Source of the DNA: Alphaproteobacteria bacterium
Lineage (GTDB): Bacteria > Pseudomonadota > Alphaproteobacteria > Rhizobiales > Rhizobiaceae
Reading direction: 5' to 3'
Length of the DNA stretch: 64,000 bases
Assembly (NCBI GenBank): GCA_024742485.1
Contig: JANSYK010000002.1
Span: 930,001-994,000 of the forward strand
A program made the position numbers and the translations under genes. Numbering within the stretch: position 1 is the first letter of the stretch; each line of letters begins with the position of its first letter. The notes under the pieces are model-generated. The model saw only the letters and a list, made by a program, of their open reading frames with translations, did no database searches and was not told the DNA's origin. Positions 1 to 64,000 of the stretch are shown one piece after another.

Positions 1-152
1 GCAAGTTCAATCTCAGCCAGATCCTCGGCATCACGGAAGTTGACGACCAGATATGGCTTGTCAGTTTTCTCGACTATGATCTAGGATTCTTCGATGCCAA
101 TGAGGGCCGGGTCGAACCGGTCCCAAACCCATTCACCCCGGAGCAAGTGTAA
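1..152 (+). CDS. Transposase, C-terminal fragment (IS481-like, cut by window start)
   Basis: Read from base 3, the sequence gives an uninterrupted 49-codon tail ending in TAA at 150-152. It contains GITEVDDQIWLVSFLDYDLG and ends in NPFTPEQV. This tail (a beta-strand-rich 'IWLVSFLDYDLGFFD' segment followed by 'RVEPVPNPF') is, from memory, the C-terminus of integrase-type transposases common in rhizobia and relatives. The catalytic DDE core lies upstream of the window, so intactness cannot be judged. Family assignment rests on the tail alone. Confidence 0.6.
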   Translation, partial: KFNLSQILGITEVDDQIWLVSFLDYDLGFFDANEGRVEPVPNPFTPEQV

Positions 153-200
153 ACCATGTGCCCGGAATAAACTGTAAACGATGTCCTCGGTAGGGACCTT
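1..200 (+). mobile_element. Right end of an insertion sequence (IS481-like)
   Basis: The window opens inside an insertion sequence. The first 152 bases encode the end of a transposase. They are followed by two imperfect direct copies of a short motif, TGTAAACCATGTGCCCGG at about 149 and TGTAAACGATGTCCTCGG at about 175. Such copies are typical of the non-coding end of IS481-like elements as I recall them. The element stops just before the 3' end of a tRNA-Thr gene. The exact terminal repeat cannot be fixed without the other end of the element, so the right boundary is approximate. Confidence 0.55.
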
Positions 201-207
201 TGAGATG

Positions 208-283
208 TGGTGCCGCTGAGAGGACTCGAACCTCCGACCCCATCATTACGAATGACGTGCTCTACCAACTGAGCTACAGCGGC
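208..283 (-). tRNA. tRNA-Thr (anticodon CGU)
   Basis: Read on the minus strand, the 76 bases fold as a full cloverleaf. The acceptor stem is GCCGCTG paired with CAGCGGC. The D arm is GCTC...GAGC, the anticodon stem is CGTCA/TGATG around loop TTCGTAA (anticodon CGT), and the T arm is GGAGG-TTCGAGT-CCTCT. The 3' CCA is encoded (208-210). Anticodon CGU reads the threonine codon ACG. The gene's 3' end directly faces the insertion-sequence tail. Confidence 0.96.
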
Positions 284-409
284 CCATCGCCGTCGCGGCG
301 AAGGAGTGGTTGCGGCGCAGATACAGGCAAATTGCGGGAAATTCAAGTCGATCCGGGCCGGAATTGTGACGGCTGGAGGGAAATAAACTGCGGTTATGCG
401 CCAGCCGTT

Positions 410-1375
410 CTATCCGCCGGCGCACAGTGCTTTGCGGGCCGACTGATATTCATCCTCCAGCTGATCGACAAACGCTGCGACCGGACGGACCTCCTTGACC
501 GCACCGATGCCCTGGCCCGATCCCCAGATATCCTTCCAGGCCTTGGCGCCGCTGCGATTGTCGCCGAAATTCATCTTGCTGGCATCGGCTTGCGGAAGGT
601 CGTCGGGATCCATGCCGCTGCGGGCGATGGATGGTTTGAGATAATTGCCATGAATGCCGGTAAAATAATTGGAATAGACGATGTCAGAAGCGCCGCTCTC
701 GACGATCATGGTCTTGTATTCATCGACCGCGCGGGCCTCCGGTGTCGCGATAAATGGCGTGCCGATATAGGCCAGATCCGCGCCCATCGCTTCGGCCGCA
801 AGCACCGAACGGCCATTGGCTATGGCGCCGGAAAGGGCCAGTGGCCCATCGAACCATTCACGGATTTCCTGGACCAGTGCGAAGGGCGAGAGCGGGCCGG
901 CATGGCCGCCGGCGCCGGCGGCAACCGCGATCAGCCCGTCGGCTCCCTTGCGGATGGCCGAATTGGCGTGACGATTATTGATGATGTCATGGAGGACGAT
1001 GCCGCCATAGGCATGCACCGCTTCGTTGACTTCCGGAACCGCGCCCAATGATGAAATGACGATCGGCACCTTGTACTTTTCACACATCTGCAGGTCGTGC
1101 TGAAGGCGGGTGTTGGACCGGTGCACGATCTGATTGACGGCAAAGGGCGCTGCCGGCCGGTCCGGATGTTTGGCGTTGTGGCTCGCCAGTGATTCGGTGA
1201 TTTCAGCCAGCCATTCATCCAGCTGCGCTTCCGGACGGGCATTGAGGGCCGGAAAGGAACCGACAACCCCCGCCTTGCATTGGGCAAGCACCAGTGGCGG
1301 GTGCGAAATGATGAACAATGGAGCGCCGATCACCGGCAGCCGAAGGTTGTCTTTCAGGATATCGGGGCGCGCCAT
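410..1375 (-). CDS. Nitronate monooxygenase (NPD-like, FMN-dependent)
   Basis: This 321-residue TIM-barrel flavoprotein resembles nitronate monooxygenase (2-nitropropane dioxygenase family), which oxidises alkyl nitronates such as propionate 3-nitronate to carbonyl compounds and nitrite. The sequence shows the N-terminal LRLPVIGAPLFIISHPPLV segment. It also has the FMN-phosphate region GGHAGPLSPFALVQEIRE followed by LSGAIANG and the barrel segment GADLAYIGTPF. I chose the ATG at 1375, which has AAAGG a few bases upstream, over an in-frame start 11 codons earlier. It stands alone on the minus strand and faces the tRNA. The substrate is unknown. A related enoyl reductase or thiolactomycin-type FabK role is less likely. 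Confidence 0.85.
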   Translation of the reverse strand: MARPDILKDNLRLPVIGAPLFIISHPPLVLAQCKAGVVGSFPALNARPEAQLDEWLAEITESLASHNAKHPDRPAAPFAVNQIVHRSNTRLQHDLQMCEKYKVPIVISSLGAVPEVNEAVHAYGGIVLHDIINNRHANSAIRKGADGLIAVAAGAGGHAGPLSPFALVQEIREWFDGPLALSGAIANGRSVLAAEAMGADLAYIGTPFIATPEARAVDEYKTMIVESGASDIVYSNYFTGIHGNYLKPSIARSGMDPDDLPQADASKMNFGDNRSGAKAWKDIWGSGQGIGAVKEVRPVAAFVDQLEDEYQSARKALCAGG

Positions 1376-1656
1376 GAAGTCTGAGCCTTTCAATTGACGT
1401 TTACGCAAACGTTAGATCATGTTTCGGTTGCAATATATGGACTTAGCCGACCGTGTCCACGCCGAAAGGACTGAAAATCCCAACCCGGATCAAAAGATTG
1501 CGGCAACCATGGTCCTTTTCGCCGCAAGCCGGTGTTTGTGCATTCGCACCCGCCGCCCGCAAAACGCCTCATTGATCCTGTTGAAAGCAGCCCGGCCTGC
1601 TTTGGCACACAGAACGAAGCTGTTATGAGTGGCTGGGTCCTGATCCTGGGATCGGG

Positions 1657-2931
1657 ATGGCGCATAACCAATGGGGACATGCGGTGAAAGGTTTGGAAGA
1701 GGCCTTGCGAAAGGCCCTGAGCGGGCCGGGAGGTTCGAACCCCCAGCAACGGCAGCGTGTCTATGCGTCTGCCCGCCGCGCTTTGGTCAATGGCCTGGCG
1801 AAACAGGGCCAGGAAGGCTCGGAAAAAGCCAAATCGCAGCGCCGCGGCCTGGAGCAGCTCATTCACGCGATCGAAAGCGAATATCAGGCGCCGGCCCCGG
1901 TCATGGGCGGCGAGATTCGCGCTGCCGCGCCGCGCCGTGCCCCACCTTCGGACAACAATTCGCGCATGCGGGCCGAACCACGGGCCGCGCCGCAAAGGGG
2001 TGAGCCGCGTATGCGCGCCGAACCCCAAATGCGTGAACCGCAATTCGATGAGCCGCGAAGGCGCGAGCCGGATTTGTCGACTCGCCGAGGCTCGCCCAGC
2101 CTCGACGCGATCGTGCCGGACCCGCCCCAGCGTGACCCCGGGGGCCGCCAGCGTATGCGTGGCCGACCCAAGCCGCCCGCTCGACACGCCGACCGCCTTG
2201 AGACGGCACCAATATCCGATCATCTGGGTGCCGATTTCGGCGCCGGTGAACGCGGCAATCTTCGCCAGCCGGGCCCGCCGCCGGTAAAGAAGAAACGGCG
2301 CTTTCCGATATTCTCGCTCATTCTTGTCTCCGCATTGGCCGTCGCGTTTCTCGGCATCGGCATTGTCTGGGTCGTGGTGGGCGGCGTGCTGGAAACACCG
2401 GCGCAGCGCGACACCAGCGTTCCCAATCCTCCAGCCAAGATCGACAGCGAGGATTTTGCCGGGCTGCCGTCTCCCGATGGCGCCTTTAGCGGTGACTGGA
2501 TCGAGGTGTTTGCGCCGCGCGATATCGCCCGCGTCACCGGCCGTGGCGCAGCGCAGGTCGATCTGGTCGAAACCGACAACCGGGAAGCCTTGAGGATCGT
2601 CTCCAGAAGTGCGGAAGCTGACGGGGAAGCCCTGTTCGAAGTCGGACCCGGGATTCTGCAGAGTCTGGGTGGGGGGCAGGCCATGGTGGCCATGACGCTG
2701 CGCTCGGCAACGGAGACACCGACTCAGATTTATATCCGCTGTGAATTGCCCGGTGATGGTGATTGCGGGCGGCGGCGCTTCGATGTGACCTATGAGGCCG
2801 GCGATATCATATTCAGCCTCGACCTGTCGGGAAGCATCGGTTCCAGGCCGGCTTTTCTTGCCATCAACAGCGATGTCGCAGGTGCCGGTAACGGCGTGGA
2901 CGTCTACGGCATTCGCATCCGCCGGCAATAA
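1657..2931 (+). CDS. Single-pass membrane protein of unknown function, Arg/Pro-rich
   Basis: I do not recognise a named family. The 424-residue protein has three parts. Residues 1 to about 75 look helical (GLEEALRKAL...VYASARRALVNGL) and probably lie in the cytoplasm. Residues 80-210 are low-complexity, rich in Arg, Pro, Glu and Met, with repeated MRAEP/REP units. One hydrophobic span at about 216-242 follows a KKKRR stop-transfer cluster. The C-terminal 180 residues would be periplasmic and look beta-rich. A jelly-roll or carbohydrate-binding-like fold is possible, but I see no active-site motif. The stop lies 24 bases from the convergent polyphosphate kinase gene. Confidence 0.7.
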   Translation: MAHNQWGHAVKGLEEALRKALSGPGGSNPQQRQRVYASARRALVNGLAKQGQEGSEKAKSQRRGLEQLIHAIESEYQAPAPVMGGEIRAAAPRRAPPSDNNSRMRAEPRAAPQRGEPRMRAEPQMREPQFDEPRRREPDLSTRRGSPSLDAIVPDPPQRDPGGRQRMRGRPKPPARHADRLETAPISDHLGADFGAGERGNLRQPGPPPVKKKRRFPIFSLILVSALAVAFLGIGIVWVVVGGVLETPAQRDTSVPNPPAKIDSEDFAGLPSPDGAFSGDWIEVFAPRDIARVTGRGAAQVDLVETDNREALRIVSRSAEADGEALFEVGPGILQSLGGGQAMVAMTLRSATETPTQIYIRCELPGDGDCGRRRFDVTYEAGDIIFSLDLSGSIGSRPAFLAINSDVAGAGNGVDVYGIRIRRQ

Positions 2932-2955
2932 TCGAAAGGCTACGGACGTTTTCGG

Positions 2956-3840
2956 TCAGCCTTCGACGAAACCCGGGCCAAGCCCCAATATCTTGTCGTC
3001 GATTTCGCCGATTGCTTTCAGATCCTTGCCATCATAGGGCAGTCTGCTCAACAGGTGACGGATGAGATTGATACGGGCGCGGCGCTTGTCATTGGCGCGA
3101 ACAACCGCCCACGGTGCGTGCTCCGTGTGCGTCCGCTCCAGCATCATGTCGCGTTTTTCGGTGTAATCGTCCCATTTGTTGAGGCTCGCCAGGTCCATGG
3201 GCGAGAGCTTCCAGACCTTTAACGGATCATGTCGCCGGTCGTGAAATCGCTTCAGTTGCATTTCCCGGCCGATATTGAGCCAGAACTTGAACAGATGAAT
3301 ACCGGCGCGGACCGGCATGTTTTCGAAGTCGGGGGTTTCGTCCAGAAAGTGCGCGTGCTGATCGGGCGTGCAAAAACCCATCACCGGTTCGACACCGGCC
3401 CGATTGTACCAGGACCGGTCGAACAGGACCATTTCACCTGTCGTTGGAAAATGATCCACATAGCGCTGATAGTACCATTGGCCCCGTTCCTTTTCGGTCG
3501 GCTTGGGCAGGGCAACAATCCGTGCGGTGCGCGGATTCATATAGGCCCGGGTCGCGCTGATCGAGCCGCCCTTTCCGGCGGCGTCACGCCCTTCGAAAAC
3601 GATGATGATCCGTTCGCCACTGGCCTGAAGCCAGAATTGAACCTTGACCAGTTCGATCTGCAGCGCCGTGATCTGCTCTTCATAGTGGCTGCGTTTGAGC
3701 TTTTTTTCATAGGGATAGTTTTCGGACCCGAAGGCCTCATCTTCCACCCATTTGGGCAAAACCGGGTCGTCAATGTCGAACAGCCGGCTTTGTCCGTCGA
3801 CCATGATTTCCACAGCCCTGTCTTTGTTGGTGTCGCTCAT
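2956..3840 (-). CDS. ppk2: Polyphosphate kinase 2 (PPK2)
   Basis: PPK2 transfers phosphate between polyphosphate and nucleoside diphosphates, usually making GTP or ATP from polyphosphate. The 294-residue protein has the single-domain PPK2 layout. Walker A is GRDAAGKGG (residues 84-92). The following [17 protein letters not shown] strand matches the family, as does the [17 protein letters not shown] Walker B/lid segment. The C-terminal [20 protein letters not shown] is also typical. Length matches class-I PPK2. It sits next to, and divergent from, the phosphate regulon kinase gene, which fits phosphate storage. The intervening DNA has no convincing Pho box. Confidence 0.95.
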
Positions 3841-4056
3841 CCGTACTTTCCCGTTCGGTGATCCACGGCGCGTCGCCGGGTGTCTCCGTCACAATAAACA
3901 TGTTTGCGGTTCGGATTTACAGCCCCGCACGCGCCGAAATCACTTGTTGGTAAATGTGACAATCCCTTGACCATTGCTGTCCGATGCATCCGTGGCCCTT
4001 GCGCATTGGCGCATTGTGCGCGACAGATCGGTCGACGCAGATCTGGTTTTGGATCC

Positions 4057-5388
4057 ATGACAGACGAACCCCACCATCGCGGCCCGCCGGAGACGGGTGA
4101 TGTCGGGCGCCGCATGGCGCAAGCCCTCTACAATGCCCGATTCGTGCTGGCGGCCGCCGGCCTGATGGCTGTCTTCCTGTCGCTGTCCGGTGAATTGGCG
4201 CTGTGGATCATCTGGACTGGCTTTGCTGTTCTGGTTGCAGCTGTGCTCTTGTCCGGCCGGGCCCAGGCGGGAGGAAACCACGAAAGCAGGCGGCGCCAGG
4301 AATCACGCGCCCAACTGGAAAAAATTGTCTTCAACACCTGCGAGGCGCTCAAGGATCCCGCATTCATCCTGACGGCCGGCAGCGCGTTGAAATATCAAAA
4401 CCGTGTCGCGGTGGAAACCTTCGGTCCGATGGTCGCCGACGGGCATCTGTCGTCCCGCCTGCGGTCTCCGGAAATCCTTCAGATGGTCGATCGGGCGATC
4501 GCCGCCGGGCAGGAAGCAACGATCGACTATGTCGAAAAGGTGCCGTCGGAGCGCTGGTACCGGGTCCGCATCGCGCCGATGAAGGAGATTTCCGCCATAA
4601 CGGGTGGCAGCGAACTTTATCTTTTGACCCTGCGCGACCAGAGCGAAGCCAAGCGTATCGACAAGATGCGCACCGATTTCATCGCCAATGCGAGTCATGA
4701 ACTGCGCACCCCGCTCGCCTCCCTTTCCGGGTTTGTCGAAACATTGCAGGGACCGGCCCGCAATGATCCTGAGGCGCGCGATCAGTTTCTCGGCATCATG
4801 CAGGAACAGGCGGGCCGCATGACCCGATTGCTGGACGATCTTCTGTCCCTGTCGCGGCTGGAAATGAAGGCGCATATCGCACCGACTGAAACGGTCGATC
4901 TGGTTCCGCTGGTCGGCCATGTCTGCGACACGCTCCAGCCACTTGCCGATGAGCTCGGCGTCGAGATCGACATTGTAGCGCCACAGGCGCCGGTTCAGGT
5001 GTCTGCAGATCGCGATGAACTGATTCAGGTCTTCGAGAACCTCATCGAAAATGCCTGTAAATACGGCCAGAGCGGCAAGCGGATTGAGGTCGTGGTTGAG
5101 GCTGCGCACGACGTTGAAACGGGACCCCAGGTCCGGGTTCGCGATTATGGTCCCGGCATTGCCGAGGAACATGTACCACGCCTGACGGAGCGGTTTTACC
5201 GCGTCGATGTCGAGGCGAGCCGGTCCAACAAGGGAACCGGTCTTGGTCTTGCGATCGTCAAGCACATATTGACCAGGCACCGTGCCAGGCTGATCGTGAA
5301 ATCCGAGCCCGGGGCCGGCGCCGAATTTGCCGTCAGCTTCACCGCTTCCGCCGACGTGAAATCTGGAAAACTTAAAAATATCAATTAA
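4057..5388 (+). CDS. phoR: Phosphate-regulon sensor histidine kinase PhoR
   Basis: PhoR senses phosphate status through the Pst importer and PhoU, and phosphorylates PhoB when phosphate is scarce. This 443-residue protein has two hydrophobic spans near residues 28-65, then a PAS-like region. The dimerisation box FIANASHELRTPLASLSGFV carries phosphoacceptor His214. The ATPase domain has the N box NLIENACKYG (Asn332), the G1 motif DYGPGI and the G2 motif GTGLGLAIVKH. I chose the ATG at 4057. An in-frame reading opens 51 codons earlier but encodes a Cys/Arg-rich stretch unlike PhoR. It is the first gene of the phosphate locus, and the Pho box lies just downstream. Confidence 0.93.
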   Translation: MTDEPHHRGPPETGDVGRRMAQALYNARFVLAAAGLMAVFLSLSGELALWIIWTGFAVLVAAVLLSGRAQAGGNHESRRRQESRAQLEKIVFNTCEALKDPAFILTAGSALKYQNRVAVETFGPMVADGHLSSRLRSPEILQMVDRAIAAGQEATIDYVEKVPSERWYRVRIAPMKEISAITGGSELYLLTLRDQSEAKRIDKMRTDFIANASHELRTPLASLSGFVETLQGPARNDPEARDQFLGIMQEQAGRMTRLLDDLLSLSRLEMKAHIAPTETVDLVPLVGHVCDTLQPLADELGVEIDIVAPQAPVQVSADRDELIQVFENLIENACKYGQSGKRIEVVVEAAHDVETGPQVRVRDYGPGIAEEHVPRLTERFYRVDVEASRSNKGTGLGLAIVKHILTRHRARLIVKSEPGAGAEFAVSFTASADVKSGKLKNIN

Positions 5389-5403
5389 AACCAACGGATT
5401 AAC

Positions 5404-5443
5404 CTGTCACAAACATGTAACAGAACCGTCGTAAAACTGCTGT
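5404..5443 (+). promoter_or_regulatory. Pho box (PhoB binding site) upstream of pstS
   Basis: Four 7-base units recur every 11 bases: CTGTCAC at 5404, ATGTAAC at 5415, CCGTCGT at 5426 and CTGCTGT at 5437. They are separated by the AT-rich spacers AAAC, AGAA and AAAA. This matches the known Pho box design of CTGTCAT direct repeats with four-base AT-rich spacers. The first two units fit best. The site ends 88 bases before the pstS start. Phosphorylated PhoB, encoded in the same locus, should activate transcription here. Confidence 0.88.
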
Positions 5444-5531
5444 GGGCCGACTGTTAAAACGGCGGCGTCGGCAGGAGACCGGCTGCGTCCGACATGACGC
5501 AATCAGACACACCGCATCAACGGAGAGAGTG

Positions 5532-6566
5532 ATGAAAACCCTCACATACACGGCCGCCATGCTGGTCGCTTCCGCAGCCCTGACGGGCGCTGCATCCGCG
5601 CGCGATCAGGTTCAGATCGCGGGTTCGTCCACCGTGCTGCCTTACGCGAAAATTGTCGCCGAGTCCTTCGGTGAGGTTTTCCCGTCCTTCAAGACACCAA
5701 TCGTTGAATCCGGCGGTTCCTCGGGAGGCCTGAAGGAGTTTTGCCGCGGTGTCGGCCCCCAGACCATCGACATTGCCAATTCATCGCGTTCCATTCGCGA
5801 GTCCGAAATTGCCGCCTGTGCGGAAAACGGCGTGACTGAAATCCAGGAAATCCGCATTGGATACGACGGCATCGTATTTGCCACCGACATAGACGGCCCG
5901 GACTTCGAGTTGACGCCGAAGGATGTCTATCTGGCGCTGGCGTCACAGATTGTGGTCGACGGCAAGGCGGTCGCCAATCCGAACGTCAAGTGGTCCGACG
6001 TCAATCCCGACCTGCCCGATTGGGACATCACCGCTTACATCCCTGGTGAAAAGCACGGCACGCGCGAAGTCTTTGAAGACAAGCTGCTGGAAATCGGCTG
6101 TGAAGAAGCTGGCGACAAGCAGGTCCACATGGATGGCGGCATGGACAAGAAAGCCGCCGGCAAGGCCTGCATCGCCGTTCGCAAGGATGGTCGTGCGGTC
6201 GATATAGACGGTGACTACACGGAAACCCTGGCGCGCGTCGACTCCAACAAGACCGGCGTTGGTGTGTTCGGCCTGGCATTTTATGAAAACAATGCCGACA
6301 AGCTGAAGGTTGCCACGGTCAACGACGTTACCCCGGACACCGAAACCATCGCCGCGGGCGAGTATCCGGTTTCGCGGCCGCTGTTCTTCTACGTGAAGAA
6401 GGCTCATCTGGGTGTTATTCCGGGCCTCAAGGAATATGTTGAATTCTTCACGTCCGATCAGATGATCGGCCCGGATTCGCCGCTCGCCGAATACGGACTG
6501 GTTTCCGCTCCCGATGAAGAGCGCGACGAAATTCGCGAGAATTTCGCTGACGGAAAATTGCTCTGA
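5532..6566 (+). CDS. pstS: Phosphate ABC transporter, periplasmic phosphate-binding protein PstS
   Basis: PstS captures inorganic phosphate in the periplasm and delivers it to PstCA. The 344-residue precursor begins with a Sec signal peptide (MKTLTYTAAMLVASAALTG, cleaved near ASARD). The mature start QIAGSSTVLPYAKIVAESF carries the phosphate-binding Ser/Thr loop. ESGGSSGGLKEFCRG and ANSSRSI supply the other phosphate contacts. The start is the ATG at 5532, preceded by GGAGAGAG. The Pho box lies upstream, and a hairpin separates the gene from pstC, which would allow excess binding protein over the membrane parts. Confidence 0.95.
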   Translation: MKTLTYTAAMLVASAALTGAASARDQVQIAGSSTVLPYAKIVAESFGEVFPSFKTPIVESGGSSGGLKEFCRGVGPQTIDIANSSRSIRESEIAACAENGVTEIQEIRIGYDGIVFATDIDGPDFELTPKDVYLALASQIVVDGKAVANPNVKWSDVNPDLPDWDITAYIPGEKHGTREVFEDKLLEIGCEEAGDKQVHMDGGMDKKAAGKACIAVRKDGRAVDIDGDYTETLARVDSNKTGVGVFGLAFYENNADKLKVATVNDVTPDTETIAAGEYPVSRPLFFYVKKAHLGVIPGLKEYVEFFTSDQMIGPDSPLAEYGLVSAPDEERDEIRENFADGKLL

Positions 6567-6577
6567 CAGAGTAATCC

Positions 6578-6615
6578 TCAAGGGGGCGTGACCACCGTCT
6601 CGCCCTCTTGATTTT
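6578..6615 (+). terminator. Intercistronic hairpin with T-run between pstS and pstC
   Basis: TCAAGGGGGCG (6578-6588) pairs with CGCCCTCTTGA (6601-6611) with one mismatch across a 12-base loop, and TTTT follows. It lies 11 bases after the pstS stop and 23 bases before pstC. The likely role is partial termination or 3'-end protection of the pstS mRNA. Confidence 0.6.
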
Positions 6616-6638
6616 GCGTAGCGCCGGGGGACAGGCCA

Positions 6639-8123
6639 GTGAGTACGGCAACCACAATTCTGATCGTTCTGTGTCTCGGCCTTGTGGGGTACCTGGCCGG
6701 TCGCTTCCGGTCGGTGAAACTGTCCAGTGGGACGCCGCAGAGCCTGCATTCGCGACCCGGCTATTATGGATGGTTTGTCGCGATCTGCGCCACGATGCCG
6801 GCTCTCCTTTTGCTGACCGCCTGGGTGTCGATCAGCCCCGCAATCATCGACAACCGGGTGTTCGATACGCTTCCCGATGCCGTGCAAACCCTGCCGGATT
6901 CGGACCATGCGCTGCAGATGAGCAAGGTGAATGCCGTTGCGCAGGGGCTGAGCCGGTTGACCGCCGAGCAGCGCCAGAGCTTCGAAAGCGGATCAGAAGA
7001 TCTGCGCGAGCTGATGGCTCAGACCGGTGTGGCCGTTGCCGGCGATATCGAAAGTTACATGCCCGCTGCCGCCACGTTGCTGCTTGAGCAGCGAGCGGCC
7101 AGCGCGAATTACCGTACGCTTCTGGTTCTCGTTCTGGCGGTGGCCGGCTTTTGCTATGCCTGGATTCAGGTCGGGCCGCAAATGCGGGCGCGCAACCGTG
7201 TCGAGGCGGTGGTGCTCGGTATGTTGATCATTGCATCCAGCATCGCCATTCTAACGACGGTCGGCATTGTCCTGTCGATGATTTCGGAGACCTGGCGGTT
7301 TTTTTCCAGCGTGCCGCCGATGGAGTTCTTCTTCGGCACTGTCTGGGATCCGCGTTTTGCCGCTGCCGGAGATACCGATTCAGTCGGCCAGTTCGGTCTT
7401 GTTCCACTGCTTGCCGGAACGCTCTATATCGCCCTCGTGGCGATGGTGGTGGCCGTTCCGATCGGGCTCTATGCCGCCATCTTCATGTCGGAATATGCCA
7501 GCCCCCGGCTGCGTTCGGTCGCCAAACCGCTTCTGGAGGTGCTGGCCGGAATTCCAACCATTGTCTACGGTTTCTTCGCACTGGTGACGGTCGGACCGTT
7601 CCTGCGTGACATCAGCGCCCAGATCAACGGGCTGGTGCTCGGCGAAGTATCATCCTTCATCCAGGCGCAAAGCGTTCTGACGGCCGGTGTGGTGATGGGG
7701 ATCATGCTGATCCCCTTTGTTTCCTCTCTGTCCGACGACATCATCACGGCCGTGCCGCGTTCCTTGCGTGACGGTTCGCTCGGTCTCGGCGCCACCCAGT
7801 CTGAGACGGTGCGCCGGGTGATCATACCCGCGGCGCTGCCGGGCATTGTCGGCGCCTTGCTCCTGACCGGTTCGCGGGCCATCGGGGAAACCATGATCGT
7901 GGTGCTGGCCGCCGGCGTGGCCGCCCGTCTGTCGATCAACCCGTTCGAACCGATGACCACGGTGACGGTGAAGATCGTCAACCAGCTCACCGGCGACCTG
8001 GAATTCACCTCGCCGCAGACGCTGGTCGCCTTCGCGCTTGGCCTCACCCTGTTCTTCATCACGCTGGGTCTGAATGTCTACGCACTCTACATCGTGCGCA
8101 AATACCGGGAAGAGTACGAATGA
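6639..8123 (+). CDS. pstC: Phosphate ABC transporter permease PstC
   Basis: PstC is one of the two membrane subunits of the high-affinity phosphate importer. The 494-residue protein is much longer than the roughly 320-residue enteric form. An N-terminal extension of about 200 residues contains at least two membrane spans and a soluble loop (QTLPDSDHALQ...LEQRAA). The canonical permease core follows, with FFGTVWDPRF, the region LLAGTLYIALVAMVVAVPIGL and the ABC-interaction loop GLGATQSETVRRVIIPAALPG. The start is GTG at 6639, after GGGGACAGG. The stop overlaps pstA by four bases (ATGA), so translation is coupled. Confidence 0.94.
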   Translation: MSTATTILIVLCLGLVGYLAGRFRSVKLSSGTPQSLHSRPGYYGWFVAICATMPALLLLTAWVSISPAIIDNRVFDTLPDAVQTLPDSDHALQMSKVNAVAQGLSRLTAEQRQSFESGSEDLRELMAQTGVAVAGDIESYMPAAATLLLEQRAASANYRTLLVLVLAVAGFCYAWIQVGPQMRARNRVEAVVLGMLIIASSIAILTTVGIVLSMISETWRFFSSVPPMEFFFGTVWDPRFAAAGDTDSVGQFGLVPLLAGTLYIALVAMVVAVPIGLYAAIFMSEYASPRLRSVAKPLLEVLAGIPTIVYGFFALVTVGPFLRDISAQINGLVLGEVSSFIQAQSVLTAGVVMGIMLIPFVSSLSDDIITAVPRSLRDGSLGLGATQSETVRRVIIPAALPGIVGALLLTGSRAIGETMIVVLAAGVAARLSINPFEPMTTVTVKIVNQLTGDLEFTSPQTLVAFALGLTLFFITLGLNVYALYIVRKYREEYE

Positions 8124-9448
8124 GCGACGTCACGACGACACCCGGCCTGGTCTCCGGCACCACCCAGCCCAAACGCGATATCGGCATCAAGAAACGCTAT
8201 GCCGCGGAGCGCCGTTTCAAGCTTTACGGCCTGCTGGCCATCTCGATCGGCATCCTGTTTCTGCTTCTCTTGATGTGGTCGGTGATCTCCAAGGGCTATA
8301 CGGCCTTTCAGCAGACCGCGATCAACCTGCCGATCACCTTTTCGGAAGACATTATCGACCCGAAGAAGGAGCGGGCGACAAACCCGCAGGTGCTGATGAT
8401 GGCCAATTATCCACGGCTGGCGCGCGACGGGCTCCTGGCCGAGCTGGGCATCGACCCGACCGACAAGAAAAACAGGAAACTGGTCCGTGCCGCCGGCAAG
8501 ATGGTGTCCGCCGGCTCGCGGGTGCAATTGCGCGAGCTGGTCGTTGCCGATCCCAGCCTGATCGGCAAGACAATCCCGGTCTGGGTTCTGGCGAGCGGCG
8601 ATGTGGATTCAGCCTTCAAGGGGCAGGTCGATCTGAGTGTCGAAGAAAAGCGCCGCAAGATCAGCGACCAGCAGGTCGCCTGGATGAACCAGCTGGCGGA
8701 GGACGGCACGCTGGTCAAGCGGTTCAACACCGGATTGTTCACATTCGGTGCCTCCAGCCGACCGGAAACGGCCGGTGTCGGCGTTGCGATCATCGGCTCG
8801 CTCTACATGATGCTCATCGTGCTGGTTCTGGCGCTGCCGATAGGCGTTGCGGCCTCCATCTATCTTGAGGAGTTCGCGCCGAAAAACCGCTGGACCGACA
8901 TGATCGAGGTCAACATCAACAATCTCGCGGCGGTTCCGTCCATCGTGTTCGGCCTGCTTGGCCTGGCGGTGTTCATCAATTTCGCCGGACTGCCCCGGTC
9001 AGCGTCCCTCGTGGGTGGGCTGGTTCTGACCCTGATGACCCTGCCCACCATCATCATCGCAACACGGGCCGCGCTGAAGGCGGTGCCGCCATCCATACGC
9101 GCCGCAGCGCTCGGGGTCGGTGCGTCGCGCACGCAGATGGTGTTTCACCATGTCCTGCCGCTCGCAGCGCCCGGCATCCTGACCGGAACCATTATCGGAC
9201 TGGCACAGGCGCTGGGAGAAACCGCGCCGCTGCTGCTGATCGGCATGGTGGCGTTTGTGGTCGGATATCCGTCCAGCCCGATGGATCCGGCAACGGCCTT
9301 GCCGGTGCAGATCTTCATGTGGGCCAACGAGGCCGAACGCGGCTTTGTCGAGCGGACATCCGGCGCCATCATCATTCTGCTGGGTTTCCTGGCGGTGATG
9401 AACATCACCGCGATCCTGTTGCGGCGACGCTTCGAACGGCGCTGGTAG
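8120..9448 (+). CDS. pstA: Phosphate ABC transporter permease PstA
   Basis: This is the second membrane subunit of the phosphate importer, forming the channel with PstC. The 442-residue protein has an N-terminal cytoplasmic segment, one membrane span (about residues 35-60) and a soluble insert of about 150 residues. The permease core of about six spans then follows. The coupling loop is ALGVGASRTQMVFHHVLPLAAPG. The long N-terminal insert is the form often annotated as DUF3333-containing PstA in alphaproteobacteria. Start overlaps the pstC stop. Confidence 0.94.
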   Translation: MSDVTTTPGLVSGTTQPKRDIGIKKRYAAERRFKLYGLLAISIGILFLLLLMWSVISKGYTAFQQTAINLPITFSEDIIDPKKERATNPQVLMMANYPRLARDGLLAELGIDPTDKKNRKLVRAAGKMVSAGSRVQLRELVVADPSLIGKTIPVWVLASGDVDSAFKGQVDLSVEEKRRKISDQQVAWMNQLAEDGTLVKRFNTGLFTFGASSRPETAGVGVAIIGSLYMMLIVLVLALPIGVAASIYLEEFAPKNRWTDMIEVNINNLAAVPSIVFGLLGLAVFINFAGLPRSASLVGGLVLTLMTLPTIIIATRAALKAVPPSIRAAALGVGASRTQMVFHHVLPLAAPGILTGTIIGLAQALGETAPLLLIGMVAFVVGYPSSPMDPATALPVQIFMWANEAERGFVERTSGAIIILLGFLAVMNITAILLRRRFERRW

Positions 9449-9541
9449 AAAATGAATATCCTTGCCGGACATTGGCAAAGCAAACCCGATGGCGTAGGCC
9501 GATAAAGGCCCCCAAGTGTGAGGCGTTAAGGAATGAACATA

Positions 9542-10354
9542 ATGTCTGAAGCCGCAGTCGAAGAGACCCTCGCCAACCGCGTCGCCGAAGAGCAGGCACC
9601 CGTGAAAATGCTCTGTCGCAATGTCTCCGTCCACTATGGCGCCGATCAGGCCCTGTATGATGTTGACCTCGATGTCGGCGAACATCAGGTCACGGCCCTG
9701 ATCGGCCCGTCCGGTTGCGGCAAGTCGACCTTCCTGCGCTGCCTCAATCGCATGAACGACACAATCGATATCTGCAAGGTGTCCGGCGACATCCGCCTCG
9801 ATGGCGAGGATATCTATTCCCCTTCGATCGATGTCGTGGAGCTTCGCGCCAATGTCGGCATGGTGTTTCAAAAGCCCAATCCGTTTCCAAAGTCGATCTA
9901 CGAAAATGTTGCCTATGGCCCGCGGATCCATGGTCTTGCCAGCAGCAAGGCCGAATTCGACGAAATCGTCGAAAAGAGCCTGACAAGGGCGGGTCTGTTC
10001 GAAGAGGTCAAGGACCGGTTGCAATCGCCGGGAACGGGATTGTCCGGCGGGCAGCAGCAGCGCCTGTGCATTGCGCGCGCCATTGCCGTCGGTCCGCAGG
10101 TCATCCTGATGGACGAGCCGTGCTCGGCGCTCGACCCCATCGCCACGGCGCGGGTCGAGGAACTGATCGACGAATTGCGCCAGAAATACACGATCGTGAT
10201 TGTCACGCACTCCATGCAGCAGGCGGCCCGTGTGTCCCAGCGCACGGCGATGTTCCATCTCGGCAAGCTGGTGGAAGAGGGCGCCACCGATAAGATGTTC
10301 ACCAATCCCGATGACCAGCGAACGCAGGATTACATCACCGGCCGTTTTGGCTGA
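9542..10354 (+). CDS. pstB: Phosphate ABC transporter ATP-binding protein PstB
   Basis: PstB powers phosphate import by ATP hydrolysis. The protein has Walker [10 protein letters not shown], the Q loop [20 protein letters not shown] that is diagnostic for PstB, the signature [14 protein letters not shown], Walker [14 protein letters not shown] and the H loop [12 protein letters not shown]. Two ATGs lie three codons apart. I prefer 9542 because AAGGA is then about nine bases upstream; 9533 is possible. The 93 bases after pstA hold no clear terminator. Confidence 0.95.
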
Positions 10355-10404
10355 TGCAAGCAAGTGACCGATAACCCGCTCCGGAGAGAGCGTGAGGAAA
10401 TCCG

Positions 10405-11142
10405 ATGACAGACAACAATGAACAGGCGATGCCCGCTTCCCACACGGTCTCGGCCTATGATGATGAATTGCAATTCCTGATCCGGCGCATCGCGGAAATG
10501 GGCGGCATTGCCGAACGCATGGTGTCCGAATCCGTCACTGCGCTGGTCAATTCCGACATCGCCCTGTCGCAAAAGGTCGTGTCGGACGACGTTGTCCTCG
10601 ATGAGGCGGAACGGCAGATCGGCGAAAAGGCCGTTCTGATTATCGCCAAGCGCCAGCCCATGGCGTCGGATTTGCGCGACATTATCGGTTCGATCCGCAT
10701 TGCCGCCGATCTCGAACGCGTCGGGGACATGGCCAAGAACATCGCCAAGCGGGTGATTGCCGTGCAGGGCATGGCCCAGCCGAAAAAGCTGGTCTACGGC
10801 CTGGAGCATTTGTCGGAACTCGCCCTGACCCAGTTGACCGAGGTGCTGGACGCCTATTCGGCCCGGTCGCCCTCTCTGGCCCAGGCCATTCGCGACCGCG
10901 ACGAGGAAATCGACGCGATCTACACCTCGCTGTTCCGCGAGTTGCTGACCTACATGATGGAAGATCCGCGCAACATCACCGCCTGCACCCATTTGCTGTT
11001 CTGCGCGAAGAACATCGAACGCATTGGTGACCACGCGACGAATATCGCCGAAACGGTCTATTACACCGCCACCGGCAACGAACTGAGCACCGACCGTCCC
11101 AAGGACGATGAATCGGCCACCGTCACGGTGGAGCAGAAATAA
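10405..11142 (+). CDS. phoU: Phosphate signalling protein PhoU
   Basis: PhoU links the Pst importer to PhoR and holds the Pho response off when phosphate is ample. The 245-residue all-helical protein shows the two three-helix repeats of the family, each with a metal-binding E/DXXXD-type motif: RIAADLERVGDMAKNIAKR in the first and CAKNIERIGDHATNIAE in the second. The start is the ATG at 10405, with GGAGAGAGCGTGAGGAA upstream. It sits in the usual place between pstB and phoB. Confidence 0.95.
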   Translation: MTDNNEQAMPASHTVSAYDDELQFLIRRIAEMGGIAERMVSESVTALVNSDIALSQKVVSDDVVLDEAERQIGEKAVLIIAKRQPMASDLRDIIGSIRIAADLERVGDMAKNIAKRVIAVQGMAQPKKLVYGLEHLSELALTQLTEVLDAYSARSPSLAQAIRDRDEEIDAIYTSLFRELLTYMMEDPRNITACTHLLFCAKNIERIGDHATNIAETVYYTATGNELSTDRPKDDESATVTVEQK

Positions 11143-11204
11143 CCCTCCGGATGTGCTCGCGATCCGGAACGAGATTGGCAATTGTAAACGGGCAGTAGAT
11201 TTCG

Positions 11205-11894
11205 ATGGGCATGTCACCGAACATAATGGTCGTTGAAGACGAAGAAGCGCTTGGCGTTCTCCTGCGCTACAATCTCGAAGCCGAGGGTTATGAGGTGGAT
11301 ATCGTGCAGCGTGGCGACGATGCGGAGCTGACGCTGCGCGAACGCCAGCCCGATCTCCTGATTCTCGACTGGATGCTGCCCGGCGTGTCGGGCATCGAAC
11401 TGTGCCGGCGTTTGCGGGCGCGTCCGGAATCGGAAAAACTGCCGATCATCCTGCTGACCGCCCGGGGCGAGGAAAGCGAGCGGGTTCGCGGTCTTGCCAC
11501 CGGCGCGGACGATTATGTGGTCAAGCCGTTTTCCACTCCTGAACTGATGGCCCGGGTGCGGGCGCTGTTGCGCCGGGCAAGCCCGGAATCCATTTCCACC
11601 CTGCTCAAATCGGGCGACATCGAGCTCGACCGCCAGACCCACCGGGTCTACCGCAAGGGCCGCGAAATCAATCTCGGGCCGACGGAATTCCGTCTGCTGG
11701 AATTCTTCATGCGTTCGCCGACACGGGTCTTTTCACGCTCGCAATTGCTCGACGGGGTCTGGGGTCACGATATCTATGTGGACGAACGAACCGTCGATGT
11801 TCATATCGGCCGGCTTCGCAAGGCGCTCAATCTGGCCAATATGCGCGATGTGATCCGCACCGTGCGCGGGGCAGGATATTCGCTGGAAAGCTGA
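11205..11894 (+). CDS. phoB: Phosphate-regulon response regulator PhoB
   Basis: PhoB is the OmpR-type transcription factor activated by PhoR. The 229-residue protein has a receiver domain with acidic residues in VVEDEE, phosphoacceptor Asp55 in LILDWMLPG, Thr in LLTARGEE and Lys in DDYVVKPFS. A winged-helix domain follows (LGPTEFRLLEFFMRSP...DERTVDVHIGRLRKAL). It is the last gene of the locus and should bind the Pho box before pstS. No separate Pho box is visible directly before phoB. Confidence 0.96.
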   Translation: MGMSPNIMVVEDEEALGVLLRYNLEAEGYEVDIVQRGDDAELTLRERQPDLLILDWMLPGVSGIELCRRLRARPESEKLPIILLTARGEESERVRGLATGADDYVVKPFSTPELMARVRALLRRASPESISTLLKSGDIELDRQTHRVYRKGREINLGPTEFRLLEFFMRSPTRVFSRSQLLDGVWGHDIYVDERTVDVHIGRLRKALNLANMRDVIRTVRGAGYSLES

Positions 11895-11971
11895 CCATCC
11901 GGCGGTGAAGAAAACCACATGGATTTGACCGGACCGCGGGGCCCGTTGCACCATGGAGAGGCGCAACCGGA

Positions 11972-12565
11972 ATGGCGAAAGGACCGCTCTTGACCGACAA
12001 TCCCCGACAGGTGCTGACCCATCGCGCGCGATCGCTGCTGCTGGTCATCGACATGCAGGAAAAGCTCGGACCGAAGATCGACGGCATCGACGAAGTCCTG
12101 ATGCGCAACCGCGTCCTGCTGGATATGGCCGGTCAACTGGACGTCCCGGTTGTCTTCACCGAACAATATCCGAAGGGCCTTGGCGGCACCTATCCGGACC
12201 TGCTGACCCGCGCGCCCGGCGGCAAGGTGGTTGAAAAGATCCATTTCGACGCGACGGCCGCCGACACACTGCTTCCGGTGATCGAAGCACAGGGCCGCAG
12301 CCAGATCATCGTCACCGGAACCGAAGCGCATGTCTGTGTGCTGCAGACCGCGATGAGCCTTTTGCGCCACGGCCTGGACGTGCGGCTGGTGACCGATGCG
12401 GTCGGGTCGCGGCGGCCGGCTGACCGGGACGCCGGCATAGCGCGCCTGTGCGATGCGGGGGCGATTGGCATGACCACCGAAATGGTGATTTTCGAATGGC
12501 TGGAACAGGCCGATACGGAGGCGTTCCGCCGCGCCCTGCCGACGATTCGCGACCTTGTGCGATAG
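11972..12565 (+). CDS. Isochorismatase-family cysteine hydrolase
   Basis: This 197-residue protein has the isochorismatase fold used by nicotinamidases, carbamoylases and ureidoacrylate hydrolases. The triad residues are visible: Asp in LLLVIDMQEKLGP, Lys in VVEKIHFDAT and nucleophile Cys in VTGTEAHVCVLQTA. Its TEAHVCVLQTA pattern is closest to the short 'hydrolase' subgroup resembling YcaC/ISOC1 proteins, whose substrates are often unknown. It follows phoB by 77 bases on the same strand, but nothing links it to phosphate metabolism. Confidence 0.85.
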   Translation: MAKGPLLTDNPRQVLTHRARSLLLVIDMQEKLGPKIDGIDEVLMRNRVLLDMAGQLDVPVVFTEQYPKGLGGTYPDLLTRAPGGKVVEKIHFDATAADTLLPVIEAQGRSQIIVTGTEAHVCVLQTAMSLLRHGLDVRLVTDAVGSRRPADRDAGIARLCDAGAIGMTTEMVIFEWLEQADTEAFRRALPTIRDLVR

Positions 12566-12577
12566 ACTTCGCTTCAT

Positions 12578-12608
12578 GCAATTCAGGTTTTGACAAAACC
12601 TGAATTGC
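12578..12608. terminator. Perfect 14-bp palindromic hairpin between convergent genes
   Basis: GCAATTCAGGTTTT (12578-12591) pairs perfectly with AAAACCTGAATTGC (12595-12608) around the loop GAC. It lies 12 bases after the isochorismatase-like gene and 8 bases before the end of the convergent UxaA-type gene, so a bidirectional terminator is the simplest role. There is no T-run outside the stem. Its left half is repeated exactly (17 bases) at 19002, so it may instead belong to a small family of repeats. Confidence 0.6.
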
Positions 12609-12616
12609 TCTGGCGC

Positions 12617-14143
12617 CTACATCACCGCGCCGATTTGCCAGGGCACGAATTCGGCACCGCCGAAGCCCAGTTCCTCGCTCCTGGTTTTTTCGCCCGACGC
12701 GATCCGGATGAATGTCTCGAAGATCTGCGCGCCCTTGTCTTCCACCAGCACCCCTTCGGAAACGATGTCGCCGCAATTCATGTCCATGTCATCGGCCATG
12801 CGCAGATACATTTCGCTGTTGGTGGCGAGCTTGATGCAGGGCGTCGGCTTGTAGCCGGACACCGATCCGCGTCCGGTGGTAAAGACGATCAGATTGGCGC
12901 CGGAGGCGATCTGTCCGGTCACCGAGCACGGGTCGTATCCGGGACTGTCCATATAGACAAAGCCCTTCCGGTTGATCGGCTCGGCGAATTTGTAGAAGCC
13001 GCTGAGCGGCGCCGTGCCGCCCTTTGCCACGGCGCCCAGGGACTTCTCCAGGATGGTGGTCAACCCGCCGCGCTTGTTGCCGGGTGATGGGTTGTTGTTC
13101 ATCTCGCCGCCGGTGCGGGCGCACAGATCCTCCCACCAGCCGATGCGCTCGACAAGCTGACGGGCAATCTCCGGGCTGGCCGCACGCCGCGTGAGCAGAT
13201 GTTCCGCGCCATAGATCTCGGGTGTTTCGGAAAGGATCGTCGTGCCGCCATGGCGCACCAGAAGGTCGGAGGCGTGGCCGAGCGCCGGATTGGCGGTGAT
13301 GCCCGAATAACCGTCCGATCCGCCGCATTGCATGCCGACCGTCAGTGCCGATACCGGGGCCGGTGCGCGAACGCTTTGATTGGCGATGATCGCCATTTCG
13401 CCAAGCTGGCTCAGCCCCATATCGATGGTGCGCTTCGTTCCGCCCGATTGCTGAATGGTCATGTAGCGCAGATTGCCGTCGCTACGGATCTTGCGGCCGC
13501 CGACGAGATCGGCGATCTGCATGACCTCGCAGCCAAGACCGACCAGCAGCACACCGGCAAAATTCGGATGCTGCGCATAGCCCGACAGGGTGCGGAACAG
13601 CGTGTCGTAGCCTTCATCGCTCGCCGACATGCCGCAGCCGGATCCGTGCACAATGGGAACGATCCCATCGACATTGTCGAACGGGTCGAGCAGCCCGGAC
13701 CGCTCCGCCGCTTCGGCAATGAACCGGGCTACCGATCCCGAACAGTTCACCGTTGTCAGGATGCCCAGATAGTTGCGGGTTCCCACCCGCCCGTCCTCGC
13801 GGTGATAGCCCATGAAGCTGCGCTCGTCCGATATCGGCGGCAGCGGCGCATTGGCGGAGGCATAGGCATGGTCGAGCGTCTGGTCCGACATGCCGAGATT
13901 GTGCACATGCACATGATCGCCCGGCGCAATGGCCGTGGTCGCCTGGCCGATGATCTGGCCGTAGCGAATGACGTTCTGTCCGGGCGCGATGGCGGCAATG
14001 GCGATCTTGTGACCACGCATGATGCCCGATTTCAGGGGTGCCTCCAGCGGAACCGGCTGGTCACCAGCGGCAAAATCCTTCAGCGCGATGACGATATTGT
14101 CGGTGTCGTGCAGGCGGATCGTTTCGGGATTTGATGGGCTCAT
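12617..14143 (-). CDS. Altronate dehydratase / UxaA-family hydro-lyase
   Basis: UxaA-family enzymes dehydrate sugar acids such as D-altronate or galactarate to 2-keto-3-deoxy acids, using a metal. The 508-residue protein is the full-length form. It has an N-terminal SAF-like domain (RLHDTDNIVIALKDFAAGD...IAPGDHVHVHNLG) and the large catalytic domain, with GYHREDGRVGTRNYLGI, VPIVHGSGCGM, VGMQCGGSDGYSGI and TTGRGSVSG. I chose the ATG at 14143 (GGAG about ten bases upstream) over further in-frame starts. The gene lies 34 bases behind the MarR gene on the same strand. The exact sugar acid cannot be told. Confidence 0.87.
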   Translation of the reverse strand: MSPSNPETIRLHDTDNIVIALKDFAAGDQPVPLEAPLKSGIMRGHKIAIAAIAPGQNVIRYGQIIGQATTAIAPGDHVHVHNLGMSDQTLDHAYASANAPLPPISDERSFMGYHREDGRVGTRNYLGILTTVNCSGSVARFIAEAAERSGLLDPFDNVDGIVPIVHGSGCGMSASDEGYDTLFRTLSGYAQHPNFAGVLLVGLGCEVMQIADLVGGRKIRSDGNLRYMTIQQSGGTKRTIDMGLSQLGEMAIIANQSVRAPAPVSALTVGMQCGGSDGYSGITANPALGHASDLLVRHGGTTILSETPEIYGAEHLLTRRAASPEIARQLVERIGWWEDLCARTGGEMNNNPSPGNKRGGLTTILEKSLGAVAKGGTAPLSGFYKFAEPINRKGFVYMDSPGYDPCSVTGQIASGANLIVFTTGRGSVSGYKPTPCIKLATNSEMYLRMADDMDMNCGDIVSEGVLVEDKGAQIFETFIRIASGEKTRSEELGFGGAEFVPWQIGAVM

Positions 14144-14177
14144 GCCACTGTCGCTCCAGAAAGGGGGGGGGTAGTTA

Positions 14178-14675
14178 TTAATCGCAGATTGCGGCAATCG
14201 AACCAAGTTCGTCATGCAGGCGATCAAGCGTGTCGTCATCGATGGCTGAAAAGGCACTGGTGACCCATTGGGCATTGGCCAGCGCCATCTCGCCGAACTG
14301 GTCAAGACCGCGATCGGTCAGCCGTATCAGGTAGCGCCGCCGGTCGTCGGGATCGGCCACCCGGCGCACCAGGCCATCGGCCTCCATCCGGTCGAGCAAC
14401 GAGGAGATATTGCCGGAGGGCGCCAGCAGGCTGGCCCCCAGATCACCGACCGAAAGGCTGCGCTGCGGTGCGCGATAGAGCTGCGACAGGACATCGAACC
14501 GGACGAAGCGCGCGCCGAAGGACCGGTGCATCTGGGCGCTGACATCGGCCTCGATGCGCCGCGATGTCCGCACCAGACGCAGCCAGAGGCGCAGGACGCG
14601 GCGCTGCCGCTCCGTATAGCCCTCTTCAATCGTCAGATCACCGGCTGTTTCGATGCTGTCGGTCTCCTTGTTCAT
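14178..14675 (-). CDS. MarR-family transcriptional regulator
   Basis: This 165-residue winged-helix protein has the MarR layout: a helical dimerisation N-terminus, recognition region LSVGDLGASLLAPSGNISSLLDRMEADGLV, and the wing RVADPDDRRRYLIRLTDRG. It is divergent from the salicylyl-CoA hydroxylase operon. MarR proteins beside CoA-linked aromatic pathways often respond to the aromatic acid or its CoA ester, so that operon is the likely target. It may also be co-transcribed with the UxaA-type gene downstream. Confidence 0.9.
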   Translation of the reverse strand: MNKETDSIETAGDLTIEEGYTERQRRVLRLWLRLVRTSRRIEADVSAQMHRSFGARFVRFDVLSQLYRAPQRSLSVGDLGASLLAPSGNISSLLDRMEADGLVRRVADPDDRRRYLIRLTDRGLDQFGEMALANAQWVTSAFSAIDDDTLDRLHDELGSIAAICD

Positions 14676-14766
14676 GGCATGGCCATACCACCTCGCCGCC
14701 GGTCCGGCCAGCCGGTTTGTCCGTCACATCCGACGGTCATGCGGCAATTCCGCCGCTTGCATTTAT

Positions 14767-14786
14767 CTTACATATGAAATATTAAG
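14767..14786. promoter_or_regulatory. Possible MarR operator upstream of the CoA-linked hydroxylase operon
   Basis: The 20-base AT-rich stretch between the divergent MarR and hydroxylase genes begins CTTA and ends TAAG, with near-symmetrical ATAT blocks inside (CATAT and ATAT). It is imperfect, so the assignment is tentative. Position about 50 bases before the hydroxylase ATG fits repression. Confidence 0.3.
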
Positions 14787-14835
14787 GTATAAAGCAATTT
14801 TGGGCCTTTCGGACAAGGCAATACGGGAGAGCAGC

Positions 14836-17199
14836 ATGAAAATCACTGTTGTCGGCGGTGGCCCGGGCGGGCTCTATTTCGCTCTTTTGACCAAGAAGGC
14901 GCGGCCGGACTGGCAGATCGAGGTCTATGAGCAGAACCGTCCGGATGACACATTCGGATTCGGCGTCGTGTTTTCCGACGACACGCTGGATGAATTCCTG
15001 TCCTGCGACCCCGAAACCTATGAAAAGATCCGCGATCATTTTGCCTATTGGGATGACATCGCCATCCATTTCAAGGGCGAGGAAATCCGCTGCGGCGGCA
15101 ACGGCTTTTGCGGCACCTCCCGTTTCAAGCTGCTGGAAATCCTGCATGAGCGCTGCCGGGAACTCGATGTCGAGCTGATCTTTTCCGAGCAGATCGATCC
15201 GGCAACGCTCGACACACGGTTTGCCGATTCCGATATCATCCTGGCCTCCGACGGCATCAATTCGGCCATCCGCGAGCATTTTTCCGATGCCTTTCAGCCC
15301 AGCATCACCGTTAAGTCCAACCGCTTCTGCTGGATGGGGTCGACCCGGCCGATGGACGAGTTCAACTATTTCTTCCGGGAAACCGAGCACGGCATCATTT
15401 GCGCCCACACCTATCAGTACCAGGCCGATGCCTCGACCTGGGTGTTCGAGATGGACGAGGCCTGCTGGCAGGGCCACGGTTTCGAGGAGTTCGACGAGGA
15501 AGGGTCGAAGGTCAAGCTGGCCGCCATCTTCGCCGGGGAGCTGGAAGGCCATGACCTGCTGCTCAACCGCTCCAACTGGCGGCAGTTCCCGCGCATCTTC
15601 TGCGAAAACTGGTACCACAAGAACATCGTGATCCTGGGCGACGCCAAGGCCTCCGCGCATTTCTCCATCGGCTCGGGCACCAAGCTTGCCATGGAGTGCG
15701 GCATCGCCCTGTCGGAAGCCGTGCTTGCCCATGCTGAAAACTCCGTCGAGGAGGCCTTCAAGGCCTATGACGAGGCGCGCCGTACCCCGTGCCAGATCAT
15801 CCAGCACAATGCCGATGTGTCGCTCGCCTGGTTCGAACACATGAACCGGTCCTGGGACATGGACCCCATGCAGTTCGCCATGGTGGTCATGTGCCGGGCC
15901 AAGTCGATCACCTATGACAATCTGATCGTGCGCGATGCGGGATTCGTCGAAAAGGTCGATACCGCCTGGTATGAGCGTTACTACCGCGAGACCGGCATCG
16001 ATGTGCGCCAGACCCGCCCGACCCCGATGTTCACGCCGTTCAAGCTGCGTGACCTGACCATCCCCAACCGGGTGGTCATGTCGCCCATGGCGCAATATTC
16101 CGCCGATGCTCAGGGCAATCTGACCGACTGGCACTTTGTGCATTACACCTCCCACGGGCTGGGCGGCATGGGCATGATCTATGCCGAGATGACCTGCCCG
16201 ACGCCCGATGCGCGCATCACCATGGGCTGTCCGGGCCTGTGGACCGATGATCACGAGGCCCAATGGAAGCGGATCGTCGACTTCATCCATGCCAATTCCG
16301 ACACCAGGATCTGCATGCAGTTGGGACATGCCGGCCGCAAGGGTTCGACCCAGCTCGGCTGGGAGGAGGCGGATCACCCGATTGCCAATGCACCGGACAA
16401 CTGGCCGCTCTTTTCCGCATCCCCCATTGCCTATTTCGACGGCATCAGCCAGGTGCCGGCGGAGCTCGACCGTGCCGGCATGACGCGCATCTGCGCGGAT
16501 TTTGTCCAGGCAACCGAGCGGGCCGCCCGCGCCGGCTTCGACATGCTCGAACTGCACTGTGCCCACGGCTATCTGCTCGCCTCCTTCCTGTCGCCTTTGA
16601 CCAACCGCCGCTCGGACGACTACGGCGGATCGGTCGAAAACCGGCTGCGTTTCCCGCTTGAGGTCTTCGACGCCATGCGCGCGGTCTGGCCAAGGGAAAA
16701 ACCCATGTCGGTGCGCGTCTCGGGCACGGACTGGAAGGAAGGCGGATTGAGCGAGGAAGATCTGTTCGCCATCGCCAATGCCTTCCGCGATGCCGGCTGC
16801 GATCTGATCGATGTGTCCGCCGGCCAGACGGTGCCCGATCAGGAGCCGGTCTATGGCCGCATGTTCCAGGCCCATCTGGCCGAGGCCGTGCGCAATGTGC
16901 CCAAGATCGCCACCATGGCGGTCGGCAGCATCACCGAGGCGGCGCAGGTCAACACGATCCTGCACACACGGCGCGCCGATCTGGTGGCGCTGGCCCGTCC
17001 GCATCTTTGGGATCCCTATTTCACCCGACGGGCGGCCGCCAGCTATGGCGCCGAGGTCGGCCACTGGCCGCCGCAATATCTGTCGGGCCGCGACCAGGCC
17101 TATCGCGAACAGGCAAAGGCCCGTGAAAGCGCCATGGAATTGCAGAAAAAGGCCCGCCCGCAAAGACATGAAAAGCCGATGGCGCAGGCGGCGGAGTGA
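14836..17199 (+). CDS. Salicylyl-CoA 5-hydroxylase / 2-aminobenzoyl-CoA monooxygenase-type fusion
   Basis: This 787-residue protein fuses two flavoenzymes. Residues 1 to about 390 are a class-A FAD monooxygenase (GGGPGGLYFALLTKK at the N-terminus, ASDGINSAIREHF, and ILGDAKASAHFSIGSGTKLA for FAD). Residues 397 to about 750 are an old-yellow-enzyme FMN oxidoreductase (FTPFKLRDLTIPNRVVMSPM, QLGHAGRKGS, LSPLTNRRSDDYGGSVENRL). Known proteins of this layout are salicylyl-CoA 5-hydroxylase and the 2-aminobenzoyl-CoA monooxygenase/reductase. Both act on an ortho-substituted benzoyl-CoA. Sequence alone does not separate them. The start ATG has GGGAGAG upstream. The stop overlaps the thioesterase start. 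Confidence 0.9.
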   Translation: MKITVVGGGPGGLYFALLTKKARPDWQIEVYEQNRPDDTFGFGVVFSDDTLDEFLSCDPETYEKIRDHFAYWDDIAIHFKGEEIRCGGNGFCGTSRFKLLEILHERCRELDVELIFSEQIDPATLDTRFADSDIILASDGINSAIREHFSDAFQPSITVKSNRFCWMGSTRPMDEFNYFFRETEHGIICAHTYQYQADASTWVFEMDEACWQGHGFEEFDEEGSKVKLAAIFAGELEGHDLLLNRSNWRQFPRIFCENWYHKNIVILGDAKASAHFSIGSGTKLAMECGIALSEAVLAHAENSVEEAFKAYDEARRTPCQIIQHNADVSLAWFEHMNRSWDMDPMQFAMVVMCRAKSITYDNLIVRDAGFVEKVDTAWYERYYRETGIDVRQTRPTPMFTPFKLRDLTIPNRVVMSPMAQYSADAQGNLTDWHFVHYTSHGLGGMGMIYAEMTCPTPDARITMGCPGLWTDDHEAQWKRIVDFIHANSDTRICMQLGHAGRKGSTQLGWEEADHPIANAPDNWPLFSASPIAYFDGISQVPAELDRAGMTRICADFVQATERAARAGFDMLELHCAHGYLLASFLSPLTNRRSDDYGGSVENRLRFPLEVFDAMRAVWPREKPMSVRVSGTDWKEGGLSEEDLFAIANAFRDAGCDLIDVSAGQTVPDQEPVYGRMFQAHLAEAVRNVPKIATMAVGSITEAAQVNTILHTRRADLVALARPHLWDPYFTRRAAASYGAEVGHWPPQYLSGRDQAYREQAKARESAMELQKKARPQRHEKPMAQAAE

Positions 17200-17645
17200 G
17201 CGCCATGGGCGCGGTTTTCACGGTGACCCGCAATCTGCGGTTCGCCGATTGCGACCCGGCGGGCATCGCCTTCTATCCAAGGCTGCTGGAGCATGTGAAC
17301 AACGTGGTGGAGGACTGGTTCGCCGGCCCGCTGGACTGTTCGTTCCATGAGCTTCATTTCGTCCGCGAACGGGGCGTGCCGACGGTCGAGATCCAGGTCA
17401 AGTTCTTGCGCCCCGGTGCGCTGGGCGACGCCATTGACTGGCGGCTGACCGTCAAGACGCTGAGCCGGGCCTCGATGACGCTGTCCATCATCGGCGCCCA
17501 TGAGAACGGCAAGGACATGCTGCGGGCGGAGCCGACCCTGGTGCACAGCAATTTCACCCTTGATCCGCCGCGCGCCGAATCCTTCCCCGACGATCTGCGC
17601 GAGAAGATCGCGGCTTTCCGGGCCGCGCCGTCCGCAAGCCCCTGA
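17196..17645 (+). CDS. Acyl-CoA thioesterase (4-hydroxybenzoyl-CoA thioesterase-like hotdog)
   Basis: This 149-residue hotdog-fold protein has the 4HBT signature at its N-terminus: LRFADCDPAGIAFYPRLLEHVNNVVEDWF, with the catalytic-type Asp in DCDPAGI. A thioesterase directly behind a salicylyl-CoA-type hydroxylase would release the free hydroxylated acid, for example gentisate from gentisyl-CoA. The start is GTG at 17196, overlapping the previous stop by four bases (GTGA). An internal ATG three codons on is possible. Confidence 0.88.
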   Translation: MSAMGAVFTVTRNLRFADCDPAGIAFYPRLLEHVNNVVEDWFAGPLDCSFHELHFVRERGVPTVEIQVKFLRPGALGDAIDWRLTVKTLSRASMTLSIIGAHENGKDMLRAEPTLVHSNFTLDPPRAESFPDDLREKIAAFRAAPSASP

Positions 17646-17727
17646 CAAGGATGGTCGTCAGCGGGCAATTCATGATATTCCACCCAAACGGTTCGCAACG
17701 AACCCCCATGATGAAAAAGGCGATGCG

Positions 17728-18129
17728 ATGAAATTCCTGCAACCGGAAGGCTGGAAACCGGCAAAAGGCTATGCCAATGGCGTCAAGGCCACGGGCCATC
17801 TGGTGATGACCGGCGGCCTGACCGGCTGGAACAAGGATCAGGTGTTCGAGACCGATGATTTCATCGGCCAGTGCGAACAGACCTTCGCCAACATCGTCGC
17901 CGTGCTGAAAGAAGCGGGCGCAGGCCCCGAGCATCTGGTGCGCCTGACCTGGTATGTCACCGACAAGACGGAATATCTGGCCCGCCAGCGCGAACTCGGA
18001 CAGGCCTATCGCAATGCCTTCGGCCGCCACTTTCCGGCAATGGCCGTTGTCCAGGTGACGGCGCTGGTCGAGGACCGGGCCAAGGTGGAAATCGAGGCGA
18101 CCGCGGTCATTCCGTTCGACGAAGACTGA
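17728..18129 (+). CDS. Rid-family (YjgF/YER057c/UK114) protein
   Basis: Rid-family trimers often deaminate reactive enamines or imines. This 133-residue protein has the family frame: GHLVMTGGLTGWNKD, then VRLTWYVTDKTEYL, then VEIEATAVIPFDED. By eye, the position of the active-site Arg of archetypal RidA (FPAR in the family) reads FPAM here. It is therefore probably a non-archetypal Rid subgroup member, and its activity is uncertain. It follows the thioesterase by 82 bases. A Rid protein beside the hydroxylase would suit an amino-substituted substrate such as 2-aminobenzoyl-CoA, but the missing Arg weakens that argument. Confidence 0.85.
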   Translation: MKFLQPEGWKPAKGYANGVKATGHLVMTGGLTGWNKDQVFETDDFIGQCEQTFANIVAVLKEAGAGPEHLVRLTWYVTDKTEYLARQRELGQAYRNAFGRHFPAMAVVQVTALVEDRAKVEIEATAVIPFDED

Positions 18130-18157
18130 CGGGTCAACATCAAACCGGCGGGGCGCG

Positions 18158-18931
18158 TCAGATTCCCTTCTGCCGCACGGCGGACCGGAATGTCCGGCCG
18201 ATCGGAATGATGGAATGGTCGCTGAGGCGGATGCCGCTGCGGTCACCGGACCGTGCACGGCCGGCAATCGCATGCAGCGCGACCCAGTGCGACCGGTGCA
18301 CCTGCAGTCCGGGTTCCGGTGATGCTTCGGCCATGGCGTCGCCAAATCGCATGGCGATCAGCGAACGTCCCTTCGCGGTGACCACCTCGACATAGTGATC
18401 CTGCGCGGCAAGGCGGATGATGCGCCCGCGCTTCGCATGCGGCAGGCGCGCCATCAGCCGGGGCACAGCGGGCAGGGCGGTTGGGCGGTTCGCCCGCGCC
18501 ACCAGATGCTGGACAACTGTAACGCCCCCGACGACCGCGGCGCATTGGGCTAGGAGCACGAGCAGTTCGCTGGCGTCGGGCCGGAAGCCGAAGCCAAGAA
18601 GCACCAATGCGATCACCGCAAACACCGGAAGCGTGGTCAGGACCGATGCCATTGCCACCCGCCAGGGAGCAGGCCAGTCGAGACGGCCGAGCCCGTGTTC
18701 GACCGCCGTCCCGGTGAGATGTCCGGCGGTGGCCGTTCCGATGACCACGAGCAGCCAGTAGAGATGCCGGTCCAGCGGCGACAGGGCCTCATAGGTCCCG
18801 AACGGGCCGGACAAACCGGCCAGCAGGGCGAGCAAAGCGAGCAGGCCGACATTGCGCGCCGAGCCGAAGAGTGCCGCGATCTCATGCTTGAGATTGCGGG
18901 ACAGCGGGTCGTTCACGAATGTATCCGGCAT
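18158..18931 (-). CDS. Membrane-bound LytTR-domain transcriptional regulator
   Basis: The 257-residue protein has about four hydrophobic spans in residues 25-150 (for example NVGLLALLALLAGLSG and VFAVIALVLLGFGF). A C-terminal LytTR DNA-binding domain follows (GRIIRLAAQDHYVEVVTAKG...VHRSHWVALHAIAG...IPIGRTFRSAV). This fusion is a known alphaproteobacterial type of membrane-tethered regulator, with ligands unknown. I chose ATG 18931 (AGGA upstream) over a GTG 22 codons earlier. It is divergent from the Ntn-hydrolase gene, and the shared upstream DNA contains two palindromes that could be its operators. Confidence 0.85.
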   Translation of the reverse strand: MPDTFVNDPLSRNLKHEIAALFGSARNVGLLALLALLAGLSGPFGTYEALSPLDRHLYWLLVVIGTATAGHLTGTAVEHGLGRLDWPAPWRVAMASVLTTLPVFAVIALVLLGFGFRPDASELLVLLAQCAAVVGGVTVVQHLVARANRPTALPAVPRLMARLPHAKRGRIIRLAAQDHYVEVVTAKGRSLIAMRFGDAMAEASPEPGLQVHRSHWVALHAIAGRARSGDRSGIRLSDHSIIPIGRTFRSAVRQKGI

Positions 18932-19001
18932 TTGACGAAATCCTGATTGGTGCGCACCGGGATGCGCGTCCTGTTGCGTCCATCGAAAATAGGACACTAG
19001 C

Positions 19002-19040
19002 GCAATTCAGGTTTTGACGGAATCGGCAAAATCTGAATGC
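19002..19040. repeat. Imperfect palindrome related to the hairpin at 12578
   Basis: GCAATTCAGGTTTTGAC at 19002-19018 is identical over 17 bases to the left half of the hairpin at 12578. Its right arm AAAATCTGAATGC (19028-19040) is imperfect, with one mismatch and one missing base. It lies in the divergent promoter region between the LytTR and Ntn-hydrolase genes, where a terminator would make little sense. A regulator binding site or a dispersed repeat is more likely. Confidence 0.5.
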
Positions 19041-19071
19041 ATCAACAATATCAACGGCCGACACCGTTGTC

Positions 19072-19096
19072 CCGTTTCTGACAAAACGCGAAACGG
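19072..19096. promoter_or_regulatory. Second palindrome in the LytTR / Ntn-hydrolase promoter region
   Basis: CCGTTT (19072) and AAACGG (19091) form arms around a core containing CTGACAAAACGCG. The core shares TGACAAAAC with the centre of the 12578 hairpin. It ends 18 bases before the Ntn-hydrolase start, a good place for an operator acting on that gene. Confidence 0.4.
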
Positions 19097-19114
19097 TCTA
19101 GACTGGAGTGATCA

Positions 19115-20206
19115 ATGATCTTTGCCCGATCCCTGCGCCGTGCCGCGCGCCTTTTCACATGGCCGGCGGCGGCCCTTGTGCCCCTGACCACCTCGGCCGC
19201 ACTGGCCTGCACCACCATGGTGCTCGGGCTTCCGGACCGGCCGCTTGTTGCCTACAGTTTCGATTTCGACGCGACCGGCGCGGGCTTCCTGGTCGTCAAT
19301 CCGGGGGATGCCGCCCGCCGATCCATCATGGATGACCGGCCGGCGCAATGGCCCGTGCGCCATGCCAGCGTCACCTTCAACCAGATCGGACCGGGCATGC
19401 CGGCGGCGGGCATGAACACGGCGGGCCTGGTCGTGTCGCTGATGTGGAACAGCCAGGCGGCCTATCGAAGCGACGCACAAAGCCCGGTCGTCAATGAGCT
19501 GGAGTTCATCCAGCGCCTGCTGGACACCACCGGATCGGTCGAGGAAGCCCTGGACACACTGCCCGAAATCGCCATCGAGGGCATGGTGCCCATTCATTAC
19601 CTGCTGGCCGACCGGTTCGGAAAAACGGCGGCCATCCTGCCGACACCCGCCGGATTTGCGACCCACAGGGGCGAGGGCATGCCCGTTCCGGCGCTGACCA
19701 ATACGAGCTATTCGGAATTGCTGGAAAGGCTCGCCGATTTCGAGGGCTTCGGCGGCAACCGGCCGGTGCCCACCGGCGACCGAAGCGAGGACCCCGACAG
19801 CCTCCGACGTTTTGCCGTCGGTGCCTCCGCGTCCCGTCGGGCCGGATCGACCATCGACTCCGCGCTCGACACGCTGGGCGATGTGGCCAACCGGGAAACC
19901 CGCTGGCAGATTGTATTTGACCCCCTTGCGCAGCGGATCGTGTTCCGGATCAGGGGTCGCAACGCGGTCCATCTTCTTGACATGGCGACACTGGATCTTG
20001 GCTGTTCCGACCGCCCGCTTTCGGTCGATCTGAATGCCGTCACCAGCCGGGATGTGTCCGAAGCGCTGGCGCCGCTCGAACCAGTGCGGGCCGCCGCCGT
20101 GGCGCGCACGGTGCTGGGATCGTTTTCCGGCACCGCCGATTTTCCGCCGGAGATTGCCGACGGGCTGATAATGGGGTTGCTTGACGCGGTGAACTGCGAG
20201 CGTTGA
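19115..20206 (+). CDS. Choloylglycine hydrolase-type (linear amide C-N) Ntn-hydrolase, secreted
   Basis: Members of this Ntn family cleave linear amides such as conjugated bile salts, penicillin V or N-acyl homoserine lactones. The 363-residue precursor has a signal peptide (RSLRRAARLFTWPAAALVP) ending in ALA, directly followed by Cys32 in CTTMVLG. This is the N-terminal nucleophile exposed by cleavage. Further family features are the FDFD segment after the nucleophile, GMNTAGLVVSLMWN and the LTNTSYSEL region. The native substrate is unknown. Quorum-signal acylase is one possibility among several. It is expressed away from the LytTR regulator. Confidence 0.82.
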   Translation: MIFARSLRRAARLFTWPAAALVPLTTSAALACTTMVLGLPDRPLVAYSFDFDATGAGFLVVNPGDAARRSIMDDRPAQWPVRHASVTFNQIGPGMPAAGMNTAGLVVSLMWNSQAAYRSDAQSPVVNELEFIQRLLDTTGSVEEALDTLPEIAIEGMVPIHYLLADRFGKTAAILPTPAGFATHRGEGMPVPALTNTSYSELLERLADFEGFGGNRPVPTGDRSEDPDSLRRFAVGASASRRAGSTIDSALDTLGDVANRETRWQIVFDPLAQRIVFRIRGRNAVHLLDMATLDLGCSDRPLSVDLNAVTSRDVSEALAPLEPVRAAAVARTVLGSFSGTADFPPEIADGLIMGLLDAVNCER

Positions 20207-20213
20207 ACGGGCG

Positions 20214-20843
20214 CTACCCGGCGGGAATGGCATTGACCTTCCTGGGCACATCATAGCCGCGCTGCACGGCGTCGCGCCCGGCTATGGCCTGATACCAGCG
20301 CCGCACATTGGGATAGTCTTTGAGGTCGATATCCTGCCACTCATGGCGCGACACCCAGGGCCAGCAGGCCATGTCGGCGATGGAATAATCATCGACGATG
20401 AAGTCGCGCCCCTCCAGCCGGCTGTCCAGAACGCCATAGAGCCGCGCCGCTTCCGCGCCATAGCGCTCCCGCGCATAGTCCGATTTGTCCGGGTTGAAAT
20501 GCACGAAGTGATGCGCCTGGCCGAGCATCGGCCCGAGCCCGCCCATCTGCCACATCAGCCATTCCAGCACCTTTGCCCGGGCGATCGTCTCGGTCGGCAG
20601 GAAGGCCCCGTGCTTTTCCGCCAGATAGATCATGATGGCGCCCGATTCCATCAGCGTCAGGCCATTGTCCCGGTCGACAATGGCCGGAATCTTGTTGTTC
20701 GGGCTGATCGCCAGGAAGTCCTCCGTGTACTGGTCGCCATCGCCGATATTGATCGCATGGGCCGTGTAGGGCACGCCCAGCTCCTCCAGCAGGATGGAGA
20801 CCTTGCGGCCATTCGGCGTTGTCCAGGTATAGAGATCGATCAT
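20214..20843 (-). CDS. Glutathione S-transferase (bacterial YfcG/YghU-like)
   Basis: This 209-residue protein has the thioredoxin-fold N-domain (MIDLYTWTTPNGRKVSILLEE...NNKIPAIVDRD...LMESGAIMIYLAEKHG) and the helical C-domain. The TPNGRKVSILLEELGVPY segment is typical of the YfcG/YghU group, which reduces disulfides and peroxides with glutathione. The start is ATG 20843, matching the family N-terminus. It is the last gene of a nitroreductase-MarR-GST run on the minus strand, consistent with electrophile or redox stress defence. Confidence 0.9.
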   Translation of the reverse strand: MIDLYTWTTPNGRKVSILLEELGVPYTAHAINIGDGDQYTEDFLAISPNNKIPAIVDRDNGLTLMESGAIMIYLAEKHGAFLPTETIARAKVLEWLMWQMGGLGPMLGQAHHFVHFNPDKSDYARERYGAEAARLYGVLDSRLEGRDFIVDDYSIADMACWPWVSRHEWQDIDLKDYPNVRRWYQAIAGRDAVQRGYDVPRKVNAIPAG

Positions 20844-20927
20844 CGGGCCCGTCCGTTGTTGCGTTGCGCGGCCGATACAATCCGATTTGCCCTCACGGGG
20901 CAATCATGGATCGCGGAAACCGCCCGC

Positions 20928-21413
20928 TCAGTCCTCGTCCCGCGCCGCGTCGAGCATCTGGCGGATGTCCGTCAGGCCCGGAACAAGCGCCTCGATGCGG
21001 TCCGGCGGAAATTGCTTGGCAAATTCGGCAATATCCGGGCCGAGGGATGCAATGGCATTGTTGCGGAAATCGCGGCCGGCCGCCGTCAGCCAGACACATT
21101 TGCTGCGCCCGTCCTTCGGGTTCGGGCGCATTTCGATCAGCCGGTGTTTTTCCAGCACTGACAGCGTGTGGGTCATGGTGGTTTTCGGCACCTGGAAGGC
21201 GCGCGCCAGAACCAGCGGTGTCTGGCCGTCGCGCACCCGGATCAGATGGTTGAGCACGGCAAAATGCGAGGCGAGAAAACCGTCCGGCAACCGCGCCTCG
21301 AACAGGGCGCGGCTGAGCTGCTCGATAATGCCCACTTCGTTGAAGAAGGAGAAGTAAAGGGCGAGCGTCTCGCTGTCGGATTTTGTCAAATGATGCGGGT
21401 CTCCAGCGGCCAT
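20928..21413 (-). CDS. MarR-family transcriptional regulator
   Basis: The 161-residue protein has a MarR winged helix: recognition LVLARAFQVPKTTMTHTLSVLEKHRLI and wing RPNPKDGRSKCVWLTAAGRDF. Its start overlaps the end of the upstream nitroreductase gene by 28 bases, so the two are translationally linked. The strong palindrome in front of the nitroreductase gene is its probable autoregulatory site. It contains Cys residues, one in the wing (SKCVWL), that could sense oxidants, which is an inference. Confidence 0.9.
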   Translation of the reverse strand: MAAGDPHHLTKSDSETLALYFSFFNEVGIIEQLSRALFEARLPDGFLASHFAVLNHLIRVRDGQTPLVLARAFQVPKTTMTHTLSVLEKHRLIEMRPNPKDGRSKCVWLTAAGRDFRNNAIASLGPDIAEFAKQFPPDRIEALVPGLTDIRQMLDAARDED

Positions 21414-22486
21414 CTCGGTGAACGGTCAACGGTGGGCCCGAAACCGAGCCTGCCCAGCATCTGCACCGTTTCGCCGTCCTTTGCAAGCATCCGGTGCGCC
21501 GTTGCATAGTGTTCCGCCATTTCGGGAAACTCCTGCAGCGCCTGGCTGACCGGCTGCAGCGCCAGGCCCAGCGACGTGGTCATCAGGTTCAGCCGCAGCC
21601 AGCGCCGGCCGGCCTCGATCTGGTCGGTCCGCGCATTGCCAGGTGTCGTCAGAACCGCATAGGCGGGCGTCGCCATGAGCATTGCCTCATAGATCCGCAC
21701 GCCCTCCTGAAAGCCGGTCGATTGCGGGTCGAGCTGCGCCTCCCGGCCCACGACGCCGGCGAGCATCAGCGTTTCCAGAAACGCCCCGCCGAGGTCGATC
21801 CCGTCCGGATTGGCATTGATCTCGGCCTTGCCGAACCGCATCAGGTCGACGCTTTCCTTCATGGTGCGCGGCGTGTTGGTTTCCACCAGCCAGGCATCCC
21901 AGGTCAGCGTGCGCAGATCCGCCACGGCTTGCGGATCGGTGATGATCGCCGCATGGGCGGCAAGCTGGTCGACCATCGCCGCCGGAACGGGCTTGTCTTC
22001 GTACGGTTCCTTGCAGGACCGGCGCGCCATCACATGGGCAAACAGCGGATCGGCCGCGGCGCCTTCGGAAAACCGTGCATGGGCCACCGGCCCGTCCTCG
22101 CCCTCGGGATAAAGGTCCAGATCGACCCTGTGGCCGGTCTGCGAGGCGGCAATGACCATCAGTTCCAGGAAACAGCCCAGCCCGATGGTGAGCTGCCGCG
22201 CATGGGGGTCCGTATGCGGCAGGTCGCGCGTCTTGTCGCGATAGAGCGTCACCATGTCGTCGGTGCCGAGATCCACCTGCCAGGGCTGCCGGTTATGCGG
22301 ATTCGGCGCCAGGATCGCATAGGACAGCGCCCGCCGCCGCGGCTCTGAATAGCCGCCGGCCTCAGCCCATGGGGCGAGTGCCTTGGTGGGTGTGCGCGTG
22401 GTGGCAAACAACGCTCCCCCACCCGCCGCCGCCAGAATGGTCCCGCCGCTGATGATGCCAAGTGCCTTGCGTCTGCTGATGGTCAT
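21386..22486 (-). CDS. Twin-arginine nitroreductase-family protein
   Basis: The 366-residue protein begins with a Tat-type signal (ISRRKALGIISGGTILAAAGG). A nitroreductase-fold domain follows, with FMN-binding-like SYAILAPNPHNRQPWQV, ARRSCKEPYEDKPV and LNLMTTSLGLALQPVSQAL. Such exported nitroreductase-like proteins are sometimes annotated as Acg-like or twin-arginine nitroreductase; substrates are unknown. The start is ATG 22486, after TTGGAGAGCACC. It is the first gene of the operon with MarR and GST and lies directly against the AT-rich island. Confidence 0.83.
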   Translation of the reverse strand: MTISRRKALGIISGGTILAAAGGGALFATTRTPTKALAPWAEAGGYSEPRRRALSYAILAPNPHNRQPWQVDLGTDDMVTLYRDKTRDLPHTDPHARQLTIGLGCFLELMVIAASQTGHRVDLDLYPEGEDGPVAHARFSEGAAADPLFAHVMARRSCKEPYEDKPVPAAMVDQLAAHAAIITDPQAVADLRTLTWDAWLVETNTPRTMKESVDLMRFGKAEINANPDGIDLGGAFLETLMLAGVVGREAQLDPQSTGFQEGVRIYEAMLMATPAYAVLTTPGNARTDQIEAGRRWLRLNLMTTSLGLALQPVSQALQEFPEMAEHYATAHRMLAKDGETVQMLGRLGFGPTVDRSPRWPLETRII

Positions 22487-22501
22487 GGTGCTCTCCAATT
22501 G

Positions 22502-22535
22502 ATACGATTTCGTACTATATAGTGCGATATCGTAT
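22502..22535. promoter_or_regulatory. 34-base near-perfect palindromic operator, probably for the MarR regulator
   Basis: The outer arms are ATACGAT and ATCGTAT and the centre is ACTATATAGT. Only two base pairs of the 17 are mismatched. On the minus strand the sequence TATAAT (complement of 22534-22539) overlaps the edge and could be the -10 box of the nitroreductase-MarR-GST operon. Binding here would block transcription. The repeated TACGAT/CGTAC motifs suggest two overlapping half-sites. Confidence 0.7.
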
Positions 22536-22539
22536 TATA

Positions 22540-22857
22540 TGCAAGTGGTGGGCGTAGGCTGATTGTGGAGATAGTCAGGATGAGACTTAATGGGACGTCA
22601 AACGAATTGGCGAAATCGGCCTATGGCGGGCGCTCGATGGCGTTCCAAGGAGAATCAAAATACTGCCGCTCACGCGGAATGTGGCAATCTAAAAACAGGA
22701 TGGCGCTGGATACAGCGACAGCATCCACTGGACACCGTCGAATATACTGTCAGACTTGTGCTTCATCTATGGTATGCGGGAAATCTGGGCGTTGGGCGAA
22801 AAGAATCCTGAACGATTCAGTTTAGTCCAACTGTGAGCAGAAACGGTATCGGAGCAA
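22540..22857. other. Left junction of the AT-rich island, no convincing gene
   Basis: Composition changes from GC-rich to mixed in this stretch. Two short plus-strand reading frames (22590-22811 and 22565-22825) exist, but they overlap each other, have no good ribosome site and resemble nothing I know. They may be remnants. Near the right end, CTGAA-CGA-TTCAG forms a small palindrome around 22807-22820. The promoter of the SMEK-NTPase operon should lie here. I cannot point to a clear -35/-10 pair, integrase remnant or direct repeat. Confidence 0.4.
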
Positions 22858-25515
22858 ATGACAAGACAGGAACTCTTACGAAAATCTGGCTCTCTACTCG
22901 CTCGCTTTGCTTACGAAGTGCGCGTATCAAATGCCATGGGCATGTTTGACATCAACACCGTTGCGGAGGACCTGTTAATCCCAATTTTTGCAACTGCGTT
23001 GGACTGTCCCGATCTGTGCAATCAGAACCGCATTCAAATGAACTTCCCCGCTGTGGATTTGGGATGCGCCACCAGTCGAATCTCGATTCAAGTTACTTCT
23101 GATGCTTCAAGTGGCAAGATCAACGAGACGCTAAACAAGTTCGAGTCCCATGGACTTGTTAAAGATTTTGACCGGCTTTTGGTCTATGTGCTGGCTGAGA
23201 GGCAAAGGACCTATACGTCCAAGAAACTTGAAACGACTGTTGCTGAATTCCCAATCGAGTTCGATCCATTGCGCGACATCCTTGATTTTCAAGACTTGGC
23301 CCAGCAACTTGGCGAACTTTCAAATGAAAAAATTCGAACAATCGTTGATCACCTTGAGGCGGAGTTTAGCAAGGCAGATGCCAATACTAAGTTTCGCTCA
23401 GAGCTGAATGCATTTTTGCGCGTGAGTGCTCAAAAAATTGAAGACGAAAAACGGACAAAGAAATACATCCCGTCTGTGTTCGTGGAGACCACTGAAACAA
23501 AGGAAGAAATGCGGTTTTTCGCAAACCCGTTGTTCTTCCACAGAAAGATAGATGACAAACTCCGGCGCATCAGTTTAGAGCAATTAAACAAACAGCTGAG
23601 AATGGCGCAGATTGAAGAAATAGACTGCGACATTGGTGAGTTATGTAGTCTCGAATCCCCAGACAATTTGTTTGAATTGCGACGCCGCCTAGCTCACCAG
23701 TGTGGCGAGATCTTAAAAATCAAAAACCAAGTTTCGATGTTTTCATGGTACGGCGAACGCGCTGAAAGGTACGTGCCGACCGACGATCTCACTGCATATT
23801 GGACAGTGTTTCGCCACAACATTGAGTCTATTGGCAGCGGAGTGTATCACGCCCTCGACGACATCTCAGAAAAAATTAGAATTGCACAGGCGAAGATCTT
23901 TCTCGTAACTGGCATGGCAGGGCAAGGAAAAACAAATTTCGTTTGCGATTTAGTAGAAAACCAATTCAGACAATTTGAAATTCCAACGATTTTCATCCCT
24001 GCTAGGAAGCTAAACGATTTCCCGGGTCCAAACCGGGTACAAACGTACATTACAAACAACCGTTTCGCGCCTGATGTCCGCGACGTCCATGAACTGTTGA
24101 CTTTGTTCAACGGCGTAGCGGAGGAGTTCGGGAAGCCGTTTGTCATTGCTATCGATGGGATCAACGAGGTTGGAGACTTAGACGGTTTTGTTTCTGAGTT
24201 ACGGGTGCTTCTGGACGCTTTATGCCAGTATGACTTCGTGAAGATCATCATAACCTGTCGCAACGAATTTTTTGATCACAAGTTCGCTGAATTGTTTGAA
24301 CCTGAGTTCGCTGAATATCTCTATAGGGTCCAAGATCTCCGAAATGGTATGTCTGAGGATAACAAGGATCGGCTGTTAGGCTCTTATCTCGGTCATTTTC
24401 AGATTGATGCAAGGCTTTCGACCTCAGCAGCAGAGTTCCTGAAGAATGACCTAATTTTGCTCAGGATTTTCTGCGATATCCATGAGGGAAAAAGCATCGG
24501 TTACGTGTCTAACATCTACAAAGGGGATGTTTTCGAAGGGTACTTGACGATGAAGATTGGGGAGTTTCCGCTCCAAGAGCAACGGATGGCATTGAATTCG
24601 ATCTTTAAAATATGTGCACGCATGCTGGAAAACGAAGACTTTGTGCAACTTCCCGTCGAAGGATTTGATAACGTAGAAAGAGCAATTATCGAAAGGCTGA
24701 TTGGCGAAGATATCATCCTCAGAAGGGAGGTCCCTACTACAGGCCTTGCGTCGCTCGGCGTCGAGAACATCTCCTTCACATACGATGAAATGAGGGATTT
24801 CTTGCTCGCGTATTTTACGGTTGTTGAATTGGCTCAATCAAGCCCGAATAAGGTCAAAACATTGTTTGAGAGCGTTCGTAATTGGCCCATCTACGAAGGA
24901 TTCTTTCGATACGCATATGTTCTGGCAAGGAAGCAAAGTTGCGAACGTGTTGTTGCAACATGCGAAGCATTTGATGATTTTGAACGGCACTACCTCAACA
25001 ATTTGACGCTATTGTCAGCCGATATTCAGACAACGGATGATGTAACACGTGTGAAATCGATGTTGGTCAATCTCACGGCCGCGCGCGATCTTCGCCACCT
25101 AGTGTGGTTCTTATTCAGGAGGCGAGATAACTCGGACCACCTAAATGTTCAAATCCTCCTCGATCATCTAAACAAACTGGATGACGACGCCTTGGAAGAA
25201 TTCACAAAGGTGATGTTTTCGCGTTCAGTGGACTATCAGGGTGGCGAATGGAAGGACCGCGTAAGCCGCTTGCTAAAAGACCTCATAGAACTGAATATAG
25301 ATCAACAAGCTAGCATGCACGCCCCTGCACTCGCGGTAACGCTGTGTTTTGCGCCCTTTGCACATTGGGATGAGCGGGAATCTACTAAGAATCTATATAC
25401 AGACAGAGCCCATATTCCAGAGTTCCGTGACGCAATAAGTTTGTGTGGAAGCGCGAGAGCTGCTCGAGTTCAAAGCTGCATAGCCGAGATTTCAGAAGAG
25501 CGGACAGCAGTATGA
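22858..25515 (+). CDS. SMEK-domain STAND/NACHT-like P-loop NTPase, candidate antiphage protein
   Basis: This 885-residue protein has an N-terminal SMEK-type domain (residues 1 to about 175). The marks are LLARFAYEVRVSNAMGMFDINTVAED, the core MNFPAVDLG...SRISIQVTSD, and KINETLNKFESHGL, which match that family as I recall it from predicted conflict systems. A P-loop ATPase follows: Walker A GMAGQGKT (352-359), Walker B FVIAIDGINEV (Asp433) and sensor-like KIIITCRNEF. The order and the DG-NE after Walker B suggest a STAND/NACHT-type switch. The remaining 400 residues look helical, perhaps a sensor. The start has GGAG six bases upstream. It overlaps the next gene by four bases. Codon use is AT-richer than its neighbours. 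Confidence 0.8.
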   Translation: MTRQELLRKSGSLLARFAYEVRVSNAMGMFDINTVAEDLLIPIFATALDCPDLCNQNRIQMNFPAVDLGCATSRISIQVTSDASSGKINETLNKFESHGLVKDFDRLLVYVLAERQRTYTSKKLETTVAEFPIEFDPLRDILDFQDLAQQLGELSNEKIRTIVDHLEAEFSKADANTKFRSELNAFLRVSAQKIEDEKRTKKYIPSVFVETTETKEEMRFFANPLFFHRKIDDKLRRISLEQLNKQLRMAQIEEIDCDIGELCSLESPDNLFELRRRLAHQCGEILKIKNQVSMFSWYGERAERYVPTDDLTAYWTVFRHNIESIGSGVYHALDDISEKIRIAQAKIFLVTGMAGQGKTNFVCDLVENQFRQFEIPTIFIPARKLNDFPGPNRVQTYITNNRFAPDVRDVHELLTLFNGVAEEFGKPFVIAIDGINEVGDLDGFVSELRVLLDALCQYDFVKIIITCRNEFFDHKFAELFEPEFAEYLYRVQDLRNGMSEDNKDRLLGSYLGHFQIDARLSTSAAEFLKNDLILLRIFCDIHEGKSIGYVSNIYKGDVFEGYLTMKIGEFPLQEQRMALNSIFKICARMLENEDFVQLPVEGFDNVERAIIERLIGEDIILRREVPTTGLASLGVENISFTYDEMRDFLLAYFTVVELAQSSPNKVKTLFESVRNWPIYEGFFRYAYVLARKQSCERVVATCEAFDDFERHYLNNLTLLSADIQTTDDVTRVKSMLVNLTAARDLRHLVWFLFRRRDNSDHLNVQILLDHLNKLDDDALEEFTKVMFSRSVDYQGGEWKDRVSRLLKDLIELNIDQQASMHAPALAVTLCFAPFAHWDERESTKNLYTDRAHIPEFRDAISLCGSARAARVQSCIAEISEERTAV

Positions 25516-25889
25516 GAGATGAGATAAAACTGATTCTTCCAACATCATGGGAGCCGAACAAAGAGGCATTCCTAGCAAAATTGGGTGTGTCCCGCGGGCG
25601 TCTTGGCGAGCACTTTTTTGGCAAGGTGTATGACGCGTTCTTTGTCCACTCCATTGAAATTAAGCAGGAGTTCGAGAAATACTATTCTGTCGAATATGCC
25701 AATTTAGCGGACTATGTTGAAATCGTTTATGGTGAAATCCTCAGCGACGACGACTTGGAGCAAGACCGGGTTTTCTTCGTGACTTGGCTACCTCAAGTCG
25801 TTGACGACATTTGCGGTGACAACAAACTGGACACCGTGCTTGAGTGCATTGAGGGCCTGGAAAGGGCGCAATATGAAGATCAAGCTTGA
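25512..25889 (+). CDS. Small acidic protein of unknown function in the SMEK-NTPase operon
   Basis: I do not recognise this 125-residue protein. It starts at the ATG embedded in the previous stop (ATGA), beginning MRDEIKLILPTSWEP. An in-frame start 23 codons earlier lies inside the NTPase gene and encodes an unlikely Cys/Ser/Arg stretch. The sequence is rich in Asp, Glu and aromatics (FEKYYSVEYANLADYVEIVYGEIL) and looks mixed alpha/beta or helical, with no signal peptide or membrane span. Tight coupling on both sides suggests a partner of the NTPase or of the following protein, for example a chaperone, adaptor or inhibitor. That is inference. Confidence 0.65.
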   Translation: MRDEIKLILPTSWEPNKEAFLAKLGVSRGRLGEHFFGKVYDAFFVHSIEIKQEFEKYYSVEYANLADYVEIVYGEILSDDDLEQDRVFFVTWLPQVVDDICGDNKLDTVLECIEGLERAQYEDQA

Positions 25890-26271
25890 TTTTGTTTCGA
25901 ATAGCTCGTCAACGTCGTTCGTGTACATCTCTGACATCGATTTGACTGAGGACATTTTCCTAGAAGCTGCCGGAGTGGAGCGAGACGGACCTGTGGGGGA
26001 TTTGTTTTTACAAATGCATCGAGAGTTGACAGCTGCGATGCGCAGCGGGACTGTTGTCACAACCAAGGAGGCTGCCGATGACCTCGCGGGATCGCATGAG
26101 TATACTCCTCAGGTTGTCCAGAGGATGAAGGAGGCTGTTGATCAAGGGAAGAATGTTTTTACAGGGACACTTAATAGCGATGGACCGCTTGCTGAGTCTC
26201 TTCTTTGCATGGCAATGTTCGAGATCGATTCAGACAAATTCTATATCAACGCTTATAACAACTATTGGTAA
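25873..26271 (+). CDS. 132-residue protein with FVSNSSSTSF N-terminus, possible radical SAM substrate
   Basis: The start is ATG 25873, after GAAAGG, overlapping the previous gene by 17 bases. The protein begins MKIKLDFVSNSSSTSFVYI. I recall a widespread, unassigned class of proteins with very similar N-termini (MK-hydrophobic-x-x-DFVTNSSSSSFI). I cannot verify this here. The remainder (DIDLTEDIFLEAAG..., VVTTKEAADDLAGS, MKEAVDQGKNVFTGTL, ending INAYNNYW) has no motif I know and no signal peptide. The next gene, six bases on, encodes a radical SAM enzyme. The constant Ser/Thr-rich start looks like a recognition or modification site. It may be the modified effector or sensor of the system, which is inference. 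Confidence 0.65.
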   Translation: MKIKLDFVSNSSSTSFVYISDIDLTEDIFLEAAGVERDGPVGDLFLQMHRELTAAMRSGTVVTTKEAADDLAGSHEYTPQVVQRMKEAVDQGKNVFTGTLNSDGPLAESLLCMAMFEIDSDKFYINAYNNYW

Positions 26272-26277
26272 CTCCGT

Positions 26278-27312
26278 TTGCTTAAAGCCATCCATTACAA
26301 AAATCTTGGTTACACATCCTTCTTTAACTCGGCCACTGGCTTCTTCGCGCGAGTTCCGGACAAAGGTGAAAAAGATCCGTTTTGGTCACCTCACGGTCCA
26401 GAGCTCATGGACATCTCAATAACCAACTGGTGCGATAAAGGTTGCGCATTTTGTTATAAGTCTTCAACCAAGCGCGGAAAGCATATGGCGCTAGCCGATT
26501 ACAAAAAGATTATCGACCAAGCAGCCGAAATGGCAACATTCCAAGTTGCTCTGGGTGGCGGCAACCCGAACCAGCACCCGGACTTCGTTGAGATCCTCCA
26601 ATACACCGCGTCTAAGGGAATAGTGCCAAACTATACGACAAACGGTAGGGGGCTCAGTAGCGAGATTCTTGAAGCAACACGCAAGCATTGCGGAGCCGTG
26701 GCTGTTTCTGCCTACGCTCCATACAATGAAACCGAAGAAACTATATGTACGCTGGCTTCGTCGGGAATAAAGATCAATGTGCACTTTATTCTGGATGCCG
26801 AAAGCATCGACACGGCGATAGCATGGCTCAAGGAACCTCCGAGTTTCGTAAGAAGTATCAACGCCATAATCTTCTTAAACTACAAACCTTCTGGCCGGAA
26901 AGTTTTTGAGAAGAAAATGCTGCGTAATAGCGACAGGTTGGATGAATTCTTCGAGCTAGCAACTTCGAGCCGACGTAAACTGAAGGTAGGCTTCGATGCC
27001 TGTTGCGTCAGTGGTGTTTTCGCTCGAACCAACGCTAATCCGACAATGGTCGACGCATGCGACGCCGGAAGGTTTTCTATGTATGTGTCAGAAGACCTCT
27101 CTGTTCACCCGTGTTCCTTTCAGAGTGGTCTCGCTGACGGAGATCAACTCAATGAACGCACGTCACTGTTGGAAATTTGGACAAAATCGAAAAACATGTC
27201 TTCGTTTCGAAGCTACTTTGCTTCCGAGCGTTGCGGCGGATGTGCACATCGCTCGAGCTGTATGAATGGATGCCCGTTGTTTGATGATCTCGTCGTTTGT
27301 GGAAACCGATAG
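26278..27312 (+). CDS. Radical SAM protein with SPASM-like C-terminal cysteines
   Basis: The 344-residue protein carries the radical SAM 4Fe-4S motif CDKGCAFC (Cys52, Cys56, Cys59). Its partial barrel includes QVALGGGNPNQHPDF and PNYTTNGRGL. The C-terminus is Cys-rich (DACDAGRF, VHPCSFQSG, RCGGCAHRSSCMNGCP, VVCGNR), as in SPASM/twitch enzymes that bind auxiliary clusters and modify peptides or proteins. TTG at 26278 gives the longest reading. MLKAIHYKNLGYTSF looks genuine because the segment before the Cys motif is conserved in relatives as I remember them. There is no good ribosome site, so coupling to the previous gene, six bases upstream, is likely. Last gene of the operon. Confidence 0.85.
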   Translation: MLKAIHYKNLGYTSFFNSATGFFARVPDKGEKDPFWSPHGPELMDISITNWCDKGCAFCYKSSTKRGKHMALADYKKIIDQAAEMATFQVALGGGNPNQHPDFVEILQYTASKGIVPNYTTNGRGLSSEILEATRKHCGAVAVSAYAPYNETEETICTLASSGIKINVHFILDAESIDTAIAWLKEPPSFVRSINAIIFLNYKPSGRKVFEKKMLRNSDRLDEFFELATSSRRKLKVGFDACCVSGVFARTNANPTMVDACDAGRFSMYVSEDLSVHPCSFQSGLADGDQLNERTSLLEIWTKSKNMSSFRSYFASERCGGCAHRSSCMNGCPLFDDLVVCGNR

Positions 27313-27407
27313 AAATCAGATTTTGAACCGACACGGCTCTCCAAATTACCGAAAAATAACATACCGTGATGGGATCGGCTCCCACCCCCCAAAGTCTACT
27401 CCCCACC

Positions 27408-28058
27408 TCACCCCTCATCAAGCCGCAGCATCGACCAGCGGACAACCCCGCCGATCCAGATGAAGCCGAGCAGGCCGCCGAGGTAGACATTCATGGTGCC
27501 GCCCGGTGCGATGAAGCCCGACTGTCCGAAGATGGTGACGGTTTCAATCGCCTGTTCGAGGCCGAAAATGACGCTCAGCCAGGCAAGCCAGGACGGGATG
27601 ATCTTTTTCGCACCAAAGCCCAGCACCGCAACCGCCACGGCCATGGCCGTGGTGGAGGCGTTGACGGCGGGGCCCCAGAAGGCGGCGATGGTGAAGATCA
27701 CCCGGGCCGTCTCTTCGTTCAGGCCGGCGGGGTGAAACGCCAGGCCCGCCCAGATCCACGCCTGAACCTGCGCGGTGAAGGCAAAGCCCAGGACACCGGC
27801 AAAAAACACATAGCGATGGGGCGCCGGCAGGAGAGCGGCGACCTGGCCAGCGAAAATCATCAAGCCCAATGACACGAAGGTCGAGGCCCAGGCGTAGGTT
27901 CGGGCGTTTGCGCCATTGTCGGAAAACCAGGTCAGAACCTGCGAACCGGTCGAACCAACCGTCGGAACGGAACCGCCGAGGGCGATGAAGCTGAAAACAT
28001 AGAAGGCGCCGGTCAACAGGATGTTGATCAGCAGGAAATGACTGGCGGTGATGCGCAT
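27408..28058 (-). CDS. Polytopic membrane protein of unknown function
   Basis: The 216-residue protein starts at ATG 28058 and is almost wholly hydrophobic, with about six spans (FLLINILLTGAFYVFSFIAL, TYAWASTFVSLGLMIFAGQVAALL, YVFFAGVLGFAFTAQVQ, VNASTTAMAVAVAVLGFGA, LAWLSVIFGLEQAIETV, YLGGLLGFIWIGGVV). I see no transport or catalytic motif. An upstream in-frame extension of 47 codons is Arg/Pro-rich and unlikely. It lies 26 bases behind the 251-residue protein gene on the same strand and is probably the last gene of a three-gene operon with the PhoD-like phosphatase. Confidence 0.75.
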   Translation of the reverse strand: MRITASHFLLINILLTGAFYVFSFIALGGSVPTVGSTGSQVLTWFSDNGANARTYAWASTFVSLGLMIFAGQVAALLPAPHRYVFFAGVLGFAFTAQVQAWIWAGLAFHPAGLNEETARVIFTIAAFWGPAVNASTTAMAVAVAVLGFGAKKIIPSWLAWLSVIFGLEQAIETVTIFGQSGFIAPGGTMNVYLGGLLGFIWIGGVVRWSMLRLDEG

Positions 28059-28084
28059 TGGATGGTTCCCCTGTTGCCCCAATC

Positions 28085-28840
28085 CTAGTCCCCGAGAAAA
28101 TGTTCCGTGTGCCACATGCCCCGGATCGGCGCGGCGCCCTGCTGGTTGATCTGGAATTCGTGCCACCACCGGGCGGACTGCCAGATGGCTTCGGGGCAAC
28201 TGGCGCGGCTTTCAAGGCCAGGCGTCAGATCATAGCCATTGGCCGAGCAGAGCGCCTCGACAAAGGCCGCGGACGGCATCCCGTACCCGTCGAACAGGGG
28301 ATTGTCGGCCCGCCCGACACCCCACACATAACCGAGCCACAACAGCAGCAGTTCCACGCAATCAAGGTCGACACGCTGCCGCTTGAATTGCACGATGGTC
28401 TTCTTCATGGCGCTCAGCTTCACCGGCAACCGCATGACCGCGATATTCGGATACATGTTCTTGCTGGCATAGTTGGACAGATGCGCTTCCTCCACCGCAT
28501 TGTCGGAGGGCGGATAGCCGAACCCCTCGGCCGGTTCCAGCGCAATTTCCCAGATCGCGCTGGCCTTTGTCGGGCTTGAGCCCTGCAGCAGCGCAACGTG
28601 GGACCAGTGGCTCGGGCTCATGTCGTTGCGCAAATGACCCTGCGCGACGCGGGTGTGGAAATAGGATTTCTGCCTGCCGCCGATCAGCACGAGATAGGAC
28701 AGGCCCCTGGCGCCCTCTTCGGTGCTGAGGGTCTTGAGGTGCCGCTTGACCCATTTGACATTGTCTTCGCTGCCGCGCCGGGCGGCCTGCACGAAGTCCG
28801 GATTGAGCTCCTGGGCTGTCGAGGCCATGATGTTCAGCAT
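28085..28840 (-). CDS. Unknown protein, possible permuted papain-fold (YiiX-like) hydrolase
   Basis: No named family is certain. In the 251-residue protein a His sits in SHWSHVALLQGSS, followed by an acidic strand IWEIALEPAEGFGY. A Cys lies much later in VEALCSANGYDLTPG. This His-before-Cys order resembles permuted NlpC/P60-type (YiiX-like) enzymes that act on amide or lipid ester bonds. Another Cys precedes it (VDLDCVELLLLWLGYVWGV), so the nucleophile is uncertain. ATG 28840 has AGGAG seven bases upstream. It lies between the PhoD-like gene (21 bases away) and the membrane protein. Confidence 0.6.
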   Translation of the reverse strand: MLNIMASTAQELNPDFVQAARRGSEDNVKWVKRHLKTLSTEEGARGLSYLVLIGGRQKSYFHTRVAQGHLRNDMSPSHWSHVALLQGSSPTKASAIWEIALEPAEGFGYPPSDNAVEEAHLSNYASKNMYPNIAVMRLPVKLSAMKKTIVQFKRQRVDLDCVELLLLWLGYVWGVGRADNPLFDGYGMPSAAFVEALCSANGYDLTPGLESRASCPEAIWQSARWWHEFQINQQGAAPIRGMWHTEHFLGD

Positions 28841-28861
28841 CTGATTTCTCCTGTGAGCCGG

Positions 28862-30331
28862 TTACCGCAAGAGCCCCAGCGGGACTTGCCTTGGATTGTT
28901 CGGGCGTTTGTGAATTTCGTAATAGGTGACCTTCGCTTCGAGCGTATCGGCTGCCCTGCGCAAGGCGAGCATGGCGAGTTGATCGCCCTTGTGCCGGTAG
29001 ACCACTTCCGTCCGGTAGCGCTTGCCGAAGACGGTCTGGGCAAAGAAGGGCTCGGCGTCCGGTGCGTCGGCATGCCGGGGCCAGCGCGTCTTTTCTCCCC
29101 TGAAAAACCGGCGAAACCCCGCGCCAATCGTGCTGAGCTGATCGCCGCCAATGGTCGAGACCAGGGACGAGGGCGAGCAGATGATTTCGATGAACCGCGT
29201 GCGCCCGCCTTCCTTGATCCGAGTGACCCGTCCCCAATGGACATCGCCCGTCAGGAGCAGGACCGGACGCCCGTGGTCGGACAGCCGGCTGAGCGCTTTG
29301 ACAATGGGCGCGTAGTCTTCGTAATTCGGCAGCATCCAGTCCGCCACGGCGCCCTTGAAAGCGCCGACCGGCTTGTCGAGCAGGGACTGTCCGGTCACCA
29401 CCGCGCCGAATTTCTTCTCCTTGATCAGCCGGTTGACCCAATTGTTCAGCTGCGCAAGCCCATCGGGCCCCAATGTGGCGCTGCGGTCGTCCTTGCGCTG
29501 CGACCGTTGATCGAGAACGAGGACCGAAAGCGGATCGACATCGATTTCGATATTGTCGCCGCGCACGGCCGGCGCGGCGCATTGAAAGGCGTCATAGAGC
29601 TGGTCCGCCGCGCTCTTCCAGCGCATTCGCGAGCCCGGTGTCCACGAATTCTGGATGATCGGCGACCAGTGCGGAAAGTTGTTCCAGTATTCATGGTCAT
29701 CCGGGCAAAAGACCGAAGGCGCGGTCTTCAGCACCGCGTCGAGCCCCACATAGGTGGTCCAGTTGGTTCGGTAATACTGTTCGAACCGCTCGGCCAGCCG
29801 GGCTTCATTGTCCGGATAATTGTTGAGCGTCGGCAGGTCCAGGTACACCTGATCGCCCATGAACAGGGAAAGGTCCTGGCGTTCCGCGGCCGGGATATTC
29901 AGAAAGGACTGGGAGACCAGCGCCTGCCGGTCCTCGGCCTGGTGGTAGCAGGAGCACAGCAGAAGCCGGAACCAGCCATTGTCCGCCATGGCCTGCGGAA
30001 ATCGCCGGATCTGCACCTCGGCCGATTGGCCGAACACTTTTGCCTCGATCCGGTTGAAGGCATTCGCCGCCGGCAGGGAGAGTTCGAAGATGCCGGTGAG
30101 CAGGGCAGCGCTGTGAACATGGGCGGCGGAAAGCGGCCGCACTGTTTCCGCCTCGACCACCGCGCCGTTCAGCTTCCACACAACGGGATCGGCCGGGTCC
30201 GCCTTGCCGCTGTTTTCGACACACAGCCACAGGCGCGCCTTGTCTTCGGGAGCAGCGCGCGGGTGGAGTATCAAGCCGGTCACGGATGAAGACCTCGTTG
30301 GTGAGTGTGCAAGCCTACCCGATTCCGCCAT
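28862..30331 (-). CDS. PhoD-like metallophosphatase
   Basis: PhoD-like enzymes are metal-dependent phosphodiesterases or phosphatases. The 489-residue protein shows metal-ligand motifs in order: LLLCSCYHQ near residue 125, SLFMGDQVYLD, CPDDHEYWNNFPHW and LLLTGDVHWGRV. No signal peptide is visible: the N-terminus MAESGRLAHSPTRSSSVTGL is polar. A cytoplasmic enzyme is therefore likely, unlike classical secreted PhoD. It is the first gene of a putative three-gene operon. The start is ATG 30331; a shorter start is possible. Confidence 0.82.
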   Translation of the reverse strand: MAESGRLAHSPTRSSSVTGLILHPRAAPEDKARLWLCVENSGKADPADPVVWKLNGAVVEAETVRPLSAAHVHSAALLTGIFELSLPAANAFNRIEAKVFGQSAEVQIRRFPQAMADNGWFRLLLCSCYHQAEDRQALVSQSFLNIPAAERQDLSLFMGDQVYLDLPTLNNYPDNEARLAERFEQYYRTNWTTYVGLDAVLKTAPSVFCPDDHEYWNNFPHWSPIIQNSWTPGSRMRWKSAADQLYDAFQCAAPAVRGDNIEIDVDPLSVLVLDQRSQRKDDRSATLGPDGLAQLNNWVNRLIKEKKFGAVVTGQSLLDKPVGAFKGAVADWMLPNYEDYAPIVKALSRLSDHGRPVLLLTGDVHWGRVTRIKEGGRTRFIEIICSPSSLVSTIGGDQLSTIGAGFRRFFRGEKTRWPRHADAPDAEPFFAQTVFGKRYRTEVVYRHKGDQLAMLALRRAADTLEAKVTYYEIHKRPNNPRQVPLGLLR

Positions 30332-30549
30332 TTTCGCAATCAGGGGTTTTGGTCCGGCCCGTCACGCACCCCGATCCGGTTGAGGCCGGATAGCACGCGA
30401 TCATTCGACACCAGTTTGGCAAGGATGTCAGTCTTTATGGTCCCGCCCGCGCCCGCATGGCATTCCGGGTTTGGCTCCACCGCATAATTGATTAAGGTGG
30501 CCGGATTGATGAAGACCGGCTTCGGCCTGGATGGAATTGGGACGACCGG

Positions 30550-31914
30550 ATGGCTCGGAAAATATCTGCAGTGCTGAGTCTTGATGTCGTCGATTACACC
30601 CGCCGCATGGCCGAGGATGAGGATGCGACGCTCAAGGAGCTGCAAAGGCTGTTGAGCCGTGTTGTGCGCCCGGCGGTGCAAGCCAATAGTGGCCGCATAT
30701 TCAAGCTGATGGGCGACGGCGCGCTGGTCGAATTCGACACCGCCGCTGCCGCCATCGCCGCCGCCGGGACCATCCTTCAGAAAATGCACGATGACAGCAT
30801 GTCCCTGCGTGCGGGGATTCATGCGGGCGACGTGATGGTCAACGGCGATGACCTCTTTGGCGAGGCGGTGAATGTCGCCGCCCGGCTTCAGACATCGGCC
30901 CAGCCCGGCACCTGCCTTGTCAGCAAGACCGCCGTTGAAGTCGCCGGCACATCGCTGGGCGTTTCCCTGCGGCCGGAAAGTTCGATGCGCCTCAAGGGCG
31001 TTCCCAACCCCGTCGAGGCCTATTCCATCGATCTGGACGGTGACAAACGGCGGGCGAAAAACATGCGCCAGTCGTCAACCCAGGACATCCGCTTTGCAAC
31101 GTCGAAGGACGGAACAACCCTGGCCTGGACCTCAACCGGCGAGGGCCGGAGGATTCTGGCGACGGCAAACTGGATCCGGCACCTTGAATATGACTGGACC
31201 ATGAACACCATCGCCGGCTGGATTCCTCTGCTTTCGGAACGATACAGTCTGCTGCGCTATGATGGCCGCAACAACGGGCTTTCCGAACGGGGCGTTGCGG
31301 ATGTCTCGCTGGAACGTCTGGTGGAGGATATCGAAGCCGTCCTGGATTCCGCCGGGATCGAGCGCATTCCATTGTTCGGCATTTCCTTTGGCGCAACCAT
31401 TGCGGCGGCATTTGCCGCGCGCCACCCGGACCGCGTTGCCGGGCTTGTGTTGCTGGGGGGCTTTGCCCAGGGCCTGCAAGAGCGGCAACAGCCGGGTATC
31501 GCCGCCCATGGACGGGCCATGATGGAAATGGGCCTGGATGGATGGAATGACGACTATCCGTCGGCCAGAGACCTGATGGCACAATCCTTTGCGCCGGGGG
31601 CAAGCCCGCACGACCAGCGCACCTATGCTGAATTCATGAAAGTGGCCATGGACCATCAGGACTATCTGAGGATCGGGCCTGTGGTGGCCAATGTCGATAT
31701 TGTCGACCTTCTACCCGACATCACCTGTCCGGCGATCGTCCTGCACGCCAACAAGGACCGGATGCACAATGTCGAACAGGGCAGGCGGCTTGCCTCCGGC
31801 ATCGGGAACGCCCGGCTGATCGGCCTGGATACCATCAACAACACCATGCCGGAATATGATCCGGCATGGCCGAAAGCCCTGGCTGAAATAGAGGGTTTTC
31901 TCGATACGCTCTGA
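30550..31914 (+). CDS. Class III nucleotide cyclase fused to alpha/beta hydrolase-fold domain
   Basis: Residues 1 to about 165 form a class III adenylate/guanylate cyclase domain: SLDVVDYTRRMAEDE with a metal Asp, KLMGDGALVEF with the second, IRAGIHAGDV-like LRAGIHAGDVMVNGDD and GEAVNVAARLQ. Residues 180-454 are an alpha/beta hydrolase domain with GISFGAT (nucleophile elbow GxSxG) and the acid HANKDR. At the place where relatives usually read RNH, this protein reads INNT, so the catalytic His appears replaced by Asn. The hydrolase half may thus be a ligand sensor for the cyclase. The start is ATG 30550 after a GGAATTGGG stretch. The 218 bases upstream hold no gene I can support. Confidence 0.85.
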   Translation: MARKISAVLSLDVVDYTRRMAEDEDATLKELQRLLSRVVRPAVQANSGRIFKLMGDGALVEFDTAAAAIAAAGTILQKMHDDSMSLRAGIHAGDVMVNGDDLFGEAVNVAARLQTSAQPGTCLVSKTAVEVAGTSLGVSLRPESSMRLKGVPNPVEAYSIDLDGDKRRAKNMRQSSTQDIRFATSKDGTTLAWTSTGEGRRILATANWIRHLEYDWTMNTIAGWIPLLSERYSLLRYDGRNNGLSERGVADVSLERLVEDIEAVLDSAGIERIPLFGISFGATIAAAFAARHPDRVAGLVLLGGFAQGLQERQQPGIAAHGRAMMEMGLDGWNDDYPSARDLMAQSFAPGASPHDQRTYAEFMKVAMDHQDYLRIGPVVANVDIVDLLPDITCPAIVLHANKDRMHNVEQGRRLASGIGNARLIGLDTINNTMPEYDPAWPKALAEIEGFLDTL

Positions 31915-31938
31915 GCCGCTTCGTCATCAGCCGCGGTC

Positions 31939-32889
31939 TTACCCTCTCCACACCTGATTGGCACCCTTCATGGCTGATGAAGACAGGTGCATCTCGCATT
32001 CATTCTTGAGGAAGCGGGTCAGGCGTTCAATTGAGCGGCGGCGCCGGGTGCTCTTCAGCTGCAGGATTCCAAGACTACGCTTGGGATGATTGATGCGGAC
32101 CGGCAGGGAATAGACCTGTTTTTCCCTCTTCTGGGCATCCAGAACGGATTGAGGAAGAACCGTCAGTGCGCTGGTTTGGGACAGAACATTGATGATGGAT
32201 GCCAGCGATCCTCCCGAAAAACTGACCTTGATATCGTGGATACCGATGCTGACCAGCGTCGCCCTCAAATCCTGGTAGAGCGGGCTTTCAGGCGGTGGCG
32301 CAATCCAGGGATATTCCGCGATATCCGAGAGGCGGATGGAGGTGCGCCCGGCCAGCGGGTGCAAAGCCCCGCAGGCGATGACGTTTCTGCCCGGCAGCAA
32401 TTCCTCGAAATCCGCGTCATCGGGCACGGCACCGGGATTGATCGGGCCAATGACGATATCCAGCCCGCCGGTGCGCGTGTTTTGCAACGCTTCGGGCACG
32501 TATCCATAGCTTTGTTCGATGCGAATGTCGGGAAAGCGGGTCTGGAAGGCCGCAAGCATCGGTGAAATCACGCCGTCCATGAAAATCGGTGGGCCGGCCA
32601 GCCGGATCAGACCCTGTTTTCCGCTGGCATATGCACTGACGATGGAGCTGGCGCTGGCTCCCGCTGCAAGCACCATCCGGCCTTCATGCGCGAGCGCATG
32701 GCCGAGCTCTGTCGGGCGCAGCGGGCGTTTGCCTTTCTCGAACAAGGGCTCACCGACGCGTTCTTCAAGCAGGGCAAGGCTGCGCGAGACGCTGGGTTGC
32801 GAACGGCCCAAACGCACTGCCCCTTCCGTCAGGCCTCCTTCATCGACAATGGCGGCCAGGATTTCCAGATGGCGGGGGTCTAACTTCAT
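31939..32889 (-). CDS. LysR-type regulator of the hydroxyquinol cluster
   Basis: The 316-residue protein has the LysR winged helix at the N-terminus (HLEILAAIVDEGGLTEGAVRLGRSQPSVSRSLALLEERVGEPLFEK) and a periplasmic-binding-like effector domain. It is divergent from the maleylacetate reductase gene. LysR regulators in this position usually activate aromatic degradation genes, with a pathway intermediate as inducer, so control of the cluster to 41.4 kb is likely. The start ATG at 32889 lies inside the palindrome listed next, suggesting autoregulation. Confidence 0.92.
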   Translation of the reverse strand: MKLDPRHLEILAAIVDEGGLTEGAVRLGRSQPSVSRSLALLEERVGEPLFEKGKRPLRPTELGHALAHEGRMVLAAGASASSIVSAYASGKQGLIRLAGPPIFMDGVISPMLAAFQTRFPDIRIEQSYGYVPEALQNTRTGGLDIVIGPINPGAVPDDADFEELLPGRNVIACGALHPLAGRTSIRLSDIAEYPWIAPPPESPLYQDLRATLVSIGIHDIKVSFSGGSLASIINVLSQTSALTVLPQSVLDAQKREKQVYSLPVRINHPKRSLGILQLKSTRRRRSIERLTRFLKNECEMHLSSSAMKGANQVWRG

Positions 32890-32901
32890 AGCTTTAAGTT
32901 A
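32881..32901. promoter_or_regulatory. Probable LysR binding site (TAACTT-N9-AAGTTA)
   Basis: TAACTT at 32881 and AAGTTA at 32896 are perfect inverted arms. An overlapping near-palindrome at 32888-32902 contains the T-N11-A pattern typical of LysR boxes. The site covers the LysR start codon and ends 68 bases before the maleylacetate reductase ATG, suiting autorepression and divergent activation. Confidence 0.5.
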
Positions 32902-32969
32902 TGTTGTTTCTCGAAAATTCAATCAAGTTGTTTTTTCTGTTTGCTAACCTCGTGGCCAGGGGAGCAACA

Positions 32970-34040
32970 ATGTCGTATTTCCAGCCTGTATTCGAAGCCC
33001 AGTTTGCCGCCGTCCGCGTGCGGTTCGGCAAGGCCGTTCGCCACGACATCAAGGCTGAGATTGAGCGGCTGGGCTGCGAGCGGGCTGTTGTCCTGTCCAC
33101 TCCACCACAATCCGACACGGCCATGGAAGTGGCGGGATCGATCAATGGGCATGCCGCAGGCGTATTTACCAGGGCCACGCAACACACGCCCGTCGAAATA
33201 ACGCAGGAGGCGCTGGAGCACGTCACAGACATCAATGCCGACTGTCTCGTTTCCGTGGGCGGTGGCTCCACCATCGGCCTGGGCAAGGCCATAGCACTGC
33301 ACACCGACCTGCCCCAGATCGTCATCCCGACCACCTATGCCGGCAGCGAGGCGACAGCGATACTGGGCCAGACGGAAAGTGGCACGAAAACAACGATTAC
33401 CGACAGTCGCGTGCAGCCGGAAGTCATTCTTTATGATGCCGAACTGGTCGTGTCGCTGCCTGTGGAAATGAGCGTGACGAGCGGGCTGAACGCGATGGCC
33501 CATGCCGCCGAGGCGCTCTACGCGCAGAACCGCAACCCGCTTTCAACGGCGCTGGCCATCGAGGGCCTGCGCGCCTTCGTGAGCGCCCTGCCGAAGGTCG
33601 TTGCCAATCCGGACGATTTGCAGGCGCGCGGCGAATCCCTTTATGGCGCCTGGCTTTGCGGCACTGTGCTGGGACAGGTCGGCATGGCGCTGCACCACAA
33701 GCTGTGCCACACGCTTGGTGGTTCGTTTGATCTGCCCCATGCCGAGACTCACGCCATCATCCTGCCGCACGCCATTGCCTTCAATGAGAAGGCGGCGGGC
33801 AATGAGCTGGCACCATTGAGCGATATTCTGGGCGGCAGGACGCCGGGTGCGGCATTCTACGATTTTGCGCAATCCCTCGGCGCGCCGATGCGCCTTACCG
33901 ACATTGGCTTTGACGAAGAGAACATTGCCAGGGCAGCCGAAATCGCGACGTCCAGGCCCTATTGGAACCCGCGCCCCTTCGACTCAGACGACCTGACCCA
34001 ACTCCTGCGCGATGCGAGTTTCGCACATCGGCCAAACTGA
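32970..34040 (+). CDS. Maleylacetate reductase
   Basis: Maleylacetate reductase converts maleylacetate to 3-oxoadipate with NAD(P)H, the step after ring cleavage of hydroxyquinol or chlorocatechols. The 356-residue protein belongs to the iron-alcohol-dehydrogenase-like family: nucleotide-binding VSVGGGSTIGLGKA, PTTYAGSEATAILG, SGLNAMAHAAEALYA and the His-rich HHKLCHTLGGSFDLPHAETH. I chose ATG 32970 (AGGGGAGCAACA upstream) over a start 23 codons earlier whose residues look like read-through of the promoter. It is the first gene of the LysR-controlled cluster. Confidence 0.92.
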   Translation: MSYFQPVFEAQFAAVRVRFGKAVRHDIKAEIERLGCERAVVLSTPPQSDTAMEVAGSINGHAAGVFTRATQHTPVEITQEALEHVTDINADCLVSVGGGSTIGLGKAIALHTDLPQIVIPTTYAGSEATAILGQTESGTKTTITDSRVQPEVILYDAELVVSLPVEMSVTSGLNAMAHAAEALYAQNRNPLSTALAIEGLRAFVSALPKVVANPDDLQARGESLYGAWLCGTVLGQVGMALHHKLCHTLGGSFDLPHAETHAIILPHAIAFNEKAAGNELAPLSDILGGRTPGAAFYDFAQSLGAPMRLTDIGFDEENIARAAEIATSRPYWNPRPFDSDDLTQLLRDASFAHRPN

Positions 34041-34065
34041 ATTTATCTATCTGGGAGGAAAAACC

Positions 34066-35340
34066 ATGATCACACGTCGTAAACTCTTGCAGGCGACCGC
34101 CGCCACCGGCGCACTTGCTGCAACCGGCGGGGTTGCCATGCCGGCGCTTGCGCAAGGCGCGAAAATGAAGCTCGGCTATGTCAGCCCGCAATCGGGGCCG
34201 CTCGCTGCGTTTTCCGAAGCCGATACTTTCATTCTCAATAATTTCGCCACCAGCGATGCGGGCAAGAACTTCGAGGTGATCGTCAAGGACAGCCAGTCAA
34301 ACCCCAACCGCGCGGCGGAAGTGGCAAAGGAACTGATTGTCGATGACGAGGTCGAATTGATGCTCGTGGCCTCCACTCCGGAGACCACCAATCCCGTGGC
34401 GACGACCTGCGAAGGCGAAGGCGTACCATGCATTTCGACGGTCGCGCCATGGCAACCGTATTTCATCGGCCAGCAGGGCAATCCCGGCGATCCGGCTTCC
34501 TGGAGACCCTTTGATTACTCCTACCATTTCTTCTGGGGGCTCGAGGATGTCATCTCCGTATTCACCGCCATGTGGGGTCAGCTGGACTCCAACAAATCCG
34601 TGGGCGCGCTTTTCCCCAATGACGGCGATGGCAACGCCTGGGGTGACCCAAATGTCGGCTTCCCGCCGGTTCTTGAAAAGGGCGGCTACAGGCTCACGGA
34701 TCCGGGGCGCTATCAGAATTTGACGGACGATTTCTCCGCCCAGATCAACGCCTTCAAGGGCGCCGATGTGGAGATCGTGACCGGCGTGCCGATCCCGCCG
34801 GATTTCACGACATTCTGGAACCAGGCCAAACAGCAGGGCTTCACCCCGAAAGCTGCAAGCATCGGCAAGGCGATCCTGTTCCCGCAAGCCGTCGAAGCGC
34901 TCGGAAATGCCGGAAACAATCTGTCGTCAGAAGTGTGGTGGTCGCCGTCCCATCCTTTCCAATCGTCGATCAACGGCTTGAGCGCAGGCGAAGTGGCGCA
35001 AGCCTATACGGCCGAGACGGGCAAGCAATGGACACAGCCCATCGGCTTCGTCCACGCATTGTTCGAAATGGCAGCCGATGTCATGGCGCGGGCCGGATCC
35101 GGCGCTGATGGTGACATGATCACGGACGCTCTCGCGGCCACCAAGCTCGACACGATCGTGGGTCCCGTGGCGTTCGACGGCAAGGGCCTGCCGCCATTTG
35201 CCGCCAGAAACGTGTCCAAAACGCCGCTTGTGGGTGGTCAGTGGCGCCTGAAGGACGGCGGTGGTTACGACCTCGTCATTGTCGACAACAGCGACCACCC
35301 GTCGATCCCCACGGGCGGCACGATGGAACCGATCACCTAG
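34066..35340 (+). CDS. Branched-chain-amino-acid-type ABC importer, substrate-binding protein (Tat signal)
   Basis: This 424-residue periplasmic-binding protein is of the LivK/HAAT type (LGYVSPQSGPLAAFSEAD..., ELIVDDEVELMLVASTPETTNPVA). It has a twin-arginine signal (MITRRKLLQATAATGALAA, cleaved near PALAQ), so it is exported folded. The start ATG 34066 has GGGAGGA upstream. Its place inside the hydroxyquinol cluster suggests it brings in an aromatic compound such as resorcinol, a resorcylate or a related acid rather than an amino acid. The substrate is inference. Confidence 0.88.
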   Translation: MITRRKLLQATAATGALAATGGVAMPALAQGAKMKLGYVSPQSGPLAAFSEADTFILNNFATSDAGKNFEVIVKDSQSNPNRAAEVAKELIVDDEVELMLVASTPETTNPVATTCEGEGVPCISTVAPWQPYFIGQQGNPGDPASWRPFDYSYHFFWGLEDVISVFTAMWGQLDSNKSVGALFPNDGDGNAWGDPNVGFPPVLEKGGYRLTDPGRYQNLTDDFSAQINAFKGADVEIVTGVPIPPDFTTFWNQAKQQGFTPKAASIGKAILFPQAVEALGNAGNNLSSEVWWSPSHPFQSSINGLSAGEVAQAYTAETGKQWTQPIGFVHALFEMAADVMARAGSGADGDMITDALAATKLDTIVGPVAFDGKGLPPFAARNVSKTPLVGGQWRLKDGGGYDLVIVDNSDHPSIPTGGTMEPIT

Positions 35341-35353
35341 GCCGATCTGTAAA

Positions 35354-35382
35354 GCCCGCCGCCGCAAAACGCGGCGACGGGC
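35354..35382 (+). terminator. Intercistronic hairpin between binding-protein and ATPase genes
   Basis: GCCCGCCGCCGC (35354-35365) pairs with GCGGCGACGGGC (35371-35382), one mismatch, loop AAAAC. No T-run follows, so full termination is unlikely. mRNA stabilisation of the highly needed binding protein, or partial attenuation, is the usual role at such a site. Confidence 0.6.
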
Positions 35383-35400
35383 GGACGCTTTGGAAAGACC

Positions 35401-36120
35401 ATGACCATTCTCTCCCTCAACAATGTGTCCAAGAGTTTCGGTGCACTTAGAGTTGCCGACAGCATCACCTTCGACGTGGTGCAGGGCGAGGCCTTGGGCA
35501 TTATCGGGCCGAACGGTGCAGGCAAATCCACGCTGTTCAACCTCATCACGGGCAATCTGAAGTGCGATGCGGGAACGGTGCATTACATTGGTGAAGACGT
35601 GACCCGCTCTTCGGCCATGCAACGATGCCTGAACGGCATGGGACGATCGTTCCAGATCCCACAACCCTTTGAAAAGCTTACCGTCTACGAAAACCTGCTC
35701 GTCGCAGCCACCTTTGGGCGAAATGCCTCGGAGCAGGCGGTGATCGAAGATTGCGCTGCCATACTGGAACAGACGGAAATGATGCCCCGGGCCAACGCCG
35801 TTGCAGGATCGCTCTCACTGCTGGAACGCAAACGGTTGGAACTGGCCCGGGCCATGGCGACACAGCCGAAGCTCCTGTTGCTGGACGAGATTGCGGGCGG
35901 GCTGACTGAAGGCGAATGCCAGACACTGATCGGCACGATCAAGTCCATCCATTCCAGCGGCACGACCATTATCTGGATCGAGCATGTCCTTCACGCGTTG
36001 ACGGCTGTGGTGGAGCGTCTTCTGGTGCTCGATTTCGGCAAACTCGTCGCCATCGGCGAGCCGGACACGATCATGGAGTCGAAAGAAGTGCGTGAAATCT
36101 ATTTGGGGATCGACGTGTGA
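35401..36120 (+). CDS. ABC importer ATP-binding protein, LivG-like
   Basis: The 239-residue ATPase has Walker A GPNGAGKSTLF, the LivG-type Q-loop region GRSFQIPQPFEKLTVYENLLVAA, a degenerate signature LSLLERKRLELARA, Walker B LLLLDEIAGGLT and H loop IEHVLHAL. It is one of the two ATPases of the cluster importer. Its TGA overlaps the ATG of the LivF-like gene by one base (TGATG). Confidence 0.92.
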   Translation: MTILSLNNVSKSFGALRVADSITFDVVQGEALGIIGPNGAGKSTLFNLITGNLKCDAGTVHYIGEDVTRSSAMQRCLNGMGRSFQIPQPFEKLTVYENLLVAATFGRNASEQAVIEDCAAILEQTEMMPRANAVAGSLSLLERKRLELARAMATQPKLLLLDEIAGGLTEGECQTLIGTIKSIHSSGTTIIWIEHVLHALTAVVERLLVLDFGKLVAIGEPDTIMESKEVREIYLGIDV

Positions 36121-36833
36121 TGGCGCTTTTGGAAACCCGCAACCTCACGGCCTTCTACGGCGATTTTCAAGCGCTGTTTGGTGTCGATATCCGCGTCGAG
36201 GAGGGCGAGACAATCGCCATTATCGGGGCGAATGGCGCGGGCAAGACGACGCTGATGCGCTCGCTTTCCGGCGTGCTGAAAAATGTACCGGATGCCATCA
36301 CTTTCGAGGGGCAGGCGATCGGTGATTTGCCTGCCGATGCCGTGATGACCCGGGGCATCGCCATGGTTCCGGAGGGACGCAAACTCTTTCCATCTCTATC
36401 GGTGGAGGAGAACCTGATGATCGGATCCTACGGACGGCAGATCAAAGGCGCCTGGTCGCTTGACGCGGTGTACAAACTCTTCCCAGTCCTTCAGGAGCGG
36501 CGCAACAATCCCGGGACGGCGCTTTCCGGTGGACAGCAGCAAATGGTCGCCATCGGTCGCGCGCTGATGTCCAACCCGCGCCTGTTGCTGTGCGACGAAA
36601 TCAGTCTCGGCCTTGCGCCGGTGGTCATCAAAGACATCTATGCCGCGATTCCCAGGATCAAGGCATCGGGTGCCTCGATGGTGATCGTGGAGCAGGATAT
36701 TGGGCAGGCGCTGAAAGTTGCCGACCGGGTTTACTGCATGATGGAGGGGCGCATCACGCTGTCCGGCACGCCGGAGGCGTTGTCGCGCGAGGCCATTCAC
36801 GACGCCTATTTCGGGAAAGTCGAAGCGGCATGA
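36120..36833 (+). CDS. ABC importer ATP-binding protein, LivF-like
   Basis: The 237-residue ATPase has Walker A GANGAGKTTLMRSLSG, the LivF-type segment GIAMVPEGRKLFPSLSVEENL, signature LSGGQQQMVAIGRALMS, and Walker B LLLCDEISLGLAP. A GTG one codon upstream is an alternative start. It overlaps the permease gene by four bases (ATGA). Confidence 0.92.
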   Translation: MALLETRNLTAFYGDFQALFGVDIRVEEGETIAIIGANGAGKTTLMRSLSGVLKNVPDAITFEGQAIGDLPADAVMTRGIAMVPEGRKLFPSLSVEENLMIGSYGRQIKGAWSLDAVYKLFPVLQERRNNPGTALSGGQQQMVAIGRALMSNPRLLLCDEISLGLAPVVIKDIYAAIPRIKASGASMVIVEQDIGQALKVADRVYCMMEGRITLSGTPEALSREAIHDAYFGKVEAA

Positions 36834-37693
36834 TCTGGGTAAACACCATTGTGCAGGGAATATTGCTGGGCGGCCTCTATGCACTGTTCGCCGCCGGATT
36901 GAGCCTCGTTTTCGGCATCATGCGGCTGGTCAATCTTGCCCATGGCGATCTGATCGTGCTGGGCGCATATCTGATTTTGCTGCTCGTCACGCTGCTCGGC
37001 CTTTCGCCGTTTGTCGCCGTACTTGTTGCTGCGCCGGCCATGTTCGCGCTGGGCTGGGCGCTGCAGAGATACATGCTCAACCGCGTTCTGGGCGATGACA
37101 TCCTGCCTCCCCTGCTGGTCACGTTTGGCCTGTCCATTGTGCTGCAAAACGCGCTTCTGGAAGGATTCTCGGCCGACAGCCAGCGGCTGCCGACGGCGGG
37201 TCTTGCTTCTGCCTCCATCGAATTGGGAGCGATCAATGTCGGCGTGTTGCCGCTCATGACCTTGGTCACGGCTGTACTCGTCATTGTCGTCCTGAACCAG
37301 ATTTTCTACCGCACACGTCTTGGCCGTGCGTTCCGCGCGACGTCTGACGATGCGGTGACGGCGAGCCTGATGGGCATCAAACCGGCGAACATCTTCGCCG
37401 TTGCAACGGGCATTGCCATGATCATCGTGACCATCGCCGCACTCTATCTCGGCACTCGGGCAAATTTCGACCCGAGCGTCGGTCCCGCGCGGCTGATCTA
37501 TGCTTTCGAGGCGGTGATAATCGGTGGGTTGGGCTCGCTGTGGGGCACGCTTCTGGGCGGCATCATCATCGGACTGGCGCAAACACTTGGCGCTGCAATC
37601 AATCCGGAATGGCAAATATTGTCGGGCCACATCGCATTTCTGCTGGTGCTGCTGGTGCGCCCGCGCGGTCTGTTCCCAAGGGCGGTGGATTGA
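36830..37693 (+). CDS. ABC importer permease, LivH-like
   Basis: The 287-residue protein is a LivH-type membrane subunit with about eight hydrophobic spans. Typical motifs are GLYALFAAGLSLVFGIMRLVNLAHGD near the N-terminus, RTRLGRAFRATSDDAVTASLMGI (the ATPase-contacting loop) and GGLGSLWGTLLGGIIIGLAQTLG. The start ATG overlaps the LivF-like stop. A long upstream in-frame reading through livF is a shadow and is not coding. Confidence 0.92.
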   Translation: MIWVNTIVQGILLGGLYALFAAGLSLVFGIMRLVNLAHGDLIVLGAYLILLLVTLLGLSPFVAVLVAAPAMFALGWALQRYMLNRVLGDDILPPLLVTFGLSIVLQNALLEGFSADSQRLPTAGLASASIELGAINVGVLPLMTLVTAVLVIVVLNQIFYRTRLGRAFRATSDDAVTASLMGIKPANIFAVATGIAMIIVTIAALYLGTRANFDPSVGPARLIYAFEAVIIGGLGSLWGTLLGGIIIGLAQTLGAAINPEWQILSGHIAFLLVLLVRPRGLFPRAVD

Positions 37694-37697
37694 CGCG

Positions 37698-38777
37698 ATG
37701 ACCTTAATCAACGCTTCAAGCCACCGCGTCGAGATCGCAACCTCGGCATCGCGTCTGGCGGCAATTGCAGGTTTCGTGATTGTCGTGCTGCTGTTTGCTG
37801 CTCCGGCCTTCGTCAGCCGACGCCTGCTTCAGGACCTCTTTTTCATTCTTACCATGCTCGGCCTCGCCCAATGCTGGAATCTGCTGGCCGGCTATGGCGG
37901 GCTGGTTTCCATCGGTCAACAGGCGTTCGTCGGCATCGGCGCCTATGCGCTCTTCGGGACATCCATTCTGCTGGGCGTCAATCCGGTTCCGGCCATTCTC
38001 ATCGGCGGCGTTGTTGCCGCGCTCCTTGCCATTCCGACAGCCTTTTTCGCCTTTCGTCTGGCGGGCGCCTACTTTGCCATCGGCACCTGGGTGATTGCCG
38101 AAATCGTTCGACTTCTGGTCGCCCAGTGGAAAATGCTGGGCGGCGGTACGGGGACGTCGCTGCCCAATTCGATCCGTCGCGAATTTTGGTTCACCGAGAC
38201 CATTCAGGACCTGTTCGGTGTTCGCGCCGCCGCTTCGCGCGATATTTTGGCCTATTGGCTGGCGCTGATACTGGTGCTGTCCGTCATTGGCGGCATTTAC
38301 TGGCTGCTGCGCTCCAGGCGAGGGCTGGCGCTTTCCGCAGTGCGCGACAACCTTCAGGCCGCCCGTTCTGTGGGCGTCGATGCGTTGCGGATGCGATGGT
38401 TCGTGTTCATTTCGGCCGCTTTCGGCACCGGCATGATCGGCGCGCTGATTTACATGCAGAAAGCGCGCATTTCACCTGACGCGGCGTTCTCCGTTCAGGA
38501 CTGGACAGCCTATGTCATTTTCATCGTGGTGATCGGCGGCATCGGCACGATCGAGGGACCGATCATCGGCGTTCTGGTTTTCTTCATTCTGCAGGCACTG
38601 CTGGCTGACTTCGGCTCCTGGTATCTGATGATCCTGGGCGTCATCGGCATCGCCGTCATGCTGTTTGCACCACGTGGTCTTTGGGGCCTGTTTTCCGACC
38701 GCACCGGGATTCAGCTTTTCCCGATTCGCCGACGTCTCGTCAGGCCAATGATTTCAAACGACAAACGGGAGGGCTAG
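37698..38777 (+). CDS. ABC importer permease, LivM-like
   Basis: The 359-residue protein is the LivM-type partner permease. It has GLAQCWNLLAGYGGLVSIGQQAFVGIGAYALF, then FRLAGAYFAIGTWVIAEIVRLL, then the loop SRRGLALSAVRDNLQAARSVGVD, and VIGGIGTIEGPIIGVLVFF. The start is ATG 37698, four bases after the LivH stop. It completes the set of binding protein, two ATPases and two permeases. Confidence 0.92.
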   Translation: MTLINASSHRVEIATSASRLAAIAGFVIVVLLFAAPAFVSRRLLQDLFFILTMLGLAQCWNLLAGYGGLVSIGQQAFVGIGAYALFGTSILLGVNPVPAILIGGVVAALLAIPTAFFAFRLAGAYFAIGTWVIAEIVRLLVAQWKMLGGGTGTSLPNSIRREFWFTETIQDLFGVRAAASRDILAYWLALILVLSVIGGIYWLLRSRRGLALSAVRDNLQAARSVGVDALRMRWFVFISAAFGTGMIGALIYMQKARISPDAAFSVQDWTAYVIFIVVIGGIGTIEGPIIGVLVFFILQALLADFGSWYLMILGVIGIAVMLFAPRGLWGLFSDRTGIQLFPIRRRLVRPMISNDKREG

Positions 38778-38780
38778 TTC

Positions 38781-40535
38781 ATGGCCGACATCACAACAGA
38801 CGTTCTCATCATCGGCACAGGCCCTGCGGGCTCCTCCATGGCCGCGCTGCTTTCCAGCTACGGTGTGGAGAACATGGCCATCAACCGCTACCGCTGGCTC
38901 GCCAATACGCCGCGCGCCCACATTACCAATCAGCGCACCATGGAAGTGCTGCGCGACCTGGGGGACGCAGTCGAGGGCGAGGCATACGAACAGGCAACAG
39001 AGCAGGAGCTGATGGGTGAAAATGTCTTCTGCGAAAGCCTTGCGGGCGAAGAATTGGGACGCATGAAAAGTTGGGGCACGCACCCGCTTTCGAAAGCCGA
39101 GCATCTGCTTTCTTCGCCGACCTTCATGAACGACCTGCCGCAGACATTCATGGAACCGCTCCTGTTCAAAACGGCCTGTTCGCGCGGCACGCAGGCGCGA
39201 ATGTCCTGTGAATATCTGTCCCATGAACAGGACGCGGAAGGGGTGACCACCACCGTTCGCGACCGCTTGACCTCAAAGAACTTCACCGTGCGTTCCAAAT
39301 ATCTGGTCGGTGCCGATGGCGGCAATTCGCTTGTTGCCGAACAGCTCGATTTGCCTTTCGAGGGCAAGATGGGCGTCGGCGGTTCGATGAACATCTATTT
39401 CCGTGCGGATCTGTCCAAATATGTCGCGCACCGCCCGAGCGTTCTCTACTGGGTTCTGCAACCTGGCGCTGATGTTGGCGGCATCGGGCTTGGCCTAGTG
39501 CGCATGATCCGGCCGTGGAACGAATGGTTGATCGTGTGGGGATACGACATCAACGAACCCGCGCCGGAAGTCGACGAGGAATTCGCCACCGGCGTTGCCC
39601 GGCAACTGGTAGGCGATCCCGAACTTGAGATTGACCTGATTTCCGCAAACGTGTGGACGGTCAACAACATGTACGCCACGCATCTGCAACGGAACCGAGT
39701 ATTCTGCCTGGGTGACGCTATCCACCGCCACCCGCCGTCGAATGGTCTCGGCTCGAACACCTCGATACAGGATTCGTTCAATCTTGCCTGGAAACTCGCC
39801 GCCGTTTTGAAAGGTCAGGCAGGCGAGCGGCTGCTGGAGACCTACAGCACGGAGCGTGCTCCGATTGCAAAGCAGATTGTTACCCGCGCGAACCAATCCA
39901 TCACTGAGTTCGGCCCGATCATTGAGGCGCTTGGTCTGGAAGATGCGTCCGACCCGGCGAAAATGCAGGCCAACATGGATGCCCGCTGTGCAGACAACGC
40001 GGAAGCTGAAAAGCAGCGTGTCGCACTCAACGAAGCCATCGCGTTCAAGAAATACGAGTTCGACGCCCATGGCGTGGAGATGAACCAGCGCTACAAGTCC
40101 GACGCGGTCGTTACGGATGGCCAGATGGAGCCTGCCTTCGAACTGGACGCCGAATTGCACTACCAGCCGACAACATGGCCCGGCGCGCGTCTACCCCATG
40201 TATTCGTGTTCGATGCCGAGGGTGGTCAGCTTTCGACTCTCGATCTCTGTGGCAAGGGCAAGTTCACACTCATCACCGGCATTGGTGGCGAAGCGTGGGA
40301 AGAGGCTGCGAAATGCCTCGGCGAGGAATTGGGCATCGACATTCGCACCCACCTCATCGGCCCACGCCGCCAAATCGTCGATCGCACGGGGGACTGGTTC
40401 CGCGCCCGCGAGATCAATGATGCCGGCTGTGTACTTGTGCGTCCCGACCACCATGTCGCATGGCGCAGCGAGGATCTGGCCGCTGACCCGAGGGCTGAAC
40501 TCACCCGTGTCTTCTCCACAATTCTCGCAAAGTGA
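38781..40535 (+). CDS. FAD-dependent aromatic hydroxylase (phenol/resorcinol hydroxylase type)
   Basis: This 584-residue class-A flavin monooxygenase probably hydroxylates a phenolic substrate to hydroxyquinol. Motifs are the Rossmann GTGPAGSS (residues 12-19), the FAD/NADPH motif VGADGGNSLVAEQL and the FAD-binding FCLGDAIHRHPPSNGLGSNTSIQDSFNLAWKL. A thioredoxin-like C-terminal domain as in phenol and 2,4-dichlorophenol hydroxylases follows (VFVFDAEGGQLSTLDLCG...VLVRPDHHVAWR). Start ATG 38781 with GGAGGG upstream. It directly precedes the hydroxyquinol dioxygenase gene. Resorcinol is the most natural substrate, given the pathway; chlorophenols are an alternative. Confidence 0.88.
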   Translation: MADITTDVLIIGTGPAGSSMAALLSSYGVENMAINRYRWLANTPRAHITNQRTMEVLRDLGDAVEGEAYEQATEQELMGENVFCESLAGEELGRMKSWGTHPLSKAEHLLSSPTFMNDLPQTFMEPLLFKTACSRGTQARMSCEYLSHEQDAEGVTTTVRDRLTSKNFTVRSKYLVGADGGNSLVAEQLDLPFEGKMGVGGSMNIYFRADLSKYVAHRPSVLYWVLQPGADVGGIGLGLVRMIRPWNEWLIVWGYDINEPAPEVDEEFATGVARQLVGDPELEIDLISANVWTVNNMYATHLQRNRVFCLGDAIHRHPPSNGLGSNTSIQDSFNLAWKLAAVLKGQAGERLLETYSTERAPIAKQIVTRANQSITEFGPIIEALGLEDASDPAKMQANMDARCADNAEAEKQRVALNEAIAFKKYEFDAHGVEMNQRYKSDAVVTDGQMEPAFELDAELHYQPTTWPGARLPHVFVFDAEGGQLSTLDLCGKGKFTLITGIGGEAWEEAAKCLGEELGIDIRTHLIGPRRQIVDRTGDWFRAREINDAGCVLVRPDHHVAWRSEDLAADPRAELTRVFSTILAK

Positions 40536-40543
40536 GGCCAGCC

Positions 40544-41398
40544 ATGATTGACCGTTCCAGGATCGACTATTTCACGGAAGATGGCTCCGTCGAGGCCGTC
40601 AATGCACGCAATGCCGAGTCGATGGACCCGCGCCTGAAAGAAGTCATGACTTCGCTTGTAAAACATCTCCACGCCTTCACCAAGGAAGTGGAGATCTCTC
40701 AGGACGAGTGGAACTTGGCCATCGATTTCTTCACCCGCACCGGTCATATGTGCGACGAATACCGGCAGGAATTCATTCTGCTGAGTGACATTGTCGGCTT
40801 GTCCATGCTGGTCGATGCCATCAATTCCCGTCGTCCAAAAGGTGCAACGGAGAACACTGTGATGGGTCCATTCCACATCGAGGGCGCGCCGGAATATGAA
40901 ATGGGCGCCAACATCACGCTGCAGGGCAAAGGTGCGACCTGTCAGTTTGTTGGGCGCGTTCTCGACATTGAAGGAAATCCGATCGAAGGAGCGAAAATCG
41001 ACGTCTGGTCGGATAATGAGGAAGGCTACTACGACGTCCAGCAACCCGACATTCAGCCGCTTCATAATAACCGCGGCGTCTTTCGTACCGGGGCGGATGG
41101 AGCCTATCATTTCTGCGGGCAGAAGCCGGTGTCCTATCCGATTCCCGATGACGGACCGGTGGGGCAATTGCTTGGCCATCTGGGCCGACACCCAAACAGA
41201 CCGGCTCACATGCACTTCATCGTCAGCGCCGACGGGTTCGACAGGGTCGTCACTCATACTTTCGTTGACGATGATCCCTACCTGACATCCGATGCGGTAT
41301 TCGGCGTGAAGGAATCGCTGATTGCGCAATTCGAACCCGTCGAAAATGGCGAAACAGAATTCCGGTCACGTTTCGACTTCGTGCTCAATCCGGCATAG
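40544..41398 (+). CDS. Hydroxyquinol 1,2-dioxygenase (intradiol)
   Basis: The enzyme cleaves hydroxyquinol (1,2,4-trihydroxybenzene) to maleylacetate with a non-haem Fe(III). The 284-residue protein has the N-terminal helical linker domain (LSDIVGLSMLVDAINSRRP, then GATENTVMGPFHIEGAP, typical of hydroxyquinol dioxygenases). The catalytic beta-sandwich carries iron ligands in EEGYYDVQQPD (Tyr), KPVSYPIPDDGPVG (Tyr) and RPAHMHFIVSA (two His). Start ATG 40544 is preferred over a GTG four codons upstream. It feeds maleylacetate reductase at the other end of the cluster. Confidence 0.92.
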   Translation: MIDRSRIDYFTEDGSVEAVNARNAESMDPRLKEVMTSLVKHLHAFTKEVEISQDEWNLAIDFFTRTGHMCDEYRQEFILLSDIVGLSMLVDAINSRRPKGATENTVMGPFHIEGAPEYEMGANITLQGKGATCQFVGRVLDIEGNPIEGAKIDVWSDNEEGYYDVQQPDIQPLHNNRGVFRTGADGAYHFCGQKPVSYPIPDDGPVGQLLGHLGRHPNRPAHMHFIVSADGFDRVVTHTFVDDDPYLTSDAVFGVKESLIAQFEPVENGETEFRSRFDFVLNPA

Positions 41399-41657
41399 GA
41401 CGATCTCCCTGTTTGCCGACCTTGCAGATGTCCAGCGCCTTCAGGACAGTCTTCAGCGTCGAGGTGCAGCATTCCGAAATCGGGCCTTGGCTGGTCCGAG
41501 AGTTTGAACTCCCGAACCGTCAACAGGCGAACCTGCCCTGCACGCTGCTAGTTTGCCGGTTCGAACCTGACAGGTAAACTCGGCAGGCGCAGCTTTGAAC
41601 GACCCTTGGCCACCACGCATCTTGTATGCCAGCGTTTAAGGGTCCATATCGCTGGAC

Positions 41658-42761
41658 ATGTTCCGCATGATTTTCAATGCGTTATTTGCCGCCACGGGCG
41701 CGTTTGCCGCAGAGGCCGGCGATTTTGAAAGCCGCGCCCAACGGGCGGCATTGGCCGCACCCGATTATGCGCTCGGCGTGGCCCATGCCAGGGGAGCTGA
41801 GACCCCTGTCACCCGAACATTCGGCACGGTCAGCCGGAACAGCGACCGGCCCGTCTCGGCGGATGCATCCTGGCATATCGGCTCGATCAGCAAGTCGTTT
41901 ACCGCCAGCCTGATCATGCGCCTGGCCGAGCGCGAGCTCCTTGCCCTGGACGCGCCGATTGCGCAATACCTGCCAGACGACCGGGCGGACATGCATGAAG
42001 ACTGGCGGTCAATGACGCTGCGGTCGCTGCTGTCGCACACGTCCGGCCTGCAGGCCAATGCGCCGACGCCGACCTTCCTCGTCCGGACCCGGGACAACCT
42101 CCATGCCATAAGGCGGGATGTGCTCGGCACCGTGTGGGGCACGGCACCAACGGGTGCGGCGGGAACCTATCTCTATTCCAATCTGGGCTATGTGCTGGCA
42201 GGCTTTGTTGCCGAGGAGGTCACCGGCAGGACCTGGGAAGCGTTAATCCGGTCCGAGATCGCCGACACGCTCGGTCTGGGTTCCCTGGGGTTCGGCGCGC
42301 CGACCGAGCCGGATGCGCCAAGGGGGCATCGAAATTTCGTCGTCCTCAAACGACCGGTGTCGCCTGATACAAAGGATTCCGACAACCCGCCCTGGCTTGG
42401 ACCCGCGGGCACCATTCACCTGAGCCTTGCCGACCTGGTGCGCTGGGGACAGGCCCATCTGTCGGCCTGCAGGGGTGAGATGCCGGGTTTTCTGACCGCC
42501 GCAAGTTGCCGGGAGATGCGAACCGTCATCGCCGATGATTATGGTCTCGGCTGGGTTGTCTCCAGCGCGGAGGACGGCACGCCGCTGCTGTGGCACAACG
42601 GTTCGAACTCCATGTGGTATGCCATGCTGGTGCTCCTGCCCGAGCATGATCTGGTTCTTGCGGTCACCACGAATGTCTTTGACGCCAGGCGGATCGACCG
42701 GCTGACCGGCGAGTTGCGCCGGGAATTGATCGACGCGGACCAGACGCCCGCGCCGGATTGA
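41658..42761 (+). CDS. Serine beta-lactamase-fold hydrolase (class C-like esterase/peptidase)
   Basis: The 367-residue protein starts with a hydrophobic signal-like segment (IFNALFAATGAFA). It has penicillin-binding-type motifs: SxxK as SISK (Ser76, Lys79), YxN in YSNLGYVLAGF and WHNGSN in place of the KTG triad. Such proteins are esterases, D-aminopeptidases or beta-lactamase relatives; drug resistance should not be assumed. The 259 bases before it hold only a doubtful short reading frame (ATG at 41428). Confidence 0.85.
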   Translation: MFRMIFNALFAATGAFAAEAGDFESRAQRAALAAPDYALGVAHARGAETPVTRTFGTVSRNSDRPVSADASWHIGSISKSFTASLIMRLAERELLALDAPIAQYLPDDRADMHEDWRSMTLRSLLSHTSGLQANAPTPTFLVRTRDNLHAIRRDVLGTVWGTAPTGAAGTYLYSNLGYVLAGFVAEEVTGRTWEALIRSEIADTLGLGSLGFGAPTEPDAPRGHRNFVVLKRPVSPDTKDSDNPPWLGPAGTIHLSLADLVRWGQAHLSACRGEMPGFLTAASCREMRTVIADDYGLGWVVSSAEDGTPLLWHNGSNSMWYAMLVLLPEHDLVLAVTTNVFDARRIDRLTGELRRELIDADQTPAPD

Positions 42762-42907
42762 CCGCCCCACGGGTTGAATGGCGCCTGACTCCAGTTAAAC
42801 AATCCGTCACCAAGTTTGATGACATTGCCCGGTTCCGACTTGATTTCTCGCGCCCGCTCGCCTTTCGTATCCCCAGACACTTTTTCAACATCCGGAGACG
42901 ACTTGCC

Positions 42908-43315
42908 GTGAGACACCCTCTTGTGACGGGAATGATGGCCGCAGCGCTGGCATGGGTCAGCCCCGCAATGGCCGATGAAAACGACTGGGCAGGGCTGTAC
43001 AAGGGGCTCGATGGCCTTGACGGCTCGATCGACTATCTGTCGATTGCGCCATCCGGCCAGGGCACGTTCGATATTCGGGTCATGCCCTCGGTGATCTCAC
43101 TGTGTGAAAGCGGCCGCGGCTGGATTGTCGCCGAGGGCAAATTGACCGACGACGGCAGGCTGCATCGCACCAATGCGCAGGTGATTTGTGACGGCGCCGA
43201 ACCCGTCGCCCTGGAGGACAGGATGCTGGAGCGCGATGCGCAAACCGGGATTGTTCGCTATGGGGCCTCCGATGACCGTCGGCCGCTGATTTTCCACCGC
43301 GTTTCGACGCCATAG
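42908..43315 (+). CDS. Small secreted protein of unknown function
   Basis: The likely start is GTG 42908 (GGAGA about ten bases upstream). It gives a 135-residue precursor whose first 22 residues are a clear signal peptide (LVTGMMAAALAWVSPAMA, then DENDW). The mature part (WAGLYKGLDGLDGSIDYLSIAP) looks beta-rich and contains two Cys that could form a disulfide (SLCESG and QVICDG). A longer frame back to 42758 is Arg-rich and unlikely. No family recognised. Confidence 0.65.
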   Translation: MRHPLVTGMMAAALAWVSPAMADENDWAGLYKGLDGLDGSIDYLSIAPSGQGTFDIRVMPSVISLCESGRGWIVAEGKLTDDGRLHRTNAQVICDGAEPVALEDRMLERDAQTGIVRYGASDDRRPLIFHRVSTP

Positions 43316-43360
43316 GCCACGGGCCGACCAACGCCATTATCCGCAAAGGTGCATGACACA

Positions 43361-43831
43361 ATGACCGCTTCACTGTTTCGATCGCAGATCCGTATCCTGG
43401 CGTTCGCGCTGCTGGTTTTGGGTGGCGGCTATGGCGCGCCTGCCCTGGCCGATGATTTCCCCGATATCACCGGCAAGTGGGTCGGCACCTACAAGGTGGC
43501 GTTTCCGGCCGGGCATGCCACCCACGCCAACCAGGCGCTCGACACCATGATGGAGCTCGATGTCTACAAACAGGAAGGCAATCTGATCTGGGTGACAAAC
43601 AAGTGGCGGCGGGTCGGCACTGAGGACTGGATCACCGAATACGGAACCGGAAGTTTCGACCAGGAAGATTCCGATGAGCTGGTGATTTCGGAAGAAGGTC
43701 CCGCACCGCAAGAAGGCGTCAATGTCGGCAGTTTCATCGGCGAATATGATGATGGAAATCTCTACCTCAACTATTTGGGCGCCGGCATGGGAGTCTCGTT
43801 TTCCGTAGAACTCATTCGTCAGGGCGGTTGA
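43361..43831 (+). CDS. Small secreted protein of unknown function
   Basis: This 156-residue precursor has a signal peptide (RILAFALLVLGGGYGAPALA, then DDFPD). The mature beta-rich domain begins FPDITGKWVGTYKVAF and ends LNYLGAGMGVSFSVELIRQ. The GKWxGTYK opening is seen in lipocalin-like or DUF-type secreted proteins, but I cannot name one. The start could also be GTG four codons earlier. It follows the other small secreted gene by 45 bases. Confidence 0.7.
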   Translation: MTASLFRSQIRILAFALLVLGGGYGAPALADDFPDITGKWVGTYKVAFPAGHATHANQALDTMMELDVYKQEGNLIWVTNKWRRVGTEDWITEYGTGSFDQEDSDELVISEEGPAPQEGVNVGSFIGEYDDGNLYLNYLGAGMGVSFSVELIRQGG

Positions 43832-43855
43832 AGCGGCGAAATCCTCGAATGCGCT

Positions 43856-44458
43856 CTAACGCCCGTTGATCAGTTTGAGGATCAGCTGCTGCACATTGCC
43901 GCCGGCGGCCATCTCCGCCTGTTCGAAAGCGCGGTTGCGCGCCTTGTAGCGGGCAAAGGCAGCCTTTAGCGGGGTCTGGATGGCGTTGCGGATGGTCTTG
44001 CAGTTCGGATCGTTGTCCTGCCGGAAACCCAGTGTCGTGTCGTAGATCTGCTGCGCCATTTCGGTGACATACTGGCCATGGACGGCCTCATGGGCCCGGA
44101 TGCCGGCGATGAAATCGCGCCAGCGCGCGGCCACATCCGGCGGCAGTGTGTTTGCCGGTTTCGGCAGCGTGTAGGTGATGGTCAGGAACGGCCGCACCAC
44201 CGCCAGCACGCAGTCATTGCCGTCGCGCTTGTAATCGCGTCCCCATTTCAGGTCGAAATCGGTCTTGGCGATGGCGCTGGATGCGCCGCCGCGCAGGATC
44301 GGACCGCGCGCGCCAATCGACTGGTAGAGCGCCATGCCGGTCGTTCCCGAAATCGAATAGGTCTTTTCAACCTCCGTGGCCCGGATGTCGGCCCGGGTGG
44401 GAAGCGCGGTCAGGAGCAGGGCGGCGCAAGCCAGCGCGTGTGTCCAACGAATTCTCAT
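43856..44458 (-). CDS. DUF922-type secreted Zn-dependent protease-like protein
   Basis: The 200-residue precursor has a signal peptide (RIRWTHALACAALLLTALPTRA) and a DUF922-like domain. Features are TYSISGTTGMALYQSIGARG, then KWGRDYKRDGNDCVLAVVRPFLTITYTLPKP, and a zinc-protease-like HEAVHGQYVTEMAQQIY (HExxH). Four Cys pattern is not complete, but CVLAVV and NDPNCKTIR could form a disulfide. Start ATG 44458 gives the signal peptide directly. Convergent with the upstream small secreted protein gene. Confidence 0.8.
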   Translation of the reverse strand: MRIRWTHALACAALLLTALPTRADIRATEVEKTYSISGTTGMALYQSIGARGPILRGGASSAIAKTDFDLKWGRDYKRDGNDCVLAVVRPFLTITYTLPKPANTLPPDVAARWRDFIAGIRAHEAVHGQYVTEMAQQIYDTTLGFRQDNDPNCKTIRNAIQTPLKAAFARYKARNRAFEQAEMAAGGNVQQLILKLINGR

Positions 44459-44597
44459 GGGTTTCGGCACCAATGATTCGGTCGCCGCGGGTCCGGTGGT
44501 AATGGTTTGTCCGTGACGGAATCCTTCATTCGGCCATCATAAGGGGCGGAATGGTAAAACAACAGTGTCGATCGGAGGCGGAGAAGCGATCTGGTCG

Positions 44598-45131
44598 TCA
44601 ATTCATGGACACGAGCGCGGTTTTCAGCGGGAGGAACATTCTCACGGGTGCGCTGCCCAGTTGAACAAAACCAATGCGCGAATAGAATGCTCTCCGTTTT
44701 TCAAAATTGTCGTCCTGGAGCACATCCAAAACGAGCGCTGCAGCGCCGGCCCTATTGGATATATCAACGCTCTGCCGGATGGCGTGGCCCATCAATGCCT
44801 TTCCAAGACCCTGCCCTTGCAAGTCGGACGCTACCGCGGTTGCGGGCAGATATATGACGGGAATCGGAAATTGGTCACCGCGTCGCGCAAGTGCCCCGGC
44901 GTCTTTCGGGACAATTGAGTGTGTGTTCAGCGCGTAGAATCCACTCAGAACACCTTCCGGGTTCGTGGCACACCAGACAACAATGCGTTTCTGTTTGATC
45001 TGTTCGGATATTGCGGTTTTGAACCAGTTGTCAATTTTATCGACACCGCAAGAAAAGGCGCTGCGGTCGTGCAGCGCCTTATCGAATGTTTTAATTGCAT
45101 GTCTGGCGTCAGCCATCAACGAGAAGGTCAT
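44598..45131 (-). CDS. GNAT-family toxin of a type II toxin-antitoxin pair (TacT-like)
   Basis: Toxins of this group acetylate aminoacyl-tRNA and block translation. The 177-residue protein has the TacT-like N-terminus (LHDRSAFSCGVDKIDNWF), acetyl-CoA loop ASDLQGQGLGKALM and the catalytic-type Tyr in RRAFYSRIGFVQL. It overlaps the upstream DUF1778 antitoxin gene by 23 bases; a second Met five codons in would shrink the overlap to 8 bases. The pair is transcribed leftwards as one operon. Confidence 0.9.
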   Translation of the reverse strand: MTFSLMADARHAIKTFDKALHDRSAFSCGVDKIDNWFKTAISEQIKQKRIVVWCATNPEGVLSGFYALNTHSIVPKDAGALARRGDQFPIPVIYLPATAVASDLQGQGLGKALMGHAIRQSVDISNRAGAAALVLDVLQDDNFEKRRAFYSRIGFVQLGSAPVRMFLPLKTALVSMN

Positions 45132-45417
45132 GGCTATGCCTGATGACCTCGCTCAGAGCATCATTGCGCTCACCCGGCGCAACAGCCGCCTCGGCAAAAG
45201 CATCGAATTGGCTTTCGTCCAGCGTTGTTACAAACTGCTCTTTCTCTACCTCCTGGGCCTTCTGGAACGCCGCTGAGGTGATAAATGTGCTCTCATCCAT
45301 ACCGACCATTGCCGCCATGTCTCTGATCTTGGCAGCCACGGTGGGCTTCATCCGCAATTCCTTGCGGGTGCTCTTTGTTTCGGCGACCAGCGCCGTCGCG
45401 TCGCTATATTGGATCAT
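45109..45417 (-). CDS. DUF1778 (ribbon-helix-helix) antitoxin
   Basis: The 102-residue protein has an N-terminal ribbon-helix-helix DNA-binding part (STRKELRMKPTVAAKIRDMAAMVGMDESTFITSAAFQKA). The C-terminus would wrap the GNAT toxin (FVTTLDESQFDAFAEAAVAPG). ATG 45417 has GAGGA upstream. Such antitoxins bind palindromes in their own promoter; two perfect palindromes lie 73-98 bases upstream. Confidence 0.9.
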   Translation of the reverse strand: MIQYSDATALVAETKSTRKELRMKPTVAAKIRDMAAMVGMDESTFITSAAFQKAQEVEKEQFVTTLDESQFDAFAEAAVAPGERNDALSEVIRHSHDLLVDG

Positions 45418-45489
45418 CTTCTTGTCCTCATGAACCGGTAGGGCGCGTGTTTCTGCATTCTGCCCTTTTCACCAGTCCTCTGCGTTGAT

Positions 45490-45515
45490 CCGTATATACG
45501 GTTATTGTACGTACA
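45490..45515. promoter_or_regulatory. Twin perfect palindromes, probable toxin-antitoxin operator
   Basis: CCGTATATACGG (45490-45501) and TGTACGTACA (45506-45515) are both perfect palindromes separated by four bases. They share the GTA/TAC step. They lie upstream of the DUF1778 antitoxin gene, where the ribbon-helix-helix protein should bind to repress the operon. Confidence 0.6.
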
Positions 45516-45647
45516 TTGTCAAGATTTTCGCGCGGCCCATTGTCGTTGTGGCCGCCATTGTTCCACCGAGATTCCTCTCAATGGATGCCTGGTTGTCCCC
45601 CCGGCCCAAGGGTACCCAGATGATCACCGTTACGCAGCGTCATCGGC

Positions 45648-46280
45648 TCAGTCCCGGCGCGGATTGACGGCCCAGACCTTGAAGTCAGAAAGAACCTTCA
45701 GCGTGGCCACAAGCACCAGCGCACACAATGCCCATTTCGTCACCGTTTCCATGGTCCCCTCGATCAGCAGGGCATGAACCACGCTGCCAATGACGGTGAG
45801 CAGCGCCAGAGTGGTGTGGGCGAGGCGCCAGATTCGTGGCCGCAGGCGTAACCGGCGCCGCAGGGCGGCCAGCAGCGCGGCGGCGAAGACGGCCCACATG
45901 GCCGTCACGCCCCAGGCCGAGAAAGGTGTCGGCGATCGGAAGAGCAGGGCATCCACCACATCCGGCGGGCTGGTGATCCACAGGGCCGCCACATGGATCA
46001 CGACCGCCGCTACCAGAAGGCTGCCGAGCCAGCGGTGCAGACGCCGCCCCTGAAGGGCCGATATTCCGGGCAGATATCCACCCACCAGAAGGGGCTGGAA
46101 AAGCAGGAACGCCATGGCGATCACACCCGCAAGTCCGGCGGCGATATAGACCGGTTCACGCCACGCCAGCAGCGGGCTTGTTGCCGCCGCACCGATCGGC
46201 ACGGCAACGGCAATCGCCAGCGCGGCCCAGATCAGGGTCGCGCGGAACCGCTGCGTCTCTTTCGGGGCCAATGGGCTCAA
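45648..46280 (-). CDS. Ferric-reductase-like transmembrane protein (haem b)
   Basis: The 210-residue protein has about six hydrophobic spans and paired His residues in the FRE/YedZ style: RRLHRWLGSLLVAAVVIHVAAL in one helix pair and RIWRLAHTTLALLTVIGSVVHALL in the other. These could ligate haem b. Family members pass electrons across the membrane. It overlaps the upstream Tat-exported intradiol-like gene by four bases (ATGA), so the two products probably work together at the periplasmic face. Confidence 0.82.
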   Translation of the reverse strand: MSPLAPKETQRFRATLIWAALAIAVAVPIGAAATSPLLAWREPVYIAAGLAGVIAMAFLLFQPLLVGGYLPGISALQGRRLHRWLGSLLVAAVVIHVAALWITSPPDVVDALLFRSPTPFSAWGVTAMWAVFAAALLAALRRRLRLRPRIWRLAHTTLALLTVIGSVVHALLIEGTMETVTKWALCALVLVATLKVLSDFKVWAVNPRRD

Positions 46281-46765
46281 GCCGGACGAAGGACGAAATG
46301 CGCCTCCAGGCTGGTGTCCTTGGAACTTGCCATGAGCGGGCGAAGGAAGACCGTTTCGAAATCGCCGCTGTCATAGGCAAGGTGCCCGTGAGCCTGGCCG
46401 AAGGCCGGCACGATCTGCGGCATTTCCAGGCGAAAGACGCCGTTCGCGTCCGTCAGTGTTGCCCCATGGCTGTGTGGATCACGTTCGTGGCCTTCGGTGG
46501 TGTGTGCCCAGATCTGGATGCGCTGACCCTCAAGGGGTGCACCGTCGCCGGCGCGGCGCACGGTGCCGCTCATCCAGAAACCGCCGCCGCCGATCCGTTC
46601 GACGATTGGTGCACCGGCCCGGTAATTGTTGGCTCCGCCACGCATGGAGGGCGTTGGCGCGAGATTCTTGGCACGGGCCGGAACGAGGAACCCGGACGCC
46701 CCGGTCACCACGGCGGCACTGCCGGTGGCAAGCAGAGTTCGGCGGGTGAGCAGGTCAGGTGCCAT
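46277..46765 (-). CDS. Tat-exported intradiol-dioxygenase-fold protein
   Basis: The 162-residue protein has a Tat-like signal (LLTRRTLLATGSAAVVTGASG) and a short intradiol dioxygenase-like beta-sandwich. The landmarks are GFWMSGTVRRAGDGAPLEGQ, then IQIWAHTTEGHERDPHSHGATLTDANGVFRL, and PQIVPAFGQAHGHLAYD. The HxH (HGH) pair of the iron site is present. The two Tyr ligands of true intradiol enzymes are not apparent: the usual PxPYP region reads VPAFG. It may bind metal without ring-cleavage activity. Coupled to the ferric-reductase-like gene downstream. Confidence 0.78.
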   Translation of the reverse strand: MAPDLLTRRTLLATGSAAVVTGASGFLVPARAKNLAPTPSMRGGANNYRAGAPIVERIGGGGFWMSGTVRRAGDGAPLEGQRIQIWAHTTEGHERDPHSHGATLTDANGVFRLEMPQIVPAFGQAHGHLAYDSGDFETVFLRPLMASSKDTSLEAHFVLRPA

Positions 46766-46926
46766 GTCGAAGTCTCCTGTGGGACTGGATAGTGCTCAGC
46801 CAATCCAGTGGGTTCTGACATTTTCCATGCTGAAGTATAGTGCGATTGCGGCAATTTCCGAGATTGCGGTGCTGACAGGCGCAACAAACTGCGTTCACGG
46901 TTTCGTGATCGGGCAATTCCGACCCC

Positions 46927-47925
46927 TCAATCCCGTGTCGAACCGCGCGGAACAAATGTGCTGTCGATCAGGAGATCGGCATCCTCCCGCTGCGGCTCCT
47001 CGAGGCGTCCATAGGCCATTTCGATGGCCTTGGAGAGAATGGTTCGCATGTCCTGGCGGATCGACGTCAGGCGATAGCCGCGCAATCGCGCCATTGCCGT
47101 ATCGTCATGGCCGATCACCTGGACGTCCGCCGGGATGGAAAGCCCCAGCTCGAGTGTGAGCGCATCTATGGCACCGATGGCCATCGGATCATTGGCCGCG
47201 ACGAAGGCATCGAAATTGCGGGCCGCGTCACCCATTTGCGCAACGGCTTTAAATCCACCCTCATAGTCGAAATCACCGACCAGGATATCCGGTTCGGGCA
47301 GGCCAACATGGGCGCAGGCCGCGACATATCCCCGGCGGCGTTCGGCGGCGACCCAGTTTCCTTCGCCCGCGTCCAGAAACACGGTGCGTCGCGTACCGGT
47401 GTCCTTGAGGTGTTGCGCAACGCCCCGCATCACCATTGCATGGTTTGATCCGACCTGGTCGACCCCGGCAAAATTCAGCCGGCGATTGATCAGCACCAGC
47501 GGAACACTGGCCTCTGCGCAGGTCCGCGCTGCTGCCTCGCTGACCCCGGCTGCACACAGGATGACGTCCACACGCCGGCGCAGCAGGCGGGCAATCGCCG
47601 TATCACCGTCATCCGTGGCATCGACAATCTGAAGCAGGATGGAGTCGCCGGTTTCCGTCATCACGTCGACGGCGGATTTCAGCGCGACCGGATAGTTCTG
47701 TTGCGCGTATTGCGTCACCACCAGGCCGGCAAGGCGGCTGCGTCCGAGACTGAGCGATTTGGCGATGGGGTCGGGGACAAAGCCGAGTTCCTGCGCGGCG
47801 GCCAGGACCTTCGCCCGGGTTTTTTTCGAAGCGCTCTTGTTGGGTGAAAAGGTCCTGGAAACAGCCGATTGGCTCACCCCGGCAAGCTTGGCCACATCAT
47901 AGGAGGTTGCTCTTTTTCCGCGCAT
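46927..47925 (-). CDS. LacI-family transcriptional regulator
   Basis: The 332-residue protein begins MRGKRATSYDVAKLAGVSQS, a LacI helix-turn-helix, with AVSRTFSPNKSASKKTRAKV as recognition and hinge. A sugar-binding-type effector domain follows (LAGLVVTQYAQQNYPVALKSAV...). I chose ATG 47925; an upstream in-frame start adds 27 Cys-rich residues and is unlikely. It is divergent from the sulfatase and binding-protein genes, with palindromes in between. Confidence 0.92.
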   Translation of the reverse strand: MRGKRATSYDVAKLAGVSQSAVSRTFSPNKSASKKTRAKVLAAAQELGFVPDPIAKSLSLGRSRLAGLVVTQYAQQNYPVALKSAVDVMTETGDSILLQIVDATDDGDTAIARLLRRRVDVILCAAGVSEAAARTCAEASVPLVLINRRLNFAGVDQVGSNHAMVMRGVAQHLKDTGTRRTVFLDAGEGNWVAAERRRGYVAACAHVGLPEPDILVGDFDYEGGFKAVAQMGDAARNFDAFVAANDPMAIGAIDALTLELGLSIPADVQVIGHDDTAMARLRGYRLTSIRQDMRTILSKAIEMAYGRLEEPQREDADLLIDSTFVPRGSTRD

Positions 47926-47981
47926 CGAACCCTTTCCCGTCCACGGAAATACTATTGAGCATATTGACACGATCCTGCAAA

Positions 47982-48005
47982 GATGCATTTTTGCATCCGG
48001 ATGCA
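47982..48005. promoter_or_regulatory. Palindromic operator between lacI-type and sulfatase genes
   Basis: TGCATCCGGATGCA (47992-48005) is a perfect 14-base palindrome with the central CG typical of LacI-family sites. GATGCA at 47982 also pairs with TGCATC at 47992 around TTTT, giving an overlapping second palindrome. A possible -35 TTGACA lies at 47964. The site ends 19 bases before the sulfatase ATG. Confidence 0.65.
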
Positions 48006-48024
48006 ATTTGGATCGGGAGCAATC

Positions 48025-49560
48025 ATGGGGCGCAAAATTCTCTTCATCACGACCGATGAACAGAGATATGACGGACTGGGTTGCTATGGCGGCCGGATTG
48101 CCAGGACGCCGGTGGCCGACCGACTGGCATCAACCGGCATTCGCTACACGCGCGCCTATAATCAGAACGTGACCTGCATGCCGGCGCGGTCCACCATCAT
48201 CACCGGGCAACATGTCTCCACCCATGGAGTCTATCGCAATGGCTATTCGCTGCCGGAGGATGATCCCTGCGTAGCGCGTTATCTGCGCGAGAAGGGCAAT
48301 TACCGCACGGCGCTGATCGGCAAGGCCCATTGGCAGCCGATGACCGACCATGACAGCTGGGAAGCGTCCGCCGCCAATCGCGGCGACACCGGGCCCTATC
48401 GCGGCTTTGAATATCTGTCGCTGGCCGCCCATAGCGGCATCCCGTACCGCTGCATGATGCATTACAATCGCTGGCTGATCGACAATCACCGCGAATATGT
48501 CGAGTGCTTTTACCCGCCCGTCGGCCCGAAATTCGGACCCAACAATCAGCGGGGTGGCGACACGGGGGCGATTCAGGTCCATTTCAATGATTGTCCGAAG
48601 GAATTCTATCACACGGACTGGGTCGCCGACCGATCGATAGACTGGCTGCGGTCGCTCGGTCAGGAGGATGACTGGTTCCTGTGGGTCAGCTTTCCGGACC
48701 CGCATCACCCCTTCGATCCGCCGGTTGCCGAAAAGGATCGCGTCAACTGGCGCGAACTCGACCTGCCGGACGGCCACCCCGGAAGTCCGCAGGACATCCA
48801 GAAGGTGCTGGCGCAGAAGCCGCGGCACTGGCTGGACTTCTATCTCGGCAAGGCCGACATCGCCGAAGAGACGCCGGACGATTTCGTTCCCTGCCGGATG
48901 AGCCAGGACAATGTCCGCGAAATCAATGCCATGGTCCATGTTCAGAACGAACTGGTCGACGAGGCCATGGGGCGCATTCTCGACTATGTCCGTGACCGCG
49001 GCTGGGATGATGATGTCGATATCATCTTCTCCACCGACCACGGCACCACGCAGGGTGATTTCGGCCTGATGTTCAAGGGTCCGTTCCATGTCGACGGGCT
49101 GATGCGCATTCCACTCATCTGGCGACCCGCTCCCTCAGGCGGGTTACCGGGAGGCGTCACGATCGATGATCCGGTGGGTCAGGTCGATCTGGCGCCGACA
49201 TTTACCAGCATTGCCGGCCTGCCATGCCCGGCCTGGATCGAGGGGCACGAACTTCCGCGCACCAGCGCGCCCGAACGCGATGCCGTGTTCTGCCAATGGG
49301 ATGCGGAAAAGAACGGCATCGAGATCAACATGAAGAGCATCTACGACAGCAATGGCTTTGTCTGCACCGCCTACGCAAAGACCGGATATTACAGCGGAAC
49401 CGAGGGCGAGCTCTACAATCTGCAGGACGACCCGCGGCAATGGGTCAATCTCTGGGACAATCCGGACCACGCCGACACAAAGAACGAAATGCTGGCGAAG
49501 ATAGCCGAACGGACACCGAAGCCGCGCCAACCGGCTCTGGTGCGCACGGCGAGAACCTGA
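48025..49560 (+). CDS. Sulfatase (formylglycine-dependent, alkaline phosphatase superfamily)
   Basis: The 511-residue protein carries the sulfatase motif CMPAR (Cys51, converted to formylglycine) in NVTCMPARSTIITGQH. Metal-site residues lie in FITTDEQRYDGLGCYGG and DIIFSTDHGTTQGDFG, and His in LIGKAHWQP. There is no signal peptide at the chosen ATG 48025, so it may act on an imported sulfate or phosphonate ester. It forms an operon with the binding protein 41 bases downstream and is probably controlled by the divergent LacI regulator. Phosphonate monoester hydrolase is the main alternative. Confidence 0.88.
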   Translation: MGRKILFITTDEQRYDGLGCYGGRIARTPVADRLASTGIRYTRAYNQNVTCMPARSTIITGQHVSTHGVYRNGYSLPEDDPCVARYLREKGNYRTALIGKAHWQPMTDHDSWEASAANRGDTGPYRGFEYLSLAAHSGIPYRCMMHYNRWLIDNHREYVECFYPPVGPKFGPNNQRGGDTGAIQVHFNDCPKEFYHTDWVADRSIDWLRSLGQEDDWFLWVSFPDPHHPFDPPVAEKDRVNWRELDLPDGHPGSPQDIQKVLAQKPRHWLDFYLGKADIAEETPDDFVPCRMSQDNVREINAMVHVQNELVDEAMGRILDYVRDRGWDDDVDIIFSTDHGTTQGDFGLMFKGPFHVDGLMRIPLIWRPAPSGGLPGGVTIDDPVGQVDLAPTFTSIAGLPCPAWIEGHELPRTSAPERDAVFCQWDAEKNGIEINMKSIYDSNGFVCTAYAKTGYYSGTEGELYNLQDDPRQWVNLWDNPDHADTKNEMLAKIAERTPKPRQPALVRTART

Positions 49561-49601
49561 CGACCACCATACGACAAACCAACCATTGGGAGGGAATAGG
49601 C

Positions 49602-50537
49602 ATGAAATACATAGCGACACTACTGGGCGCTGCAGCGCTCGCCTTGAGCACGGGGGCGGCTCTGGCCGACTATCCCGATCGCACGATCAATATTCTGGTG
49701 CCCTTCGGCGCTGGTGGCGGAACCGATGTGCCGGCGCGTTTCTTTGCCGCCGAGCTGGAGGAAATCCTCGGCCAGAACATCGTGGTCAGCAATGTCGAGG
49801 GCGCCGGCGGAACCATCGGCGCCACGCAGCTCAGCCGCGCACCGGCCGATGGTTATAATCTGGGCTTTGCCCCTGTCGGCACCATGACGACCCAGCCCCA
49901 TCTGAAAAAGACCAGCTACAATGCCGAAAGTTGGGCGCCGATCTGCATGGTCAGCCAGGGTCCCTATTATCTTGTCGTGGCAAAGGACAGCCCGATCAAG
50001 ACCATCGAGGATTATGTCGCGGCTGCCAATGACGGCAAATTGCGCTTCGCCGGTGCCGGGCCAGGCTCCATTGCCCATGTTGCCCAGCTCACGCTGGACA
50101 AGAAGCTGGGTGTGACAACCCAGTACATTCCGACAAAGGGTGGCGGTGACATAGCAACCGAAATCAATGGCGGCAGGGCCGAGGCAACGTCCTGGTTTGC
50201 CGATTTCGGCACACGGTTCGGCTGGCGCGCATTGGCCATCCTGTCCGACCAGAGATCGGAAGAACACCCGGACGTTCCGACCATGGCAGAGCTCGGTCAC
50301 GACATTCAGGTGTCCGTCTGGTTCGGCTTCTTCACCCAGGCGGGCACGCCCGATAATGTCATCAAGACACTGTCGGAAGCCTGCGCGGAGGCCGTATCGA
50401 AAGACCGGTTCAAGGAAAATATGGCCGGCGCGAACCGGTTGATCCGCTACATGGACACGGCCACGTTCGGTCCGTTTTTCAACGAAGCCTTCGAGCTCAA
50501 CGGCCAGCTTCTGAAAGATGCCGGACTGATCAAATAG
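49602..50537 (+). CDS. Tripartite tricarboxylate transporter-type substrate-binding protein (TctC-like)
   Basis: The 311-residue precursor has a signal peptide (MKYIATLLGAAALALSTGA) and the TctC/Bug fold (YPDRTINILVPFGAGGGTDVPARFFAAELEEILGQ, then VEGAGGTIGATQLSRAPADGYNLGF). ATG 49602 has GGGAGGGAA upstream. Genes for the usual TctA and TctB membrane partners are not in the window, so it is an orphan here, like many Bug proteins. Linkage to the sulfatase suggests it binds the sulfatase substrate or product. Confidence 0.9.
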   Translation: MKYIATLLGAAALALSTGAALADYPDRTINILVPFGAGGGTDVPARFFAAELEEILGQNIVVSNVEGAGGTIGATQLSRAPADGYNLGFAPVGTMTTQPHLKKTSYNAESWAPICMVSQGPYYLVVAKDSPIKTIEDYVAAANDGKLRFAGAGPGSIAHVAQLTLDKKLGVTTQYIPTKGGGDIATEINGGRAEATSWFADFGTRFGWRALAILSDQRSEEHPDVPTMAELGHDIQVSVWFGFFTQAGTPDNVIKTLSEACAEAVSKDRFKENMAGANRLIRYMDTATFGPFFNEAFELNGQLLKDAGLIK

Positions 50538-50554
50538 GCTGAAAGAGTAGCGCT

Positions 50555-50572
50555 GCCCCGGTCCGCCGGGGC
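50555..50572 (+). terminator. GC-rich hairpin after the TctC-like gene
   Basis: GCCCCGG (50555) pairs perfectly with CCGGGGC (50566-50572) across TCCG, starting 17 bases after the stop. There is no T-run, so it may be a weak or factor-assisted terminator. Confidence 0.4.
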
Positions 50573-50778
50573 GGCCTGCAGCGCAGGTCGGGACCGGTTA
50601 TCGGACAATTGCTGCCCGGTTTTGTTCCATTCGTGAGGCACTGAACGCAAAGCCTGCGGTGGTGCGGCATTTGCAGCGCACAGCGTGCTGTCCATTGCAT
50701 TTGATATCCTGTTCATGCGATCGAAAGGCGCAACTTGACCCATATTCTCGGGCAACAGATTGAACAGGAGCTTGCGGA

Positions 50779-52479
50779 ATGAACAAGGCCACATTGGACA
50801 GTCGGATCGATCAGGGTGCGGGAAGGGTTCCGGCCGATCTGGTTCTGCGTGGCGGGCGGGTGCTGGATCTGGTGACGGGAGAGACATTGTCCGGTGATGT
50901 CGCGATTTGCGGCGATACCATCGTCGGCACCTGCGGCAGCTATGACGGGCGGCAGGTGATGGATGTGAGCGATCGCATCCTGGCGCCGGGATTCATCGAC
51001 ACGCATCTGCACATTGAAAGCTCCCTGGTCACACCGTTCGAGTTCGACCGATGTGTGACGCCGCGCGGTGTGACGACGGCCATCTGCGATCCGCATGAAA
51101 TTGCCAATGTCGCGGGCATGGACGGCATCCGCTACTTCCTGGAGGCCGCGACCCACACGGTGATGGACCTGTTTGTGCAACTTTCAAGCTGCGTGCCGTC
51201 GACGCGCATGGAAACGGCCGGGGCCGAGTTGCTGGCAGATGACCTGACACCCTACAGGGATCATCCGCGGGTGATCGGCCTGGCGGAATTCATGAATTAT
51301 CCCGGCGTCATCCACAAGGACCCGCAGGTCATGGACAAGCTCGAGGCGTTCCGGGACCGGCATATCGATGGCCATGCGCCACTTGTCCGCGGAACCGATC
51401 TGAATGCCTATCTGGCGGCCGGAATTCGGACCGACCATGAGACCACAACCGCCGCAGAGGCCATTGAGAAGCTGCAAAAGGGGATGCGCATTCTCATCCG
51501 CGAAGGGTCGGTTTCCAAGGATCTTGCGGCTCTGGCACCAATTATCACCGAGCGCAACTCCCCCTATATTGCGTTCTGCACCGATGATCGCAATCCTCTG
51601 GATATTGCCGAAGAAGGGCATCTCGACCACATGATCCGCACCGCGATCAAGATGGGTGCCGAACCGCTCGCCGTCTATCGTACGGCCAGCTTTTCGGCGG
51701 CCGAGGCGTTTGGCCTGAAGGATCGCGGGCTGATTGCGCCGGGCAAACGCGCCGATATTGTGGTGCTCGATTCCCTGGAGTCCTGCCGTGCGCAGAATGT
51801 TATCTGCGGAGGCGTGGTCGTCGATGACGATGTGTTCGCCAGGGTCAGGACCATTCCCCCGGTGGCGCGTCAAAGCGTCAGGGCGCCTGAAGTGACGGCA
51901 AGATCGTTCCGTACGGCGGGCAACCAGACAAAGACACCGGTCATCGGCATCGAGCCGGGCAAGATCATCACCCAGCATCTGGAGTTCGATATCGAGCCGG
52001 AACGCGGCGACAAGCGGGCCGACCCCTCACGGGACATCATCAAAATCGCGATTGTTGAAAGGCACGGCAAAAACGGCAATATCGCAACCGGCTTTGTCCA
52101 GGGCTTCGGGCTGAAGTCAGGCGCCATTGCGTCCACCGTCTGCCACGATCACCACAATATCGCGGTCGTCGGCATCGACCCCGACGATATCGCCGTGGCA
52201 ACCAACAGGCTGTCGCAAATCGAAGGCGGGTTCGTGGTGGCCGACGGCGGCGAAATCAAGGCTGAACTGGCCTTGCCCATAGCCGGCCTGATGAGCCTGA
52301 AGTCGTTTGAGGACGTTCACAAGGACCTGATCGCCTTGCGTGCCGCGGCAAAGGAGCTGGGTGTGGTTCTGGATGAACCCTTCCTGCAACTCGCCTTTCT
52401 GGCGCTACCCGTCATCCCGCATCTGAAGATCACCGATCACGGCATGGTCGATGTCGATCGGTTCGAAGTGATTGCCTGA
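50779..52479 (+). CDS. ade: Adenine deaminase
   Basis: Adenine deaminase hydrolyses adenine to hypoxanthine and ammonia in purine salvage. The 566-residue protein is full-length and bacterial-type. It has the N-terminal [19 protein letters not shown], metal motif [31 protein letters not shown] and the C-terminal domain with [19 protein letters not shown]. The ATG at 50779 has GGAG with a short spacer upstream. It is not obviously in an operon: 241 bases separate it from the TctC-like gene. I saw no purine riboswitch in that gap. Confidence 0.93.
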
Positions 52480-52553
52480 CGCAGTCACGCTGTTGTTCCG
52501 TTTCCGGCATATCGACGCTGAAATTGGCCGATCCCATTTGAGCCGGAAACGCT

Positions 52554-53939
52554 TCAAGGCCACAGCGCCGTATCGGGATGGAACTGCGACCAGGCAAACC
52601 AGAACGCCTGGTGGCTCCCCAGATCGGAGCCATCGGCGTCGACGGCACGAATGCCGCCCGCATCGATCTCAAGACGGACATTCTCGAAACCGATCTCCTC
52701 GCCATTCTGGAGCGCCACAAAGGCCTTGCTGCGCTGAAAGGCCACCGGCTTGCCTGAGGCGGTGATTGCCCCGATGACGTCCTCATGGACCGGCAGGCGC
52801 GGATCGACATTGCCAACAGGAAAGATCGGACCATTTGCGTCCCGGGTGTTGCGAAAGTCGGGATCGCGGCCAAGGGCGTAGCGCTCTTTCAGAACCGTTG
52901 TGTCGGGGTGGTCTTTCTTCCATCGCCCCCAGTCGGTCGTCACGACCGTTGCCTGTTCAAGCTGTACACCTTGCTCCGCCAGCGGCCCGGTAACCGCACG
53001 GCCCAGAAACGTATCAAACACCGAATAGGTGGTGAGGTCATACATCACCTTGTTGGACCGGATCAGCAGCCCCGAGGTGCGCAGGATCGGCCGTTCGATG
53101 CCCTCCGGCAGCCGGTCGGTAAAATAGGCCTGTGCAGAACCGCACAAGGTGCAATAGGGGATCCCCAGATCCCGCCCGCCGAGCGTGTCATTGACCATCT
53201 CGCGCACTTCCATGATGCGCCTGGGATAGGCACGCGACTCCCCGTTCACCGTGATCCCGAAGATGACATCATCATCCTTGAGCCAGTCGGCTTCGTCCGC
53301 GCCGGTCACTTCGGGGTTGTCCGCGGCGGGGATACAGTTGCAAAGGTCGTCGGTCTTGTCGTGCGGACGGTTGTCGATCAGCACGCCGCCCCAGGATACC
53401 ATCCGCCAGTCGATGTCCCCTTCAACGAAAATCCTGTCCCAGCCGGGAATGATTTCCGTGAAGATCGCCCGTTTGACGGCCAGATAGCCAGGCGGTGCCG
53501 GTATGTCCCAGGCGATGAGATGGTCGGTCACCGTACCCCATGCATTTTGCGTGCGCAGGTTCTTGCCCAGCAGCTCCGATGCGGCGGAGGAGAGGATCGC
53601 ATTCAATTGAGCGGACGTCGCAAACCGCATCAGGTCGCTGATGATCCAGCCAATCCGGGGGTCCTTTGAAGCCGCAATCTTGCTCAGGGCATCCGTTTGA
53701 TCCTTGCCCCAGACCGATTGGGTGACAGCGTCGACAAACGCCACCTGCACGGCAGCCTGCAGTTCCGCGGAGAGCGGTCCATCCGGTATGGATGGCCGGT
53801 CGCCATAGGCTTCGATCACGTAGTCGGGCAACGGGGAGGCCTCCTTGGCCGCCAGCGTCGTGGCTCCGATGAGGGACAGGACAGCCATCACGGCTGCAAT
53901 GGGTATCAAACGAGACTGAAAACCAAGCACTGCCACCAT
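52554..53939 (-). CDS. DUF3179 domain-containing protein, exported
   Basis: The 461-residue protein belongs to the DUF3179 family, whose function is unknown. The diagnostic middle reads GITVNGESRAYPRRIMEVREMVNDTLG, then IPYCTLCGSAQAYF, and later VVTTDWGRWKKDHPDTTVL. The CTLCGSA pair of Cys could bind metal or haem. ATG 53939 (AAAGG upstream) gives a signal-like segment (RLIPIAAVMAVLSLIGATTLA); other Met codons up to 54134 would add Arg/Ser-rich residues. The gene is convergent with adenine deaminase. Confidence 0.85.
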   Translation of the reverse strand: MVAVLGFQSRLIPIAAVMAVLSLIGATTLAAKEASPLPDYVIEAYGDRPSIPDGPLSAELQAAVQVAFVDAVTQSVWGKDQTDALSKIAASKDPRIGWIISDLMRFATSAQLNAILSSAASELLGKNLRTQNAWGTVTDHLIAWDIPAPPGYLAVKRAIFTEIIPGWDRIFVEGDIDWRMVSWGGVLIDNRPHDKTDDLCNCIPAADNPEVTGADEADWLKDDDVIFGITVNGESRAYPRRIMEVREMVNDTLGGRDLGIPYCTLCGSAQAYFTDRLPEGIERPILRTSGLLIRSNKVMYDLTTYSVFDTFLGRAVTGPLAEQGVQLEQATVVTTDWGRWKKDHPDTTVLKERYALGRDPDFRNTRDANGPIFPVGNVDPRLPVHEDVIGAITASGKPVAFQRSKAFVALQNGEEIGFENVRLEIDAGGIRAVDADGSDLGSHQAFWFAWSQFHPDTALWP

Positions 53940-54206
53940 TTTGAGAGCCTTTCGCTTGCCCGTTCCAATGCGGGCGATCATGCCGCGGGTCGATCCATCA
54001 GGATGCGACCAGCCATGCGTCGCGACCATACGGCCCCTACGCGATGAGCGGCCAATCAAAACCGCATCAATGTCCTGTGAGGACTGACTCTGATGTCCTG
54101 AAAGGGCCGGCTTAATCCCGATGGTCGGGGTCAAAGAGTCGAATTATTGCGACCCTCGATCCAGAGTATGGAAGCAAACAAGGTTTGCGACCCGCAAGGG
54201 CGCCCG

Positions 54207-54596
54207 TCAGCGCCGGCAGAGCGCCGTCATCTCGATCTCGACCTTCATCTCGGGCATGGCAAATCCGCATATGATCGTGGTGTTGGTCGGCCGCGGATCG
54301 CTGAACGTTTCGCCGAGAACCTTGGACACGGCCATGACGTCGGCCCGGTCGGCCAGATAAACCCGTACACGCACCACATCGGCAAAGCTGGCATTGGCCT
54401 GTTCAAGCGTGTGCTGGATGGTTCGCATGGACTGGCGAGCCTGTTCCTCGGCGTCATCGGATATTTCGTGGGTTTCGAAATCATAGCCGGCGGTGCCTGA
54501 AATGAAGACCCATTCTCCGTCGATAACCGCCCGGGAATAGCCCGCCATTTCCTCGAATTTCGAACCGGAACTGATCGCGCTGCGGGGCTCTGTCAT
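54207..54596 (-). CDS. Rid-family (YjgF/YER057c/UK114) protein
   Basis: The 129-residue protein has the Rid frame (GEWVFISGTAGYDFETHEI, then ADVVRVRVYLADRADV, then KVEIEMTALCRR). At the position of the archetypal RidA Arg it appears to read Asn in PRPTNTTII, so it belongs to a divergent subgroup and enamine deamination should not be assumed. ATG 54596 has GAGG upstream. It is divergent from the importer/oxidoreductase operon and probably co-regulated with it through the operator between them. Confidence 0.87.
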   Translation of the reverse strand: MTEPRSAISSGSKFEEMAGYSRAVIDGEWVFISGTAGYDFETHEISDDAEEQARQSMRTIQHTLEQANASFADVVRVRVYLADRADVMAVSKVLGETFSDPRPTNTTIICGFAMPEMKVEIEMTALCRR

Positions 54597-54623
54597 GCTG
54601 CATCCTCGAATTTGAGCTTGATT

Positions 54624-54646
54624 TGATCATATGATCACATATGATC
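54624..54646. promoter_or_regulatory. Tandem palindromic operator between rid and the importer operon
   Basis: TGATCATATGATCA (54624-54637) is a perfect 14-base palindrome. CATATGATC occurs twice, at 54628 and 54638, exactly ten bases apart (one helical turn). A dimeric regulator could bind both. The GntR-family protein encoded at 62877 is the nearest candidate, since FCD-type GntR proteins bind short palindromes of this kind. Confidence 0.6.
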
Positions 54647-54676
54647 GGGAGCGTCAATTATCCGCGAGGTTGCCGC

Positions 54677-55483
54677 ATGGCGGACCCCAGCACCGAAACA
54701 GCCGGGATGAACGCATTGCGCGGTCGTCTGGAGATTGCCAATGTCGCGAAGTCCTTCGGCTCGGTTGCCGCGGTCGACAATGTCAGCTTCACGGCACAGG
54801 CCGGTGAGATCACCGGATTGATCGGACCGAACGGCGCGGGCAAGACCACCTTGTTCGATTCAATCGCCGGCGAGCAGTTGCTCGATGCGGGCACCGTCAC
54901 CCTTGACGGCATGCGGATTGACGGTCAGCCACCCCATGCTGTCTTCCGCCATGGGCTGGCCCGCACCTTTCAGATACCGCGCCCTTTCCCGAAGATGACC
55001 GTGCTGGAAAATCTGATGGTCGTGCCCATGGACCAGCACGGCGAGCGGTTCTGGAACGCCTGGATCCGTCGCGCAGATGTGGCGCGGCAGGAGGCGGCGC
55101 TTCGCGAGAAGGCCCGTGGCGTGATCGAGTTCTGTCGTCTTTCGGCGGTGGAGAACCAGCAGGCGGGCGCGATCTCCGGCGGTCAGCAGAAACTGGTTGA
55201 GATCGCCCGGGCGCTGATGTCGGATCCCCGCATCATCTTGCTGGATGAACCGGGCGCCGGCGTCAATCCGGTACTGCTCGACATCATTGTCGACCGGATT
55301 CGTGAACTCAATCGCGGCGGCATGACCTTCCTGATCATCGAACACAATATCGATTTCGTTTCGTCCCTGTGCGACCATCTGGTGGTCATGGCCGAGGGCG
55401 CCAATATCGCCGAGGGAACGGTGTCGGACGTGATGGCGCGCGATGATGTGATCGACGCCTATCTCGGCGGGAATGCGGCATGA
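54677..55483 (+). CDS. ABC importer ATP-binding protein, LivG-like
   Basis: The 268-residue ATPase has Walker A GPNGAGKTTLFDSIAG, LivG-type ARTFQIPRPFPKMTVLENLMVVP, signature AISGGQQKLVEIARALMS, Walker B IILLDEPGAGVNP and H loop IIEHNIDFV. I chose ATG 54677 (CGAGGTTGCCGC upstream); an earlier ATG at 54641 lies in the operator. First gene of a six-gene operon with overlapping junctions. Confidence 0.92.
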   Translation: MADPSTETAGMNALRGRLEIANVAKSFGSVAAVDNVSFTAQAGEITGLIGPNGAGKTTLFDSIAGEQLLDAGTVTLDGMRIDGQPPHAVFRHGLARTFQIPRPFPKMTVLENLMVVPMDQHGERFWNAWIRRADVARQEAALREKARGVIEFCRLSAVENQQAGAISGGQQKLVEIARALMSDPRIILLDEPGAGVNPVLLDIIVDRIRELNRGGMTFLIIEHNIDFVSSLCDHLVVMAEGANIAEGTVSDVMARDDVIDAYLGGNAA

Positions 55484-56229
55484 GCGAGGTTCTGCTACGG
55501 GTCACCGATCTTGTCGCGGGCTACCGGCCCGATCTGCCCATTCTCCATGGCATCAATCTGCATGTGGGTGCCGGCGAGATGGTCACGATTGTCGGCCCGA
55601 ATGGCGCTGGAAAATCGACCCTGATCAAGGCCGTTGCCGGGCTTTTGACAATCACCGGTGGCCATGTTGAGGCGATGGGTCACGACATCACAAAGGTCCC
55701 GACGGAAAAACTCGGAGAGGCCGGCATTGCCTATGTCCCGCAGGTCGCCAATGTCTTCACAACGCTGACGATAGACGAGAATCTGCGGCTGGGTGCTGCG
55801 GCGCTGGACAGACCGCTCGCGGCTCGCCGGATCGAAGAAGCCTATCAACGGTTCCCGGCGCTGAAGTCCCACAGGAACCACAAGGCGCGGGCTCTGTCCG
55901 GCGGCCAGCGGCAGATGCTGGCCTTTGCCCGCTCTCTCTTGTGCGCGCCACGCCTGCTGATGCTCGATGAGCCGAGCGCCGGCCTGTCGCCGCTGATTGT
56001 TCAGGAGGTGTTCACCGAACTCCGCGCGCTGATGAAATCCGGCCTCACCATTTTGATGGTGGAGCAGAACGTCAAGGCCGCGCTGGCGATTTCCGACCGG
56101 ACCTATGTGTTCGCGGAAGGGCAGAACCGGATCGATGGAACGTCCGAGGAACTGACGCAAAATCAGGAAATCAGGGCGATTTACTTTGGAAATGCGGGGG
56201 CGGGCAACAGTGCTTCAGGCGATAGCTGA
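55480..56229 (+). CDS. ABC importer ATP-binding protein, LivF-like
   Basis: The 249-residue ATPase has Walker A GPNGAGKSTLIKAVAG, GIAYVPQVANVFTTLTIDENLRLG, signature ALSGGQRQMLAFARSLL, Walker B LLMLDEPSAGLSP and the H loop MVEQNVKAALAI. Its ATG overlaps the LivG-like stop (ATGA). It is the second ATPase of this importer. Confidence 0.92.
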   Translation: MSEVLLRVTDLVAGYRPDLPILHGINLHVGAGEMVTIVGPNGAGKSTLIKAVAGLLTITGGHVEAMGHDITKVPTEKLGEAGIAYVPQVANVFTTLTIDENLRLGAAALDRPLAARRIEEAYQRFPALKSHRNHKARALSGGQRQMLAFARSLLCAPRLLMLDEPSAGLSPLIVQEVFTELRALMKSGLTILMVEQNVKAALAISDRTYVFAEGQNRIDGTSEELTQNQEIRAIYFGNAGAGNSASGDS

Positions 56230-57115
56230 CGGATTCATGAGCGGTGCGATCATCGCGTTGGGGGCCATCGGGCTGACCCTGACGATGGGCATTTTGCGCT
56301 TCGCCAATTTCGCCCATGCGGAGCTGGTCACCGCCGGCGCTTATATCGCCCTGGCGGTTCTATGGTTGACCGGCGCCTTCATGGGCCCCATTGGACCGTT
56401 TTCCTTTGGCATTCCGATGTTGCTGGCCATGGTGGTCGCCATGGCGGGCACATCGGTTCTCGCGCTGACAATCGATCATTTGGTCTTTCGGAGACTGCGC
56501 GACCGGAGCGGCCACATGACCCTGGTCTTCGGATCGTTCGGCGTTTCGCTTGTGGTGCGGATGATCATTCTTCTGATTTTTGGGGGAGCGGCGACGTACT
56601 ATTCCAACGAATTGCAAATCGCCATGCGTGTGGTTCCGGGACTTCGGATCATGCCCGACCAGCTTTTTGTTCTTGGGCTGACCGTGGTGATCGTCGTGGC
56701 CCTGCATTTCTTCCTGCAGCGAACGCGGCTCGGCCTTTCCATGCGGGCGCTTGCGGAAAATCCCGAACTGACCCGCGTCAACGGTGTCGACACCAACCGG
56801 GTCATCCGCTGGACCTGGATCATCGGCGCGTCGCTGGCGACCATTGCCGGTGTGTTCTACGGCCTGACGATCCAGCTCCGTCCGGAAATCGGCTTTCACC
56901 TGATATTGCCGCTTTTTGCCGCCGCCATTCTCGGCGGAACCGGCAACGTCATCGGCGCGGTGATCGGCGGATTGATCGTCGGCATGGCCGAAAGCCTCTC
57001 GGTCCTGTTCATACCGGCAGGCTACAAGCTGGCGGTGCCGTTCCTGATCCTTTTGCTGGTGCTTTATCTGAAACCGACGGGCCTGTTTTCGGGCAGCGCG
57101 GGAGGTGCGAAATGA
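56210..57115 (+). CDS. ABC importer permease, LivH-like
   Basis: The 301-residue membrane subunit has GFMSGAIIALGAIGLTLTMGILRFANFAHAE at the N-terminus, about eight spans, loop RTRLGLSMRALAENPELTRVNGVD and AAILGGTGNVIGAVIGGLIVGMAESL. The likely start is GTG 56210 (GGGGGCGGG upstream), giving a 20-base overlap with the LivF-like gene. ATG 56192 is an alternative. Confidence 0.9.
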   Translation: MLQAIADGFMSGAIIALGAIGLTLTMGILRFANFAHAELVTAGAYIALAVLWLTGAFMGPIGPFSFGIPMLLAMVVAMAGTSVLALTIDHLVFRRLRDRSGHMTLVFGSFGVSLVVRMIILLIFGGAATYYSNELQIAMRVVPGLRIMPDQLFVLGLTVVIVVALHFFLQRTRLGLSMRALAENPELTRVNGVDTNRVIRWTWIIGASLATIAGVFYGLTIQLRPEIGFHLILPLFAAAILGGTGNVIGAVIGGLIVGMAESLSVLFIPAGYKLAVPFLILLLVLYLKPTGLFSGSAGGAK

Positions 57116-58044
57116 GCGGATTTTCCATCTATCTGATCTTCTTCCTGATCATCGCGCTCAACTACGGGATCATGGGTCTCGGCCTCAATCTCCAATGGGG
57201 ATACACCGGCCTTTTCAATGCCGGTGTCGTCGGGTTTTACGCCATCGGCGCCTATGGCGCAGCCATCCTTGTGGGGCCTGACCGTGATTACCTGATCGGC
57301 GGATTTGACCTGCCATGGCCAGTGGCGATCCTGGGCGGCATGGCGCTGGCCGCGCTGGCCGCATTGATCGTCGGTTTGGCGACGCTGCGTCTGCGGGAAG
57401 AGTATCTGGCCATTGCGACCTTCGGCATTGCCCTGTCGCTGCAGCTGGTTGCGCTGAATTTCGAAAGTCTGACCGGCGGCGCCAATGGGCTTGTTGGCCT
57501 GCCGCGCCCGCTGTTTCACCTGTTCGAGGATTCCACCACCTATAATCTGTTTTTCCTGGGCCTGGTGATAGTCATTCTCGGTATCGTCTGGTTCGGACTG
57601 GAGCTGGCGGTTCGCTCTCCCTGGGGGCGGCTTTTGCGGGCCGTGCGCGAGGACGAAAGCGCGGCGCGGTCCCTTGGCAAGAACATCACCCTGATCCGCC
57701 TTCAGGTGTTCGTGCTCGGCTGTTCCCTGATCGGGCTGTCCGGCGGCCTCTATGTGGCCTTCATCGGCTTTGTCAGCCCGACGGATTTCCTGCCATTGCT
57801 GACCTTTCAGGTCTGGGCGATGCTGATTGTCGGTGGAAGCGGCAACAATGCCGGCGCGGTTCTGGGCGCCGTGGTCGTTTGGGCGCTGTGGACCATGAGC
57901 GGGCTGGCGATCAGCCGCGTCGCACCGGTTGAACTTCAAAGCCAGGCTGGCGCCATTCAGGTCATGCTGATCGGCCTGCTGATCGTTGCGATGCTGATCT
58001 TCCGACCGCGCGGATTGATCGGCGAGAAGACGGGGGGCTCATGA
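57112..58044 (+). CDS. ABC importer permease, LivM-like
   Basis: The 310-residue protein is the partner permease: LGLNLQWGYTGLFNAGVVGFYAIGAYGAAIL, LRLREEYLAIATFGIALSLQLVALN, loop SPWGRLLRAVREDESAARSLGKN, and MLIVGGSGNNAGAVLGAVVVW. ATG 57112 overlaps the LivH-like stop (ATGA). The same frame stays open far upstream inside livH, but that part is a shadow. Confidence 0.92.
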   Translation: MSGFSIYLIFFLIIALNYGIMGLGLNLQWGYTGLFNAGVVGFYAIGAYGAAILVGPDRDYLIGGFDLPWPVAILGGMALAALAALIVGLATLRLREEYLAIATFGIALSLQLVALNFESLTGGANGLVGLPRPLFHLFEDSTTYNLFFLGLVIVILGIVWFGLELAVRSPWGRLLRAVREDESAARSLGKNITLIRLQVFVLGCSLIGLSGGLYVAFIGFVSPTDFLPLLTFQVWAMLIVGGSGNNAGAVLGAVVVWALWTMSGLAISRVAPVELQSQAGAIQVMLIGLLIVAMLIFRPRGLIGEKTGGS

Positions 58045-59378
58045 GCGAACCGCCGACTCTCTGGCATGCGGTTACACCGCACGCAAAGACATATCCGGGT
58101 GCAACGTCCGACGTTGCGACGGATGTTGTCGTTGTCGGCGGTGGCTTTGCGGGCCTTTCGGTGGCGCTGGAACTGGCCAGATCCGGCACCGACGTCACGC
58201 TGATCGAGGCCCGCCGCATTGCCTCCGGAGCCAGCGGCCGCAATGCCGGGTTTGTCGTGCCGAATTTCTCAAGGGCCGATCCGGCTACTGTGATCGCCCG
58301 ATTGGGTGCGGAACGGGGCGGGAAATTACTGAATCTTGTCGGGCGAGGGGCCGACACGGTCTTCGACCATGCGGCGGAATTTTCACTCGGGCCGCACGCC
58401 GACCGGTCCGGGTGGTTGCAGCCGGCTCATTCAGCGCAGATGGCGGCGGCTTTGCAGCAGCGTGCCGTCGACTGGCAGGCACTTGGACGGCCCGTAACCT
58501 GGATCGGTCCCGAGGAAACGGTGGCGCGCACCGGTGTGCAAATCTATCACGGCGCCCTGGCCGATGCCTCGGGCGGTGTGATCAACCCGGTCGCCTATGC
58601 GCGGGCCATGGCAGAAACCGCCGTTTCAAATGGCGCCGTGATCCACGAGGAAACTGCGGCAGCCGACATTGTGCCCGACGGAGCCGGCTGGCGTGTTGTC
58701 ACGCGGAAGGGCGTAAGCCTGCGCGCGCGCCGGGTGTTGCTTGCAACCAATGCGGAAACGCTGGGCGCGGCCGGGCAATTGGCGCGGCTGGTCGTTCCGC
58801 TGCGGGTCTATCAGATCGCGACGGCGCCGCTGCCAGCCGAACGCATTGCCGTTTTCTCGCCGCGACGCGAGGCGGTATCCGATACGCGGGCCAATATCTT
58901 CACCTACCGCCTCGATGCCGACAACCGGCTGATCTCCGGCGGTATGGCAATTCTGCCTTTCGGCGCCGAAGCAAGAATGGCGCGGCGCATTTCGCAGCGC
59001 CTGGCCTTGGAACTGAGCCTTCCCGATATTCCGCCGGTCGAGCATATCTGGACGGGCACAGCTGCCGTCACACGTGATTTCCTGCCGCATCTATATTCCC
59101 TCGGCGATGGCTTCCATGCCGTAACCGCGTGCAATGGGCGAGGCGTCGCGATGACCACGATGCTTGGCGCGGCGCTCGCCCCGATGTTGCGCGGCGAGGT
59201 TGCGCCGGATCAAACCGCCGTTCCGCTGGCTCCGGCGCGGACCATTCCTTTCCGGGCATTCGCCCGGGCAGCCCCGTCGGCCTTTCTCGTGCAGGGTATG
59301 CTGCGCGACAGGGCCGAAATTCGTCAATCGAACGGGTCGCACTCCGCGGCCCGCCAACACGTGGAGTACGAAAGATGA
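58041..59378 (+). CDS. FAD-dependent amine/amino-acid oxidoreductase (DAO family)
   Basis: The 445-residue flavoprotein belongs to the DAO family, which oxidises C-N bonds in D-amino acids, glycine derivatives or gamma-glutamyl-putrescine. Marks are the N-terminal FAD motif VVVVGGGFAGLSVALELARSG, the second segment RRIASGASGRNAGFVVPNF typical of the PuuB-like subgroup, and the C-terminal GDGFHAVTACNGRGVAMTTMLG. ATG overlaps the LivM stop (58041-58044) and its own stop overlaps the binding-protein start. It probably oxidises what the importer brings in. Confidence 0.87.
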   Translation: MSEPPTLWHAVTPHAKTYPGATSDVATDVVVVGGGFAGLSVALELARSGTDVTLIEARRIASGASGRNAGFVVPNFSRADPATVIARLGAERGGKLLNLVGRGADTVFDHAAEFSLGPHADRSGWLQPAHSAQMAAALQQRAVDWQALGRPVTWIGPEETVARTGVQIYHGALADASGGVINPVAYARAMAETAVSNGAVIHEETAAADIVPDGAGWRVVTRKGVSLRARRVLLATNAETLGAAGQLARLVVPLRVYQIATAPLPAERIAVFSPRREAVSDTRANIFTYRLDADNRLISGGMAILPFGAEARMARRISQRLALELSLPDIPPVEHIWTGTAAVTRDFLPHLYSLGDGFHAVTACNGRGVAMTTMLGAALAPMLRGEVAPDQTAVPLAPARTIPFRAFARAAPSAFLVQGMLRDRAEIRQSNGSHSAARQHVEYER

Positions 59379-60643
59379 AAAAGACACTTCTTGCCCTTGC
59401 CCTGTCGGTGAGCGCATTGATGTTCGGTGCGCACAATGCCGCCGCGCAGGACTGCGAGATCAATGTCGGATCGGTGCTGTCGATCACCGGATCGATGGCT
59501 GCGATCGGCTCGTCCATCGGCAATGCGGCTGCGCTTGCGGTCGATCACTTCAATGAGGCGGGCGGCGTCGCCGGCTGCAAGGTCAATTTTGTGCTGCGCG
59601 ATGATCAGGGCACACCCAATGTCGGTGTCGATGCGGCCAAGACCCTTGTTGAAATCGAAAAGGCGCCGCTTCTGCTCGGTGCCATCCAGTCCGGCATATC
59701 GCTGCCGATTCTCACATCCGTATCGGTGCCCTCGAAAGTCACACAAATCTCCTGCTGTTCATCGGCACCGAGCTTCACGGCGCTTTCCGAAGAGGGTGGC
59801 ACGGACGGATATTTTTTCCGCACCTTGCCGACCGACAAGCCGCAGGCGGTCGTGCTGGCCAGCATCGCCGCGCAGAAAGGCTACAAGCGCATTGCGATCA
59901 TCTATGTGAATTCGGACTACGGAAATTCGTTGGCGAAGAACTTCCAGGAAGCTGCCGAAGGCATGGGCGTCGAAGTGGTTAACTCCGTTGCCTATAACCA
60001 GGAACAGGCCAGCTACCGTGCCGAAGTCAATGCGGCGCTACAGGGCGATCCCGACAGCCTCTTCCTCGTGGCATTCCCGGCCGATGGGGCAACCGCCGCG
60101 CGCGAATGGATATCCTTTGGTGGCAGCCAGAATATGTTGCTCTCCAATGCATTGCGCGCTGATGAATTCGTGGAATCGGTGGGTGCCAAGTTCCTGACCA
60201 AGGCGCTCGGGATCGACAATGCGCAAACCGAAGGCGATAGCGTTGAAGCGTTCAACGCAGCCTGGAAGGAAAAATATGGCGAGGATCCCAATGGTCCGGG
60301 CCTGCACGTCATGTATGACGCGGCGGCCGTCGGTCTGCTGGCAATGGAACAGGCCGGCAAGCCGGATGGCACCGCAATCCGCGATGAAGTGCGCAAGGTT
60401 ACCGGTGGCGACGGTGAGATCGTCTTCCCCGGTGTCGATGGCTTCAAGCAGGCCAAGGCGCTGATCGCCGACGGCAAGGCCGTCAAATATGTCGGCGCCA
60501 CCGGCCCGATCACCTTCGATGCCAATGGCGATGTCACAGGTCCCTACCTTATCTGGGGCGTTAGTGAGGACGGTGAACTGACGGTCGAGGACAAGTGGGA
60601 CATGACCCGCGTGTCGGAACTCATGGCCAAGACCGAGAAGTAG
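59375..60643 (+). CDS. ABC importer substrate-binding protein, HAAT type
   Basis: The 422-residue precursor has a signal peptide (MKKTLLALALSVSALMFGA, cleaved near AAAQ) and a LivK/AmiC-type fold (INVGSVLSITGSMAAIGSSIG, VDAAKTLVEIEKAPLLLGAIQSG, YKRIAIIYVNSDYG). It is last in the operon, after the permeases and oxidoreductase. Most importer operons place it first. ATG 59375 overlaps the previous stop. A long frame upstream is not coding. Confidence 0.9.
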   Translation: MKKTLLALALSVSALMFGAHNAAAQDCEINVGSVLSITGSMAAIGSSIGNAAALAVDHFNEAGGVAGCKVNFVLRDDQGTPNVGVDAAKTLVEIEKAPLLLGAIQSGISLPILTSVSVPSKVTQISCCSSAPSFTALSEEGGTDGYFFRTLPTDKPQAVVLASIAAQKGYKRIAIIYVNSDYGNSLAKNFQEAAEGMGVEVVNSVAYNQEQASYRAEVNAALQGDPDSLFLVAFPADGATAAREWISFGGSQNMLLSNALRADEFVESVGAKFLTKALGIDNAQTEGDSVEAFNAAWKEKYGEDPNGPGLHVMYDAAAVGLLAMEQAGKPDGTAIRDEVRKVTGGDGEIVFPGVDGFKQAKALIADGKAVKYVGATGPITFDANGDVTGPYLIWGVSEDGELTVEDKWDMTRVSELMAKTEK

Positions 60644-60649
60644 GAACGC

Positions 60650-61456
60650 CTACCCCGCCTTCATCTGGTCGTGCATGGCACGGTTCAGGTTGGAGGCGGG
60701 GTCAGCCACCGCATCAAGAAGGATGGTCAGATGATCGGTTTCGGCAATCACCATGCTCGTTGTGCCCGCCTTGCTCGCATAGGCGGCGGACTGCCGCTTG
60801 AACTCTGCTGTTTCGTGTCCGCCGACCGCAACGACCATAGGCACGTCAGGCGCCTCCGGCCGCACAAGCGGGCTGAAGGTCGCAACCTCCCGCGACGTCA
60901 GGCGCAAATCATCATTTTGGAAACTGTCGGCGACCGGCGCCAGATCATAGATGCCACTGATCGCGGTGCCGCCGCGGACCAGACCCTGCAATGCGGGATC
61001 AACCACAAGTTCAGCGACCAGATGACCGCCGGCCGAATTTCCCGAAAGATGAATGCGCCCAGGATCGCCGCCATATCGGGCAATATGGCCGTGCAGCCAT
61101 TGCGCCGCCAGGCGGCACGCCTCTACCACTCCGTCCATGCGCGTTTCCGGCATCAGCGGATAGTCGATCACGGCCAGGATCACCCCCTGCGGCACGAAGC
61201 CCGGCGCCAGGAAACTGAACAAATCCGCGTCGAGCGATTTCCAGAAGCCGCCATGAATGAACATCTGAACCGGCGCCCCGCTGACGCGGTCCGGCACGAA
61301 CAGATTGAGACGATGCGCGGCATCTGGACCGTATTCCACCCCTCGTTGAACCGGAAATTCCGCAAGTGCGGCCTTGGCGGCTGCCTCACGCCGGGCAAAG
61401 ACCGCCAGCAGGTCCGTGATCATGTCCAGGCGAAAAGCCGCATCATACCGACCCAT
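60650..61456 (-). CDS. Alpha/beta hydrolase (carboxylesterase / kynurenine-formamidase-like)
   Basis: The 268-residue protein has the oxyanion motif MFIHGGFWKSLD and nucleophile elbow LSGNSAGGHL (Ser), the Asp-containing strand, and the His in AETDHLTIL. The HGGFW plus GNSAGG pattern is shared by hormone-sensitive-lipase-type esterases and bacterial kynurenine formamidase-like proteins. ATG 61456 has GGAGG six bases upstream, so I prefer it over two earlier Met codons. It is divergent from the aminotransferase, with a palindrome in its 5' region. Confidence 0.85.
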   Translation of the reverse strand: MGRYDAAFRLDMITDLLAVFARREAAAKAALAEFPVQRGVEYGPDAAHRLNLFVPDRVSGAPVQMFIHGGFWKSLDADLFSFLAPGFVPQGVILAVIDYPLMPETRMDGVVEACRLAAQWLHGHIARYGGDPGRIHLSGNSAGGHLVAELVVDPALQGLVRGGTAISGIYDLAPVADSFQNDDLRLTSREVATFSPLVRPEAPDVPMVVAVGGHETAEFKRQSAAYASKAGTTSMVIAETDHLTILLDAVADPASNLNRAMHDQMKAG

Positions 61457-61464
61457 AAGACCTC

Positions 61465-61476
61465 CGTATCGATACG
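61465..61476. promoter_or_regulatory. Perfect 12-base palindrome between hydrolase and aminotransferase genes
   Basis: CGTATCGATACG lies directly before the ribosome site of the minus-strand hydrolase gene and 63 bases before the aminotransferase ATG. It could be an operator for the GntR-type or another regulator. It differs in sequence from the operator at 54624. Confidence 0.4.
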
Positions 61477-61539
61477 TCACATAGAGCGATCGGAACATTC
61501 GATCCTCCCCTGTGACCGCACAAAAAGACAGGAACATTC

Positions 61540-62703
61540 ATGCCCAAGCTCGCACGCCGCATAACCGATACATCGAAAAAGAATTTTGGAATGTTCGTCA
61601 AGGCATTGGGCAGGGAGGGCGACCTCATACACCTGGAACTCGGCATGCCGGTTCATGACACGCCCGCCCATATCAAGGAGGCGACGATCAAGGCGCTGCG
61701 CGACGGACATGTGCACTACAGCGACCTGCAGGGTATTGCGCCCCTGCGTGAAGCCATGGCTCGGAAGCTGCAGCGCCTGAACGGGATGGATGTCGATGCC
61801 GATGAGATACTCGTCACCAATGGGCTGACACAGGCATCCTTCGCCGCCTTCATGGCCTGGCTCGACGATGGCGATGAGGCCATCCTGCTCGAACCCTACT
61901 ATCCGCAGCATATCGGCAAGGTTGAAATGGCCGGGGCCAAGGTGGTGGTTGCTGCTCTTGATGCGGCTGACAATTTTTCAATTCGTCGAGAATTGATTGA
62001 ACCGAAGATCACGCCGCGCACCAAGATGATCAACATCGTCAATCCGTGCAATCCGACGGGCCGTGTCTACAGTCGCGAGGAACTCCAGGTTGTCGCGGAT
62101 CTGGCGATTGAGCATGACCTTATCGTCGTCTCGGACGAGGTCTATGAACAGATCACTTATGATGGCGCGCGTCACATCAGCATTGCTTCGCTGCCGGGCA
62201 TGAAGGAACGGACCATATCAACCTTTGCCTTCACCAAGGCCTATGCGATGGATGGCTGGCGGCTCGGATACCTGGCGGCTGACGGAGCAATGATGGAAGC
62301 GCTCCTGAAAATCACCGCCAACGAAGTCACCCACGTGAACACCTTCATTCAGTATGGCGCGCTGGCTGCATTGACCGGCCCGGCCGAGGTTCTTGACGAG
62401 ATGGTCGACGATGATCGCATGCGACGTGATCTGGTGGTCTCGCGGCTCAATCAGATGCCGGGTGTGATCTGCAAGTCACCGGAGGGAACGATTTATGCGT
62501 TCCCCGATATCCGCGCGACCGGCCTGAGCGCGCAGGAAGCTGCCGACCGCCTGCTGGACGAGGCAGATGTGGTGGTCGAAGCCGGCAGTTTCTACGGCGC
62601 ATCGGGCGAGGGGCATTTACGGGTCTGCTTCGGCTCGCAAAATGCAGAACGGCTGGATGAAGCGATGGATCGGATGAGCCGGTTTTTCAACGATCTGGTC
62701 TGA
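61540..62703 (+). CDS. PLP-dependent aminotransferase, class I/II
   Basis: The 387-residue fold-type I aminotransferase has the family order: LELGMPVHDTP, then HYSDLQGIAPLREAMARKL, then NPCNPTGRVYSREELQ, then SDEVYEQITYDG, then the PLP lysine in TFAFTKAYAMDGWRLGYLA, and the C-terminal Arg in GHLRVCFGSQN. ATG 61540 is preceded by GACAGGAAC. Being beside an amine/amino-acid oxidoreductase, importer and GntR regulator, it likely belongs to the same catabolic unit. Substrate unknown. Confidence 0.9.
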   Translation: MPKLARRITDTSKKNFGMFVKALGREGDLIHLELGMPVHDTPAHIKEATIKALRDGHVHYSDLQGIAPLREAMARKLQRLNGMDVDADEILVTNGLTQASFAAFMAWLDDGDEAILLEPYYPQHIGKVEMAGAKVVVAALDAADNFSIRRELIEPKITPRTKMINIVNPCNPTGRVYSREELQVVADLAIEHDLIVVSDEVYEQITYDGARHISIASLPGMKERTISTFAFTKAYAMDGWRLGYLAADGAMMEALLKITANEVTHVNTFIQYGALAALTGPAEVLDEMVDDDRMRRDLVVSRLNQMPGVICKSPEGTIYAFPDIRATGLSAQEAADRLLDEADVVVEAGSFYGASGEGHLRVCFGSQNAERLDEAMDRMSRFFNDLV

Positions 62704-62876
62704 ATTCCAACTGGTTTTGCACTGCGATACGGTCTATCTAGACGCAAGAACCGGATCGTTTCACGCGTTGTCCGAAACAGGACAAGGGTGACGGCCTTTG
62801 AGATAGTTTATACATTCAGTTTTTGCCAATTCCATCAGGAACTGAATTGCCCCAATCCGCCGAAGGGAGGCGTGCC

Positions 62877-63563
62877 GTGTCATCTCTCGGAGTTGAGCTG
62901 GAACCTGTCATGGGCCGCGCCACCGTGGCCGATACGGTGTATCAGAATTTACGGCGTGCCTTGATCGTCGGGCGGTTCGAGCCGGGTCAGATGATGACCA
63001 TTGCAGCCCTTGCCAAGATGTTTCAGACCAGCCAAATGCCCGTGCGCGAAGCGTTGCGCCGGCTGGGTGCTGAAGGGGCGCTTGAAGCCAGGCCCAATGG
63101 ATCGTCCTATGTTCCCGAAGTCAGCCGCGCCCGCCTCGACGATATTTGCCGCGCCCGCATTGCGCTGGAATCCCTGGCGACCGAGCTGGCGGTGGAACAT
63201 ATCAGCGACGCCGAGATCGATGCACTGGTTCGGCTTGAGGCCGATCACGAGGCGACAACCGGCCGCCAGGATGTCTATCAGATGTTGCAGAAGAATCGCG
63301 ATTTTCATTTCGCGATCTACAATGCCGCGCGGTCGGATGTTCTACCGGCGCTGATCGACAGCCTGTGGCTACGCTATGGCCCCTACATGCGGGTGCTGTC
63401 CAAAGAGGTCGAGCGGGACATGAGTGAACATGAACCGTTCCTGCGCGGTCACAAGGCGATCATCGAAGCAATCATTGCCCGAGACAAGGCGCGAGCAACG
63501 GCAGAACTCGAAAAGGACATCATGCTGACACAAGCCCTGCTGCAGGGCCTGTACCCTGACTGA
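62877..63563 (+). CDS. GntR-family transcriptional regulator (FCD/FadR-type)
   Basis: The 228-residue protein has a GntR winged helix (VADTVYQNLRRALIVGRFEPG, then TIAALAKMFQTSQMPVREALRRLGAEGALE). An all-helical FCD effector domain follows, with metal-type residues in NRDFHFAIYNAA and HKAIIEAI. GTG 62877 with GGGAGG upstream is the likely start; an in-frame TTG lies 18 codons earlier. It is the probable regulator of the 54-63 kb catabolic region. Confidence 0.9.
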   Translation: MSSLGVELEPVMGRATVADTVYQNLRRALIVGRFEPGQMMTIAALAKMFQTSQMPVREALRRLGAEGALEARPNGSSYVPEVSRARLDDICRARIALESLATELAVEHISDAEIDALVRLEADHEATTGRQDVYQMLQKNRDFHFAIYNAARSDVLPALIDSLWLRYGPYMRVLSKEVERDMSEHEPFLRGHKAIIEAIIARDKARATAELEKDIMLTQALLQGLYPD

Positions 63564-63698
63564 TCGCCGTTGGCATCACGCAGAGGACCATCAGGACAAT
63601 AGTGGTTCAAAAACTGTCTGTATTCATGCCCCATCGGCATTGATCCGTCATGTGCAACGGGGATCCTCTCCTGCACCGATCTGCCCGGGGACTGCGTT

Positions 63699-64000
63699 TT
63701 AATCCGCGTGGGCGAGTATCTGGTGGACATATTGAATGCAGACGGATCCTTCACCAACAGCAGACGCCACCCGTTTGACCGAACCGGATCTGACGTCACC
63801 CACGGCGAAGATTCCTGGACGGGTCGTTTCGAGGTGGAAAGGCGGGCGGTCGCCTTTCCATCCGATCGTCTTCAGTGTCTCGGCATCCAGATTGTCACCG
63901 GTCAGAACAAAGCCGCGGTCATCGAGTTTCACGCTGTCCGGGAGAAAGTCGGTCGCCGGCACGGCCCCGATAAAGACAAACAGATGGGCGATATTGATCT
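63699..64000 (-). CDS. Thioredoxin-reductase-like FAD/NAD(P) oxidoreductase, C-terminal part (cut by window end)
   Basis: Read on the minus strand, the frame enters from beyond the window with NIAHLFVFIGAVPATDFLP. It continues through GFVLTGDNL, then the FAD-binding GIFAVGDVRSGSVKRVASAV and ends VHQILAHAD. This is the C-terminal FAD domain of thioredoxin-reductase-like proteins. The RSGSVKRVASAVGEGS form is common in versions fused to a cyclic-nucleotide or response-regulator domain. The redox-active CxxC part lies outside, so the role cannot be fixed. Confidence 0.88.
   Translation of the reverse strand, partial: INIAHLFVFIGAVPATDFLPDSVKLDDRGFVLTGDNLDAETLKTIGWKGDRPPFHLETTRPGIFAVGDVRSGSVKRVASAVGEGSVCIQYVHQILAHAD

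Follow-up and report, generated by a model that had tools for sequence, protein, structure and literature searches.

Avs2, of the AVAST systems, combines a STAND NTPase with exchangeable N-terminal effectors. Nuclease-protease pairs exist in AVAST, Hachiman, Lamassu and DRT, according to parts of PMC12799240, and a SMEK/Mrr nuclease belongs to short pAgo systems, as portions of PMC10810196 describe. The SPASM maturases SkfB, PqqE and MftC are radical SAM enzymes with a SPASM region. The four genes described here, A, B, C and D, lie within a window of 64,000 nucleotides, the whole stretch of DNA that was analysed; they share features with these systems and differ from each of them.

Gene content and composition of the operon

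ORF calling places the four genes in a row on the + strand, between positions 22858 and 27312. The junctions are -4 (A/B), -17 (B/C) and +6 (C/D), just as the initial annotation had given them. The GC content of A to D is 46–48%, compared with 64.5% in the left and 61.7% in the right stretch, and GC3 is 51–54% versus 72–82% in the eight flanking genes, so that the genes are indeed AT-richer than their surroundings. C is present in one out of eight genomes from the same genus as the source, and among 297 genomes of the order a full-length D occurs in its own genome only. This distribution fits an acquired cassette. An empty site was not shown: the right-flank DNA matched one of 20 other relatives, and there the right-hand gene only.

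Gene A (22858..25515) codes for a protein of 885 aa. Its residues 13–150 (22894..23307) form an Mrr/REase-like SMEK effector domain (SMEK_N, 1.8e-39; 135.3 bits against a curated Pfam cut-off of 27), which also aligns with 26bh, the solved Mrr domain of an Mrr-APAZ pAgo (1.1e-21). The Walker A motif GMAGQGKT (residues 352–359, 23911..23934) lies within a NACHT match from residue 348 to 487, and the Walker B-like motif FVIAIDGINEV occupies residues 428–438 (24139..24171). The NACHT match is weak (E 8e-6; 26.2 bits, slightly below the Pfam cut-off of 26.7), the PADLOC Avs2 match clearer (1.7e-21). Both the SMEK-like N-terminus and the P-loop NTPase of the STAND type, suspected in the initial annotation, are thereby substantiated. 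A joins a putative SMEK nuclease to a STAND/NACHT NTPase resembling that of Avs2.

The fourth gene, D (26278..27312), starts with TTG and encodes the expected radical SAM protein of 344 aa (Radical_SAM, 1.8e-13, Pfam). The three cysteines of its CxxxCxxC motif, Cys 52, 56 and 59 (26431..26454), are invariant in alignment A3, which has ten rows. Residues 261–322 (27058..27243) are a SPASM-like region, with 21.3 bits for PF13186 (cut-off 21.5) and 29.2 for TIGR04085 (cut-off 27). The nearest solved sequences are SkfB (2.1e-7) and PqqE (7.2e-6). No PqqD-like or other separate recognition domain was matched in D by Pfam at E up to 1.

The two genes in between, B (125 aa, 25512..25889) and C (132 aa, 25873..26271), had been noted as small unknown proteins. 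They are orphans; what had been missed is that they are related to each other and that C carries an N-terminal tag. A comparison of the B and C family profiles gave a probability of 98.1, and the C profile also matches the B gene in two genomes. Judged by these profiles, B is a homologue of C without the tag. A search of C against solved structures gave no match up to E 1.

Conservation of the operon and exchange of its effector

Our survey set comprises 78 genomic loci, which were fetched by D-family sequences alone. The A profile identifies an A gene upstream in 70 of them; A and C lie 336–461 nt apart in 69 of the 70, and a B-sized ORF fills the interval. An accidental junction can therefore be rejected. 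The initial annotation had made its proposal dependent on such a gene-neighbourhood survey, in which the four genes co-occur widely: A-B-C-D is found in Proteobacteria, Clostridia, Bacteroidetes and methanogens. For the A core, B, C and D, distances are correlated (r 0.78–0.92) over 63 rows, the window included, that passed length and profile filters, and none of 999 shuffles reached as high a value. Near-copies or broken copies were excluded from alignments A5 (68 of 75 prepared rows) and A6 (63 of 70). Single exceptions exist: in L217, C and D are present without A, and the L211 genome has A, B and D but a C match broken by stops. The full operon also occurs on four viral contigs and copies of it on seven plasmid records. 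Counts of plasmid records and of viral loci, here and below, do not represent independent events, since near-copies seem to make up four of the seven plasmid records and many of the viral loci. A-B-C-D is a conserved unit.

The N-terminal effector of A, on the other hand, is swapped between relatives, while the STAND core, B, C and D are kept. Domain matches in 67 of the 70 A rows (L176, L190 and L191 were dropped) assign the N-terminus to SMEK in 22 cases, to trypsin in ten, to phosphorylase in two and to DUF4062 in one; PADLOC labels include HamA, Avs1b and LmuA, besides others. A possible fusion of A and B in L191 is weak, as the ORF contains ambiguous bases. Immediately upstream of A, a putative MBL-fold gene was found in all 12 Clostridial/Firmicute relatives examined. 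Furthermore, PADLOC matches are more frequent among the neighbours of the operon than among control genes drawn from the same contigs, for which 107 of 116 prepared genes served. The exchangeable effector domains, which other defence systems also possess, the presence of the operon on plasmids and viral contigs and the PADLOC-rich neighbourhood all support the original proposal of a defence system and suggest that A-B-C-D would protect against phages.

The tag of C and its counterparts in large phages

The tag comprises residues 1–18 of C (MKIKLDFVSNSSSTSFVY, 25873..25926); a gene with the tag is present in 76 of the 78 loci. Its consensus MKIKxDFVTNSSSTSFVI is near-invariant. In 84 proteins the mean information is 3.55 bits per column in the tag versus 1.92 in the remainder of C, although the regular expression used demanded N at position 10 followed by small residues, so that the invariance of these positions is partly built in. 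The body of about 110 residues is conserved as well and has no variable core; with its 132 residues, C thus differs from a short RiPP-type precursor of conserved leader and variable core. Among the operon C genes, 82 of 84 use AGY for S11 and 83 of 84 use TCN for S12. This bias fits common descent and is not in itself an argument for selection at the protein level. The serine codons of the tag in viral genes are mixed, and conservation of the tag at the DNA level was rejected for this reason.

The same tag was found on viral proteins encoded beside related radical SAM genes in contigs of large phages, a pairing which the initial annotation had overlooked. These are 194 unique proteins, which fall into 37 clusters when the tag is removed; by BLAST the tag is the sole part common to the clusters, with the reservation that the DNA pattern of the scan fixed several tag positions, whose invariance is partly built in. 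Relatives of D occur in 186 of 50,697 phage records. An intact tagged gene, in a locus without A, lies downstream of the radical SAM gene in 29 of 33 phage-contig loci (two of 35 were too short to be used). A tag scan blind to radical SAM genes found such a gene on 76 of 100 tagged viral contigs; the other 24 have none on record, including records of 202,719 and 151,964 bases, and may be fragments. T4-like phages possess a related radical SAM gene but lack a gene with the tag within about 4 kb of it, hence the tag does not follow every related radical SAM gene. The occurrence of the pair in the operons as well as in phages makes the tag the most likely target of recognition or modification by D.

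Possible function and comparison with known systems

We consider it probable that A-B-C-D is an Avs/NLR-like abortive-infection system, in which sensing or licensing would proceed via B and modified C, D modifying the tag. A would be the switch: upon infection the STAND core would form oligomers and switch on the N-terminal effector, here the putative SMEK nuclease. D, as a putative SPASM-type radical SAM enzyme, would recognise and most likely modify the tag of C. B and C would be homologous small partners of A and, with C in its modified form, would stand on the sensing or licensing side, not on that of the effector; they may replace the long C-terminal sensor which A lacks compared with Avs2. 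The modification itself, an effect of B and C on A, the trigger, and the death or arrest of the infected cell are our inferences.

In a wider and more tentative proposal, one radical SAM clade, acting on a fixed N-terminal tag of 16–18 residues that is borne by many dissimilar large-phage proteins, would make up a general and so far unrecognised protein-modification system; a widespread NLR-like immune family would use both enzyme and tag for sensing or licensing, with C as a decoy of a tagged phage protein. Rather unlikely, to our judgement, is a specific guard or decoy arrangement: phages would modify their own tagged proteins with their own radical SAM enzyme, C would mimic such a protein, D would hold it in one modification state, and a change of state, brought about by the radical SAM enzyme or a C-like protein of a phage or by declining SAM, would release A. 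Phages do share the radical SAM clade and the tag, and in one phage cluster, of eight tagged proteins, the part beyond the tag shows a remote relationship to C (probability 94.8, whereas 50 column shuffles gave no more than 0.9); however, the comparison covered the 14 largest viral clusters and revealed such likeness in just this one, the operon C cluster aside.

That C itself is the effector, matured by D to a toxic protein and released or exported by A upon infection, appears improbable. It has a parallel in the FtsH ternary conflict systems, for which a radical SAM enzyme is said to modify a peptide effector (parts of PMC7159879), but A already has recognised effector domains, which are swapped while C stays, and the conserved body of C argues against it too. 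Hardly credible is a D that makes a small antiviral molecule like viperins, the tag being a docking or targeting signal only: PADLOC pVip models match D (2.9e-13), but D reaches only 40.3 with the NCBIfam viperin model, whose cut-off is 180, which disfavours a viperin-like product, several peptide or cofactor maturases score higher, and the enzyme is paired with the tag in two different settings.

Should the preferred reading of a licensed Avs/NLR-like system be true, NLR-like bacterial immunity would gain a switch linked with the SAM-dependent modification of a protein. The tag would be a genome-mining handle for an uncharacterised class of radical SAM substrates common to phages, bacteria and archaea. 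Among the papers listed by searches of an open-access library we found no description of this system; the initial annotation had called a STAND operon with a protein-modifying radical SAM enzyme unusual and perhaps undescribed. The word 'radical' is absent from the main text of PMC12799240.

Among the known systems, the PADLOC models that best fit the A core of several relatives are those of Avs2. However, A, with about 885 aa, matches the Avs2 profiles of 1375–1576 positions in the first half only, to about position 470–790, reaches 51.5 bits with NCBIfam Avs2 (cut-off 1000), and is accompanied by the obligate-looking partners B, C and the radical SAM enzyme D. The upstream MBL-fold gene (12 of 12) and the trypsin N-termini (10 of 67) recall the nuclease-protease pairs of PMC12799240, whereas in the window A carries a putative SMEK nuclease in their place. 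With short pAgo systems it shares the SMEK domain and the match to 26bh, but there is no Argonaute in the operon and SMEK is fused to a STAND NTPase. The SPASM maturases provide the best curated and solved matches of D, but D scores far below the family cut-offs and would act on a full-length, conserved protein with an N-terminal tag. The radical-SAM tag module is possibly unprecedented. Summarizing, the Avs-like kind is already known; new here are the tag of C, the relation of B and C, and the same tag beside radical SAM genes in large phages.

Four genes of the window operon and the tag of C

The four open reading frames at 22858–27312, their junctions and the motifs ascribed to them in the initial annotation were confirmed on the window, as was their AT-richness (GC3 51–54% vs 72–82% in eight flanking genes). 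They are here called A (885 aa, NTPase), B (125 aa), C (132 aa) and D (344 aa, radical SAM enzyme). The proposed SMEK identity of A was borne out by Pfam (SMEK_N, 1.8e-39); for the NACHT/STAND part a match is present (8e-6), with a score slightly below the curated cut-off. In PADLOC, A matches short-pAgo REase (2.8e-48) and Avs2 (1.7e-21), covering only the first half of the Avs2 profiles, and by sequence comparison also the solved Mrr domain 26bh. D has the expected Radical_SAM match in Pfam, and SPASM models score around their cut-offs. No convincing family was found for B and C in Pfam and other profile scans, and 63 relatives of B and 68 of C gave scattered weak matches only against Pfam. 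An imperfect AT-rich palindrome, perhaps a regulator site, is located at 22503–22540 between the reverse-strand gene 21386–22498 and the operon.

C starts with a tag of the form M-K-[IV]-[KR]-x-[DG]-F-V-[TS]-N-S-S-S-T-S-F. Among 84 C proteins (the window, 7 plasmid or viral and 76 genomic ones), N10, S11 and S12 are invariant, N10 having been required by the selecting regex. The information per column is on average 3.55 bits for the first 18 residues vs 1.92 for the rest. B lacks the tag and aligns with C over 101 columns from residue 12 of C onwards (one comparison; prob 98.1, E 7e-14); furthermore, the C profile matches the B gene in two genomes (1.6e-6, 5.8e-5).

Conservation of the gene set and exchange of the effector

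The initial annotation had called for a survey of gene neighbourhoods. Scanning genome contigs with an alignment of D and phage radical SAM enzymes yielded 78 loci, many of them in MAGs; A is present in 70 and a tag gene in 76 of these. In the two loci without a tag gene, L203 and L239, the radical SAM gene itself is cut by or abuts the contig end. Where A is missing, a contig end is close by in L203, L222, L238 and L239; L217 holds C-D only, though upstream sequence is present, and in L226–L228 the tag gene follows the radical SAM gene, L227 also beginning near a contig end. At L222 (263–4659) four tandem tagged C-like genes follow the radical SAM gene, A being absent from the stretch covered. 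At L226 (5859–9340, Bacillota) a gene of 688 codons, presumably dynamin-like by its P-loop GEFSSGKST, precedes the radical SAM gene and a tagged gene, without A. In 69 of the 70 A-bearing loci the distance from the end of A to the start of C is 336–461 nt, and in 69 of 70 an ORF of 85–170 aa lies between them. By record title the 78 loci belong to Proteobacteria, Bacteroidetes, Clostridia, Veillonella, Chloroflexi, Cyanobacteria, Spirochaetia, Methanosarcina and Methanoculleus. Pairwise distances of the A core, B, C and D correlate (r 0.78–0.92; 63 rows including the window; 0 of 999 shuffles as high).

Within the host order (297 genomes) a full-length D was found in the window's own genome only, with partial 30% matches in three further genomes. 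On plasmids, 43 records match D, seven of them at 60–80% identity, and the same seven contain C. A, B, C and D stand in order on the four plasmid records examined (Rhodobacter CZR27, Rhizobium sophoriradicis, in which A is split over two ORFs, Agrobacterium Sta004 and Ach5), and all four genes occur on four viral contigs (L009, L010, L011, L100). In both Agrobacterium plasmid copies (L007, 11462–13961; L008, 14065–16543) an RHE_PE00001-family gene and a site-specific integrase are found close by, which may mark a shared insertion site.

The N-terminus of A is variable. For 67 of the 70 A proteins, Pfam gave SMEK (22), trypsin (10), phosphorylase (2), DUF4062 (1) and a sugar-transferase piece (1), and PADLOC short-pAgo REase (22), HamA (12), Avs1b (11), LmuA (4) and PN-superfamily effector (2). 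The sister rows L230 and L240 (support 100/99) differ at the start of A, which is DUF4062 in L240 and another sequence in L230; the phosphorylase types L187 and L208 are nested within the Bacteroidetes group of the tree. Directly upstream of A, all 12 loci examined in Clostridia or other Firmicutes have an open frame of 386–406 codons with [TS]HxDxDH, a presumably MBL-like stretch; the copy in L214 is LmuA/Avs1a-like by PADLOC. Since B, C and D are retained when the effector is exchanged, we infer that these three form the sensing or regulatory side of the system.

At 1e-10, 107 neighbours of 27 operons matched 228 PADLOC families and 107 control genes from elsewhere on operon-bearing contigs matched 12, figures which count families, not genes; one restriction or methylase gene may match many. 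LmuA/Avs1a-like families were matched by seven of the 107 neighbours.

Pairing of tag and radical SAM enzyme in phages

Searches with D-type enzymes also found phage contigs without A. In 29 of the 33 phage loci with enough downstream sequence (out of 35), a tagged gene starts at most 470 nt downstream of the radical SAM gene. An interrupted tag remnant directly follows that gene in L038 (4682–4920), L039 (3201–3440) and L040 (6007–6250), and in L024 the downstream tag is lost. The reverse search, blind to the enzyme, used a DNA pattern of the tag and gave 117 stretches, 112 of them new loci, on 100 contigs. A D-family enzyme lies within 64 of the 112. For 43 of the remaining 48 loci the whole records (41) were searched, the other five lying on the same contigs; the enzyme was found in 17 of the 41, five of these on contigs counted before. 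This raises the total to 76 of 100 contigs, two with a 35-residue end fragment only; in the whole-record search no such enzyme was found for 24, two of them longer than 150 kb.

With the first 20 residues removed, BLAST (E 1e-4) groups the 194 unique tagged viral proteins into 37 clusters, of which 21 are singletons and one is the operon C family; L059 alone spans nine. Outside the tag, one cluster of eight phage proteins shows remote relatedness to C (prob 94.8 vs at most 0.9 in 50 column shuffles). The tag serines of the viral genes use both codon families. In each of the large viral contigs L059, L121 and L147, between six and nine different tagged genes form an array; these have the tag in common, the remainder being unlike by BLAST.

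At E 1e-8, 186 of 50,697 phage records contain a relative of D, mostly those of T4-like phages. A tree of 106 rows places the tag-associated enzymes apart from the three T4-like ones (full support). In it, 25 of 26 viral rows cluster together, also with support; the exception is the operon-bearing L100. T4-like enterobacterial phages have a related radical SAM gene at L161 (3908–5062), L162 (3911–5062) and L163 (3978–5123), assigned to the phrog_7293 family by the match of D; no tag gene was found within about 4 kb of it.

Proposed mechanism and known systems

In our preferred reading, judged from sequence, D would modify, or at least recognise, the tag of C; B and C would work together with A, and A would kill or arrest the cell via its effector. 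In the open-access literature searched, no description of the operon or the tag was found. The main text of the jumbo-phage reviews PMC7824862 and PMC13282480 lacks 'radical SAM', and PMC13092281 lacks 'radical' and 'SMEK'.

The nearest precedents are Avs2, the nuclease-protease pairs and the FtsH ternary conflict systems, in which, according to PMC7159879, a radical SAM enzyme is said to modify a peptide effector. The arrangement with the open frame upstream of A is reminiscent of the nuclease-protease pair known from AVAST, Hachiman, Lamassu and DRT (PMC12799240).
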